A stretch of DNA of 64,000 nucleotides, taken from positions 13,843,951 through 13,907,950 of the forward strand of contig CAXKWD010000011.1 of NCBI GenBank assembly GCA_964059195.1, read 5' to 3'. Under the pieces are notes generated by a model that worked only from the letters and a program-made list of their open reading frames with translations, did not search any database and was not told the origin of the DNA. The stretch is from Ectobius pallidus. Taxonomy: Eukaryota; Arthropoda; Insecta; Blattodea; Ectobiidae. The position numbers and the translations under genes were made by a program. Shown piece by piece: positions 1-64,000 of this stretch; within the stretch, counting starts at the first letter, position 1; every line of letters begins with the position of its first letter.

Positions 1-290
1 ATAAGGGTAACTTAATTACATCACGGAGATTGAAATGGGCTGGACATTTTGCGGGGATGGGGAGAAAACACACGCCTAAAAAATATAGACTGGGAGACCT
101 GAAGGGAAAAGACAATTTGGAAGACCCAGACGTAGGTGGGAGGACAATACCAGGATATATTTAAAGAAAGTAGGATTTGCGAGGGATGGTCGGATGGTGT
201 TAGCAGAGAATAAGGTTGAATGGCGGGCTCAAGTAAGTGCCGGAATGAACCCCCGTGTTCCATAAAATAGACAATATTCCTTTATCTAGC
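1..290 (+). mobile_element. 3' end of a non-LTR retrotransposon (LINE family 1), cut by the window edge
   Basis: On the plus strand, frames read an SRRLKWAGHFAGMG-like block, then a degraded glycine/proline/arginine-rich stretch, and the element ends in a TAAG microsatellite tail near 312-325. The same C-terminal block (RRMKWARHVARM, then GRPRRRWEDNL) occurs in cleaner form on the minus strand at 25427-25930 and again at 57385-58000, so these are three copies of one family. In insects this block is typical of the region downstream of the reverse transcriptase domain in non-LTR elements. Here the frame is broken by indels around 140-180. Only the 3' end is visible because the rest lies left of the window. 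The clade is not determined. Confidence 0.75.
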
Positions 291-2247
291 TTAGGAATTG
301 TCTAAAGCCATTAAGTAAGTAAGTATATGTATATTACGTACGTGTAATGGATGTGCTGTTCCTCTTCAAATACCTTTTTACACGTGAAAATATGCTTGAA
401 ATATAGTATGGGCTATTCTCGAGATCAAGTCTTATCAATCTGTATGCATAGGCCTAAGCTGGTGAAAAACTGGTGATAAGCAAGAAACCACAACCATTTT
501 TACGTTGCTTTTACACTCCACGCGATTTCCTAAATTGAACCTTTCCTATTCGGGTTAACATCGGAAATTTGGTGTTTCTATTGTTTGAAGGACCGTTGTC
601 TATTTCATCCAATGCCATTGAAACTATTTCTTGTTTACACGTGGAGGAAATCAGAAGTTACATTAAGAACATTTTATTACCAGTTCATATGCACTGAGTG
701 TTGTATGCTTCTTAAAGATTTTATTAACACATACGGATTAGAACCTTCCACTTTTAGATACTAATAAAAAATTAACCTCAATTAAAATTAACTTAATTTT
801 GGACAAAAATTAATGAACAATGTTTTCTACTGGAACTGAATTAATTGAATCGGCCTCTATACGCTTTACGGAATGGAACGTATTATGGTTTTGGTCAGAA
901 TCACTGCTGTTTTATCTTTGAATTCAGAGCAAATTACAATACTGGTGCGAAGTTATCTCGACTTATCTGAAGCCTTCCAAGAAAACACAGAGAAAAGCAA
1001 ACCGACAGTTTACTTAAATGCTTATCCGTTCTTAGCATTTCATCACATGCCTGTAAAAAGAACCCTTATTATTAATTAAGATATTCCGATCTATCATAAT
1101 TGTATTCCTCCTATTCGGGGACATTCTACTAAACCCAAACTCCGTGACGCTACATCCGTGGAGGGACTAGGCCTACCATCCGGCCGCTGCGTCATTAGAT
1201 TAGAACATTAGAAAAATAAAACCTTAACATTATTCAGTTAAGCCAAAATAGAGATATACGTAATTTGTTTAGCTATTCGTTAGACTATCCAACTAAAGAT
1301 CGGTAGTCCGGAAGCAATTACTCTAAAAATGTTGGTAAATATTACTCAATTCTATACATTTAAAAAAATTACGAAATATGAATTTTATTAATCTGGAAGT
1401 AGCGTTTAATGGTGATCATGATAGTCATTTTACAAGAAAACATAAACCATAAACCATGGCTATCAGATACAGACTAGGAGGAGTTAAATATAATTCATGT
1501 AATAAATGTGATGAAATGCCTCTCGAATTTCAACAATTAACCATTTTCAAATTATATAAATATAATAATTATCGCCTGGCCTGGAACATATGGAAACCAA
1601 GAGTAATCTATTTTAATAATCTCTTTAAGGATGTAGAGATTTATTTCTTTGTGCAATGTCTAGCCTCTTAGGTGAATAACATTATCGTCAATTTTGTAAG
1701 TATTTTTCAATAGATGCAGATTTTAAGGGCTTTGTTAATGAGCCTGAACTCGAAAAGGTCTTTCAAAAATTAAAAATTACAAAATAAAAAGTAGGTGTTG
1801 TTATTTATTAGCATACTAGCCACAGATTACATATTGCTGAAGCTATTACCAGCACTTAGAAAACAATGTGAAATTTAAAATTATCTTCATATAGGCTATT
1901 AAAATTAATTTTGAAGTATAAATCTTCAAGTGTTAAAAGTGAGCCTTCGAGATCAACATTTCTCCTTTGTTAACAGTATTTTATTCTGCACTTGTTCTGG
2001 TAAGCAATTTGAATAGTCTCCTTAGATACTAGAATTGATAAACTTCATTTTTGCCAATGAGGGGATATTATATAGTAAGAATTTAATTTCCACTTTATAC
2101 ACTCATTAATATGTATGTAGGATAACTGGAGAATTTGCCAAAAACATTCACATTCACTTTTAGTTAACAGTATTTAATTTATTTGTAAGATTTGTTATAG
2201 TATGTGTGTACATTTATATTGTGTTGTGAGTTGATTTCTTAAAAGGT
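291..2247. other. AT-rich stretch without recognisable gene
   Basis: No ORF longer than 71 codons is present and none resembles a known protein. Two exact TAGGCCTA palindromes occur (449-456, 1168-1175). I see no terminal inverted repeats or tRNA-like promoter boxes here. Confidence 0.6.
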
Positions 2248-2255
2248 AATGAAAT

Positions 2256-2685
2256 TAGGGATGGGTCCTCGATACTTTCGATACCTCGATACTCTCGATA
2301 CTTGCATGGTATCGGCATCGAACGATACTTCAGAAAAATCGCTCGATACTTTTTCGATACTTTTGTAATTCTGCAATTAAGTGAGAATGCTAATATTTTT
2401 TAACAAAAACTTGTAAGTGGACTATTTAAAAAACTAATTTTAGTTTTAATGTAGAGTTTAAAAATAATTATAGGCTACTGATGATATTAAATTTTGTCTC
2501 ATTAAATATGCAGACTTAATTAATTTAGTTGGTATTACACAGTTCTCTCAAATTTTCATTTTTAATGTACCTATTTATTGAAACTGGAAATGTTGAAGGT
2601 ATCGAGTATCGAAGTATCGAGTATCGAGGAAAAAATCATGTATCGGTATCGAGTAACGAGAAAATCTGGTATCGACCCATCCCTA
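2256..2685. mobile_element. hAT-type MITE, family A, copy 1 (430 bp, intact 8-bp TSD)
   Basis: The element begins TAGGGATGGG and ends CCCATCCCTA. It is flanked on both sides by the same 8-mer AATGAAAT (2248-2255 and 2686-2693). Eight-bp target-site duplications and a TAGGG-type terminus are hallmarks of the hAT superfamily. It has no coding capacity, so it is non-autonomous. Both subterminal regions carry clustered copies of the hexamer CGATAC, forward on the left and as GTATCG on the right, as expected for transposase-binding repeats. The sequence is nearly identical to the copies at 4630 and 7004. Confidence 0.9.
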
Positions 2686-3458
2686 AATGAAATATAAATA
2701 ATCTAAAAGTTACATTAGATGTTAAAAGATCCATAGGCCTGAGGGTATAAGGTGGAAATTAAATTCTTACTATCCTTAGATACTGTTTTAAATAATGCCT
2801 TCGTTATTCGGGTTCTTATGGCTACACCTTAAAATTCAGTTTTCGATTGGCACGATAAATATGTGACATTTCCAGTTAGACGAAGAAGCTAATAATTACC
2901 GGACAGTAAACATGTATAGCAGAGTACCAAATGCAGTAAACATTCAATGTAAAAATATAAAATGCTCGAGGATGTAAATGTATTGTATTTATACACGGGT
3001 TTAATTCTCCATGGTAGAAAAAAAATGTTAAAAGTACGAGTCTCTCACAAAGCAATTCTCAGACTGGCAATAATTATACATGTATAACTTACTTCCTACC
3101 CATGAGGGGGGAATTATTTTGAAAATATTCATTGTTATAAACGTGTATTATTTCCTGTGTATTCTGCTCATCCTGTTTCACAATTACACGGCTACCCATG
3201 TTATTTCCCACAGCGGAAATTTACATTAATTAACTCTAAATTTTGTAGAGGCAAAATGTGTCTCGGCACTATTATGGAAGAATTTCTAATTGCGGAAAGA
3301 GAAATCAATTCTTTGGGGGACACAACATTGCACACCAGGGTTTCCCAACCAACGAACAGATAAATGCCCCCCAAAAATTATCTTAAAATATATTAGTTTC
3401 TCCCAACTTCCTTCCTTTCCCATTTCCTTTTATCTCTCTTGCTCATGTTGTTTATAGT

Positions 3459-3926
3459 TAGCAGGCGGATTTCTATGACATGTCATATTTTCCCCCTTTG
3501 CATTATTTCAGGTTTCCGACTAATTTAAACCCGATTCCAAGCATCCTGGTGAAAATGGAACGGCTTTTATTGTGCATATAACTGCATATTTAGGAAATTT
3601 TCAACGATTGTAGCATATTTAGTATGAATATGCATATATAGGTCATATTTTTGGCATATTTTTGTGCATATTAAAGAAATTTTGAAGTTTCATATCATAT
3701 TTTGTAAATTTTCCATTATAATGATACTTTTTGAGAATTTACAGATATTTTAAATAATTGACATTATATTTTAATAAAATGTATTGTAATGAAACTTAAA
3801 AAAAATATATATACAATGCGTAAGTGGTAAGTCATATTTTAAATGTTATTGGTCATATTTTAATGTTTTTAGGTCATAAATGCATGCATATATCCTATTT
3901 TTGAGGTCATAGAAATCCTCCCCCTA
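3459..3926 (+). mobile_element. hAT-type MITE, family B, copy 1 (intact TSD)
   Basis: The terminal inverted repeats pair GCGGATTTCTATGAC near the left end with GTCATAGAAATCCTCCCCC at the right end. The flanking 8-mers are identical: TTTATAGT at 3451-3458 and at 3927-3934. The left terminus has two substitutions relative to the family's TAGGGGGCGG start. The interior is non-coding and packed with CATATTT and GTCATA words. Other family-B copies are at 5833-6300, 16278-16741 (reverse), 19187-19632 and 51668-52131. Because it is present in both units, this copy inserted before the 2374-bp duplication. Confidence 0.9.
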
Positions 3927-3934
3927 TTTATAGT

Positions 3935-4629
3935 TCTTTATGTTTGTTTCTCTTTTCGTCTGTTATCCTCTCTTTCTTTGTACATGAGTAATGAAGGTAA
4001 TGGCCGAATGACGGGCTCCGAAATGCTTGGTTTGATCCCTCAACGGAGACTAGTGGGTGGTAGTGTAATTGTGATAATTAGGGATCAGATTCTTAGGGGC
4101 TTTACCTACTTTTCCTTACTAGCAAGAACAGAGACGTTGACACACATTCTCGAGTCATGTTCATAGGATTAACACACATTAATTCTACCTAAAACACCTA
4201 AATGGGATATACACCTACAAAACATAGCTTACTCCTAAGAGACTTTTGGTCAAATTTATTAGCCTTTTTTGCTTGAAAAAATATTTTGCGGAGACAGACA
4301 AAAAACCTTTTGTTGTGTTGATATTAAAACAAAACAGAAATCCTTCTTAGCAAAATGTTGGCACACCGGCAGCGGGTACAGGCCTAAATAGTAGTACACA
4401 ACAGTCGTTAAAGAACTCTAAAGAAGTAAGACAAAACTTCGGTTAACAAACAATGAAGTCAGGTTCAGACTGTGACATAAATGGTAATTTTTAGGTTTTT
4501 ACAGTTGTACATTAGGCCTACATTAAAGTAAAGTCACTTAGAGTTACAGGATTTCATAAACGAAAAGTTTCGAATCTGCACCCCAATCGCGCGGGAAGTT
4601 AATTCAGAGCCGTAGCCTTACATATTTAC
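3935..4629. other. Unique DNA of duplication unit 1
   Basis: AT-rich sequence without TE termini. The 62-codon ORF at 3978-4166 is duplicated exactly at 6352-6540 with its surroundings, so its conservation reflects recent copying rather than selection. Contains one TAGGCCTA (4513-4520). Confidence 0.55.
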
Positions 4630-5059
4630 TAGGGATGGGTCCTCGATACTTTCGATACCTCGATACTCTCGATACTTGCATGGTATCGGCATCGAACGAT
4701 ACTTCAGAAAACTCGCTCGATACTTTTTCGATACTTTTGTAATTCTGCAATTAAGTGAGAATGCTAATATTTTTTAACAAAAACTTGTAAGTGGACTATT
4801 TAAAAAACTAATTTTAGTTTTAATGTAGAGTTTAAAAATAATTATAGGCTACTGATGATATTAAATTTTGTCTCATTAAATATGCAGACTTAATTAATTT
4901 AGTTGGTATTACACAGTTCTCTCAAATTTTCATTTTTAATGTACCTATTTATTGAAACTGGAAATGTTGAAAGTATCGAGTATCGAAGTATCGAGTATCG
5001 AGGAAAAAATCATGTATCGGTATCGAGTAACGAGAAAATCTGGTATCGACCCATCCCTA
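4630..5059. mobile_element. hAT-type MITE, family A, copy 2 (recombinant, mismatched flanks)
   Basis: Same 430-bp element as copy 1, but its flanks differ: ATATTTAC on the left (4622-4629) and AATGAAAT on the right (5060-5067). The left 8-mer is the TSD of copy 3 and the right 8-mer is the TSD of copy 1. Internally, its left end shares the CAGAAAACTCGC variant with copy 3. From the GTGAGAATGC site rightward it shares the variants of copy 1. It is therefore a hybrid of the other two copies. Confidence 0.92.
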
Positions 5060-5832
5060 AATGAAATATAAATAATCTAAAAGTTACATTAGATGTTAAA
5101 AGATCCATAGGCCTGAGGGTATAAGGTGGAAATTAAATTCTTACTATCCTTAGATACTGTTTTAAATAATGCCTTCGTTATTCGGGTTCTTATGGCTACA
5201 CCTTAAAATTCAGTTTTCGATTGGCACGATAAATATGTGACATTTCCAGTTAGACGAAGAAGCTAATAATTACCGGACAGTAAACATGTATAGCAGAGTA
5301 CCAAATGCAGTAAACATTCAATGTAAAAATATAAAATGCTCGAGGATGTAAATGTATTGTATTTATACACGGGTTTAATTCTCCATGGTAGAAAAAAAAT
5401 GTTAAAAGTACGAGTCTCTCACAAAGCAATTCTCAGACTGGCAATAATTATACATGTATAACTTACTTCCTACCCATGAGGGGGGAATTATTTTGAAAAT
5501 ATTCATTGTTATAAACGTGTATTATTTCCTGTGTATTCTGCTCATCCTGTTTCACAATTACACGGCTACCCATGTTATTTCCCACAGCGGAAATTTACAT
5601 TAATTAACTCTAAATTTTGTAGAGGCAAAATGTGTCTCGGCACTATTATGGAAGAATTTCTAATTGCGGAAAGAGAAATCAATTCTTTGGGGGACACAAC
5701 ATTGCACACCAGGGTTTCCCAACCAACGAACAGATAAATGCCCCCCAAAAATTATCTTAAAATATATTAGTTTCTCCCAACTTCCTTCCTTTCCCATTTC
5801 CTTTTATCTCTCTTGCTCATGTTGTTTATAGT

Positions 5833-6300
5833 TAGCAGGCGGATTTCTATGACATGTCATATTTTCCCCCTTTGCATTATTTCAGGTTTCCGACTAATTT
5901 AAACCCGATTCCAAGCATCCTGGTGAAAATGGAACGGCTTTTATTGTGCATATAACTGCATATTTAGGAAATTTTCAACGATTGTAGCATATTTAGTATG
6001 AATATGCATATATAGGTCATATTTTTGGCATATTTTTGTGCATATTAAAGAAATTTTGAAGTTTCATATCATATTTTGTAAATTTTCCATTATAATGATA
6101 CTTTTTGAGAATTTACAGATATTTTAAATAATTGACATTATATTTTAATAAAATGTATTGTAATGAAACTTAAAAAAAATATATATACAATGCGTAAGTG
6201 GTAAGTCATATTTTAAATGTTATTGGTCATATTTTAATGTTTTTAGGTCATAAATGCATGCATATATCCTATTTTTGAGGTCATAGAAATCCTCCCCCTA
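5833..6300 (+). mobile_element. hAT-type MITE, family B, copy in duplication unit 2
   Basis: Exact-position duplicate (+2374 bp) of the element at 3459-3926, including the TTTATAGT target-site duplications at 5825-5832 and 6301-6308. It reached this position as passenger of the tandem duplication, not by its own transposition. Confidence 0.9.
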
Positions 6301-7003
6301 TTTATAGTTCTTTATGTTTGTTTCTCTTTTCGTCTGTTATCCTCTCTTTCTTTGTACATGAGTAATGAAGGTAATGGCCGAATGACGGGCTCCGAAATGC
6401 TTGGTTTGATCCCTCAACGGAGACTAGTGGGTGGTAGTGTAATTGTGATAATTAGGGATCAGATTCTTAGGGGCTTTACCTACTTTTCCTTACTAGCAAG
6501 AACAGAGACGTTGACACACATTCTCGAGTCATGTTCATAGGATTAACACACATTAATTCTACCTAAAACACCTAAATGGGATATACACCTACAAAACATA
6601 GCTTACTCCTAAGAGACTTTTGGTCAAATTTATTAGCCTTTTTTGCTTGAAAAAATATTTTGCGGAGACAGACAAAAAACCTTTTGTTGTGTTGATATTA
6701 AAACAAAACAGAAATCCTTCTTAACAAAATGTTGGCACACCGGCAGCGGGTACAGGCCTAAATAGTAGTACACAACAGTCGTTAAAGAACTCTAAAGAAG
6801 TAAGACAAAACTTCGGTTAACAAACAATGAAGTCAGGTTCAGACTGTGACATAAATGGTAATTTTTAGGTTTTTACAGTTGTACATTAGGCCTACATTAA
6901 AGTAAAGTCACTTAGAGTTACAGGATTTCATAAACGAAAAGTTTCGAATCTGCACCCCAATCGCGCGGGAAGTTAATTCAGAGCCGTAGCCTTACATATT
7001 TAC

Positions 7004-7419
7004 TAGGGATGGGTCCTCGATACTTTCGATACCTCGATACTCTCGATACTTGCATGGTATCGGCATCGAACGATACTTCAGAAAACTCGCTCGATACTTT
7101 TTCGATACTTTTGTAATTCTGCAATTAAGTGAGCATGCTAATATTTTTTAACAAAAACTTGTAAGTGGACTATTTAAAAAAACTAATTTTAGTTTTAATG
7201 TTGAGTTTAAAAATAATTATAGGCTACTGATGATATTAAATTTTGTCTCATTAAATATGCAGACTTAATTAATTTAGTTGGTATTACACAGTTCTCTAAA
7301 ATTTTAATTTTTAATGTACCTATTTATTGAAACTGGAAATGTTGAAGGTATCGAGTATCGAGGAAAAAATCATGTATCGGTATCGAGTAACGAGAAAATC
7401 TGGTATCGACCCATCCCTA
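7004..7419. mobile_element. hAT-type MITE, family A, copy 3 (intact TSD)
   Basis: TAGGGATGGG to CCCATCCCTA, flanked by identical 8-mers ATATTTAC at 6996-7003 and 7420-7427. Relative to copies 1 and 2 it has GAGCATGC for GAGAATGC, an extra A in an A-run, TTGAG for TAGAG, and lacks one GTATCGAA/GTATCGA repeat near its right end, making it shorter (416 bp). It represents an independent insertion of the same family at a different target. Confidence 0.92.
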
Positions 7420-7427
7420 ATATTTAC

Positions 7428-7990
7428 CAAAACTCTATTATCCGGACATTGCTCGATGTTGTAAATTTTTAATATTGCCACGTATAACCTTAGTCACCTT
7501 TTGTAGCATATTTATTCTACAATTACGTTAATGTTGCATTATCAAAGATTATATGTACATACGCAAATGAGAGCAATTTCATTGATATTTAGTTCATGTA
7601 TTATGTAGGCTACATTCACGCAAGTAATAATCTTTAAAAAAAAAAAAAAGTAGAGCTTTTACAAGTTAATGGCATTATAATGGACTCAAGAACTCAGTCG
7701 TTGGTCACTAAAGTCAATTTTGTCCTGAGGAGAAGCTAATGTTTGTAACTTCTTCACATAACTTTTGTTGTAACATTATTATAGATCATTATATAATAAT
7801 CATTTTTATTTTATGTGACAGGATTATGAGATTACAAAGAAAATATTCTTTACTCTCTGATTTGTGGAGTAATCAAGTCTGGTAAAACACAGCACGCTTA
7901 TTTGACATTCGATGAGGTACAATCACACAAAATTCTGAAGACATCGAATTACTAGGTATTTTGTGTACATAAATATAACATAGGCCTACG
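7428..7990. other. AT-rich stretch without gene
   Basis: A CTATTATCCGGACATTGCTC stretch at 7434-7453 resembles the terminal region of Tigger/pogo-like elements, also seen at 9886. Otherwise only a poly-A run (about 7636-7649) and one TAGGCCTA (7981-7988) stand out. Confidence 0.4.
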
Positions 7991-7994
7991 AAGA

Positions 7995-8070
7995 ATAAGT
8001 CATACGTGCCTGAGTGGTAAGGACTCGCCGTCCATCGCGGGGACCCGGGATCGAATCTGTGTGAAAGAAG
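7995..8070 (+). repeat. tRNA-derived SINE fragment
   Basis: The stretch reads like the two halves of a tRNA promoter: an A-box-like TGCCTGAGTGGTAAGG followed about 35 bp later by a B-box-like GGGATCGAATC. No acceptor stem can be paired, so it is not a functional tRNA gene. The downstream sequence to about 8150 may be the SINE body, but no tail or target-site duplication was found. Confidence 0.4.
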
Positions 8071-9885
8071 GGGAATTTGTGGTGCGAACAAAATGAAGTC
8101 AAGCAGGATTTCTCGAGGTACCACTGTTTCCCGTGCTATGTATTATTCCAGCGTTGGTTGTAATAAAGGAATTATAAAAATAAGCCTTAGCTATTTTTTT
8201 TATTAACTGTCGCAACTTTTGTAGAAATGTCAGTAGGTGTCTGGAATATCAGTAGCAGCGAACAAAGTACCTGCAAGACTATCTGACTGAATAATAAAAA
8301 TTCGCAATTAAAGGGTAACATAACCGGTAGAAATAAAATAATACACAATTTCCTTTGGGTAGTATATCGTTGCCAATTTTGCAGCCTATTTGTGTTATTG
8401 TGTTTGTTTGCTGAAGGAGGACTTCTATTCCCTTGCAATATTTCCAGCACACTGCCCCTCCTTGCTTTATAATCCCTCTCTCATCACTCTTTCTGACACA
8501 ACCATCTAAATGTAAGATCGAGGCTTGGAACCATTATGACTTGGCGTTGAGGTGGAAAGAAAGCCCTTTCAAGATTCAAAATCTCCCGCCTGAAATATTG
8601 GGTGTACGTGGGATGTAGACAGTACGAACACAGTAATGTCTACATACTTGTAACGTTAACAACCAATGATTCTGTAAATTCAAGTTATCGTAAGTCCCTG
8701 TTTACGCATTACAATGTAATTAAATTTAATTCAGTTATTTCGTTCTAACCAATTTCTGCCCACAACTGACTGGAGGGAGGTATTTTTTTAATTGGGCATA
8801 GTCAACTGAAGTGTTGATGCAGGAGACAGGGCAAGTGTAGGCAACCCTCTGAGTGATCTGTTGTTTTCCTGTCGGTTATTGGTGGCGACGCCCATTCCCT
8901 TCCATGGAGGACCTGAAATCCCTGTTTGACGACACCTCAGGGCGACGAATATCGTAACAGCTAAGTTGGTAGGGTATCGCAAGCATTGCTTTCCCAATTT
9001 GGCAGTTGTCTTCCTCTTATGTCAAAGAATTTTCGTAATCATTTAATATTATTATACGATTCGGAATTTGTCATCGCTTTTTGTTCGGTGTAACTTACTC
9101 CTTCTTGAACCAATAGCTTGTTATTTCTGTCTTGTTTCAAATTATTTTTGCACAGCTATCTCCTTTGAAGTTATTGTATTTTAAGTACTGGAGATAAAAT
9201 TTAATAACAGTGTTGTATTTTTTAAATATTATTATTTGTAATAAAAAATATCATGGGTTCTACAGAATCCAAATGAGACAAACGAAAATTAGAAAGAAAA
9301 AGTACAGATATTTGACTGCATGTAGCAATGGTCACAAAATTAGTAGGAAAGTAATAAAATATTTACTCTTCTCACTTAAAGTAATTTTGTGCGTTTCATG
9401 AACCCTTGACTTCAGAGTCAAGGAGGACAATACCAACTAGTCCCGTGGTAACAATGAATATTGCTTAATCAGATTGGTATTAGCAACATGTTCGAAAGAT
9501 CACAACATACTAAAATGCATAGGAAAATAAGTTCACATTTCCACACTAATAGTAACTTCGGATTCCGGGATAATGAAAATAACCTGAATGTCCTAGGGTT
9601 ATTAATGATTCGGTAAATAAGGTAAATAACTTTTTGGCCTATGTTTTAAAGGAAATTCTACTTTACTTCACTTGTGAGGCTAAAATTATAAATTTGGCAA
9701 ATACTTTTACTTACATACATACATACCGGCATAAAATAAGTGCAAACGTGTTCAAGATCGGAGCCCATTTCCAGCCTCCGACGCTGCCCCACTGTCTCTG
9801 AGTTCAGAACACATTTGTGTAGCGAAATCAGTTAGGCTCGAATCATATCGAAATATCTGTAAAAGTTGGTTATAGCAAAATAATA
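8071..9885. other. Intergenic stretch with a GC-richer island, no gene
   Basis: A less AT-rich segment at about 8790-8990 contains minus-strand ORF 8788-8997 (69 codons) without recognisable similarity. The segment starts near AATTGGGCA and ends near CCCAATTT, a short inverted pair that might mark a decayed element. The remainder is low-complexity AT-rich DNA with ORFs of at most 87 codons that match nothing I recognise. Confidence 0.5.
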
Positions 9886-10205
9886 CAGTAAAATCCCGCT
9901 AATCCGAACCCTCTGATCCGGACATTCGATTAATCCGGTCGGAATTAAATAAATTTTGAATTTCAATCCCAAAGATGTTTTGTTTTGTTGGTCCTAAATA
10001 ATTTCGTAGTTAAAAACTTAGTCTACGTAAGCCTATACGGTAATATTAAAATTGAAATTATAATTAAATTGCAGGAAAAGTTATATTTATATTAAAAAGT
10101 GTTAAATTTTGATAGTTTAAACACGTATAAAACTTCAGTGCAGTACAGTACGTGCACTTAAGGAAAATTCTATTTAATCCGGCCTTTCAGTGATCCGGAC
10201 AAAAC
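9886..10205 (+). mobile_element. Tigger/pogo-like element fragment
   Basis: The left end CAGTAAAATCCCGCTAATCC, followed by CTCTGATCCGGACATTCG, resembles the termini of Tigger/pogo-type Tc1-mariner relatives. A related stretch (ATTTAATCCGGCC then GTGATCCGGAC) lies at 10168-10201 in the same rather than inverted orientation, so this is either two overlapping fragments or a rearranged element. The 200 bp between has no coding potential. Confidence 0.45.
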
Positions 10206-10427
10206 CTATATTATTCTTCTGTCTCAGCTAACATGTATCGATTCAACTGTACATGGAGGTTTGTTCTGCGTTGAGTAGCCCAGTGTGCCATATGGCCGTG
10301 ACAAAGTGGAACTGAGGACACAAGTGACTGATGTATAACCACCCTCCAGACAAGCCTGGACCTCAGGGTGAGAGTTGATGAATTCTGACACCGCAATTCC
10401 CATCACTCTTGTTGTTATTCTCATGAT

Positions 10428-10467
10428 TGTTGTTATTATTATTATTAATATTATTATTAATATTAAT
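10428..10467. repeat. (TTA)n microsatellite
   Basis: An interrupted TTA/TTAATA run of about 40 bp. Confidence 0.85.
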
Positions 10468-10724
10468 TGTTGTGAGTTTAAAAGATTGAGCACACACCAG
10501 TCCCCTTCATAGTATCATGGAATTTTTGGTGATGATTTACTGACTGTTTAACTGATGAATCAAGTTACCAAAGTGGTAGATGAAAGTTTTCTTTGAAAAA
10601 TATATCTCCCTTTTATGTCCATGTAAACTCGTTTAATGTTATATTTCGAGCCCTACAGAAAAGTACCTATATTACAAATGTGTTAAACTAAACTTATACT
10701 ATGTAATATCTATGCTCGGCGAAA

Positions 10725-11338
10725 TCTACTGCACGCGGAGATGGACTGAAGGGTGGCCGAATGCACCTCGAAGCTGGATTTTTTATTTTCGCTTTCTTTC
10801 GCGAGTTACGAGTGAAGACTGGCAGTAAACGTGATTTTTAGTGCTTCCAAAGCATCAGTTTTCGCTGTTACATTTGAATTGTCAAATCAGTTGCATTTTT
10901 TGTCATAACATAGAAATAGGAGCAACGCGATATTTTTCAACATATCACATGGAATTATCGTTCGCTTCAGTTTTGTAAACCCTTTCATTTGTTCATAATG
11001 TCAAGGCACGAATGCATGTAAAATTTGGAACCTAGACAGAAGAGGGATAATGGATATTGGCTTAAACGCACAAACATTGATCGATTTGGATGGAAATCAC
11101 TATGCAGGGGTTTTATGGGAAAGGGAACTGGAATCTGAGGTCGTTTTTCCCAGGTGGTGCTTTCTGATCGTGGAATCCACTCCAAAGCCGGATTTTTAGC
11201 TGTTTCATTATTCTTATTACTCGTTTAGTTTATGAATGATTAGCATATAAGTGTTAATTTATAATGATTTAATTATTATGTCCTTAATTTTTATTTTCTG
11301 AATTAATTATCGTGGGCGAAGCTGCGGGCACCTGCTAG
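10725..11338 (+). mobile_element. Possible non-autonomous Helitron-like element
   Basis: The right end, GGGCGAAGCTGCGGG followed by CACCTG and CTAG at 11335-11338, then T, matches the pattern of many arthropod Helitron 3' ends: a GC-rich subterminal motif a few bases before CTAG, insertion before T. A candidate 5' TC start is the TCTACTGC at 10725. No target-site duplication is expected for Helitrons, so the left boundary is weak. A minus-strand ORF at 10985-11185 is not Rep/helicase-like. Confidence 0.4.
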
Positions 11339-11339
11339 T

Positions 11340-13895
11340 GTAAGATAAGCTACACATAGATGATAATTCTATCTACCCAGAATCATTCTATGAAACAATA
11401 TTGCGCGGAATAAAAAAAGATCTAATAATTTCAAAATTCAAGTCTTGTTGAACACATTCAAATATACCAATATGTGTGATTCCATCTATTCCCAGCTATT
11501 TACCGTCACACGAATAGTTTTATTTTTATAACTTTCATTTTGCCGCACCTATGCGTACTTCTTTCCGTTGGTGAATTCGTCTGGACACTACACTGAAACA
11601 TTTTGTAGCTTTTTTTTTTGCTTAAACAATTGTCCTTTAACTGTTATTGATGTATATGCTGTGATTGTATATTCTTTCTACAACGCATACTGTTTGTGAG
11701 AGTCAAAGGGATAATAATGATCTGCTGTGTTCTGCATTATGGAACATATTTTATATGCATATTCATTATTTTTCATATTTAAAAATGTTAATGTTACAAT
11801 ATTTATTGTCATTATGTCTGTGTGATCATAGTCGTATTTTCTATTGATGATAGTAGGCCTACAATTTAATATGAGCAAGATCAAACGTAAAATTAATAGA
11901 CTACTGAGCATTATAAAACGTGTATAGTAATTGGAACTCTATCAGTAAAAGGGTTATATAAATTGATGCATTAGCAAAGAGTTTAACCGATAAAATATAA
12001 AAATATTTTGTCATGAATTTATGTCCAAATAGTTGGTTTCTAGCATTTGCATTGACTTTAGAAAACCGGATATTATTTTGTTTCGTATATCCTCTAACAG
12101 TCTTACTAATAATCCAGTTGTAACATTTATACCAGGAATATACACAGCTGAGGAGTAAAAATGTACTAATAATCCCTGCATAAGGCTGAATGTGTGCAAC
12201 CTTTACACAGCCTGGCCCCCTTGTATAAGCTGTACGTAAATAATCAAGATGGCCGATATCCGTAACAGCCGGTCGTTTCGTAGATGTCTGAGATTGAATT
12301 TTGAGGCTATGCATATTCTGAGCTGCTTTTGCGGAATTATAAACATTGTTCCTTGTTTGCGGGACATATTTCCATACTTGTACCCATGATTACAGCTTTC
12401 TGAAAACAATATAATGAAATACTGAAACTAGATTTTTATGTCTGCAGAAGACGTGTTGCTGTTTGTTCACGGCTCCGATAGATGGCGTTCAGCAGTGCTT
12501 CATAGCCAGAGGCTAGTAACGTCATAACCAGCGTGACGTCTTTGATGACGTTCCACGTACAAACCCAGTGTAACCCTTGGAGTTATACTGCGTTTATTGG
12601 TAATACGGCTTATGTAGAACTTACACGGAGAACAACCAAACAACCGTTCAACGCAGGTATAAGCAGCTTTTATTAGTAAGGCTGTTAAAGTTTGTTGCTT
12701 AACTATTCATTACTTGTTAAATCGCAAAACAGTTGTAGACGGCATAACAAGAAGTCTGGATTTTATTAATATTTTCTTTGTGCGGGGCCTTAATCGCAAG
12801 GCCACGCAGGCGGGCTAATCTTAAAAATAACTATCGAATTTGATTTACCTCTTTAAATAGTTAAAAAGAAGAGAAACAGAACTGGTTTAGTTGAACAGCT
12901 TGTGTTTACGGTTTAAGTACGGCTTGGCTGGTATAGGCTAAGTAAAGTGGCCCGCTGTATACCAGTTGCTTAACTTACTTTCAACATTTGATTATGACGG
13001 AGTGATCTATCAAATCGGGTGAGATATCTTGATGGATGTGACCACAGAAATCTTCTTGGGGTAGCAGTTTGTTGGGCAGTTAATCAGCCCTTATTTTAGA
13101 TGTGACTATGACGGAGAGGTTGTAGAAAACTGGCGTGGGGTATTGAAATGGCCCACAGTGGGGTATTTCTTACGCCTTTGCTTCAAGTGATTGTGAAATT
13201 GTGGGGGTGATGAAGAAACTTCCAACTTTTTCCATTTTTATCTATATGGTTCTGTTTCTGACACATTCATTCAGGAATATCTATAAATTAAAATGCTAAA
13301 AGATTCCATTCCTGTCACTATAATATTTTTATTGCGGAATTTTCTCGGGAAATTAGGACATATTTTCAAAACATTTATCCTTTATATCCTTTCTATATCT
13401 CCTTTATGTATATTTTTATATACATTTATCCTCTTATAGACCATATAGAATATATGGTTTGAAATTTATATCTTAAAATTTACTAGTAAAATTTGAAGGG
13501 CTTGGAGAGAAATAATCATAAGCCAAGCATATTTAGTTTTGAGATATTAATGTTTCAATCGCTATAAAACTAAGGAGTACGGTAGCACATTTCCAAACAC
13601 TTAACATATATTGTTATTTTTTGGACAGACTAAAAAATAATTTTATTATAATTACAAAGTTGGCAACATAGTTTAGGCTACCTTTTACAAAAATATGAAA
13701 GTCAAACAGCTGTGAAATCAGTCATGGTAATCATTGTTTCATTTCCAGAATGTCGTTCGAAATTGTACCGCAGTAGGTACAATTCTAAATACCAAAAGTA
13801 CTATTTCGACCAGTGGCATATTCTTCCAAATACTATTTTATTTATTCTTTTAAACCAATAATATGAGCGTAATATTGAAGTAACACATTTTTAAC
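11340..13895. other. Intergenic stretch, no gene; CRE-like cluster near 12.5 kb
   Basis: The longest ORF is 137 codons on the minus strand (11901-12314), rich in Ile/Tyr/Leu and without a recognisable domain. The 12430-13000 part is less AT-rich and contains clustered TGACG motifs (12517-12553). No TE termini were identified. Confidence 0.5.
12517..12553. promoter_or_regulatory. Cluster of three CRE/ATF half-sites
   Basis: Three TGACG cores in 37 bp: TAACGTCA (12517-12524), TGACGTCT (12534-12541) and TGACGTTC (12546-12553). They lie just after an AGATGGCG word (12479) and within a locally GC-richer stretch. In animals TGACGTCA is the CREB/ATF binding site. No transcription unit can be tied to it here. 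Confidence 0.3.
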
Positions 13896-13899
13896 AGGC

Positions 13900-14131
13900 A
13901 GATGGCAGGATTGGGGCATGTGGTCAGCATGCCTACTCCTAAGGCAGTTATTAATTGCTTAATGGACCGAAGCCACTACTTCCTTATCAATTACTTCCTC
14001 AGTTGGTGTTACGAGGGTAAGTGCCCCCTGTTTCATGTCTCCCTACCTCAGAAATACCTGAGGAGGTGCCTGAGATCGAACCCAGGCTTGGCGGATCCGT
14101 AGTCAGCAACCACTAGACCTCGTAGGTGGTC
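13900..14131 (-). repeat. tRNA-derived SINE, family S3
   Basis: Read on the minus strand, an A-box-like TCTAGTGGTTGCTGAC is followed by a near-canonical B box, GGGTTCGATCTC, at about 14071-14082. The body continues to a segment with GCATGCTGACCACATGCCCC near 13916-13935. The same order (tRNA-like head, then a body ending in a GGCATGTTGCCCACATGCCC-like word) recurs on the minus strand at 37755-37945. No poly-A tail or target-site duplication found. Confidence 0.55.
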
Positions 14132-14206
14132 TATCATAACATCAACACCGGTAATAAAAATACTGAACATCTCAAGAACAACTGCTGGCTAATCTGTATT
14201 GCATAC

Positions 14207-14520
14207 CATGAGACGAACCAGAAACCATCACATAAATACCACTCTGTAAAATAATTTGATGCATTAACACGAATAAGATATTTCGTCCAAAATAGAGCCG
14301 AATTTCCGGATGTCATTACTTTAAGGTCTCAGATACCGCTGTGATGACTCAGTATCAGTTCAGCCGCATTACTAAATTTCCATGAGACCAATCATAAACC
14401 ATCCCATAGATTCCACTCTGTAAATTAATTTGATGCTGTAACATGAATAAACCATTTTGTCAAAAAAATGACCGAATTTTCTGAAGTCATTATTTTTAGG
14501 CCTCAGATACCGCTGTGACC
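14207..14520. repeat. Diverged tandem duplication, period about 174 bp
   Basis: A segment starting CCATGAGACGAACC at 14207 and ending CCGCTGTGATGAC near 14347 recurs starting CCATGAGACCAATC at 14381 and ending CCGCTGTGACCC near 14520. Shared blocks include CCACTCTGTAAA, TAATTTGATGC and CTCAGATACCGCTGTGA. Identity is roughly three quarters with several indels, so it is old. Neither copy keeps an ORF. Confidence 0.8.
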
Positions 14521-14911
14521 CACTACGGTGCCTTTCCAGAAGTTGTAGTTATAATAAGACGATTGTAATAGCAAATCGGGATGCATTTTTATACGGCCAA
14601 CTTTAACTTGAACGGACCCACTGGAGAAAGAAATTCTTATTTGGCTCATTGTAGTGCAGTTGAATATCGGAGGTTTAAATTTTGGCCTATGACGAAGTGG
14701 TGATAGGGAGGGAAATACGTATGTGGTGTTCACTTCGCATTTATTGTGATTTCTGTGTATGGAAGTGAAGGTCTATAGTGAAATCTTGGTGTGGCCTTCA
14801 GGGGCTTCGTTGAAGATCCTAGGCTTGGTACGTGACTGTGATAAAGTGATGGTGTGCGTTTGGGGTGAAATATCGAAGCGGTCAGCAACAGCATAGTTGA
14901 ATAACCTAGAC

Positions 14912-15215
14912 CAGTGGTTCCCATCCTGGGGGCGCAGAACGATTTGAAATTAGTAAAATTTTGGTACACAAGCTCGAAGAAAAATAGTACATACTTTGAA
15001 AATCAACCACTACTTCCTTGATATCTCATCTGATGACTGGTGCTGAAGGTTAACAAGGAATCTCTTTGCTGTTGACATTGATGAACTGCCAGAAAGTCTG
15101 GAAGAAGAAGCCGTAGAACCGAAAAGTGCCTCAAAAGGCAGAAGGGCAGTTCATGAACCCAATTGTCGGCATTTGACTATGACATTGCGGTTGTATACAT
15201 CTGGAGCTGATTTAT
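14912..15215 (+). pseudogene. hAT (Charlie/ZBED-like) transposon relic
   Basis: CAGTGGTTCCCATCCTGGGG at 14912 is a classic hAT (Charlie-type) terminus. Downstream, an open frame at about 15057-15215 reads NLFAVDIDELPESLEEEAVE followed by a basic stretch. This resembles the region of hAT/ZBED-type transposases in which an NPF.VD..LP.....E.IEL motif precedes the C-terminal dimerisation domain. The frame is open over about 50 codons and lacks everything upstream and the C-terminal end. No matching right terminus was found. Confidence 0.45.
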
Positions 15216-15524
15216 TAGTGTGTTTCCTGTGGTTATACTAATTGCACACGACGTCGCTGATAATATTTTGTTGGCAGCCACACATGCATTTCTCCCTATT
15301 CCATATAAGTCCCAAGAGCAAGAGCGAGGTGTCATTATCCAACAAGAAAAAGAATACTTGATTAGTAGTAACAGATACAATGGCAATTCATTACCGTACG
15401 AAAAGCGAAATCAACATGTTAGTAGTAAATGGTTCTATTTTTAAAAATACCTATATATGTGTAATATTTATGTCACTTCAGTTACATTCAGTAACTTAAC
15501 ATGAAAAATGAATTGGTAACTTTA

Positions 15525-16151
15525 TTATCGTAGGTAATGTAACGAAAAGTCCGGATTTTTTACCTGGTCAGTATATTTCGTTGCTGTAGTTTGGGAATCC
15601 CCTGTAGGATATATATAGATCTCTGTATTTTCTTTACTGAACACACCTCGAGTAAGAGATCGCAATGTGGGAGATGTGTTGCCCTGTCCATTACGGGACT
15701 TTATGCAGCTCTGCAAAGTCCACTCACTTCCTTGGAATAGTAGTGTAAAAGTGATATCTAACAGAAATCTCGTTTCAATAAACCAACTGGTAGGGGAGCC
15801 TTGATTTATATACCAAATAGAGCAAGTAAAATGATTTGAACAGAGCCAAGAAGTAGTTTGAAGTCTATTGTGTTCTGAAGACGAGGCTGATATTTTATCA
15901 TAAACCGGCGAAAGGATGCTTCCCATAAAGGAGAAATAGAGTTTAAATATTGGCAGTTGCTTATTCCAGCACCCTCTATGCAGTAGCCACGACAACTCTT
16001 CTTCATACTCCTGTTTCTTCTTCGATTTCCAATTCTTGCGGGAAAAGCCAAATAAATCCATAGTTGCTGCAGGAGAACTTAAAAGCAAGTCAGAGTCAAT
16101 ACAATGCAATACTTCTGGCAGTCCTTTATTCCTTTGAGATTGCGTCGGCAT
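15525..16151 (-). CDS. Unrecognised 208-codon ORF
   Basis: This is the longest ATG-to-stop frame in the window. The predicted protein has a basic/acidic patch near residues 37-52 (FSRKNWKSKKKQEYEEELSW), then a mixed Ser/Thr-rich composition with no repeated motif, signal peptide or clear membrane segment. I do not recognise the sequence. A second minus-strand frame (15806-16051) is open for 81 codons over the same bases, which argues for locally low stop density rather than selection. There are no adjacent exons and no obvious promoter. It lies just outside the left family-B MITE. It could be an untranslated host exon, a decayed TE gene or chance. Confidence 0.15.
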   Translation of the reverse strand: MPTQSQRNKGLPEVLHCIDSDLLLSSPAATMDLFGFSRKNWKSKKKQEYEEELSWLLHRGCWNKQLPIFKLYFSFMGSILSPVYDKISASSSEHNRLQTTSWLCSNHFTCSIWYINQGSPTSWFIETRFLLDITFTLLFQGSEWTLQSCIKSRNGQGNTSPTLRSLTRGVFSKENTEIYIYPTGDSQTTATKYTDQVKNPDFSLHYLR

Positions 16152-16277
16152 TTCTACATTGTATCAATAATAGCCACCGGGGCCGATAACTGTACCAATC
16201 AAACTAAAAATAGTAGAGAATAGTTAGAGCAAAAGAAGTAAATACATAAAAAATAAATAAAATATCATTCTTATAAC

Positions 16278-16741
16278 TAGGGGGAGGATTTCTATGACCT
16301 AAAAATAGGATATATGCATGCATTTATGACCTAAAAACATTAAAATATGACCAATAACATTTAAAATATGACTTTACCACTTACATATTGTATATATATT
16401 TTTTTAAGTTTCATTACAATACATTTTATTAAAATATAATGTTAATTATTTAAAATATCTTTAAATTCTCAAAACGTATCATTATAATGGAAAATTTACA
16501 AAATATATGAAACTTCAAAATGTCTTTAATATGCACACAAATATGCCAAAAATATGACCTAAATATGCATATTCATACTAAATATGCTACAATCGTTGAA
16601 AGTTTCCTAAATATGCAGTTATATGCACAATAAAAGCCGTTCCATTTTCACCAGGATGCTTGGAATCTGGTTTAAATTAGTCGGAAACCTGAAATAATGC
16701 AAAGGGGAAAAATATGACATGTCATCGAAATCCGCCCCCTA
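16278..16741 (-). mobile_element. hAT-type MITE, family B, reverse copy with unmatched flanks
   Basis: TAGGGGGAGGATTTCTATGAC at the left and GAAATCCGCCCCCTA at the right give family-B termini in reverse orientation. The flanks do not match: CTTATAAC on the left (16270-16277) and ATAATCAT on the right (16742-16749). Each flank is instead the reverse complement, or nearly so, of a flank of the oppositely oriented copy at 19187-19632. This shows that the DNA between the two copies has been inverted. Confidence 0.9.
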
Positions 16742-17144
16742 ATAATCATCATTTAACGAGGTCAATATTTTTACATGTGTATATATTTCATACACAATAC
16801 TCAAACAGATCACTGCCTCTGACTTTGGAAGAGGTGGACTACACTTAAATAAGAGAGGTGTATCAAAATTATATATCTATTTATTAGGGTAACTGAACAT
16901 GTAAGTGCAAAAAAGCTAGCTCCGAAACACAGCGGTAGAAATAATCACATTTTAATCGCCATAACCAAATTATAAAGGGATAATACTATAGGCCTACATT
17001 TAACTTTCAATAGATGTAAAATCAGTAAACGAATTAAGTGGGTTTAGGGGAATTTTTTTAAAATCTTCTTATAGAACAAGCATATTTTGATGAGTTCCTT
17101 AACCAACAGTTAATAGAGCACATGACAGTAATGTAAATTATCAT

Positions 17145-18423
17145 TGGTAATCCCACGAGAGTTTACGAGTTTATCGATAGATTCGCGACTGCGCAGCAGG
17201 AGCGAATTTATCTCATGCAACTCGTCAACTCGAGTTGGATTTATTAAGACTATTCAATGAATAAAAATCCACCAGATTATACAAATAATAATAACTTTCG
17301 TGCTTTGTTCTACAAAAACAAAACTAACAGCTGCGAGATCACGGCATACTATGAATCAACCGTCCATGAATCGATTCGAGCTGTTTTGGTGTAATCAGTG
17401 CTACCACCAGAGCATATAAGACATAGTTAGCTTCATTCAATTAAGCTAAAAGCAGAACAGAATAAACGCACACGAACTGGCTTGCACAGAATCGAAATTG
17501 TGTTCTTAATCAATGTACAATTCTATTATTTCAATTTCCAAACAAATTATGTTGTATGAAATAATCTGTTTTCGTGCCGCTTAGTGGCACCATCTGACTA
17601 TTAATCACTGCACACTGATACTTGCGTCTCCAGTAACGACCAGACCATTTTACCCGATAAAATGCCATCCTCGCGATTCCTACAAGAATATTGTAAGATA
17701 AACGGCCGTGATTGGTCTATATCCGAGGAATTGCTAAACGTTATTGGTCAATATCAAACACGCGGCGTATGAGTTGAATAGTCACTGGTAATCCCACGAG
17801 AGTTTACGAATTTATCGATAGATTCGCGACTACGCATCAGGAGCGAATTAATCTGATAAAACTCGTCAACTTAAGTTAGATTTATTAAGACTATTCCATG
17901 AATAAAAATGTGACGGGTTTACACTAATAATAATTACTTTCGTGCTTTGTTACATAAAAACAAAACTAACAGCTGGGAGACCACGGCATACTATGAGTCA
18001 ACCATCCATGAATCGATTTGGGTTACAATGCTATGGGCAGTGCTACCAATTGTGCATATAAGACATAGTTAACTTAATTCAGGTAAGCGAACGGCAGAAC
18101 AGAATAAAAGCACACGAACTGGCTTGCACCGAATCGAAATTGTTTTCAATCAATGTACATTTATATTATTTCAATTTCCAAACAAGTTATGTTGTATAAA
18201 ACAATGCGTTTTCGTGGAGCTTAATGGCAACTTGTGACGTATTAATCACGGCACATTGAAGCTTAGGGTCCAGTAACGAGCAGACCATTTTATCAGGTAG
18301 AACCCTTCCTCATGTTAGTAGCAAGCATTTTATAAGATAAACGATCGTATAAGATCTATATCCGAGGAATTGCTAAACGTTATTGGTCACTATCAAACAC
18401 GCAGCATATGAGTGGAATAGTCA
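17145..18423. repeat. Tandem dimer of a ~640-bp unit with LTR-like features
   Basis: Unit 1 is 17145-17784 and unit 2 is 17786-18423, separated by a single C. Both start TGGTAATCCCACGAGAGTTT and end AATAGTCA, with an estimated 85% identity. Each unit contains GCATATAAGACATAGTTA, followed about 40 bp later by AACAGAATAAA. This resembles a TATA box with a downstream polyadenylation signal, as in an LTR's U3-R-U5 order, and TG...CA ends fit an LTR. No gag-pol body, primer-binding site or flanking duplication is visible. A satellite dimer or duplicated promoter is therefore equally possible. Confidence 0.75.
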
Positions 18424-19178
18424 TTTTAAATATTTATTTTTTACGAACACTACATTCAATATAAGCTTATATCTTATATTTTTACCATCATATATTTATC
18501 ATATGTAAGCTATTCTTTCCACTACAACAGCTTTTAAAACTGCAAGTTGTATAATATATGCCCGCTCTAAATCGATGTGCATTAACTATAGCGCTATCAA
18601 GAAGGCGATATTTAGGTACACAGCAAAGCACCGCAGAACACACAAGGAAGCAGACTACAAACTGACTCCTGACTTGAAACCGGTCGGTTTAACGACTAAA
18701 GTCCGGTAAGTGGATTAAATACTTCTACCAAGACCTGCATAACAGACCTGACCACGAGAATAGGAACTCTCTAACTGCATAGACTGAATTAATTTTCATA
18801 TTAGTACAGTCTCACGCCCAACGGTGTGCTGAAGAAGGTATTTGAATTGCAAAACATGTGAAGATAAAACTTGAACAAAATTGAAGGAGGAAATTCCGGC
18901 CTAGTGTAACAACTTGGATTAAGACCTTCCAGTTCCCCTATGTCTCAAACAATCTAAAGATTCCATCTAATGTTCACAAATAGATTGACGCTGTAATTAC
19001 TAAAGCATGGATTCCAGGTTTCTCGACTAATGTAATATGTTATCTTGAATTTACATCTCGTTTTGAGTAATAAGTAATAGGGTTCTTCAAAGATAAGCAT
19101 CCGAAGGCTAAGCCAACTTACAAGCTAATTATTATGCTATCGGAAACTATTTAGGTAAAGAAACTGATACCGAAGCAA
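18424..19178. other. AT-rich stretch without gene
   Basis: No ORF of note, no TE termini and no repeats recognised between the dimer and the right family-B MITE. Confidence 0.5.
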
Positions 19179-19186
19179 GTTATAAG

Positions 19187-19632
19187 TAGGGGCGGATTTC
19201 TATGACATGTCATATTTTCCCCTTTGCATTATTTCAGGTTTCCGACTAATATAAACCCGATTCCAAGCATCCTGGTGAAAATGGATCGACTTTTATTGTG
19301 CATATAACTGCATATTTAGGAAATTTTCAACGATTGTAGCATATTTAGGTATATTTTTGGCATATTTATATGCCATTAAAGAAAGTTTGAAGTTTGATAT
19401 CATATTTTCTAAATTTTCCATTATAATGATACTTTTTGAGAATTTACAGATATTTTAAATAATAAACATTGTATTTTAATAATATGTATTGTAATGAAAC
19501 TTTATAAAAAGCATATACAATGTGTAAGTGGTAGTGTCATATTTTAAATGTTATTGGTCATATTTTAATGTTTTTTAGGTCATAAATGCATGCATATATC
19601 CTATTTTTTAGGTCATAGAAATCCTCCCCCTA
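19187..19632 (+). mobile_element. hAT-type MITE, family B, forward copy with unmatched flanks
   Basis: Starts TAGGGGCGGATTTCTATGAC and ends AGAAATCCTCCCCCTA. Flanks are GTTATAAG (19179-19186) and ATGATTGT (19633-19640), which do not match each other. They match the reverse complements of the flanks of the inverted copy at 16278-16741. Compared with the copy at 3459 it lacks about 20 bp in the GTATGAATATGCATATATAG region. Confidence 0.9.
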
Positions 19633-19697
19633 ATGATTGTCATACTTGTGATGGAAATGATTGATTTCTCTATGTTTTTGGTTTGTATAGTGTTGTG

Positions 19698-19910
19698 TTA
19701 TCTAACGATGATAATAAACCGATAAATGGGAATATAATCGTCACGGATAGGTCGTATGTTCTTAAGCTCAGGAGTTCTTTTACGTACCTCTAAATATACA
19801 GACATGCGACTGATAAATTTACGCACGTATAGATAACCATCAGCATGGGCCGGGATCGAACCCACGAAGTTGGTACTAGAATCCAGTGTTTTATGGATTG
19901 TATCAGCCAT
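19698..19910 (-). repeat. tRNA-derived SINE, family S2
   Basis: On the minus strand a B box GTGGGTTCGATCCC (19853-19866) is followed by CATGCTGATGG and then, about 80 bp on, by ACGTAAAAGAACTCCTG. That downstream word is shared with the S2 copy at 37430-37605 (ATGTAAAAGAACTCCTG). The 70-codon ORF here is a by-product. The head is preceded by an A-box-like TGGCTGATACAATCC. Confidence 0.6.
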
Positions 19911-19914
19911 TCCG

Positions 19915-22900
19915 GTTAAATTACAATGTTTCTAAATTATAATCTGAATTTCAGAACATGCTGCTTTCGTATTTGAATCTTCCTGCTATGACATCCCATG
20001 TCAAGAATATCGAAGTTTTGAGATGTGCAACAAAAATGTTATTTCAATATTGTACAATTAAAAATGAAAACCTCATCTGAATCGTAATGAGAGAGCGTTA
20101 AGGCAAATGTTTATAATAAATAATGAAGATGTGTTTTAAGATAAAGGACTTCAGGTGAACCTGCTCTTCTTGACATAATGATGCTGGTTTCAAAATAATT
20201 ATGAAAAAATGAATGCTTTTAAAATCTGTATGCTAACATGTAACCATTTATCATTTTCATGTATCCTAGTAAGCCAGATTTCGATTTTATTATATATATA
20301 TATAAACTGTATACAGTAAAGATGGTAGATTTTCAAAATTCCAACAACAAAAAATACAAATTAAACATTTTAAAGTTATGATGTTACAACAAAATAAATT
20401 TACTGATAAAAGCAAGTAAATGCTAAAATCGTATCTACTTCTCAGATTATAAGCACATGAATTACACAATGAAATATTAAGTTAAGAAGTGCGTTTTTCA
20501 TATTGTACGATGTGACTTTCCTCTGAGATTTTAAGAAACTTAAGGAGAATGGTCTGCCTCGCACTATGCAGCAAGAATAAGTTTGACGTCTTCAGGAAAA
20601 CTTGGTGCCTTTGAATGTGCTCATAAATTAAATTTCAAACGCGTCCTGGCCTTATCCATGCAAGTCGAAAGCATTCCTTTACCTCTGCAGGGTTTTGCTA
20701 TACCGCGAAACTTCCTTTTTTTTATGCAATTGTTACACATATATGTGGAAATGTATCGACTGTAAACATGTATATATCCCGAGCTACGCCAGTTTATTTT
20801 AATGTACCAGAACGCCAGAGAGAAAGTTTCTAGAAGATCTCTGCAAGGAAACAATGGAAAGGAATGTTTTAAGTATTGAACAATACGATAAATATGAATA
20901 TAATTCAAGTTTATCGTGACTGTGTGCTCCCAGCTACCACCTTCTCCACTCTGCCATCTTTCACAGGGCTTGAATAATAATACGTGAGGGTGGCACTGAG
21001 GGAACTTAAGCTAGAACTTATGCATAGACTATGTCATAAAACCTTTTCGAAAATTATGTGCCTTGTATCTTTTGGATTTTATTACATGCTCATCGTTCCT
21101 TCACCCATTCTCCTGTAACTCACTTCCTCAAATCCCCAGCTGAGGCCTCCGTTGGAATAAGGGCGTATGATGCATTCTGTTTAAAGAGAGTATCTTACCT
21201 CGCCCACGATAATTTTCAATTTTCAGATGCAATTTTGCTCAGAGATATAAACCTGAAACTTCCATTTTCAATTGTCAGGTGCATTTTCTCAAGATATAAA
21301 CCTGAAACCTCTACAAATTAAAGTTTTAACCTTTTTATATAAATGCGAAGCAGGTTCTGAAACTTTAAGTTTGTTGCAAGATACTATTTTCTAAATATAT
21401 TTTATCTTTTTTAGAATCTTTTATTAACTTGCTATACTTTCCAAACTGTAACCATTCGCACCAAATATTATAAAATTGCCAGACTTATAACTTTCCTGAT
21501 GAATTCTTTATTTCTTCCAAATATTTTCACAATCATGTTTAACAGTAGAATTAAATGTCTAAGCTAATGTAATACCTTACGAAAACATTTTAATAATATT
21601 TATTGCTTTTCATTTTCCGTGTTTATTAGCTAACTGTAGGCCTATTTATGGGGACGAGACGACACTACTGGATATCTCTCTCTCTCTCCCTCTCTCTCCC
21701 TCTCTCTCCCTCCTTCCCTCCATCCCTCTATCTCTCTCCCTTTCTCTGTTTAAGGGTATTTAATGATAGTATTTTCATTCCAATATTTTCACTATGATTT
21801 TTATTACATGTGAGAGGTGTAAGAACCGTTACTGGTTTCGGTTAATACAATATCTACGTCATGTCTTAGGGAACTACGTGCCATGGAGGTAAAGGCCTAG
21901 GATCATTGATCGAGCTACACAGTTCGTCACATGTAGCCTATTTCAATATATTCTACAGAACCCTAACAACAACTTTGTGACGTATATTCAAATCATTCAA
22001 TTAAATTCAATGGTGCATCAAGCTTACTGAGTTCTAAACATTTGCTGCTACCCCACAGCTTCATCTTGGACATTTAAGAAAAATAATTGATGGAGTAAAT
22101 ACCATTATGAATTATTTTATTCTGAAGCAGTAACTAGAAAATAAAAAAATAATCAATTCAGGAGAAGAGTTAAAATTCGAAATTATGTTGGAGATGTAGT
22201 TTGTTTTCTAAGCATTACACAAAGCACAAATTATTAAAGAACAGTAGAACTAAGCCGTAGCTCCGCCAACCTTTTTAATTACCACCGAAATTAAGAAAGA
22301 AACCGTGAGGGAACAAATTTCGTTTAAATCAGTATTTTTAAAATCTCCAAATAGTTTTGATCCACACTCCAGTTGAGTTATTTTAATTATCGATATTTTA
22401 ATGTCCTGTATCACTCAAATGATCACGCGTGAATGGAAAACAGAAATTTATTTTAGATTTCTTTCTCTTAGAATTGTTTTCTAGATTTTTATGGAAGTAT
22501 GTTGAAAATAATAATTAACTCTCCTAAAAAGCGCAAGAGGTGTATTTAATATTCTTAAAATATATTCTATCGCTATCCTACACAACTATGTATAGCATAT
22601 AATGCATCAGCTACATAGTTTATTTTTTATTCATACATCCACTAATGATCTGTAAGTTAGTTCTTGTTTTTTCAGTGAAATTGCGTACTTTTGTATTATT
22701 ATCTTGATATTGCTGTATAACTGCAAGTCTAATGTTGCTTGGATATCAAAATAAAAAGGATAGAAACAAAGATAGGTTTATTACGAAACATACAGTACAA
22801 GGCTTTTTGAATACCTCAATATTGAAAGTAGCCACTGTGAGAGGGAGCATGTTCCCCTATTTCTTTTTCTGAGTATTCTGACCTGTTTTCTGCAATACAG

Positions 22901-23042
22901 ATGAACTTTTTCTGTGTATTATTATGTATTATACAGTATTATTATTGTCATATCTTTTCTGTCATTAGTACAATTTATTTTCTTTCTTTCTTTTCTTCAT
23001 CTTTGTATAGCATTATTAAGTTATCGTATTATATTGTTTTGT
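19915..23042. other. Intergenic stretch, simple repeats only
   Basis: Includes a pyrimidine-rich tract (21674-21747) and many short AT-rich ORFs, the longest being 95 codons at 20621-20908. No TE termini, SINE boxes or recognisable exons were found. One TAGGCCTA lies at 21637-21644. Confidence 0.55.
21674..21747. repeat. (TC)n / polypyrimidine microsatellite
   Basis: Runs of TCTCTC interrupted by CCC and CCTTCCC over about 74 bp. Confidence 0.9.
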
Positions 23043-23050
23043 ATTATTAG

Positions 23051-23791
23051 TAGACTTCGGACTTATAAGTCGCTAAAAATGCTGTTTTAGGTACCTAAAA
23101 TAGGCTCTAAAAATTGGAAAATAGGTTCTAAAAATCGTACAATAGTCTCTTATAAAATCGTTAAGTTGCCAATTTCCTGAAATATCACAATTGCAATGCA
23201 GAATATTATATTTATTGAAGTCACCATTAATCAATAATCATGATAAAACACAGATATAGGCTTATGGTACACAGAACTTTATAGACCTATTACTAGGGCC
23301 TGTATCACTACCGTAACAGTGAAGAACCTAATCCCTGCGCCCATAATCTAAGCACCTTAGCATATTCAATCTTTGTATCCCTCAGTCATTCAGAGAACTA
23401 CGTTTTTTTTTTTTTTTTTTACTGGATGTTGGAGTCAGGAGAAAAACACTACATTTTCTTGGGAATTCCAAAGGATTTTTATAATGAAGACGAAACATTC
23501 CTTACTATTTAACCAAGTCACAAATGTGTCATGTACTGCACATTCCGAGCTAAAAATTTAGTACTAACTGAAAATAAATGCTAGAATTTATAACAAAAAA
23601 TAACTTACTTTGAACTTTAGAGGAAAACAAGCAAAAAGGCAATATTAGGCTCTAACGTAAAAATAGGCTGTTTTAGGTCCTATAAAAGTATCAGTTTTAG
23701 GCATAGTCACTTATGAAACATGCATATACAAGTTTCCGTCCATATATCACTTAAGGATTAAAATAGGTTTTTACCTAAAATCCGAAATCTA
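23051..23791 (+). mobile_element. hAT-type non-autonomous element, family C (perfect 8-bp TSD)
   Basis: The left end TAGACTTCGGACTT pairs with the right end AAAATCCGAAATCTA. Identical 8-mers ATTATTAG flank the element (23043-23050 and 23792-23799). The 741-bp interior repeats the words CTAAAA and TTTTAGG in both orientations, which are probably subterminal binding repeats. It also contains a poly-T run at 23403-23420. The 62-codon ORF at 23373 starts beside the poly-T and is not transposase-like. A related, right-truncated copy begins at 43647. Confidence 0.88.
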
Positions 23792-23799
23792 ATTATTAG

Positions 23800-25365
23800 T
23801 GTTACATTTCTCTTTCTTTGTCTTGTGCATAGTAAAGCACGAAGTCTAGGCCCGTGCGTTGGATTTATTCTAGGGATAATGTATTTAATATGTATATAAG
23901 AATAAAGAAGCACCTTACCATAACATACCACTACAAGACTGTGAATTAAATTGGTTGAAATAAATAGATTTTAGCATCTTTTCTTACATATAGCCTTAGG
24001 TACGTTTATTTCTCAAAATCCTCTCCGTATTTTTATCCAGGACTATAGTTGAAAGACATTTGGCTGTGAGATGTTGAAGGGTAGGATCCCTCACAGCTAT
24101 AGGAATAATGGCTGCAGCTAAGAGCACCCCAGCATCTAAGCAAACACGACTACCACCGTTATGCAGGAAAATTCTATCTCCATTCCACACACTTTTTGCA
24201 AACATATATAAGGGTTTAAGATGGTTTGCCAGTCAGGGTCTTACCACAGTAAACTGAAATCTTCTGCACAGACTTTAGTTACGGGGTAATAAGCAACGAT
24301 TCCTACAAATTTTGCTAATCGGGTTAGCGTACCTCGCAGCAGAAACTCCTTATTCCTTGTATTCCGAGGAGTAAATATTTGCTTGTTAAGAAGGAACTTG
24401 AAATATAAAACCTTTCCTAAAACAATCGTTATATTTTAGCGATAATGAGATACATAAATAGAACATTTAATAGGGATTCTTCGACACACTGCGCGGTGTT
24501 TTTTCTACGGAAATGAAAAAGTCCGTATTTGAAGTTGCAATGTTCTTTAGAACCTACAGATTTCGTATAAAAACTCAATTTGTTCCTAAAGATTTTCGAA
24601 ATTAAAGGAAATCGAGATGAAGTAGGCACTTATATAAGCCTATACCTCAAATGGCTATATTTTTGCTGGTTACATATAGGTTTCGGCAGTTGGTCATGAT
24701 AGCTGAAGACGAAACAGTGTAGGAAACCAGACGATGTTGACGGTGGTTATGGTGTTCGCGCTAGAGCTGCCTGCCACTAAACCTAAGCTAACTTAACCTG
24801 TCACAAACCTAGTTTATGTCAGATCTCACACATGTCACAAACCTCGCGCTACCTGTCACTAACCTTGCACTTGTTTTTCCCGCGTGTAAAGCTATTGGAA
24901 TAATTGTATGACGCAAGCGAAATAAGTCTAACGATCATTGTCAGTCAATCAGCGTGTAGGGACACAATCTACGGGCCACGTAATCCTCGCCGGAACACTT
25001 GGTGCAGTGTCGAAGTAGGCCCCACTTAGTCAAACGGAAAAATTCATTATAGATATTAATCGGTCCACCAAGAAAAACCTTTATATTCTCTTAACTTGTA
25101 CAGGATAGAAAGAATTTTATTGTGACTATAATACAGATGTAAGTATGTTGACTTCTTACCTACTATATAGACGATTGCACTCTAAATAAACCCGATAATT
25201 TTTACAAAGGAATAGAGAAAATAAAGTTAAAAAGCATTGTAATAATAACTTACTTCACTTTACCAGTCGACTTCAGAATTATGCAATTTACAGATCACTG
25301 ACCCGTAGAGATTTTAAAAACAAATTATTTTCTCGATGAAATACTCAATTTGTGGTAAAACAAGT
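23800..25365. other. Intergenic stretch with a degenerate AACCT-rich patch
   Basis: At 24770-24870 the words TAACCTG, TGTCACAAACCT and CTGTCACTAACCTT recur, giving a degenerate ACCT-rich patch. The rest has no recognisable coding region; minus ORFs at 23996-24205 and 24429-24629 match nothing I know. Confidence 0.5.
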
Positions 25366-25930
25366 TTACTTACTTACTCAATGGCAATAGACATTTCCTA
25401 CGCAAGCTAAAGGAATATTATCTATTTTATGGAACCCGAAGGTTCATTGCCGTACTTACCTGAATCCGCCATTCAGCCCTATTCTGTGCTAACTCCATCC
25501 AATCATCCATCACAAATCCTACTTCCCTTAAGTCCAACTCCATCCAATCATCCCTCACAAATCCTACTTCTCTTAAATCGGTTCTAAGATTGTCCTCCCA
25601 CCTACGTCTAGGTCTTCCACGTAGTCTTTTCCCTTCGGGTCTCCCAGTCAATACTTTTGAGATATGTAATTCCTCCCCCATGCGTGCAACATGTCGAGCC
25701 CATTTCATCCTTCGCGAATTAATTACTCTTAATATATCCGGTGAAGCGTACAGGTCCTGAAGCTCATCGTTATGCAATTTTCTCCAGTCTCCATTTTCAT
25801 CCCTGTTTTCAAACACTCTCAGACTATGTTCTTCCTGATCAGTTAGCGGCCATGTCTCACATCCATATAATACACCCGGCAATATAATTTCCTCATTAAA
25901 ACTGTCCTTGTCCTCAACCAACCGATTCAT
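25366..25930 (-). mobile_element. LINE family 1, 5'-truncated copy with readable ORF 3' end
   Basis: A 167-codon frame (25427-25930, minus) carries, in order, ILPGVLYGCETW (residues 17-27), RRMKWARHVARM (73-84) and GRPRRRWEDNL (105-115), and ends in an AMNLRVP tail. In non-LTR retrotransposons the YGCETW block lies just downstream of the reverse transcriptase domain, so this is the C-terminal part of ORF2. The catalytic domain is missing because of the 5' truncation. The 3' UTR reaches ACTTACTTACT at about 25366 (TAAG tail on the minus strand), matching copy 1-290. Residues 118-132 are repeated in tandem as 133-147. Confidence 0.85.
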
Positions 25931-28484
25931 GTGCTCTATGCAATTAATATTAATCTATGAGAGTTAAATAACTTTTTGTGTCTGGGCCCCCTCAGCATAA
26001 TGCATGCATGTCCAAGGACCCCCTAGCCACAGAACATAGGTAATTTAGTAAACAAGAGACAAAACTTTGTAACATTACCGTGTTTAATTGTATTCCTATA
26101 ATACAAGCATAATATTTACTATCCAATCAACTTCTTGACGTTTTATTTAAGTTAATTTACATAAACATAAGTCTGAAATGCATAAATTAATATTATAAAA
26201 TAATATGACACTCGAGTTATAATTACATCAGTTAGGACCTGAAAACTTTGAGAAGATTCACTTGTTACAGTTGTTGCATCTATGGGGTGCTGTTTTCCAG
26301 TAGTAGCTGTAGTTCTGGTTTAAGCGTTGTCACTCGAAGCCGAAGATTAAACTTTACTTTAGCTGTGTGTGTTTTGATTTGTGTGAGAGTAGCAAAGATA
26401 TACCAACAAATGTATCAAATCGAATCTTCATTTTACTTAAAGTTTAAAAGTTTTGAAAAAGGGGTAGTATTGGGTAAATCTTGAAAAAACAATATTTATC
26501 ACTTTCTCTATGTGCCTTTCGAATATTGTAGTCGGCAATCTACGATTATTCCCAGGTACAATACAATGTACTCAATTTCTGTTCATGAATCCTACGTTAG
26601 TTCGCATCTGGCTATACACCAGGTAAACTATTTACCAATGATGACCAATTTACCGTGCGATTTCTCGTCCACTGTTACAGAGCTCCTAACAGTCCGCTGT
26701 TAACTTGTACCATATAAGAGTCGTAACTTCATAAGAGTTTCACATACTGTATGTAAGTTATACAACAGATAGTACCTAAATTTAAAATAAAGATCTATGA
26801 AGTGTGTATACCGTAAAATGTCCCTCTTTACGTAGGTACTTACGATTGCTATTGTAGATCCCTTGAATTATTGTCACGGGCCCTTGTGGTCTGCGGAAGA
26901 CATTTTGAGTGTGAATTACCTAGGGGATTTTACTGTAACTGGTGTATAGTAATCGTGGATGTCGACGTAAATAGTATCTCTGTATACTGTTTTGTAATTG
27001 TTTTACGGTTTCTATCTTATGTCAGCATTTTCTGAAGTTAGGAATATATTTTTGCGAGCCTCGATGGTGGTATAATGGTGAGTTCTCCTTGTTAACTTTA
27101 GGCGCTGTAATTGAAAATTTCGATTCTTATTCAGTGCTTTTCATGTCCTTTTCTTCTGAAATTCTGAATAAAAATCTTCGTTACAAAAATTTACACAGAT
27201 TATAGATTATATAGAGGGTGGAAAGTTTTTAAGGGAAAGGGTAGTTTATATTTCAGTTTTTGTCCTAGAAATTATAAGCAAAGATTACATTTCTTTCATA
27301 TTTTTAATCAGAATAACATAGAATAATCTACGGAAACGATTTTATCATATGTTAACGAATAATCATATGTTTTATTTCCAAATAAAATTTGATCCTCAAC
27401 TAGCCATATTCGTAAGCTACATAAATACATTTTGGTGTATGCAAATGTCTCAATCCTTTTGGTAAAAAAATCAAAATGGAAGAAAATATTTTAAAAATGT
27501 GTGAGGAAAGTTATGTGTGCTTGCGGACAAATTAATTAATTAATTAACTAAATATGTGGAATGAAAGTAATTTATTGTTTTAAAACTAGGCCTATATAAA
27601 TGTCGCTTTCAGATGACATAAAACATGGAAAACATGATTTTTAAAGGAAAATTTGAGGTAAGAACATGAGAGGATTCGGTCCACGATAAACCTTAGCATC
27701 GGGAATCGAACAAAGAACTCCTTAGGGCTTTCATCGACCGGGTCGGTGTACATGTCCTAGACGAGCGTAGGTTTATGCTTTTCAACGTAATACTCTGAAC
27801 GTGTTTGCGCTGGAGTGCATAAATGTATAAATTCAAAACAAACAATGAATGAGCTATCCTCGTTGGAATAAGCCCATATCTTGAATCTACCTCAAATATA
27901 TGTAGCCTATGTATGTTTAATGCATCAGACGTGCATCCCAAAGGATTTGTTTCCTCTGTGTCTGTTCCTTGGCTCAGCTTTTGTTTTCACCTCTGTTCTC
28001 ATTTTCTGTCCTTCGCGTAAAGGGAGCCCACAGAATCTTTGTGAATTTTAAATTCATTTCCCTACAACTGAGAATAGTGTTTTAGAGCAATGGTTCTCAA
28101 ACATCTTATTGATTATGACTTTAAGACCAAAATAAATTAGTCTTAGCGGCATATGTGTAAATAATTATTATATCGTAAAGAACCATATTAAATTATCACT
28201 GTTTTCATTTGGTATACGTTTAATACAATGTTTTGGGTTTCTTACTTTATTTAATATTACACGTGTTTTTACCCTGAGGACGCACTGATACAGTTAAGCA
28301 GTGATAGAAGAAGGAGGAAGGCATCACTTTCAGCAGAAAACATGTCTTGCGGGTGGTAAAAACTAGCAGCCATTTTCTACCGTTCATTGAAAGTTAATAA
28401 TCCATTTATGGAAAATTGATTACGTTCAGGGAAAAAATAGATAAGAGTGTATGTTATATGTATTTTCATGAAACTAATATCAAA
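25931..28484. other. Intergenic stretch without gene
   Basis: A GGCCCCC / GGACCCCC pair at 25985-26025 is reminiscent of hAT subterminal sequence but has no partner. A tRNA-like CCTCGATGGTGGTATAATGG at 27059 has no matching B box. CAATGGTTCTCAAAC at 28088-28102 resembles a hAT terminus without a right end. ORFs here (82 codons or fewer) are unrecognised. Confidence 0.45.
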
Positions 28485-28490
28485 ATACTA

Positions 28491-29224
28491 GGGGAGTCCG
28501 AAAATTAGTTTCTCCTGACGATTGTGTAGGCTACTGAGGTGTGGATGAAAGACAAAAAAAAAAAATATAATGAGACATTAAAGATAAGACGTACCTTTGT
28601 TTTTTCACATAATTACCACGTACATTGAGATATTTGTCATACTGCTTTAGATGCTTCAAAAAGCCCTCCAGGAAAAAGTCAGGAAGCCCGAATCGAATGC
28701 CGCATCTATGAGAATGGAAACATCCGTCATCACCATCACTGCTACCCGGTACTGTCACAACCTGTCGAAATTGAAGGAGTTTCGAAAAAAGCGGTCTGGC
28801 CTTCTCCAATCAGGCGTTCTGTTGTTGGATAACGATGCGAGACCACACTCGGCGACGGCAACGCAAAACCATATTTCAAATCTTGGTTGGGAGCGCCTAG
28901 CCCATCCGCCATACAGTCCTGATCTCGCACCCGGTGACATCCATTTGTTTCCGGCTTTGAAGAAGACTCTTGGCGGAAGGCGCTTTGGGAGCACTGATGA
29001 CGTCACACAATCCTTTCGACGCTTCTTCCGTATGCAAAGCCCTGATTTTTCCTGGAGGGCTTTTTGAAGTTTCTAAAGCGGTATGACAAATGTCTCAATG
29101 TACGTCGTAATTATGTGGAATTATAAAGGTACGTCTTACCTTTAATGTCTCATTGTATTTTTGCCTTTCATCCACACCTCTGTACATAGTCGCCAGGGGT
29201 AACTTATTTTCGGACTCAACCCCG
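28491..29224 (+). mobile_element. Mariner-like element M1, fold-back deletion derivative
   Basis: The left end GGGGAGTCCGAAAATTAG is preceded by TA (28489-28490). The right end CGGACTCAACCCC is followed by TA (29225-29226), as expected for mariner target duplications. The two ends are inverted copies over about 185-195 bp (28491-28683 against 29041-29224), far longer than typical mariner TIRs. The arms include the words GAGGTGTGGATGAAAG and AAAAAGCCCTCCAGGAAAAA. The right arm holds the transposase C-terminal coding region, so the left arm encodes the same C-terminus on the opposite strand. Confidence 0.88.
28651..29067 (+). pseudogene. Mariner transposase fragment (M1)
   Basis: The 138-codon frame begins inside the left arm. 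From about residue 27 it reads as the middle and C-terminal part of a mariner (DD34D) transposase: RYCHNLSKLK (33-42), a LLLDNDARPHSA block (57-68) and WERLAHPPYSPDLAP (80-94), with the third catalytic aspartate at residue 96. The usual HDNARPH motif is altered to DNDARPH. Counted from the third Asp, the expected Asp position (61) is Asn, and Asp flanks it on both sides; this looks like a lost His codon plus an extra Asp codon. The N-terminal DNA-binding half and first catalytic Asp are absent. The frame ends in the right arm. Not functional. Confidence 0.85.
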
Positions 29225-29226
29225 TA

Positions 29227-30615
29227 GGCCTATTTTCATTTTTACCTGTAACTTCGTATTTATTAGCCTATATAGAGTGCCGAAGATAATGTAAAAGTTG
29301 TCAAACGTTTGTTAATTATCAATGTAGGGTAAAAAATTATGACTAGTTAAACTAAACCTAGGGAGAGGTTTTGATATAATTTTTCTTATGTTTTGCCTTT
29401 TCTATGTCCATTTTCTTCAAGTAATTCTTTACATTGCCTCATGCGAACTGGCAGTGAAGTCGACTTGGAGTGAATGCCGTCTTCAAGCTTCTTTTGTACG
29501 AAACCAATCCTTTTGACGACAGGTAATACTGCAAGTAATATTGCATTAATCACTTTAGTGCTATAAAATAATAATATTTACCCTGAATATTGGACGCACT
29601 TTAAATATTATGTAGTCTGCATTTCATTTCAAAGAACGTTTGTAATTAATACAGAAGATAACGTGGAATGATCCCGAACTTCAACATCCCCTCAAGACAA
29701 TCAATGAAAACAACAACAAAAAATGTGGTTAAGATAGGCCACATTGAGGATGTAATTCGGACCTCTAGTTGCAATCCGTTCAGATAACTACAGGCCCCAT
29801 TTTGTTCAAAGTCTAAATTTTACAACAGTAGTCTATTGAATGATTTATCTTTTTTGCTTCTATTATGCAAAAAAAAAAAAACTACAGCATTGATGGGCTT
29901 AGCAATATCAAACAGAATCCCAAAATACAGACGGATAAAGTTTAATAATATATGAAATTGGAAATGTAATCGGAAACGAGTCATCTCTAAAAATAATATA
30001 TGGTATAAATGTTTTAATGAAGCTTCGTTTTGTTATCTCTTTTAAGTACCAGTACATGTGTAATTCAACGAAACGTCATTTAGAGAGTCTTTTTTCTAAA
30101 TTTTCATCAGGAGACTAGAAAAAAGTAATTACTGATTTTAATATTTAATTGATATAAAGAGAGCATCTGGAATGTCGAGCCGAGCTGAGTGAGCATGGCA
30201 CCACTTTTTCCTCTGTGAACTTCGCAATTATGGTAATTGTGAGTGATGGTAATGAAATGGTTATTGTTGCAATTAAGTAAATTGCATTTCCATTTTCTTC
30301 ACACTAAACTGTACGGTGGTTCGAGACTCTTTCCCCCCCCCCTCTCTCTCTCTCTCTCCCTCTCATTCAAGCGTCTCTTATTCGATCGATGATGCAACCG
30401 CTTTTTTGCTTCTCTAAAATTTAAGGCATTCAATTTTCCGTGCGGTCACCAAAGTTCATGACATAATACATATATAAGAACGAAACTATACCCTACTTAT
30501 TGCTAATTTATTTTGCTGTTCTCAGGTTCGAATTCTTCAGAGAAAGTCCTCTTAATGAACACCTCGATCACTCTGGTTAGTTCATATTATTTCGATGGGG
30601 AAAAAGAATATCCTT
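29227..30615. other. Intergenic stretch without gene
   Basis: Contains a C-run plus (CT)n tract at 30330-30364 and a poly-A run near 29870. No ORF or TE terminus recognised. Confidence 0.5.
30330..30364. repeat. Poly-C and (CT)n microsatellite
   Basis: Ten or more C followed by CTCTCT repeats. Confidence 0.9.
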
Positions 30616-30619
30616 GTCT

Positions 30620-31015
30620 TCAATGGTGATGCGTACAGTGTAACACTACCTTTCTGTTCCCAAGGTAGAAGAGTTCGATCCCTATTCAGAACGATGGCAT
30701 TTATTATTATTTATTGAGCGATTTCCTCATTTCTGAGGTTAAACTCCACCAACACAACAACTCTATTACAATAACATTTGTATAAAAGTTCAGTAATTTC
30801 TAACCAAATTTTAAATTAAAATTTACCCAAATTTTTACATATTTTAATAAAATTAACATATTTCCAAAGAATGTTCAATGTGTTGCATGGTACCACTTTT
30901 ATGCGTGCATAAATAAGACAGGCTTATGTCTCTTTCAGGACAAAATTCCTACATACCGATGAAGTCACATGCTTAAACTACAGTACACCTTCGTCGTTAA
31001 ATATCTTAACCTTGA
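30620..31015 (+). repeat. Decayed tRNA-derived SINE, family S2, apparently split
   Basis: A tRNA-like head with AATGGTGATGCG and a B box AGTTCGATCC (30669-30678) runs to GATGGCATTTATTA near 30705. The S2 body then resumes at 30888 with TTTATGCGTGCATAAAT, followed by AGGACAAAATTCC and TTCGTCGTTAAAT. The roughly 180 bp between is foreign to the S2 copy at 37430, and the CAGTAGATTTACTGGC segment is missing. Confidence 0.45.
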
Positions 31016-31795
31016 GAATCCATTTGGATCCAATGTCAAATGCATATGACGCAAATCTGTAACTAATTATAACGTATTTTGGGGGGTTTATGTACTTGGA
31101 CTTTTTTAAACTGACGATGAGCACTCTTCATTAGTCTTTAATAAACACAATTTAGTACAATATCTTTGAACACATATATTTTTCCCTCAGATCTCCGTTA
31201 ATGAAGACTCGTGTATAAAAATTACATCATGCCTAGAGATAAGGATAATAGTTAATTACGCCTTACCTATGTGAGGATATAAATGGTATATTATGCATTA
31301 TGATTCCATTTAATTTTATTGTGAAAGCCCTAGAGCCATAACAAATGGAAATACGAGTATAATATGCTGTCACATGCATAGAACATGGGACTAAATTATA
31401 TATTTTCTGGTTTTCCGTTTTATGCTTTATTTATTAGTTTTATTCAATGGAACTCCATTCTAGACACGAAATGTTTTGCCCTCGATGGACGCTTATCTGT
31501 AAACATTGACTGAATCACACCCCAAGGCTATTTATCTTGATGGTGAGCGTCATAATAGCAGGACTGAAGTACAGTATCTATTGAACTTACAAATCCTAAT
31601 ACACTGATGCACAAAGTGGAGTGAAAACCAGATCTAATAGCACAAAAACCAATATTTGAATCAATGCCTGCATAAAATCATAAAATAAATGAAAAATTAA
31701 AACTAAGTAGGGAGATATGAAAAGAAGCTACTTTCCACTGTTCGCCGACTGCTTGGATAGAATCTTCAGAACTTGCAAGAAGCTATATTTGTATT
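31016..31795. other. AT-rich stretch without gene
   Basis: No TE termini, ORFs or repeats recognised. Confidence 0.5.
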
Positions 31796-31799
31796 ATGG

Positions 31800-31843
31800 A
31801 TCTAACCCGCGATCTTCCGGTTTGTAGCTCAGGGTGTAGCCTA
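31800..31843 (-). repeat. Fragment of SINE family S1 head
   Basis: CTAACCCGCGATCTTCCGG followed by TTTGTAGCTCAGGGTGTAG is the reverse complement of the tRNA-like head of the S1 SINE at 42774-43083, with a few substitutions. Only about 44 bp remain. Confidence 0.6.
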
Positions 31844-32331
31844 ATCCAACTGTACGACATATATAATATAGGCCCTATTTCTCGGACATGTCTCTCAATT
31901 ACATCTAGGAAATATTCCTGTTGCATAGAAGCGTAAGTGCTGTGAGAAATCTATTTCTTGGTGACATAGGATGATTTCTAATTATAGGGAAGTCCATTTC
32001 ATACACCCGTAAAGTTCAATAAGGTCTATATCATGTTGCTGCTCAGTTTCCTGGAGATTAGCAATCCAAACCGCTCACTCTGGGCCGGTTAGCAAATTTA
32101 GTCCGGTTAGTGTCTCTTAACTCGTAACCGGGATCAGTGAAACGGAAATACATGAAAATGCGTGGTTAATTACTAGGTGTTATCTAATCTACTCTAACCG
32201 AGTTCGGTGAAATCGGTTATTAGTATTTGAAGAACCTTTGGTTAAAGTGTTGGGACAATTCTTTTTCTGAGAAAAGTACCTACTTGGGACAAATATTTGT
32301 ATGATTTTGTTGGATTGTTTCTAACGAAGGA
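31844..32331. other. Unique stretch with a repeated CCGGTTAG / ACCGGG motif
   Basis: At 32085-32222, GGCCGGTTAG and GTCCGGTTAG lie 20 bp apart. AACCGGGATCAGTGAAACGG (32126) is echoed by AACCGAGTTCGGTGAAATCG (32198). This resembles a decayed DNA-element terminus, but no full element can be drawn. Confidence 0.35.
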
Positions 32332-32469
32332 ACAAGCTGTTAGTCTGCACAGTTATACGCTTCCACCCTGCAGATATTCCTTTAGTTTACATTAAGAAGG
32401 GACAAGCTGTTAGTCTGCACAGTTATACGCTTCCACCCTGCTGATATTCCTTTAGTTTACATTAAGAAG
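32332..32469. repeat. Tandem duplication, period 70 bp
   Basis: ACAAGCTGTTAGTCTGCACA at 32332 recurs at 32402, and the two units are identical except for GCAGAT against GCTGAT and the last bases. A recent local duplication in non-coding DNA. Confidence 0.92.
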
Positions 32470-35368
32470 TATGAAGACATATGCAATAACTAAGTTCTAT
32501 ATACAGTTCCCTCCTATAAGCAGAGTAAAGTTTTTCCTTAGCATTTTTTTACCTGTCCTTGTGATATAGGAGAAAAGAAGCACAATAACTTGTGCCAGAG
32601 TGATAACCTGAAAATGTAAGGGGCGGCAGGGGGAGGGTTTCCGTCAAGACTTTATTATGAGACGCCTGAAAATGTTTTATTAAGGTTTTCTCTGTTCCCT
32701 AACACACTCTGTCGCCAGCGTCATCAAAGTCCCTCCCCTTCTCTCTCTCCGCTAAAAAGAAGAAAACAAGTTTTTAAAATATCTAACTTTAACAAGTAAA
32801 ATGAATTCACGCCCTCGTATTTTGACTTCGTTTATAATGCTGTGGCTCATTTCGTTAGAAGTTACACGATGATATTAAATAACAATCTTCTTTGTAGCGT
32901 ACCATCCTTCAGAACTGTGCTTAACTCTGCTCTTCTAGTAATTGCACTGGAAATTGTGGGGGATCTTCCTACGCACACCCCAAACCTGATGGTAATTCAA
33001 ATCGAGTTGCAATCATAATTTCAAATTATTTAAATAGTGTTCTGTTCTCTTACACAAAATAGTTCTGGATTGAACAATTGAAAGGAAACCCAGAATACGT
33101 ATAGAGGGGAGACAAATAACTGGATAATAGTTAACCGCATATACTCTTAACTACAGAGGATTTAAAACAGTTAACTGTTATTTTGACCTATAATTAATTG
33201 AGTATTATTTGAACTTATTTGGATTTTTGTGTCGATTAACCATAGTTTGCTTAGTTTATTCTCAATCTCTGGATGGATGTATACGTCTTTGTGTTCGACA
33301 TGCTCCTTCTAATGGACAATAATTGCCACATCCACAGGCTCTAGAATTAGCTACATGCTTACCCATCCTCTCTGAGACATGACAATGTTTTTAACAATCT
33401 TCTTTCGTTGGATTTAGGCTGCAGTTACCTCACTAAACGCTCTTTTAGCTATTAATTTGATAACTACGAATAATTTGATGAGACCATTGGTTAAAAATGA
33501 AAACTGAAAGCTGAAAGTTGGCTTATTGTCTTGAATATGTTACATTTTAAAGATATGTCTACACATTATTTTTTTTTAAGTAGGACGCTATCCGGATGAG
33601 CATTTTCTCGTGGTTGTGAGCAGTTCAGAAATGGATGTATATACAAATAAAAATACAAAGCATTAACTGAAGGTATAATCAGTTACAGTCATTTACAGTA
33701 ATAATAAAAGTGTAATTTTGAAAATGAAGAAAGAAGCAAGAAAATATGTTTTTTTCTGAAATTTCTAAAAAAAATCTTCAGATCAATTAATTAATGATTA
33801 TTTTTACCAGTGAAATCTGGGACCAAAAGTAGAGTTGTGTTTAGACCTTGCAGGTGTGAAACGTTCAGGTTCGGGTTCAATTAAATGATTTATTTGGTTT
33901 CGTCTTGTATTGTATGTATGGGGATGTGGATGTGATCTAAAGCTTGAATTTCTAATGTCATTACGTCATTTTCTAGTTAATTGGTTGGCTGTTATCCTGT
34001 TTACTTGATAAATGGTGATTTTTAAGCAATTATTTGCTCAGTTAACCAATTATTCACAAATTAACTTCCAAATTGCACCGTTCATACGTGGCGCAGTTTA
34101 TTCTAAATCAAAAGGTGTTAAGAAAATGTTAGAGTATGTGGACACATGGTGTCTTCTTTCTTATGAATTTTTATTGTGACTGACTGTACTTACGTTTTAA
34201 AATCAATTATTTGTTAATAATTTAGGACCCATTCTTTAGATTTCTCGCCCGGAAGGAAAACTATTGGTTGACCAGATCAGCATGAAATGCACTGAGCCAT
34301 CAAGGCAACCTAATAAAATATAATAATAATGAACATTAATAAATAAGAAAGTTTTGTAAGCTATAATAAAAATAAATAAATAATTTTACTTATCGGATGA
34401 GCCCTAGATCCGTTTAATAAAGTTTGATTATTTATTCGTAACTTTCATCACAATCTTACAGTTTACTTGTGGTTATTCTGAATTGTCATGTTCGTTATCA
34501 TAGTATTATGTTTAAGTTAACAAAATATGGAATATTTCAAACTGATATGTTCTTACTAAGTAGATAGTAGTTGGCTTAATTAACATTTTAGGAAGAAAAT
34601 CATATTTCCTAACACAAGTTTGTTTTTGAACATATTTATAACGTATATTTAACTTATTCTCTGCGAATAAGATAAAATTCTTAAATTGGATGTACAAATA
34701 GATCATTGGCAACTAAAATGTATCTTGATGAATTTTGGAATAAGCACATTCTGAACTAGACAGTCGTGCAAAAGGTTTTCTTTCTCAGCAAAATTTACCT
34801 AAGAGATATTAAAATAGTCCCTGGTAAGTATTATTTCTCCGTGCAATAAGTTATGTAATTTGACTAGGGCAAGAACGAGAAATATGTGCTTCAACTTTTA
34901 AATTAGGCAGTAGAATTGTTAATCGGATGGTAGACAATAGCAAGGAAACAACCTGCTTGCGTTATTGTATCTGGCACATGGGAAAGAAAAGAAGGAACTT
35001 TATTAAAAGCTTAGGTAAAACGGTAGGATACGTACGACTTGAATTATTAATAAGCTTTTATTAAAGAGTTGGTGGCACGCTGGCACTCTGGAAAGCTCAG
35101 TTTGCATCAAACTTTCACATTTACTTAGCGTTTTCCTGTGGCCGAACCAATGTTCCCCGCACTTCCGACATTTTCCCCACTTTCCTTACCAGCAGGCGAT
35201 GTTTCCTCTGATACTATGGCGTTACTACAATGATGGCTTAAGAATGCCAGCTGATTCGATTAAGTGAAGGGTGAATTTGAACCTAATAGTGACATTAGTG
35301 AAAATAAGAGTGTGAATTTAAAATGGCATTCCTGCCGTTATAATTATTTTACTATTGATAAGTTTACT
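32470..35368. other. Long AT-rich stretch without gene
   Basis: No ORF above 66 codons, no SINE boxes and no TE termini recognised over almost 2.9 kb. Confidence 0.5.
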
Positions 35369-35370
35369 TA

Positions 35371-35628
35371 AGTAAGTAAAAAAAGTAAAGTGTTCCCTAT
35401 ACAGACCATGGAGGCCCTGAGGGTTACAGAAGGTTAAAGCTCCCAGATTTTTAGACTATTGGCACATGAGGGTGGTATGGTTGTCAGCCTTACGCAGCCT
35501 TGCCAGGATTGCTCCTGGTACTCATTTCTGTTAGGGGCTGAGTCTACCCCAGGGCCACATTGCCACCAGAAGGATTAGGCCAATTGAAAAACTCCAACGA
35601 CCTCATCGGGGATAGAACCCGCGACCTT
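35371..35628 (-). repeat. tRNA-derived SINE, family S1, 5'-truncated
   Basis: Minus-strand copy. The tail lies at the left (TAAAAAAAGTAAAGTG) and the body matches 42774-43083 through GGATTGCTCCTGGTACTCAT and AGGCCAATTGAAAAACTCC. Homology stops just after the B-box region (AACCCGCGACCTT, about 35615-35628), so the A-box half is lost. Confidence 0.85.
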
Positions 35629-35639
35629 ACATCTTAATA

Positions 35640-37425
35640 AATGCCATACTAGGCTTGTTCCATATGTACTAATCACAGAGAGACTTGTACGAAGGCTTCA
35701 ATAAAAGTTCTACCTAATGAAAATAGAATATTGTAATTTACCCTTTCTAATTATTGAAATAAAAGTCTACTAAAATATTAATAATTTCTACATTAATTTT
35801 AATTTAAAAAAAAATATTATAGAATTGTTCATTAGAATATCTTAAAAGATGTCCTGCAGTATCAGTCAGCAATATAATTATTCATTTTGCAGACAGGAAA
35901 CATTTAAAGCATTTTTGCTACCATAATAGGAGAAAGTAACTCAACTGCGATTTAATTTCCCACAGGCACAGCTGCTCAATGTCCAATTACGGTGTGGTTT
36001 TGAACAATTAAAACTACAATGTTTACATAATTTTTTGATGTGATAAACGAACATTTCATTTTTGGTGAATGTTTTAATTGATCTCATAGATATCTCCTTA
36101 ATTAGAATCATGGATTCATATTACATAAATCAGATATTTATATTTCTCCGAATGACGTAAAATACCCCGTCTTTCGCTGCGGAGAAAGGCAGTTCATCAT
36201 GCTATTAAGTCTAAATTCCGTCGAGCGAACGCAGTTTGGGTCTTGCATTCTTGAAGTTTACTTGAGAGAGTGTGCAATCCCTCCCTTACTTACTTTATAG
36301 CGCCTTGCACAAGACTTTTTGTGATTATGCTGTTTTCCTTATAGAAATCTGACACACCTGGAGGTTTTTTGTTTCATTAAAAACGTAGATCTAGGAGGAT
36401 GATAAAATGAAAATGGCAGAGAAGCCAGCTAGAGCGCTGAGGCTCACGTTAAATAAATTGGGAAGAAAACAAAAATGTGAAAGTGTGTACACAAACATGG
36501 AAGCTGTTCAAGTCGGGTTGGCAAGAGGGGGAGTTTGGGGGGTATTATTCAGACAGAGTGTGTTAGCTGTGGAGATGAATGTTGGTATGGCGCAGCTGCT
36601 AACGCTCCCTCCCCCGCACTTTAACCCTTCAACCCCTCGTGCCTAATCCCAACTTATGACAAATCAATCGTGCCATAGAATTTTATCCATTTCTGCTCGT
36701 CAATTTATTCGTTAATTAAAATTTTATTTCATAATGAAAGTAGTTAAAAACGTAATTAAAAGTACACCTATACGTTTGTGAGGCAAGCAGTTGCTTCTAA
36801 ACATGCTTTTTGTGTCGCGTTCTATAGAAAACTTTGTATTACGTGTAAGCATGTATCTAGATTTAATTTATAAATCCCCCATTCTCTCTCATACATACAT
36901 TATATGAACGAATATTAAATACCTAGCTGATGTTTAAACTCAATAGATTTATCATTTTCAGTCTATAACCGCTATATTTTATTTCACAATAAAAGTAGTG
37001 AAAAGTGCACTTCAATGAATAGTTATCCACTTCAATACCGTTTTCATGAAGCTAACTTTTGTGGTTTTACAGTATTGATAATTCCACAGAGACCTCTGTC
37101 GACCACAGATTTACTGTAATGGTTTTGGACAGAACTCATGCTGATAAAGGAAGGGCTTGTCAAAATTGCTAAACGATAGTTCTTTTTTGCTATGATGTTC
37201 GATTATTAATAGTGATATTTAATACCATTGAAACATGGAGACTGGTATTTAATTCTGTGACAGAACAGATTTTATTGATAATAGGCCGAACTGAAACAAC
37301 TATATGGAAACCACTTTTAATCAGTGCAATAGTGAATGGACAATGATAAAGTGCACCAAAGTTCTGTAATGAATTCCATTTGGAACGATTACCGTCTGCA
37401 TACCAAGCTAAACATACAGAAGCAA
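35640..37425. other. Intergenic stretch without gene
   Basis: The plus ORF at 36407-36646 (79 codons) has a Lys/Arg-rich start (KMAEKPARALRLTLNKLGRK) but no domain I recognise. A purine- and G-rich patch lies at 36515-36545. No TE termini. Confidence 0.5.
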
Positions 37426-37429
37426 TATC

Positions 37430-37605
37430 GAATGGGGTACTTAATGGTGACCCAAGGTTGCGGATTCGATCCGGGCCCATCGATGGCATTTATGCGTGCA
37501 TAAATGCGACATTCTCATGTCAGTAGATTTACTGGCATGTAAAAGAACTCCTGCGGGACAAAATTCCGGTACTTCCCCGTCGTTAAATAAATATATAATA
37601 ACCAA
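37430..37605 (+). repeat. tRNA-derived SINE, family S2
   Basis: The A-box-like TTAATGGTGACCC (37440) and B box GGATTCGATCC (37461-37471) are followed by GCATTTATGCGTGCATAAAT, CAGTAGATTTACTGGCATG and AACTCCTGCGGGACAAAATT, then CGTCGTTAAATAA. This is the best-preserved S2 copy in the window. Others are at 19698, 30620 and 46543. The ORF at 37496 merely overlaps it. Confidence 0.7.
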
Positions 37606-37754
37606 CTACTTCATAGTGAAATGTATTCTCTGGTGTGCTAAGTACATAATATCCTTGGTAAACTACTTAACTCTTAGGAGCTACTTACCATGTAGGAACC
37701 AGGTCTACCATCCGACATCTGCGCCACATTCCTCCGTCTTTTGAGTTAGCATTA

Positions 37755-37945
37755 TCAGATACCAGATCTGCGGGCATGTGGGCAACATGCCGGCTTCCAC
37801 TTATGATACTCTTCACCGAGCCGCTATTTTTTAAAATTTTAACTGTCGTTCCTTTTCACATAAAACATTTGGATGAGGTATAGGGTATCGAACCAAGGCC
37901 TGTGGATTTTTAGTCACTAACGCAACCACTAGGTCATGCTGGTCA
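37755..37945 (-). repeat. tRNA-derived SINE, family S3
   Basis: On the minus strand CCTAGTGGTTGCGTTAGTGA is followed by a B-box-like TTGGTTCGATACCC (37888-37901). The distal end holds GGGCATGTGGGCAACATGCC (plus-strand reading), matching GGGCATGTGGTCAGCATGCC in the S3 copy at 13916. Confidence 0.5.
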
Positions 37946-38039
37946 CAAGCAATAGTAACCGCGTAAAATAAAACTTCTTTCCACAATAAAATGAACTTCA
38001 AATTCTGAAGTACACCGTTTCAAAAGTAATTGACCGAGC

Positions 38040-38560
38040 GAAACTGGGTCCTGTTTCAACTAGACCGTTCGAATTTCGTCTGTTTGTCCATAAATTAGTT
38101 TGTCACGAAGTTAGGACCAAACTGCCTTGTTCAATTTTTTTTACCAGTTTTGCATAAACGTTCATTGGGGTCATTATAAACGACGCATTGTAAGAATTTT
38201 TATTTTCTGGTTCCATTTTAAGGTGGTGGCCATTTTAATTGCTCCGTTTCATGTAATGTTCAGCTTTTTCAACGATTCTAGCCAAACAGTTCATGCTATA
38301 AAAGTTTGAAGACTACCCTCATTCTAGAGTGTAAAATTTTCTACGACTTTTTTGGATACAATTTTGACGTAACTCTAATGGTTTGTCGCATAACTCTTTG
38401 TAAGTTTGTTTCTTGCGCAGTCACGCCCCAATGCGTTGTTCGGTTTCTTCCAATTTGGCATGAATTTTCATTGTAGTAATTATTCTTGTAACTGCTATAA
38501 TCCTCACTGTGGCGGGGGGAAATAATAAAAAAAAATTAGTTACACCTATATTTATAATAT
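38040..38560. repeat. Two diverged ~100-bp direct repeats, related to 43990-44090
   Basis: TTGTTCAATTTTTTTTACCA then CATAAACGTTCATTGGGGTC (about 38127-38176) is echoed by TTGTTCGGTTTCTTCCAATT then CATGAATTTTCATTGTAGT (about 38437-38478). Upstream, GTCACGAAGTTAGGACC is echoed by GCAGTCACGCCCC. A third cousin lies at 44020-44085 (GAAGTCATGACCAAACGCG, CGTTCGATT). Probably the body of an old DNA element; no ends found. Confidence 0.4.
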
Positions 38561-39029
38561 GAGTGATAAAAGTGGGTTAACAATCTTTTCAAAATATTTT
38601 ATATAATTATAGGTGTGTATTTTTAATAAAACATACCTATTATTAAATTCAACAAAGAAATACAATGATTATGATACAATAATAATAACTAAAAGAAATA
38701 CATTTCATCAAGGACTGAAGATGGAGGAAATGTTCCCATGATGCTTGTGACTTTTCCCCTTTTTATGGCAATTCTCATACGTTGCCTCAAATATTCGCCA
38801 GCCCTAGGATCCCCTGTTGAAACAGCTCGTCTTCTACCTCTCTCTGAAGTTAACTCCTTGGCTTCTGCACACCATGGATTACTATTCTTTGTTGAATTTA
38901 ATAATAATTTTGTATTAAATGATTATGTATACATCTAGCCTTAAACTATACCTTACAGTGTATGTAACACTTTTCAACTGACAGTTCCATTATAGTATTT
39001 ATTTTTTTCATATTTCGGTGCAAACATTA
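38561..39029. other. AT-rich stretch without gene
   Basis: No TE termini. The plus ORF at 38738-38938 (66 codons) is unrecognised. Confidence 0.45.
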
Positions 39030-39031
39030 TA

Positions 39032-39746
39032 CATGGGTTGATTTTTTAGTAGTGGAAACTATTTTATTTCTCAATATATAGCATACGTACTAGGTTCTAA
39101 CTTTTATAGGCCTTCGATGTAATCACCACCATTGCGTACAACATTTTCCCCGCGATGTGTAACTTAAGTCTTTATGACTCGCTGTCACTGCCTAATCTGT
39201 TGATGGTGCGAAGAGAGCGGTCGGTTGTCTGTAAAACACAATTGGGATGGTGTGATCTTAAAACATACCATCTCCCACGCCAGAACGTTATTGCGGAATG
39301 CTATTGTTCGTTTTTGCAAAACAATCTGCAAGAAGTTCTAAAAAGAAAACTGCGACAACTTCACGGATAATCCACCCATCGTTCTGCACGATAACTCTAG
39401 GCCGCATAGAGCAGGAGTTGTGTCTGAACTGTTCAATCGCTGGGGGGTGGGAGTTGGTCTATCACCCTCCGTAATCTCCAAATTTAAGTTCTTGCGACTT
39501 TGATCTAATCCTGAAGATGAAGGAGCCTCTTTGTGGGATTCTCTTTCGTACAGTTGAAGACGTTTTACAGGCAACCGACCGCTCTCTTCGCACCATCAAC
39601 AGATTAGGCAGTGCCAACGGGATCCAAAGACTTCCGCATCGCTGGGAACATGTTGTGGGCATCAAAGGCCTATAAAACTTAGAACCATGTACGTGTGCTA
39701 TGTATGGAGAAATAAAATAGTTACCACTAATAAAAATCAACCCATG
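39032..39746 (+). mobile_element. Mariner-like element M3, fold-back deletion derivative
   Basis: TA (39030-39031), then CATGGGTTGATTTTT; the right end is AAAAATCAACCCATG, then TA (39747-39748). Inverted arms span 39032-39237 and 39562-39746 and share AACTATTTTATTTCTC, TTTTATAGGCCTT, CACTGCCTAATCTGTTGATG and GCGAAGAGAGCGGTCGGTTG. The right arm is coding for the transposase C-terminus, and the left arm is its inverted copy. The middle (39238-39561) holds the remaining transposase. It differs in sequence from M1 and M2, so it is a separate family. Confidence 0.85.
39240..39675 (+). pseudogene. Mariner transposase fragment (M3), frameshifted
   Basis: Three frame segments are visible: AECYCSFLQNNLQEVLKRKL (to about 39360), then PPIVLHDNSRPHRAGVVSEL with the second catalytic Asp in LHDNSRPH (about 39371-39435), then a clean frame 39496-39675 starting DFDLILKMKEPLCG and ending RLPHRWEHVVGIKGL plus TAA. 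The Asp at 39496-39498 is the likely third catalytic residue. The YSPDLSP-type bridge between the last two segments is degraded. The N-terminal half and first catalytic Asp are absent. The last about 38 codons lie in the right inverted arm. Confidence 0.8.
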
Positions 39747-39748
39747 TA

Positions 39749-41345
39749 TAAGTACATTTTAAAATTTGTTGATTTCTTTAAAATCAATGAATTCATTATA
39801 TTGCTTTTGTGCGTACAAACTAAACTTTAGACCCTTATTAAACCTATCTAAACGATAGAATAAATACCATATCTGGAATTTTAAAAATTATTTTTGTGCC
39901 TCCTGAGAAATTTGAGAAGATGTGAGTTATCCCCTTCTTGCACAAAGTTTTCAAACATTAATTTTTAATACAAGCAACATTTCCCTATGTATTTAGTGCC
40001 TGTTCTTATTATACACAGTACCAGCACACTTTGTGCACTCTTTTACTGTTACATATCATAATATGAGAGCTCATTAAAAACAAAGAGATATCATTTACCC
40101 TTCCAATCTTTTGTCCTTGCATATTATTACTTGCATCACGTCACCCTAATTAGCAAACGTAACTCCAAAGCACAAAACTTCCCAGGAGTGAGAAATGTCC
40201 TCATAATAATCTGTAACGATACTCATCTGAAAGAAATACAACAAAAGTACGAATAACAGCAGCAGCCAGCTTTTTTTTGTATGCCCGCTATTCTATAGCA
40301 TAGAACAGATGAGCGTTTGCAAGATTTTTTACGTAATAATAATACTTTTGAATTTAAGATTTTTTTAAAATCAGAAACTTACTTCTACAAGGCAGTTTTG
40401 GGGGATTTAAGTTTTAGCTACCGGATGAACGCAAAATCTAAAATATGATCAATAAAGGTATTATGAGGTTTTCTAATCAGTGTGATACTGAAAACTGCAG
40501 CAACATGTAGGCCTATTAGGTAGAGTAACAACACTTCTGAAATGTTCACTCAGAAAATATTCTAAGTCATGAAAATATGTGAATGAATACCAGTAAGTTA
40601 AATTACTATTGAGGTAACCAATAAAAATATTTTTACCATTTTATTACACCGTTTAGTACACTTTTTTATAGTCACTAACATGTTACATATATCTTTTAAC
40701 ATTATAACCTATTAAAGTAAATATTAATGCAGTCTTTAGTGCGATATTAACAGAAAACGACAATGGATTTATGCACACTCCCACACATTTAAGTACATAA
40801 CTCCCAAAAAATGTACTTACTCTAAACATTCTACCATTGACATGAAGAGGACAGTCCAAGTATTTACTTTAAAACATGAATAATGACGAAATTAATTTTC
40901 ACCCTGAAACCTGGATGTTGAATTAATGTAACAGTGCTAGTAGTTTAGATACACGTCTAGTCTATAAAGTACGAGATAATTTCACTTGTCAATTTCTTGG
41001 TAGTTTTGTACATTTGTAAGTAATATTCCTCCGTGCTATTAATTTTGAGTAAGGTCTTCGATTTATTGCAGATATACTGCAAATAATGAATACGGAAGTG
41101 ATTACTAAGTTCAGCTACTTTCTTTTAGTGCTCTCCCTTTATTCCCAGGGTTCCTCAGACGTTGGCAACGGTTAGAAAATTAATTTTCATCACAGCTACT
41201 AAACCTACGGAAAGAACATTTGTTCAAGATTGGTCCATAACTTTTAGCTAGATATATTAACACGTTATAAACAATATGTATCTTATGGTTTTATTGCATA
41301 AAAAGTAGAAAATTTGATTTTGAAATGTAGATGTGTAAATAGGCT
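39749..41345. other. AT-rich stretch without gene
   Basis: No ORF of note, no TE termini, one TAGGCCTA (40508-40515). Confidence 0.5.
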
Positions 41346-41358
41346 ATATGCAGGTATA

Positions 41359-41654
41359 AAAGTAAAGTAAAGTATTCCCTATACTGGCCCAGACGGTTCC
41401 AGGAGCTGAGGCTCCAAGCGTTAAGACATTCGGAACTTGAAGGTGGTAAGGTTGTAAGCCTTACGCACCGGCCATCTTTACCCCAGGATTGCTCCTGTTA
41501 CCCATTTCTGTTAGAAGCTGAGTCAACCCCAGCCCCATAGTGCCACCAGAAGGATTAGGCCAATTGAAAAACTCGAACGACCTCATCGGAGATCGAACCC
41601 GCGACCTTCCGGTTTGTTGCGCAGGGCCTCAGCCACTACGCTACGGCGTACCCC
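41359..41654 (-). repeat. tRNA-derived SINE, family S1, full length with TSD
   Basis: Minus-strand copy. The tail is at the left (AAGTAAAGTAAAGTATTCCC) and the head at the right (CCACTACGCTACGGCGTACC, the A-box region). It is flanked by ATATGCAGGTATA (41346-41358) and ATATGCAAGTATA (41655-41667), a 13-bp target-site duplication with one mismatch. The B box reads GATCGAACCCGC on this strand. The 65-codon plus ORF over it is a by-product. Confidence 0.92.
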
Positions 41655-41667
41655 ATATGCAAGTATA

Positions 41668-42759
41668 CTTTGCGAAATTGTTCAACATTCAAAATTTCTG
41701 TGTTGAATGTATATGTGTGTGTGTAAAGCGGCCGTAAAAAGTCTAATTAATAGCTTTAAGATTTTTTAAGAAAATATACCTAAATCTTAGTTTTAACATT
41801 AAATTTTGTAAATATGGCCAATTTCTGGTCCCCTTAAGTGAAAATGTTATGTTATGAATAATTATATCACTCAGTCCTCTCTTAATACTGATAACAGGGC
41901 TGTATGTAAGTTAGCTGATGAGTTCAGTGAAGATCGCTTGGTGTGATAGGAAAACCATTAAGGACAGGATCAATAATTTTGAGGAAGTTTCGCGGACATG
42001 GGTTTGGAGTTTTATGGGAGGAGAACCAGGTAGCTTGTGTTGCCATTATGAGCAAGCGATCTCCCCGCCCTCAAGAATTCCTGTGGGAGCGCCAAGATTC
42101 GAACACTCAGTGCTGTTGGACGTATCCCTAGCCCAAACTCTTATGTCTATAAAAGGTTTTTCAATTTATTACCCCCCAGAGTGTATGGGATGCAACGCCG
42201 GACAAATGGCAAGATGAACTGTAAAGTTGAACGTGTCGGTTCTGTTGTGGCCAAAAGCAAAGTGAGGGAAGAAAACACGTAGACACAATGCGGAGGGAGA
42301 GAGAACGATAGAGAAATAAGGGGAAAAGTGAGAGAACGAAGGAGTTTATTGAATGACCTTCACTAGGCAACTTCCAGAGTATACAATTATGGGAACAATA
42401 TGTGTAATTGCATTTCCTAAATTTAAGAAGGAAGGGAAATAAATGAGGATATGTATAACTCGATCGGTAAGACCTGAGCCAAACAAACGGCTGCGCAGTA
42501 GTCTACGATGACGTAATCTAGACTAGCCTGACCTTCATAGCACGTGATGTTCTTTGCTAGTTAATACTGTATAGATCTTGTAAAAACATCTTAGTTAGCC
42601 TCACAGCATTCAATAGTGAAGACCCAACAGCGATATTCTGTGAGTTACATACCATTACTTAAATAATATTTCATAACTAAAAAAAAACAAATACTTGATC
42701 CACTTCATTTTTGTTTTCAATAGTTACGGGCTATTATGAACCGCATAATTTGGAATGAA
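41668..42759. other. Intergenic stretch, unrecognised ORF 41918-42217
   Basis: A 99-codon plus ORF (41918-42217) starts MSSVKIAWCDRKTIKDRINN and is less AT-rich than its surroundings. A tRNA-like AGATTCGAACAC word at 42101 suggests a minus-strand SINE head. I recognise no domain. The rest is AT-rich without TE termini. Confidence 0.4.
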
Positions 42760-42773
42760 TACTACAGTATATG

Positions 42774-43083
42774 GGGGTACGCCGTAGCGTAGTGGTTGAG
42801 GTGCTGCGCTGCAAACCGGAAGGTCGCGGGTTCGATTCCCGATGAGGTCGTTGGAGTTTTTCAATTGGCCTAATCCTTCTGGTGGCACTATGGTCCTGGG
42901 GTCGACTCAGCCTCCAACAGAAATGAGTACCAGGAGCAATCCTGGTGGTAAAGGCGGCCGGTGCGTAAGGCTGAAAACCTTACCACCTTTACGTGCCGAA
43001 TGTCCAAAATCTGGGAGCCTCAACCTCCTGGAACCCTCTGGGCCTCCATGGCCTGTATAGGGATCACTTTACTTTACTTTTTT
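42774..43083 (+). repeat. tRNA-derived SINE, family S1, full length with perfect TSD
   Basis: The RNA polymerase III A box TAGCGTAGTGG (42785-42795) and a perfect B box GGTTCGATTCC (42829-42839) lie in a tRNA-like head. The body carries GGCCTAATCCTTCTGGTGGC and GGAGCAATCCTGG, and the tail is CACTTTACTTTACTTTTTTT. The 14-bp direct repeat TACTACAGTATATG flanks the element exactly (42760-42773 and 43084-43097), proving insertion by target-primed retrotransposition. SINEs rely on a partner LINE for mobility; which one is not visible. ORFs over it are by-products. Confidence 0.95.
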
Positions 43084-43097
43084 TACTACAGTATATG

Positions 43098-43640
43098 CAT
43101 TCTCTTCTGCTCTTACTCCTTTGTTACCGGCGGACGACAGGCTATCTGCGCGTGTTTGGCTCAGGCCTTACCGATCGTGTTATAGGTTTCTATTAGATCA
43201 GGCCTATTATTGAACTTTATAGTTAGTAATTAAAAATTCTTGGAAATGTCTGCTATTTACCAGGTTGTACAGTTCCTTGCATCTCGCAGTTTACTGATGA
43301 ACTCCAAGTGTTTGTGTTCAACGATTTTGCTCTAAACAACATACAACAGCTTTGATTTTTCTTACAGTTAACGTAATAAACTAATTTTTTTGTTCAACAA
43401 TGTTCAACACGTTTTTCTGTTTACAATTATAACAACTTATTTCCGTCCCATTAAAATAATCGTATGGATTATACCTGCCATTACCTGAAGAATCTGGACT
43501 CATTTCATGGACATTCTGTATAAATGGTTTTTCAATGTAACGAGGGAACCTCTTTATGCGTTGGGCACTAGTTCTTACAAAACTTCAGATGATACACCTA
43601 ATTATTTTACGGATTGTACAGTACCGGTGACTCTAGACCT
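43098..43640. other. AT-rich stretch without gene
   Basis: No TE termini or recognisable ORF. The 62-codon ORF at 43507-43695 runs into the family-C element. Confidence 0.5.
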
Positions 43641-43646
43641 TATCAG

Positions 43647-43830
43647 TAGACCTGGGATTTTAGGCTCTAAAAATAGTTTTAGGCACCTAAAATAGGCTTT
43701 TAAAACAAATAAATAGGTTTTAAAGGAGAAAAGAGGAACTTACTACTTAAGATAAGCTTTAAAAATGTGTAAATAGACTTTAAAATACTACAATATGTTC
43801 TTAAACTGTAACGTGATCTTTTTTACAGTA
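43647..43830 (+). mobile_element. hAT-type element, family C, right-truncated copy
   Basis: TAGACCTGGGATTTTAGGCT, AAAATAGTTTTAGGCACC and TAAAATAGGCTTTTAAAAC match the left end of the family-C element at 23051. No right terminus or TSD partner of CTTATCAG (43639-43646) was found, so the right end is decayed or lost. Confidence 0.6.
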
Positions 43831-44140
43831 AAAAATGTGGTATACCTGTTCTGAACAGAAATAATTTCAAAATTAAGACAGAATTAAATATACATTTATC
43901 AAAAACAGTTTTGGACTATATGAAAAATTGACACAGTATGTCCTTTCTTACTATATATTCCTGTTACTTGTTGTTTTGAGCGAATCCTCCCTCCGAATTC
44001 TGACGTAACTCTGTTCACCGGCATTTCTTCTGTTTGTAGATTTGTTTTTTTATGAAGTCATGACCAAACGCGTCGTTCGATTAGTAATTACAGTTAAATA
44101 CGACGTATGTGTAAGGAAATTACTTCGATTCCGTTCTAAG

Positions 44141-44218
44141 ATGGCGCTCGTTTTAGCTGATGAAGAGCAGATCTTAGATTTTTTAGGCGCGCAGATCAAA
44201 TCTTCATCGATTTACTAG
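44141..44218 (+). CDS. Unrecognised 25-codon micro-ORF with good start context
   Basis: TCTAAGATGGCG gives a favourable initiation context (purine at -3, G at +4). The peptide begins MALVLADEEQILDFLGAQIK and ends at TAG. Its acidic, helix-prone character is unlike random AT-rich translation. It could be a 5' exon remnant of a transposase or host gene; no continuation was found. Confidence 0.15.
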   Translation: MALVLADEEQILDFLGAQIKSSSIY

Positions 44219-44459
44219 TGTCTAATAATATATACATAGGCTACACACACATACACATGTACAGGTAGGGGAGAAAAAAAGCGGACTTACTAAAATATCT
44301 AAGTTGCCGATATGAGCCACTGCGCATGCCTAGCGGCATTCACAGGATAGCAGGGAACTTAGCCCATTTCGAAACCCATAATATGGTTTCTAATCGTATT
44401 GTTTTGTAACTTAATATATTAATTTTATTAATTTTTTTAATTAAGGAATATTCCACAAT

Positions 44460-44725
44460 ACTGTAGTTTTCCTTCATCCCACAACAATCTTTTGCCTCCA
44501 TAAGTCCCTGTCCATAGTATCTTCTTCACTTAGTCCTTTTCTCGCCATATTCCTTTTCACCCCATCTATCCAGCACTCTTTGGGCTTCCCTCTTCTTCTT
44601 TTTCCTTCTACTTTCCATTCCACAATTATCTTGGGTATTCTTTCCTCTGTCATTCTGAGTACATATCCATACCATTTCAAGCGTCTTTCATCTACAATTT
44701 CCAAAATATTCTTTTCAACTTGCAT
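44460..44725 (-). mobile_element. LINE family 2, 3' end (C-terminal ORF2 fragment)
   Basis: An 83-codon minus frame reads ILEIVDERRLKWYGYVLRMT (residues about 7-26), then EGKRRRGKPKECWIDGVKRN, and ends in LWRQKIVVG. This RRLKW.GHVLRM / KRRRGRPK..W.DGV block is the C-terminal region downstream of reverse transcriptase in many insect non-LTR elements. It differs from LINE family 1. The copy is truncated to about 250 bp and the reverse transcriptase is absent. Confidence 0.8.
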
Positions 44726-46540
44726 TATATGGGAAGTATTAATTATTAATATTATTATAAAATACTAACACAAATTATATTATATTCAGCTACAAGAGTC
44801 GGTTCGCTTTTTATTCCTATCTGTACGTATGCTGTGTAAATCTTGAAGTAACAATCCTACATATGAAGATACCTTGTAACCTTTCGTCATGAATTTTTCT
44901 TAAGTATCCCTACTCACCGGTAGGCCTATAATGAAAGTAATTATTTTTGCCTGTTTGAATTTGCCCACTGTTTAATGAGACATCACACCAATACTGTACA
45001 GAGTAACGAAGTTAATAAGTGTGAATGGCGTTGTATGCTTTGATTGTCAGGAAATGCTGAAAATCCCTGGCATTGATTTTGAGCAGCACGTTTAGTTTCC
45101 AGGGACAAAGTGAAGTGGTTGTTTACGAAAACACAGCTCCATACGCGTAGTTATTTTATTGGCTAAAAAATTCAGCTGGGAAGGGGGATTGTGGGGAGCA
45201 TTGCCGCCAATTGGCGTGATTAACTGGTCAATGGGGGCAGCGAAGTTGTTTTCAGACCTACACACATTCTCCTCTGATCGCAAATCCCACAGAACGAACA
45301 GGGCTAAAGTTGCAAGAGGTAACGCAATAAATGTCCACGTGAATATTTCCTGTATTACATTCTGTTGGAAATCGGTTAACGTACTGCTTTACATTAAAAA
45401 TTATGATGTATCCATTTTTGTTAAAATAATTAGGTTCTTTACACAGTTATTTAGCTTTCGATGGCAAAAAAAAAAAACTGTTATGGGATCAGAATAACCC
45501 TTTTGTTTTGCTAAATGGGATGTAGGACATTCGACAAACATGCATTTAATTGAATAACTTATAATTTCTTATGCTAATGCTTCAATCATTTCCCATTCAA
45601 GCTACCTTGTTGAAAATTTGAACTTCCTGCATCATTGTAGGCCTATGTGACGTCAGGCAAGAGCACTTCGCTCCTGCAATAGTAATGCCCCACTCTTCCC
45701 CCATTTAAATGGTGGCTAAATTTCAAAGACTAATCGCAGAAGCTTACCGTGTGAAGTAAGAGTCGACTGCACTGACGTCACAGAGCCTCCTTTTGTCCTC
45801 GCTTACCTAGACCTGTGTCATGTCGGAAATTTCTAAATCAGCACTTTATCTCCTAAATGAAGAATCGTGCTCATTTTGTGGGGAAGTAAAGTATAGGCTA
45901 TCATGACTGTAATGCCCATATATTAATGGGTTACGTTTAAGTGTATGCTTGATTTTTTACATTAAAATCCAAAACTAGCATTTTTATTTGCTGAAATTGC
46001 TAACGCAGCAATAAATATGGAAATATGGAAGTAAAGTACGTATATCATAGCTGTTATGAGGCAAGATATGCACAACCTAAGCTAAATTCTTCAAATATAC
46101 TTCAATACCATGAAAATCTAAAGGAGGGGTTGTCTAGTATCCTAGTCCTCTGATCCCACTTTTACTATTCTCATTTGTAATAATTCTTAAAATTTAACAT
46201 TAAATCTTACATTTTATAAACTCAAAGATAACATCATTCCATGGCTCTTGATAAAAAGGTTGGAGTGGTTTGGAAATAAAATATGTTACATTATTGATCT
46301 CCGCCTTTTACCCTGAAATGTATGTTTCATATAGTAGCCTTAAATGGTAGGCCTAAGCCTATCTCTTATAATGTATATCATCATATATTTAAACCTGAGA
46401 TTCAAGGTTCAAATATTTATGGTGTCAAGTCAGACTGTGTAAAATTGACTCTAAACAGATGCACGAGGTTTTGAACATTTTAAACGTAATATGAGTACAA
46501 AATAACATTGTATACTTATTTCACCAAAACTGATTCGTTA
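44726..46540. other. Intergenic stretch; possible regulatory CRE pair at 45.65-45.78 kb
   Basis: The plus ORF at 45159-45497 (112 codons, MAKKFSWEGGLWGALPPIGV at its start) lies in a GC-richer patch but is not recognised. Two perfect TGACGTCA palindromes lie at 45648-45655 and 45773-45780. No TE termini. Confidence 0.45.
45648..45780. promoter_or_regulatory. Two perfect CRE palindromes 125 bp apart
   Basis: TGACGTCA occurs at 45648-45655 and 45773-45780 in a locally GC-richer stretch. This 8-mer is the consensus CREB/ATF site in animals. No exon or TATA-containing core promoter could be attached, so regulatory function is speculative. Confidence 0.3.
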
Positions 46541-46542
46541 TA

Positions 46543-46725
46543 TGGTTATTTAACGACGGGAATGTACTACAAATTAGACCTTTGACCGTCGCCGGTGTTC
46601 GGTATTTTGTCGCGTTGGAGTTACTTTACATTATACAGACGTAAATACTATCGACCTAGGCCTTGATCGAACCCGCGACCTGGACAAAGAAAGCCGCCGC
46701 CATGCTCACTAAACCTCAATATTTA
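46543..46725 (-). repeat. tRNA-derived SINE, family S2, decayed
   Basis: Minus-strand copy. TTATTTAACGACG at the left is the reverse of the S2 3' end (CGTCGTTAAATAA). A B-box reverse complement, GATCGAACCCGCG, lies at 46665-46677. The middle is diverged. Confidence 0.5.
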
Positions 46726-49025
46726 CTGCTCATATCATTTAATATAAGGCATATAAAATTAATTTATTTCTCAAACTGACAGCGCGGTACGCCAGTAGGA
46801 ACTTCATTATCGAAATAGAACACATGATTAGTTGATTTCTGTATAATTGTTACTCATGATTGACGCAAGTCAGAAGAGGGAAATAGTCCATTAAATACAA
46901 GAAATAAAACATTATTGTAAGCGATGCAGTTACGAAGGTTTTGAGTGATTTTTTTTTCCTGCTGATTCCGTTATCACTTCCGCGCTGCTGAAAGCAGTTT
47001 CAAGAACACAACGTGTTTGACACGGTTTCTGAATAAGCGTTCTTAGGTATAATCAATCCTTAGACCCTTTCAACCGGCAAGAAAATCCCTTCCTGCTACC
47101 ACAGCGCCTTCATCTCTTTTTGTTTCTGTTGCTGTTTCTGCTCCGTACTTTCCCATCATTTCAACTCCATTCCTTTTTTCGCTTCTCCTTGGATTTTTTG
47201 TTGTTTGTCTGCTCTACTTGTTCGATGTCTTCCTTTTAAATATCTCGCACGGCACTATAGGGACTCTAATGAAGATGAATGCATTGTTTCAATACTTCAC
47301 TTTTCTTCACCCTTGCCCAGATAACAGTCAAGTTACTGTTAATCATCGCTTTTTTCACTAACACTTGGGTTTATACTTCACTCCATATTAAAATGTGCCA
47401 TTGATCGTAGAAACATGATTCAATGTATTTTTATTACTTTACCTTGTTCTTAACTTTGTTTGCATTAATCTTTTCACCTGATACCATAATCGAAAACTTC
47501 GAAAAGACTTTTATTATCCTAATATTAAAAGTGTAAAAAAAGTAACTTAGAAGTTCGGATGCATGGCAGAGAATTAAAACAGCAGATTCGCCTAAATATG
47601 ACTTCATTAATTCGACTTACTATTACACAGTCCAGCAAAAAATAACTATTTGTTTTTTGTCTCAGATGTTTTACTATATTTTGTCTATACTTAGTATGCT
47701 TATTCCAAATATGTAGACAGTTTTTCTCTACCAGCTCTACTTTTGTATAGAGTGCCATTAACTTATAACCTCTTCCGCTTGTTCTTTGTACAAAATCTTG
47801 CTCTATAATAAGGCTAGTGAAGGTTCTTGACCATTCTTTGGACACATAGGATGAAAACTGTACGAAGTACAGAAAAACTAAAATCTGGATTATTTTTTGG
47901 CAATAAAATTGACAGCTCATAAGTCATGAACGACCGTACAATCTGTGATAATATCAATTTAAAAAAAAAAAAACCCATGTTATATTGTTATTGTAATGTT
48001 CATGTAATGTTAGTGTGTGGCTTTTTTCTTCGCATGATTTAGAAGCTACAAATAGGCACTGTTTCTTATTTATATCAAACGTAAAATGGGATAATATACA
48101 TAATGGTAATACCATATCTCAAAAACTAAAGCTGATAGGGCAAAACTAATGGCACATTTGGCATCAGCGACCTAAATATACCCAAGAATATGTATGAATT
48201 CTAAGGCACCAGAATAGCTAAATAGCAGAATCGTGTTATCGTACGACTTTAAAACTTCGTCGAAGTCTTCAATGAACTTCACTGTATTCCGAAGAGGAAA
48301 GTTAGTCCTGGAGGTATCGAAGCCAGGTTTTCAGCTTTTTACGCTTGTACGCTAACGCCTAGACAACTAGGCTTCCATAGAATGTAACCGTACTTTTCCA
48401 GATCCTCCTCTTTACCCTATTGACCTCACTTTAGATGTTTAGACGTTTTAATCTGTATTTAAAATAAGGATCAGCGTTCGATGCATCCTCGCTACACTCT
48501 ACATTTACATGTGGAAACATCTAAAGTCAGATCGATAGAGATCTAGACGAGGATCTAGAGAGCCTAGCGGTCAAAGCATTGGTTTGATTCCCACCCAGGA
48601 CAACATTTTCGCTGTAAGCGTATAGATTACAACGCATGTCTCTCTTCAAAGAGATAAGAAAAGCTGTCTTTAATTATTGATTTAATGTAGTGTAAAAAGA
48701 CATAAGCTTAGTATATATAACCTAACAGTATCTTAATGCCATACTTTAAAGTATGAATTTATTACAACGCTATTGTCCAACTATCAATTAATATCGTAAA
48801 CGGAACAATCTTCAAGCCTTGGAAGCACCAATTAACTGCACAATAAATTCCTATATTTAAAATTTAATACATTTTGTTCATGTTAATTTTAATACTGGTA
48901 TTATAATAAATTGAGTTCATTTCTTGTTTTTTAATGTGCGTTGATTTGAGATTAAAACGTCTAAAGACGACCTTCTCCCTTACGCTTTTGTCACCCACCT
49001 GCCATTTATTGCAAAGACGAGAACT
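46726..49025. other. Intergenic stretch, unrecognised ORF 47525-47920, tRNA-like fragment at 48.3 kb
   Basis: The minus ORF 47525-47920 (131 codons) is hydrophobic and aromatic-rich with no recognised domain. At 48300-48375 (minus) a TAGTTGTCTAGGCGTTAGCG / GGCTTCGATACC pair suggests another decayed tRNA-derived SINE head. The rest is AT-rich. Confidence 0.4.
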
Positions 49026-49027
49026 TA

Positions 49028-49968
49028 ACGAGGGTCGTTCAATAAGTAATGCAACACATTTTTTCTCTTAGAGGAGGTTGGTTTTATTCAGGATTCGAAT
49101 ACAACATATTATTCCCCAATCTTTTGGCTACAAAACCCTATTTTTCAACATCATCTCCGTTCAATGCTACAGCCTTACGCCACCTTAATGGGAGGGCCTG
49201 TATGACTGCATGGTACCACTCTCATCTGTGCGGAATTGGTTGCTCGTTATGAGGCTGATGGTGAAAATTTCTTGTCAAACATTGTCACAGGCGATGAAAC
49301 ATGGGTTCATCACTTCGAACCAGAAACAAAACGGCAATCCATGGAGTGGCACCACACCAACTCTCCTTTGAAGAAAAAGTTCAAAGCCATACCCTCAGCT
49401 GGTAAAGTCATGGCTACGGTCTTCTGGCACTCTGAAGGGGTTATTCTGTTCGATATCCTTCCTCATGGTGAAACGATCAACTCTGAAGAGTATTGTGCTA
49501 CTCTAAGGAAATTGAAGAAACGACTTCAGTGTGTTCATCGCCACAAAAATGCAAACGAACTTCTCATTCTCCATGATAACGCAAGGCCTCACACAAGTCT
49601 GAGCACTCGAAAGGAGCTCACAAAACTTCAGTAGACTGTTCTTCCTCATTCACCCTACAGCCCGGATCTCGCACCTCCTGACTTCCACCTGTTTGGCCCG
49701 ATGAAGGATGCACTTTGTGGATGATGGGGATGTTATTGATGCAGCAAGACGTTGCCTCTGACATAGACCAGTAGAGTGGTACCATGCAGGCATACAGGCC
49801 CTCCCATTAAGGTGCCGTAAGGCTGTAGCATTGAACGGAGATCATGTTGAAAAATAGGGTTTTGTAGCCAAAAGATTGGGGAATAATATGTTGTATTCGA
49901 ATCCTGAATAAAACCAACCTGCTCTAAGAAAAAAAAATGTGTTGCATTACTTATTGAACGACCCTCGT
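49028..49968 (+). mobile_element. Mariner-like element M2, fold-back deletion derivative
   Basis: The ends ACGAGGGTCGTTCAATAAG and CTTATTGAACGACCCTCGT are mariner-type termini next to TA-rich flanks. The inverted arms are about 195 bp (49028-49222 and 49773-49968) with only a handful of mismatches. They include GGGAGGGCCTGTATG and ATTCGAATACAACATATTAT. The right arm encodes the transposase C-terminus (WYHAGIQALPLR), so the left arm is an inverted copy of the coding right end. The centre keeps the catalytic core. The high arm identity suggests the youngest of the three mariner relics. Confidence 0.9.
49227..49734 (+). pseudogene. Mariner transposase catalytic core (M2), nonsense-mutated
   Basis: The frame 49236-49634 begins VARYEADGENFLSNIVTGDETW with the first catalytic Asp at residue 20. 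The second Asp is at 114 in LHDNARPH. A TAG stop at codon 133 (49632-49634) sits where mariners usually have Trp. The same frame then continues TVLPHSPYSPDLAPPDFHLF, placing the third Asp exactly 34 residues after the second, so this is a DD34D family with its triad preserved by spacing. A further stop follows DALCG. The N-terminal HTH half is missing. Inactive because of truncation and stops. Confidence 0.9.
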
Positions 49969-49969
49969 A

Positions 49970-51655
49970 CTAACAGCTGATCGCCGAGATAGAGACAGTC
50001 GTTTGTTTTATCAGTTACAAGGTATTCTAGAAACTTAAATATTTCATTATGGTCGAACAAAAACAGTCGTATGCAGCTTTCCTATAACGATAATACACGC
50101 TATCCTCGTTTCATAAACATACATTTTTTCTGAATGTCATTATTAGGCTCGTTGCATAATATACTATTTTTGTATCAAATTTGCCACTACGTCACTCATC
50201 TTCCCCTTCAAAGATTTTCTATGATTCCAGAGAACATGCTTTAGGCATTACTTAATCGCAGTGTCTCCTTTAAAATGGTGACTATTCAAAAAGTCCTTTA
50301 ATTGTCCTATTTTTAGTGCTGTCCTTTTTTTCAGCAAGTCGAGAACAGTAGATCTATTTAAGTTCTTCAAATGTAACCAACTTATAATGTACATTGCTCT
50401 CTCTTTTTCATACGTTTAGACCATGATATACGTTGTTTTTTTTTTTTTTTTTTTTTTTTGTACCTTGAACTCTTTTTACATAATATATTCAATTTATATA
50501 CATATAGCCTATCAAGATGCCATTAAAAACAAGCTTTTTCTTTTTTTAACATGTCTAAACACAGATTTAAGCTGAAAACTTGCAGAGTTTTGTATTCGTA
50601 TTTTATTGTATAATGTGTACAATCAATAATTATAAATGTAGAAAATAATCTTATAAAAATAAAAAGTAGAGGATTAAAACTAGGGTGAAGAGAAGGCCAT
50701 TTTTAAAAAAATAATATACTATTTCCTTTATTTAATAGATAATACGATAAAAAACTTAAATTTAAGCTGAGCTTTTCCTCCAAAGAACTCTGCAGGTTTT
50801 CAGATTGTTCAGACTCTTATTCAAGGTCCTTTTTCAGTTGCTACAGATGAAAGCAGTGATAAAAGCAAACTCCAAACTGTACCATATTGTTATCAACGGT
50901 TTATTAGTATAATGTGTTGTATTTAGCTTCCCCCTCCTTTTCACTCGGTGTGTCTGTCCTTTATTTTAAAACTTTTCAGTTGGACACACTGTAATCGTAT
51001 TACTTCTTCTGGTAAGATAAACACTATTTATTAGGCAGAGGTTAAGTTAGCGTAAAGAAATTTTTTGAAGATTAATAATAGCTTTTCGAAGTCTGAATTG
51101 GCCTATCCAAGTTTTGAATATTCGCACTGGTAAGGTATGCGTTGAGCATTTTCAATATCCTCCTCTGTATGCAGGTAGGCCTACGTTAAAACCATTGTTG
51201 CTTAGCTGACATGATCTCTGCTACAATTGCGGCATTTGTGTTTTGATGTACCGTATGCAAGTATCATAACACAGGTTATTGAATCTGCTCTGCTCAAATT
51301 TTGCCAATTACGTGGTATTGTTTGGGATGACTAGCGGCTGGGTTTGAACCAAGAGCTTTTGCAGAGCTCCTTGCAGATTTAACTAACCAAAGCCATGCGT
51401 CACCTTTGATAATTACATTAGAAGTGAGGAGGAAGTTTGACAACTACGCGAGACAGTAATCGCATTTGGTATTCTGTTTATTTCCTTGTGACAGAGTGGC
51501 AGACATTCCAAAACATGATATCTTCACTGCACCGTGCGCCGCACGAGGAACTGCTTTCTAAAGACCTTCCTCTACCCAGTCTATCCCCCCCTTCTCTTAC
51601 TCCAAAATCTAAATGTTGCAGAGCTTGATGCGTATGAATATCTTGACTCCGAGGC
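49970..51655. other. Intergenic stretch with poly-T and a dispersed repeat
   Basis: A stretch at 50017-50164 shares ACAAGGTATTCTA and ATTATGGTCGAACAAAA with 61113-61294. A 24-bp poly-T lies at 50436-50459. A tRNA-like GGCTGGGTTTGAACC at 51330 suggests a decayed SINE. ORFs at 51437-51737 are unrecognised. Confidence 0.45.
50436..50459. repeat. Poly-T tract
   Basis: About 24 consecutive T; no adjacent retrotransposon body recognised on either strand. Confidence 0.9.
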
Positions 51656-51667
51656 ATTCCAAATCAT

Positions 51668-52131
51668 TAGGGGGCTGATTTCTATGACATGTTACATTTT
51701 TCCCCTTTGCATTATTTCAGGTTTCCGAGTAATTTAAACCCGATTCCAAACATCCTGATGAAAATGGAACGGCTTTTATTGTGCATATAACTGCATATTT
51801 TGGAAATTTTCAACCATTGTAGCATATTTAGTATGGATATGCATATTTAGGTCATATTTTTGGCATATTGGTTTGCGTGTTAAAGAAATTTTGAAGTTTC
51901 ATATCATATTTTGTAAATTTGGCATTATAATGATTCATTTTAAGAATTTACAGATATTTTAAATAATTAACATTATATTTTAATAAATTTAATTTCAATG
52001 CAACTTAAAAAAATATACTCAATGTGTAAGTGGTAAAGTCATATTTTAAATTTTATTGCTCATATTTTAATGTTTTTTAGGTCATAAATGCATGCATATA
52101 TCCTATTTTTAGGTCATAGAAATCCCCCCTA
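51668..52131 (+). mobile_element. hAT-type MITE, family B, copy with intact TSD
   Basis: TAGGGGGCTGATTTCTATGAC to GTCATAGAAATCCCCCCTA, flanked by identical CAAATCAT (51660-51667 and 52132-52139). At 464 bp it is close to the length of the 3459 copy. The interior is the same CATATTT-rich non-coding sequence with scattered substitutions, so it is an older insertion than the identical pair in the duplication. Confidence 0.92.
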
Positions 52132-52139
52132 CAAATCAT

Positions 52140-52491
52140 ATATCTTGTGTATACAGATGCAGAATAAAAATTTGGCTCATGACATAATAAGCTGTGTGTT
52201 TTGTAGTGGGTTATTCTAAACTGTTGTGTAACTGAATAGCATGGTGCGAAACTAATGTGGGGAATTGTTTCAACAGAATGCAGGAAAAGTTACATTTCTC
52301 AGTCTTGTGTAGTTTAGATCTATTTTCTGCGATTGAGGTAAAGCCTAAAGTCTACGTGAAATAATAATTAAATACGAACATCTGTTCCAGAAGCTAGTGT
52401 CTTACTGCGCCAACCTTAACACACTACTATTTCGTCTTGGTGCACCGCCATTTCGATCTCATGCATGTTCATTAAGGCCCGGAATTTAATG
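52140..52491. other. AT-rich spacer without gene
   Basis: Nothing recognised between two hAT-type insertions. Confidence 0.5.
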
Positions 52492-52499
52492 CTCTATCA

Positions 52500-52760
52500 C
52501 AGCGTTTCTCAACCTTTCTGAACCCGAGGACCTCTAAAATGTCTAAAAGAATTTTACGGACCCCTAATTTTACATCCCATTTTTAAAAGAAGGCCTATAT
52601 TCTTAATTTTTGGGGTATTAATTACAGGTCATTATAACGAAATTTATGAAAAAAATTTACTTCTTTACTTTCCAATTGCTTTAAGCTATTTTTTAATTAC
52701 GTCTGAGGACCATCTTCACGGACCACCAGTGGTCCGCGGACCATAGGTTGAGAAACGCAG
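52500..52760 (+). mobile_element. hAT (Charlie-like) MITE with 8-bp TSD
   Basis: The left end CAGCGTTTCTCAACCTTTCT and right end AGGTTGAGAAACGCAG are inverted repeats of the CAGnGnTTCTCAA type typical of Charlie-like hAT elements. Flanks CTCTATCA (52492-52499) and CTCTGTCA (52761-52768) match at 7 of 8 positions. The 261-bp interior is non-coding and contains GAGGACCTCTAAAA and GGTCCGCGGACC, the latter a perfect palindrome. Confidence 0.9.
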
Positions 52761-52768
52761 CTCTGTCA

Positions 52769-54780
52769 GAAGACGTAGGCATGAAAATTTTCTCTAAAAT
52801 CTGTAAAATATGCTTCGAAACCAAGGAAGTATATGCTCTATCATTTAAGTATTTTTTGTACTTTACGTTCTCTTGTTGCAGTTAATTACTAACATATAAT
52901 ACGTTTGTAAATACTAAGCACGTAAAGTAAACGAAATGGCTAACAATAGTGATATGGATTGCGTGTTTTATTTTAAACAGAAATCGACTATGATTTTAGC
53001 TTCGGAAATAGTGTTTTTAAAACTAAATTTCGTTTCTCCCCCTTCAAAAATATATGTTTTGGGTGGATTCAGTGGTCTTCCATTTTTTTAGTTGCAGACA
53101 TAGAATTCAATGTAAACAGTTTAAACAAATGGGTAAAAAAAATTACAGAGTCAAAACGTATATGCATGTTTAAAGCGTGAATAGAATTATGATTAAGCGA
53201 AGTTGGCATTACTTGATAGCCTGTTGTTGCGCTGATATAATTAGCGAAGTTGCTGGAGTGGAAGCTAAGTACACTGTGTAGTGAAAGTTGCAAGTAATGC
53301 AAGGTGAGAAACGATTAAGGCACGTGTAGGCCTCCAAGTACTCCAACATCGCCTTAGCCTCATAGCCTCCACTTAAAGTCCTTTTTATATAAAGTATATT
53401 TAGCTATTACTCATCTTTGAAAAGTAAAGTGGCGTTTGGGAAAAATTCGCTCTCAACAAGGATTCGGTTCCTGGTCGGAAAAAGTTCCCTAAGTAAGGTT
53501 TTTCCGAGGTATTCGCTCATCTGTGTAACTAATGTCGACTCCGGTCATCGTCTGACCGTTATTATGGCCTCCAACCCATCCTCGTCTTGTTTGGAATGGG
53601 TGTGACTGGTGTGTCTCGTCTTATATGTTCGTGTTGTCTCGGAGGTGGCCTCGGCATTAACTGATCACCTATCCGGGAAGGCCCTCATCTCATTGTCTGG
53701 TCAAAAAATTATGTATGCGATCAAAAAAGTATGTATGTAATCGAAAGGTAATCCCTTTCCCGACAGTTCGTGGTCCTGTAAGGCCGGGCGGCGTTTATTT
53801 TGTTATATTCTTTAGAAATGAATATAAGAAATATTTTACATTAACTGAGGCTGTGACGTATCTCTGTCTGTAAACTTATTTTTCTTTCTTCAATCCCAAC
53901 TTTTATAATAAACATTAACCAATGACTATGGAATTTTGTAAGTACTTATAGGGTATGTGTATAGCCTACTATTGTGCATTAAAAAGTACTTCGTATGCCA
54001 TGAAAAGATGTACTTCATCAACGAAAAAAGAAAATTGATGTAAACTATAACATTCTTGTTTGTTACAGGTGAGTGGCTACATCATTGACAAACTTTCGAG
54101 TATAAGTGAGTAAAGCGAACCTTAATATAAACATAATATTAATTAGTAGACTTATGTGATAAGTGTTGATTCATTGCGAAGGGATTGAAAACAGCTAAGT
54201 GCGCAAATTGTTTAGAAGTAGTCTTGTTTCATTTATAACCAAGTAGACCCGAGTGCTACAAGCACCGTATGAACAGGAAGTTCTTTGTTTATGATTCTTT
54301 CTTATGAATACGGACTTGAATAAAAAGGAGTTCAAGTATTTTGTAAATTAAATCATTAACACTCTAATATCCAGAAGAGGACTGTTATCACTACTTCGTT
54401 CATTTCTTGTTCCGCCTATGCCAGTCCTCGGCAAAACATACATCCATAGCATTACTACGAAAATTGCTTCTTTCTCTCAGTCTTTCTAGCCACCAAACTG
54501 AGAAAGGTAATAGTTCATTTATCTTGAAATCGCGTCCGAGGTATATTAATCAACATTGACATATTCTTGTGTTCAACATATTAAGGATACTTTCTTTAAA
54601 CACTGCAACACATTCTTTACGTTGAACGGGAGTGAGATGCGTTTAAGTTAAATTGCGTTTCACAAGCATTATTTTTATCAGAGTTGTTCCAAGTTTACCA
54701 GAGTTGTATACTTAAAACTTAATAGCACGTTTGTAGTTAATTTCTATTCCAAGTCATGCAATTAACCAAGCAAATACTTG
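52769..54780. other. Intergenic stretch with a GC-richer TE-like patch at 53.4-53.8 kb
   Basis: The 53400-53800 patch (GGTTCCTGGTCGGAAAAAGT, GGTTTTTCCGAGG, ATCACCTATCCGGGAAGGCC) is of a type often seen in dispersed insect repeats, but it has no termini here. The 62-codon ORF at 53417 lies in it. Other sequence is AT-rich and unrecognised. Confidence 0.4.
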
Positions 54781-54781
54781 A

Positions 54782-54870
54782 AAATAATAATAATGGTGAT
54801 AATAATAATAATATTATTAATAATAATAATAATAATAATAATAGTAATAATAATAATAATAATAATAAAT
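54782..54870. repeat. (AAT)n microsatellite
   Basis: About 89 bp of AAT repeats with a few interruptions. The overlapping Ile-rich ORF (54778-54978) is a translation of the repeat. Confidence 0.95.
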
Positions 54871-57100
54871 ATTCAGTTATGGAGGGAAAATGATATAGTT
54901 TTTGGGAATGCTAATTCTGCGAATACTCTCAGAACTACAATAGTTCGTGAAATATCATTATTAACCTTAATGTTGTAACATTATTCAGTATACCTTCTTA
55001 GGTAACAAGGTTAACCTGAAACCCATTTTGGTTTCTTTCTTTCTTTCTCTGTTGAACACAACGATCCAGTTTCTTGAATAATATAATTAGGATCTTCCTC
55101 TAAAGAGAAATATTAGGTTTCATCATCATTTCCTTCTCATTCTGTTTTTTTTTATAACATTTTTAACTATATTTTCTCTTTGACTTAGATATTTTCCGAA
55201 GAAACGTGACTTCACAATTATAACTGCAGCTGAAACCTTCTAATACAAACTGTTTGCCTTATACTTCAAAGTGTATATATTGTAATTGTAATTTATTTTC
55301 CACCTTAAGTATTACAAGAATACATGGCTTCGTCAGTCAGATCTTAACCTAAGCCTTAACCTAGATACAATAATTAGCAAAACATGCATTATAATAACTT
55401 AATATAATTTGAGTTATTTAATTTTCATACATATCTAAAACAATAGAACGCAGTAAACTGCTGCAGACTTCTTAAATAATATGTCAATAGTCCAATCAGA
55501 CCACAAGTTATCTAATTAAATACATAATAATGTTCAGAATTCCAGATAGATGATATTTCTCCTTATACCCTGTAATATATGGTGTAAGGAGAAATATTAT
55601 CTGGGATAAATCTAGCCTCTTTGGCAAAAATTAAGTCTATCAATGATGTTCAGAATGTATATTTTTTTAAAAAAAGAACTAACTTATATGTAAGTTATCA
55701 GCATAGGATTATAAATGATATTTATTTTTAAGTTGTGACTGTAGGTCAAGTTCATAGATTTTCTGCTATGTAGACGTTACAGGAAAAGGGTTAAAACAGA
55801 TTTAAGCCTTTCCACGAATCAGTGTATGAGATCTTATTACATTATACTAGGCAACGTGGTAGTGAGTTAGGTTGGATCTACACGCATGATCTGTCAGGAA
55901 TACTACCGTATTCTACTATTCAAGCAGTATTATGGCAGGACATAGAAATTTTGCACACCTACTAACGAATGAAATGTTATGGTAAATAACATTTTCCTCC
56001 TATAAATTTATAACATAATATTAATAACATAAACGTGGCAAAATTAATACCTTTTCGAAAATAGGAAGTTCAAAGTTGGGCTCCTTTGTTTTCTATAATA
56101 TGGTACGTATTCAACTTCCCTCAATTAAAGGCTGAACAAAGACAAAACACACTAAAACACAAACAATTACAATTAAAAACTATACGACTATTTACAATTA
56201 TCATCAGTACATTTACAACATTAAGAAGTGAACATCCAATTATAAATAAATAAAATATTCTTGTGCCGTAGTTCATGAGTATGTACGGTGAGGGAATCAT
56301 CAGGGCGGATAGACGGTCTTCTTTAATTAAAAGGTTTTCGAGATGGAAATTATGCGGAAGTGCACAAAGAGAGATGGAATAATTGTACTTCTTTCTCTCA
56401 CAATCAGCCCAAAGGTGGTGATTATAGGTATTCAATACTTCTTTTATATGAAATAGTGGTTCGTAAATACATTTTTCTTCATGCATCTCCTTTGGTTGGG
56501 ACCTACCTCTCTCAAATTAAGTGAAATTATTGGAACTCCTATTGGTAACTAGCTACTCTCAGTTATAGTATCAAAAAGAGGGGAGATTAGAAAAGATGAA
56601 ATAAGAACAAATCAGTTGATAGAAAATATTGTTTTTCAACATAGCAGTTAGAACATTACTGGTATGTGATGTGGATGATTGAAGAAAAACTGACAAAGTT
56701 AGCGTTTGAATGCTTTCCAGCAAAAATAAATATATCAGTAGTAAAAATAAAAAGATACGGGCGCAGGCAACATTGCAATCACTGACAGATTGATTGATAG
56801 AAAAAATGACTTATGAGAATTCTAAAGAATTATTTTAAAAAAAGTTATTATCAAATGATAGGAAAACGTTTGGTTTCAAATTAGATGTACCATGTACCTA
56901 ACTGTGGGAGAAAATTCTGGCTCTTCGTTTTATTTCTTCGAAAAATCTGCCGATTTTGAGAATTTGTCACAATAGCAACACATATTCATAAAATAATAAT
57001 CTGAAATAATTGAGTAATGTTTGAAATAATTATTATACTGTTATTGGTTTTCTAACCCAATTATGGTTTAAAAAGTAGTTTTCATCCTTGGGTATTCAAC
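54871..57100. other. AT-rich stretch with a strong hairpin at 55.57 kb, no gene
   Basis: The minus ORF 56121-56486 (121 codons) is unrecognised and Cys/Ile/Leu-rich at its C-terminus. A 63-bp imperfect palindrome lies at 55542-55604. No TE termini were recognised. Confidence 0.45.
55542..55604. repeat. Imperfect palindrome / hairpin
   Basis: CCAGATA, then TGATATTTCTCCTTATACC, pairs with GGTGTAAGGAGAAATATTA, then TCTGG, around a loop of about 10-12 nt. The stem is about 24 bp with two or three mismatches or bulges. Confidence 0.8.
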
Positions 57101-57103
57101 GAG

Positions 57104-57131
57104 AATAATAATAATAATAATAATAATAATA
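57104..57131. repeat. (ATA)n microsatellite
   Basis: Nine uninterrupted ATA units. Confidence 0.9.
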
Positions 57132-57384
57132 TTCGTTCATATTATATATTTGACCGTCAGACTGTATTCAAGGCATTGTAGAACTGAGTTGATAATAATA
57201 TTCAACTTACTAATAACTAAAGCCTGAAGTTTTAGGTGCTTATACCTTAAATTCCATGAAGCTATATCTAAATCATACATAACTTATCAATGGGAAAGGA
57301 GGAAGATGTGAACCACCTCTGAGGTTAACCTTGAACAATAAGGTGATTGTAAACATATAGATATAATTTGTTGCATAATTGTTG

Positions 57385-59215
57385 TTTACTTACTTACGTA
57401 CTCAATGGCAATAGACAATTCCAAGCAAGTTAAGGGGATATTATCTATTTTATGGAACCCGAAAGTTGATTGCCGTGCTTACATGAGCCCGCCTTTCAAC
57501 CCTATTATGTGCTGACTCCATCTAACAATCCTTCACAAATCCTGCTTCTGTTCTAATGTTGTCCTCCCACCTACGTCTAGGTTTTCCAAGTGGTCTCTTC
57601 CTTTCGGCTCTCCCAGTCAATATTTTTGAGACACCCGGTATGTATTTCTTCCCCCATGCGCGCAACATGTCCAGTCCATTTCATCCGTCATTTAATTACC
57701 CTTGTTATATTCGGAGAAGAGTACAGGTTATGAAGTTCGTCGTTATGCAGTTTGCTTTAGTCACTGTTTTTATCTCTCTTAAGTCCGAATATTTTCCTAA
57801 GCACCCGTTTTCGAACCCATTCAGATAATGTTCGTTCCGAAGAGTAAGGGACAATGTCTCACATCCATATAATACAACCGGCAGGATAATTGTGTTATAA
57901 ATGTTTATTTTTATATTTCTGGAAACAAGACGAGAAGATAAGAAGATCCTGAATTGCATAAAAATCAAGCATTTCCTGATTTCAGTCGACACTAACTTCT
58001 GCCTTAATATTATTTCAGTCTATAATTATTGCTCCCAGATATTTGAATTTCTCCACTTCATCGAATGCTTTATCAGCTATTCTAATATTCTGTAGAGAGT
58101 TATTTTGACATTTCATGATCATATACTAGTTTCTTTTTGTATTAATTTCCTATCCAACATTCCTGCAGGCAACTTTCGTAATGGCATATTCGAAAACGAA
58201 ATTCAAAAGTAATGGCGACTATGCAAGTCCTGGCTTCATGGTAGATCTGTCGGATATAAGTTTCTCTACCCTGACTCTGCTAAAGTTTTCATTTAGACAC
58301 ATTTGGATCAGCCTGACTAACATTTTTGGTATCCAGAACTCAATGCACAATTTGTCTCGCCTAAGTGAAACATACGCTTTTTGAACTCTATAAACAGCTT
58401 TTGAACAGACTTATTATATTCCCACTTTTCTCCAAAATTTGGCGAATGCTAAATATTTGAACAATGGTTGATCTATTTCGCCCAAATCCACAATGGTGAT
58501 CTCCAATGATTTCGTCCGCGTATGGGGATAATTTTGACAGAAATATATTCGATACATTTTTTTTATGGTGTTGGTAAGAGAGAAATTTCTCGATAGTTTT
58601 TACATTCGACCGTGTCTGACTTTTTATGGATCGGTACATTTCTTGGCAATTCTTTCTTTCCCTAAATAATAAGAACGAGTTTATGGATCTCTAAATTTAA
58701 TCTGACTCCTGTCTTATTGAATTATGCTTGAATTTGGTCAACGCCTAGAGGTTTGTGTTTATTTAGTTGACCTATAGCTGTTTCTACTTCTGTAGGGTAG
58801 GTTCAGCAACCAGCGGCTCTGCTATGAATATTTCGCTTTCTATGCTTTGGGTATCTCCATATACATTTAATAACTGATTCAAGTGCCATCATTGTCCTTA
58901 ATTATGTTTGTTCTAGTTTGAAAACCTTTTGAACTAATTTGTTCAGTTTTAAAGATCCCTAATATTTATGTCTTTACTATTTTCATCTATTTTACTTTAT
59001 CTTTGATATAGTTTTTCTTTGTTCTAATGATTCTGGAGGTCTCTCGAATAGCATTGTTGAGATTTTCGACAGTAGTTCCGTTCAGTTTCTGCAACCACTA
59101 TAGTTTCGCCAGCTATATCGCATTAATTTTGCTAATTTCAAGCAGTCATCATCAAACCATGGTTTATTTGGTTTCAGTTCAAGCGGTTCTAATTTTTCTT
59201 CTTCGGATAGTTTAA
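57385..59215 (-). mobile_element. LINE family 1, long decayed copy including reverse transcriptase
   Basis: The minus-strand 3' end matches 25366-25930 (TAAG-like tail, AATGGCAATAGACAATTCC, GGAACCCGAAAGTTGATTG). Frames recover ILPVVLYGCET (around 57855-57890) and, further 5', a reverse transcriptase block with KLSPYADEIIGDHHCGFGRN and an RSTI..IF.IRQILEK continuation (58388-58639). Weak frames reach about 59215 with a KPNKPWFDD-like stretch. In this enzyme class the GDH.CGFR..RST block belongs to the fingers region of the polymerase. Many stops and frameshifts; no intact ORF. Roughly 1.8 kb remain, the 5' end is lost. Confidence 0.85.
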
Positions 59216-60199
59216 TATTGTTTTAATACTAATAATCCTAGGACTAATTTATAATTGTAAATATTAACTAAGGCTAATTTTATGTTTCAAAATAATTATT
59301 TATATCATTTTAACAATTAATTTAAGGAATGGATCCAATTCAGAACTTTTAACTTGTCATATTCATAGTGTATTGTTATTGAACAGGAAGATAATTGTTA
59401 TGAATTCGTATTGTTTACGCCTATATGCCACCATGGACATATATTTCACTATTTTTGTAAAATATACCAGTGGCAGAATACGCATGTCCTTAAGTGGGCT
59501 CTTTTAGGTTAAATTACTGAAGATTATGCCCTTGTTGTTCTTAGCAAGTTATTCTCCGGAAACGATTTACAGAAGGAAATAAGCAGAGCCTAATGGATAG
59601 CATATAGATGTACTGCGTGCGCCGAGTTGGTCCGAATCAGGACAAGATATTAAGGGGGATGAGGGATAAATTTATTTAACCGCTGCACCAGTTGCGTGAT
59701 GTGGCACTCAAGCTGTTCTCACGAACTCAAGTAGCTCTCAGATGTCTGTTAGCCGGAACTTTCATGTCAGTTTGGCATTACTTCTTTTTCTGGTTATTAT
59801 TTTTCCAACCGTCATCCAAGTGTCTTATTAAAAATGTTAAGTATTAAAAGTTGAAACTAGAGTATGCGTTTTTTAAATTAAATACCCTTTACTCGCAATG
59901 AAGTAATACATTTCTTTGAATATTATTAAACACTCGAACTCTTTATGTCTAGTATAACTTATACAAAAAGTAGATTCATTTAGACATATTATTATCATAA
60001 CTGTGTTCGTATGCATTACATGCCTAATTCTCTGTTTCCTATTAATGGTATTCATAGGTTAATATTCTGTATTCTGTGGTGATTTCTTTCATAAATTAAT
60101 TTTATCTGTGCTCCTTTTATGTGTAGGCCTATGCACATTTATTTCTGTATTATTTTTCTGAACTTTGTGCATTCTGTTACTCTTGTATTCTTATGTATA
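59216..60199. other. AT-rich stretch without gene
   Basis: No TE termini recognised; one TAGGCCTA (60124-60131). Confidence 0.5.
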
Positions 60200-60241
60200 A
60201 CATCCATATAATACAACCGACAGGATAATTGTGTTATAAAT
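60200..60241 (-). repeat. 42-bp fragment of LINE family 1
   Basis: ACATCCATATAATACAACCG, then ACAGGATAATTGTGTTATAA, matches 57861-57902 at 41 of 42 positions. It corresponds to the ILPVVLYGC coding block. Nothing of the LINE extends on either side. Confidence 0.85.
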
Positions 60242-61409
60242 ATATATATTCAATTTAGTATTGTGCTAGTACGTAATTCTTACTTTTAACTTATTGTATT
60301 TTTAAATGTCTGCGCCACCCTAAATAATTTCTATGTATACATCGTGGAACGTAAAGTTCATGTTTATGTCAAAAAACGTGGGGAAAAGTAAGGATTGTGA
60401 CTTTCACAATCCATATTCTTCATCCAACATTTTGACTTCTTGACATGAAAAGGCCCAAAATGAATCGTCATTCGAAGGATGAATGTTAGCTCAGTATCCA
60501 AATGAAATAAAAAAGGAATCTGAGCCAGGAAGTTCATTTGAATTTTTATCATAGGAAACCATGATAAGGAGTGTTACCTGTTCTAGTGCTCCCCAAAGAA
60601 GAATTAAGGGTGGGGAGGAGGGTGATGTAGAGGGGATGAAGTATTGTGTCACCTTTTCCCCTATGACCAATTTCCGATCAGATATCGAGGAGGGAGGTCA
60701 GCAAGAAAAGTGAAAATAAGATAGGAAAATTGTTTTGGGTAACACTCCTAACGTAAATTGTTTTGTCACGTCTTTCGTAAACTGTTTTGATTCTTCTCCA
60801 CCATGTCAAGACAAAGGTATTGCTACCATACAACAGCTAGTCCATTTCTATTTTTAAAAAAAACCTGAAAACATGTTGAAATAGGACATGGACCATAGTA
60901 ACACTCATCACAAATTCAGTACGTTCATCTTCAAAAACTCATATACAGTCAAAAAACGAGAAAACTCATAATTCCTATGCGGTTTCGTAATCTACAAGAG
61001 TGGTATGATGCCATGGAAAACCAGTCGTTCAGAAAAACCTAAGTTGAATGTTCAATCTGAGGATCCTGTCGAGGAGACAAAACGGCAATTGTTTGAGAAT
61101 GACCCCAATATTACAAGGTATTCTAAAAATTCAAAACTTGAACATTTAATTATGGTCGAACAAAAGCAGTCTCACATGCAACTTGTCTTTGATAACAATG
61201 AGATGCCCATACGAAAATTATACATCATACTATGTTATGTAAGATACTCGCGTCTTAAAGAATGCATTATTGGCTCGTTCATAATGTATTATTAGACTAG
61301 AGATATTAGACTTTTTCATGACGTCGAAAACAAACAAAAAACAAGTGTATCTTTAAATGTATACAGTATACTGAGTAAGAACCTAAATACTGACCTATGG
61401 TGGTCAGCT
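60242..61409. other. Intergenic stretch, unrecognised ORF 61005-61295
   Basis: The plus ORF (96 codons) begins MMPWKTSRSEKPKLNVQSED and is charged in its first 60 residues. Its second half overlaps a repeat shared with 50017-50164, so it may be TE-derived. No recognised domain. Confidence 0.4.
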
Positions 61410-61417
61410 TGTGTGAT

Positions 61418-62237
61418 TAGGGCCCGGATTTGAAGGTTTTAACCTATTTTATCCCCAGCTTCCTAATTAGAATATGTTAACGTACTTTTCTGTTTCATGC
61501 CCCTTGCTTCCGAATACATGAATTTTATAGAACATAAAGTGGGCTAAATCGGACTGAAAAGCCTAAAAGATGCTAAAGAGGACTTTTTCTGAAAAACTAG
61601 GGGCTAAAGAGGACTTTTACTGAAAAACTAGAAATACGATTTTAAAATAGATTTTCCAAATTATGCAATATTATGTGAATTTTTGCATTTTAAGGAAATA
61701 CATAATAAAATAAATTTATGCAACGCACTGAAATTAACTATGTATATGTCGCTTGTCTTTGTAACCCAAAAATGTGTCAACTCGCCATCGCAGGAAATAA
61801 AATTTGATCCATCTGCAAATATATCCATTGTCGTTTCAACTTTCAAATAACAAGTTTCCGACCGACGAGAGAGATGGGTATACTTATTTTGTATTTATTT
61901 ATTATTATTTTGTTTTGTAGATCGAAAGTGAATTGAGTGGTGTATTGAATAATTGTATCATTAACGGGTAAATATCTCGATTGTTTATGCTATTTTCGAG
62001 TGCCGATGTGGGGAATAGTTACTTGTTTATTTTGTAAAAAATAGAATAACTGTGTCAAAATTATAATATAATTTTAATATTAGTGTTAGTGTTCATGTGT
62101 TAATGGTGTTAATGTTAGTGTTCATTATATGTTTTATTAAGAAAGCTAAAATCGTTTGTTTAAAGCCTGAAAAGGGCTATTCCACGAAAATAAAAGGCTA
62201 AAATACCTTTTATAAAAGCCTAAACATCCGAGCCCTA
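61418..62237 (+). mobile_element. TIR element with TAGGGCCCGG ends (hAT-like, non-autonomous)
   Basis: The left TAGGGCCCGGATTTGAAGG and right CATCCGAGCCCTA form inverted termini. The pentamer GTGAT lies directly outside both ends (61413-61417 and 62238-62242), but no 8-bp duplication is evident, so the superfamily assignment is provisional. The interior repeats GGCTAAAGAGGACTTTT with CTGAAAAACTAG (61570-61635) and carries AAAGCCTAAA words in both orientations near the ends. No transposase frame. Confidence 0.65.
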
Positions 62238-62245
62238 GTGATAAC

Positions 62246-63088
62246 AAATTTTTTAGAGACTTTTTTTTCCATTCTCGTGTTTTAAGCTGTAGTTTTGCTT
62301 TGAGGAGATCACGAGCACGAATGTGGGACACTATAACCTGACTTTGAGTGTAACACACATAGTCAGAAGGTCCTGAATATTTGAGACTGGCTGAAATGTC
62401 CCGTTTGTATCTATCCAGTGTGATAGGAAAGTTTGACAGGACTGTACACAGGACCGGTGATGTAGGTGTGCTGGAAGCCATTAGTTGTTGGGCTATTTGC
62501 TGTAATCCTGAACTTTATCACATTTCGGTTGAATAGAATTGCATTATTGATCAGTGTGATGCGACCGTCACTTGTCGAGCTGCTCAAATGTTTTTCTACC
62601 CACTCTCACCTACTCCAGTGGCTTAATACTGCCAGCCAAAATGCTAACATTCTATTTTCGACAACTCTTTATTGCGGAATACATATACCTACCATCAATC
62701 CTTTGTTGATATAATCAAACCAGATCAAAACTCCGTTGTATATAAATACTTCCAACAAAAGTTTAATATAAGTACAAAACGAGCGATGGATTATTGCTAT
62801 TATGAAAGTGGCAATCAGCGGCGAAGAGGTGGATTAGTGAACAAAATAAACAGGGTATCCTTTCACGCAGCTTTATATTGAAAATAAATAGACCGTCGTA
62901 AATAAGGAAACCTCAGGATATTCTGATAAAGGCAGTGTATGTACTAGCAAGCTTAAATTGAAAGAAGTGAGTAGAAAAAATAAAGTTAATGAATATCAAA
63001 AGTTAGCAATATGACTCTTTGTTAAAGTTTAATACTTTTGGATAATCGCGTTTATAAAGGCAAAAATGAAGTATATTTTACTGTCTTG
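62246..63088. other. Intergenic stretch, weak ORF 62146-62481
   Basis: The minus frame 62481-62240 outside the neighbouring TIR element reads about 80 codons of charged, protein-like sequence (MASSTPTSPVLCTVLSNFPI at the start, then KAKLQLKTREWKKKSLKN). Its last third runs into the TIR element. I recognise no family. The 82-codon plus ORF at 62466 is also unrecognised. Confidence 0.3.
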
Positions 63089-63096
63089 ATTTAGAG

Positions 63097-63611
63097 CAGG
63101 TATGGGCAACCTTTGGAAAGATGCGGGCTAAACTTTACGATATTTATAAAGTCGCGGGCCGTAGGTAATAGGTGGTTGTGAAAAAATAATGATACTGTTT
63201 TTATATTTATAAAGTATAATGCTCAAGTTACATGAATGTGAACAATATCGAACTGGTTAGGTATTTACTTACAATCAGCAGAAATTAATGAGAAGCTTGA
63301 GCTTGAACTTGACAAACAAGATAATAAATGTTGGCATCAATCCCACTAATACACAAGCGCAGAATGTTTTCAAAATTTTCATCTGTAAGTCTGGTTCAAT
63401 ACTTTGATTTAGGCCCATTGCAACATTTTTCTAGCGCTGACCTGAAGGAACACCCTCGTAGTTCAGGCTTTTGTTTCCCCCTCTCACTCTCTAGTTAGCA
63501 AGAACCGAAAATATTTACTTTTTCGAGCGTGATTTTAAAATGTTCCGCGGGCCGGATCAAAAGTAGAGGCGGGCCACATCCGGCCCGCGGGCCGGACGTT
63601 GCCCATATATG
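63097..63611 (+). mobile_element. hAT-type non-autonomous element with perfect 8-bp TSD
   Basis: The left CAGGTATGGGCAACCTTTGG and right GACGTTGCCCATATATG are inverted ends. Identical ATTTAGAG 8-mers flank the 515-bp element (63089-63096 and 63612-63619). Subterminal GCGGGCC words occur near both ends (GTCGCGGGCCG on the left, CGGCCCGCGGGCCGG on the right). No coding capacity. The right end reads ATG rather than the usual CTG. Confidence 0.92.
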
Positions 63612-63619
63612 ATTTAGAG

Positions 63620-64000
63620 TATTGCATGCTGACAGTAAAGAAATAAAGAAATAAGCTAACTAAGAATTTTAGGTGGATATTGTGTAAGGAACGTATTATA
63701 CATAATTGATACAAAGCCGGTTTTGCCGGTAATGCAAATCCAGAATTCCAGGAAATCAGAATAGCAATTCCTGTTATACAGCTTTAAAAGAATTCACTTT
63801 TCCATACTAATCCCCTCGCATTCTCCCGCCGTTAAGGCCTTACGAATATACTATCACTTTTCATGGTTTCTATGCCAGTGATTTATTTAACCATCGAAAT
63901 AATGTTAAATTATTAAAAATATTAGCTCTTGATACCATTGTTATACAGTTTTGATTGTCATAGCACTTGAACATCAATCTTTAAATAATATATCCACCGT
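63620..64000. other. AT-rich end of window, nothing recognised
   Basis: No ORF, TE terminus or repeat identified. Confidence 0.5.

Follow-up and report, generated by a model that had tools for sequence, protein, structure and literature searches.

In a 64,000-nucleotide stretch of Ectobius pallidus DNA (hereafter the window), two nearly full-length copies of a single MITE family, L and R, lie in opposite orientation and carry 8-bp target site duplications (TSDs) that have been exchanged between them. Very probably, the two copies inserted in opposite orientation, and an ectopic homologous crossover between them later inverted 2.4-3.4 kb. A first-pass annotation of the same DNA had proposed an inversion between inverted MITEs, and this is still the simplest account of exchanged TSDs whose crossed partners match at 8/8 and 7/8 positions. 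The features discussed are collected in Table 1.

Table 1. Features of the window, with positions counted from its first nucleotide
Feature	Position	Strand	Description
MITE L	16278-16741	+	464 bp; ends TAGGGGGAGGATTTCTATGAC ... GTCATCGAAATCCGCCCCCTA
MITE R	19187-19632	-	446 bp; family of L; internal deletion of ~20 bp
Flank outside L head	16270-16277	+	8 bp, CTTATAAC; outer copy of TSD 1
Flank inside L tail	16742-16749	+	8 bp, ATAATCAT; probable inverted inner copy of TSD 2
Flank inside R tail	19179-19186	+	8 bp, GTTATAAG; probable inverted inner copy of TSD 1
Flank outside R head	19633-19640	+	8 bp, ATGATTGT; outer copy of TSD 2
Minimum inverted segment	16742-19186		2445 bp; as indicated by the TSD exchange
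Longest L/R identical run	L 16333-16372; R 19536-19575	+ (L); - (R)	40 bp; one of several candidate crossover tracts
Control MITE A	3459-3926	-	L/R family; own TSD ACTATAAA, 8/8
MITE B	5833-6300		passenger duplicate of A
Control MITE E	51668-52131	-	L/R family; own TSD ATGATTTG, 8/8
CGATAC-rich MITE (other family), copy 1	2256-2685		flanks AATGAAAT/AATGAAAT (A/A)
CGATAC-rich MITE, copy 2	4630-5059		flanks ATATTTAC/AATGAAAT (B/A)
CGATAC-rich MITE, copy 3	7004-7419		flanks ATATTTAC/ATATTTAC (B/B)
Dispersed repeat, three copies	41386-41658; 42769-43044; also 35382-35628		first two inverted, 88% identical
Probable mariner-like element	49028-49968		inverted repeats of ~196 bp, 97% identical, around mariner-type transposase frame
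Probable decayed Tc1/mariner-type element	28494-29217		inverted repeats (84%) around frame with weak DDE_3 match

Flanks and target-site length of the MITE family

The four 8-mers that border L and R lie exactly where the first-pass annotation had placed them, and neither element is bounded by a matching pair, the own flanks of L agreeing at 4/8 positions and those of R at 3/8. Read in element orientation and paired crosswise, the head flank of L and the tail flank of R are identical (CTTATAAC/CTTATAAC, 8/8), and the head flank of R differs from the tail flank of L by a single transition (ACAATCAT/ATAATCAT, 7/8), the imperfection of this second pair being a point against an inversion. The crossed pairing described earlier is thus reproduced, and the flipped order would provide the two MITEs with these TSDs.

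A blastn search of the window with L located the family in five places, namely L, R and three further copies (A, B and E). The copies are 446-468 bp long and have consensus ends TAGGGGG(A/C)GGATTTCTATGAC, from which single copies depart slightly. With gaps counted, L is 96.1% identical to A and B, 91.4% to E and 88.8% to R. Over ungapped columns, L and R differ at 28/437, A and L at 13/458 and A and R at 22/440, and the three pairs that involve E differ at 35/457, 36/455 and 46/437, all above L/R. Whichever two of A, E, L and R are compared (six pairs), divergence is greater in the middle of the element (alignment columns 99-310) than at either end; because this divergent middle is common to all six pairs, the uneven divergence of L and R is no signal of recombination.

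The short terminal inverted repeats and small size of these copies fit a MITE of the hAT superfamily, and none of the 10 stop-to-stop frames of at least 120 aa in the window overlaps L or R. We regard the family as probably of hAT type, a label that draws on the 8-bp TSD and on ends that we take to resemble those of hAT elements, with no transposase behind it. TSDs of this length are also possible in other superfamilies, and the hAT target consensus NTNNNNAN fits CTTATAAC and ATAATCAT and misfits ACTATAAA, ATGATTTG and ACAATCAT. Searches of viral and prokaryote contigs with two exact patterns of the family gave no match, nor did a distant blastn search of phages with L as query, as would be expected of DNA of probable animal origin. 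Rfam gave no match at the gathering threshold.

Two independent controls bear on TSD length, A (with B) and E, A and B being counted as one because they represent a single insertion copied within a direct duplication with a period of 2374 bp. Over the 12 lengths tested (2 to 13), A and E match in full at length 8 alone, and it is only at this length that both crossed L/R pairs are either full or one mismatch short of it; at length 2, one pair scored 2/2 and the other 0/2. All of A, E, L and R start and finish in TA, and a Tc1/mariner-like reading of TAGGGGG...CCCCCTA, in which TA would itself be the TSD, was rejected on account of the perfect 8-bp repeats that A and E carry directly outside their TA...TA. 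The first-pass annotation had held that a TSD length other than 8 would speak against the inversion, an objection that fails because A and E are perfect at 8 bp and at no other length.

Proposed history of the inverted segment

Two copies of a nonautonomous, probably hAT-type MITE would first have inserted with opposite orientations at sites ~2.4 kb from each other, one insertion duplicating the 8-bp target CTTATAAC and the other the 8-bp target ATGATTRT. At a later time the inverted copies would have undergone a non-allelic homologous crossover, either within one chromatid or between two, that flipped 2.4-3.4 kb, namely the intervening segment and the inner part of both MITEs; each element would since be bordered by its own TSD on one side and by that of its partner on the other. 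We infer not only the inversion but also its homologous-recombination mechanism and that the present order is the derived one. The inverted tract given by the first-pass annotation, 16742-19186, stands as a minimum, to which the inner part of each element is to be added because the crossover would fall inside the MITEs. Between the two MITEs, positions 17136-18423 hold an imperfect tandem duplication of two ~640-bp units that are about 84% identical.

An inversion is favored because A and E keep perfect TSDs of their own while L and R are without theirs, because the TSD pattern equals that of Galileo 2z3 (PMC2775673) and because a second set of MITEs in the window shows the TSD pattern of a MITE-MITE crossover (see below). 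The evidence for ectopic recombination in the Galileo study comprised opposite orientation, exchanged TSDs and chimeric copies (PMC2775673), and both of the first two, opposite copies of the same family and exchanged TSDs, are found at L/R. In Galileo 2z3 of Drosophila buzzatii, as here, such opposite copies lie at the ends of the segment with their TSDs exchanged and reverse-complemented. Galileo differs in belonging to the P-superfamily, with long repetitive TIRs and 7-bp TSDs compared with the 8-bp TSDs seen here. In addition, 2z3 is a natural chromosomal inversion for which non-inverted chromosomes were sequenced and chimerism was shown (PMC2775673), whereas the present case spans 2.4 kb in one arrangement, with no chimerism seen in a test of little power.

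In a comparison based on hand-picked private substitutions (7 for L and 16 for R), none of 19 cut points showed a reciprocal switch between L and R (lowest Fisher p 0.209), a test with little power because there are just three other copies, one of them a duplicate. The identical runs shared by L and R now reach 40 bp at most, which counts against a homologous crossover, 40 bp of identity being short for efficient homologous recombination; at the time of the crossover L and R would have been more alike. The rank of L/R among the pairwise divergences, together with site likenesses of up to 6/8 (see below), slightly strengthens the alternative explanations.

Misorientation can arise at inverted repeats of ~450 bp, and the true segment might be oppositely oriented with intact TSDs and have been misoriented between the two MITEs by assembly, a restored order giving TSDs of 8/8 and 7/8. 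Such an artefact is nevertheless improbable, given that the window is free of N, so that no scaffold gap lies at the MITEs, and that L and R are 88.8% identical and share no longer run than the one in Table 1, so that longer reads or k-mers separate them.

Excision of hAT elements usually leaves a footprint, and the 8/8 junction is without one, which argues against an origin linked to transposase, either by a cut at the facing tail ends with re-ligation of the inner segment in inverted orientation or by reversed-ends or hybrid-element transposition. We consider these routes highly improbable, although the inner TSD copies would likewise be exchanged if the segment were cut out and flipped at the facing ends, and the chimerism that such a route would not require was not detected between L and R (with little power, given the few other copies). 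A cut and flip by transposase at the facing ends is also less economical than a crossover. Inversions by alternative transposition are indeed known from hAT elements, which in the maize Ac/fAc system lie at inversion junctions and have 8-bp TSDs (PMC8225341), a likeness to L and R. However, the maize inversions are made by transposase from directly oriented elements, as described for reversed-ends transposition, and leave new matching TSDs, whereas L and R are inverted, with their own flanks unmatched and their TSDs exchanged. The same source describes NAHR between inversely oriented elements as also inverting the inner TSDs, with TSDs usually non-identical afterward (PMC8225341). Under the model of a hybrid insertion from one site the copies should be identical (PMC2775673), whereas 28 of 437 ungapped columns differ between L and R.

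Inversions by ectopic recombination between transposable elements are already established (PMC2775673), with a MITE case included (PMC6278893) and hAT MITEs suggested (PMC12368964). In the virilis phylad of Drosophila, the MITE DAIBAM lies at inversion breakpoints and is regarded by the authors as a substrate for ectopic recombination, which resembles the situation at L/R; it differs in being another MITE and in that the chromosomal inversions came from alignment of multi-species or strain genomes (PMC6278893, the text of which does not contain the phrase "target site duplication"). In Atlantic cod, hAT-derived MITEs have likewise been suggested to drive inversions via ectopic recombination, but there the inversions are large and their breakpoints carry tandem arrays of the elements (PMC12368964), in contrast to the pair of single copies with exchanged TSDs described here. 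Literature searches on exchanged or swapped TSDs led to the Galileo paper (PMC2775673) and to PMC3355041. REANNOTATE, considered as a means to detect inversions from TSDs, is described as not checking TSDs (PMC2672092).

Site preference and the chance of a crossed match

The probability of finding an 8/8 match together with a match of at least 7/8 had been called tiny in the first-pass annotation, and it is so under each null model applied, with estimates from 5.3e-8 to 4.1e-5. The lowest value takes all 8-mers of the window; 8-mers with at least six A/T give 6.1e-7 and those of the form NTNNNNAN give 6.4e-6. The highest comes from a matrix built on both strands of the sites that the family itself occupies and is pessimistic because the tested sites are included in the matrix. 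In a grid of shifted frames with the observed frame included, L-head/R-tail reached 8/8 in 12/160,801 frame pairs and L-tail/R-head reached at least 7/8 in 226/160,801.

Comparison of the flanks of A, L, R and E in element orientation gave 28 pairs, of which only the own pair of A, the own pair of E and the two crossed L/R pairs score 7 or 8, the remaining 24 scoring 5 at most. In the opposite orientation the best score among the 28 is 6/8, reached by the R-head and L-tail flanks against the TSD of E and by the L-head flank against the R-tail flank. The flank of A agrees with the L-head flank at 5/8, and CTTATAAC is itself palindromic at 6/8. The sites of the family may thus share a weak preference, one too weak for the observed pattern. 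The inversion is further favored by the low probability that substitutions would reduce an own TSD to 4/8 matches or fewer, which is 0.00015 if each copy has diverged by 2%, 0.002 if by 4% and 0.045 if by 10%.

That L and R each lost their own TSD and gained crossed matches by coincidence, through an AT-rich target preference, draws on the likenesses of A to L-head, of L-tail and R-head to E and of CTTATAAC to its own reverse complement, but is exceedingly improbable, as the pessimistic family matrix still gives 4e-5, flanks of different insertions other than the crossed L/R pairs agree at 6/8 at most in either orientation and A and E have kept perfect TSDs.

Other repeats and a second exchange between MITEs

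A Pfam search took in 4 of the 10 long frames (at least 120 aa, stop-to-stop). Frame 49206-49631 matched Transposase_1 (PF01359, E 1.3e-20), and the surrounding element is probably a fairly young mariner-like element. Frame 28651-29064 gave a DDE_3 match below the curated cut-off (E 1.4e-4), and the region in which it lies is probably a decayed element of Tc1/mariner type. Frames 15525-16160 and 25427-25951 gave no Pfam match. The dispersed repeat listed in Table 1 has what we take to be a SINE-like look.

The first-pass annotation had also pointed to a second recombination product in the window, a duplication that involves a different MITE family, and here the TSDs are as expected. The three CGATAC-rich MITE copies surround a 2.37-kb tandem duplication, and their TSDs (A/A, B/A and B/B, letters referring to the flanks in Table 1) are arranged as they would be if copies 1 and 3 had taken part in an unequal crossover. 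The middle copy agrees with copy 3 at alignment column 83 and with copy 1 at columns 131, 173, 199, 295 and 303 as well as over the 15-column gap of copy 3 (345-359), and has one private base, at column 344. This is consistent with a hybrid, the left side of which rests on one site plus the TSD; the right-hand differences from copy 3 could be later changes in copy 3. Because the left side offers a single site and the differences on the right may have arisen later in copy 3, it is the TSDs that carry the argument. Reversed-ends transposition of hAT elements can also yield tandem duplications (PMC3744419). A crossover within the L/R family was rejected as the source of the A/B duplication, since the repeat that contains MITEs A and B has copies of another MITE at its boundaries.

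As a single event, the L/R inversion would be no surprise to a specialist, being a small-scale case of a known rearrangement route. It provides a clean MITE-mediated micro-inversion, the earlier orientation of which is evident from a single genome, with no outgroup needed. Taken with the duplication in the other family, it suggests that MITE-MITE exchange over a few kilobases may be commoner than usually counted. We put forward only tentatively, as a rather doubtful proposition, that recombination between short hAT-type MITEs is frequent enough in this genome for traces of two events, in two families, to persist within 64 kb. If true, a genome-wide count of mismatched and exchanged TSDs would record the micro-inversions, duplications and deletions driven by MITEs and would need no comparison with relatives.
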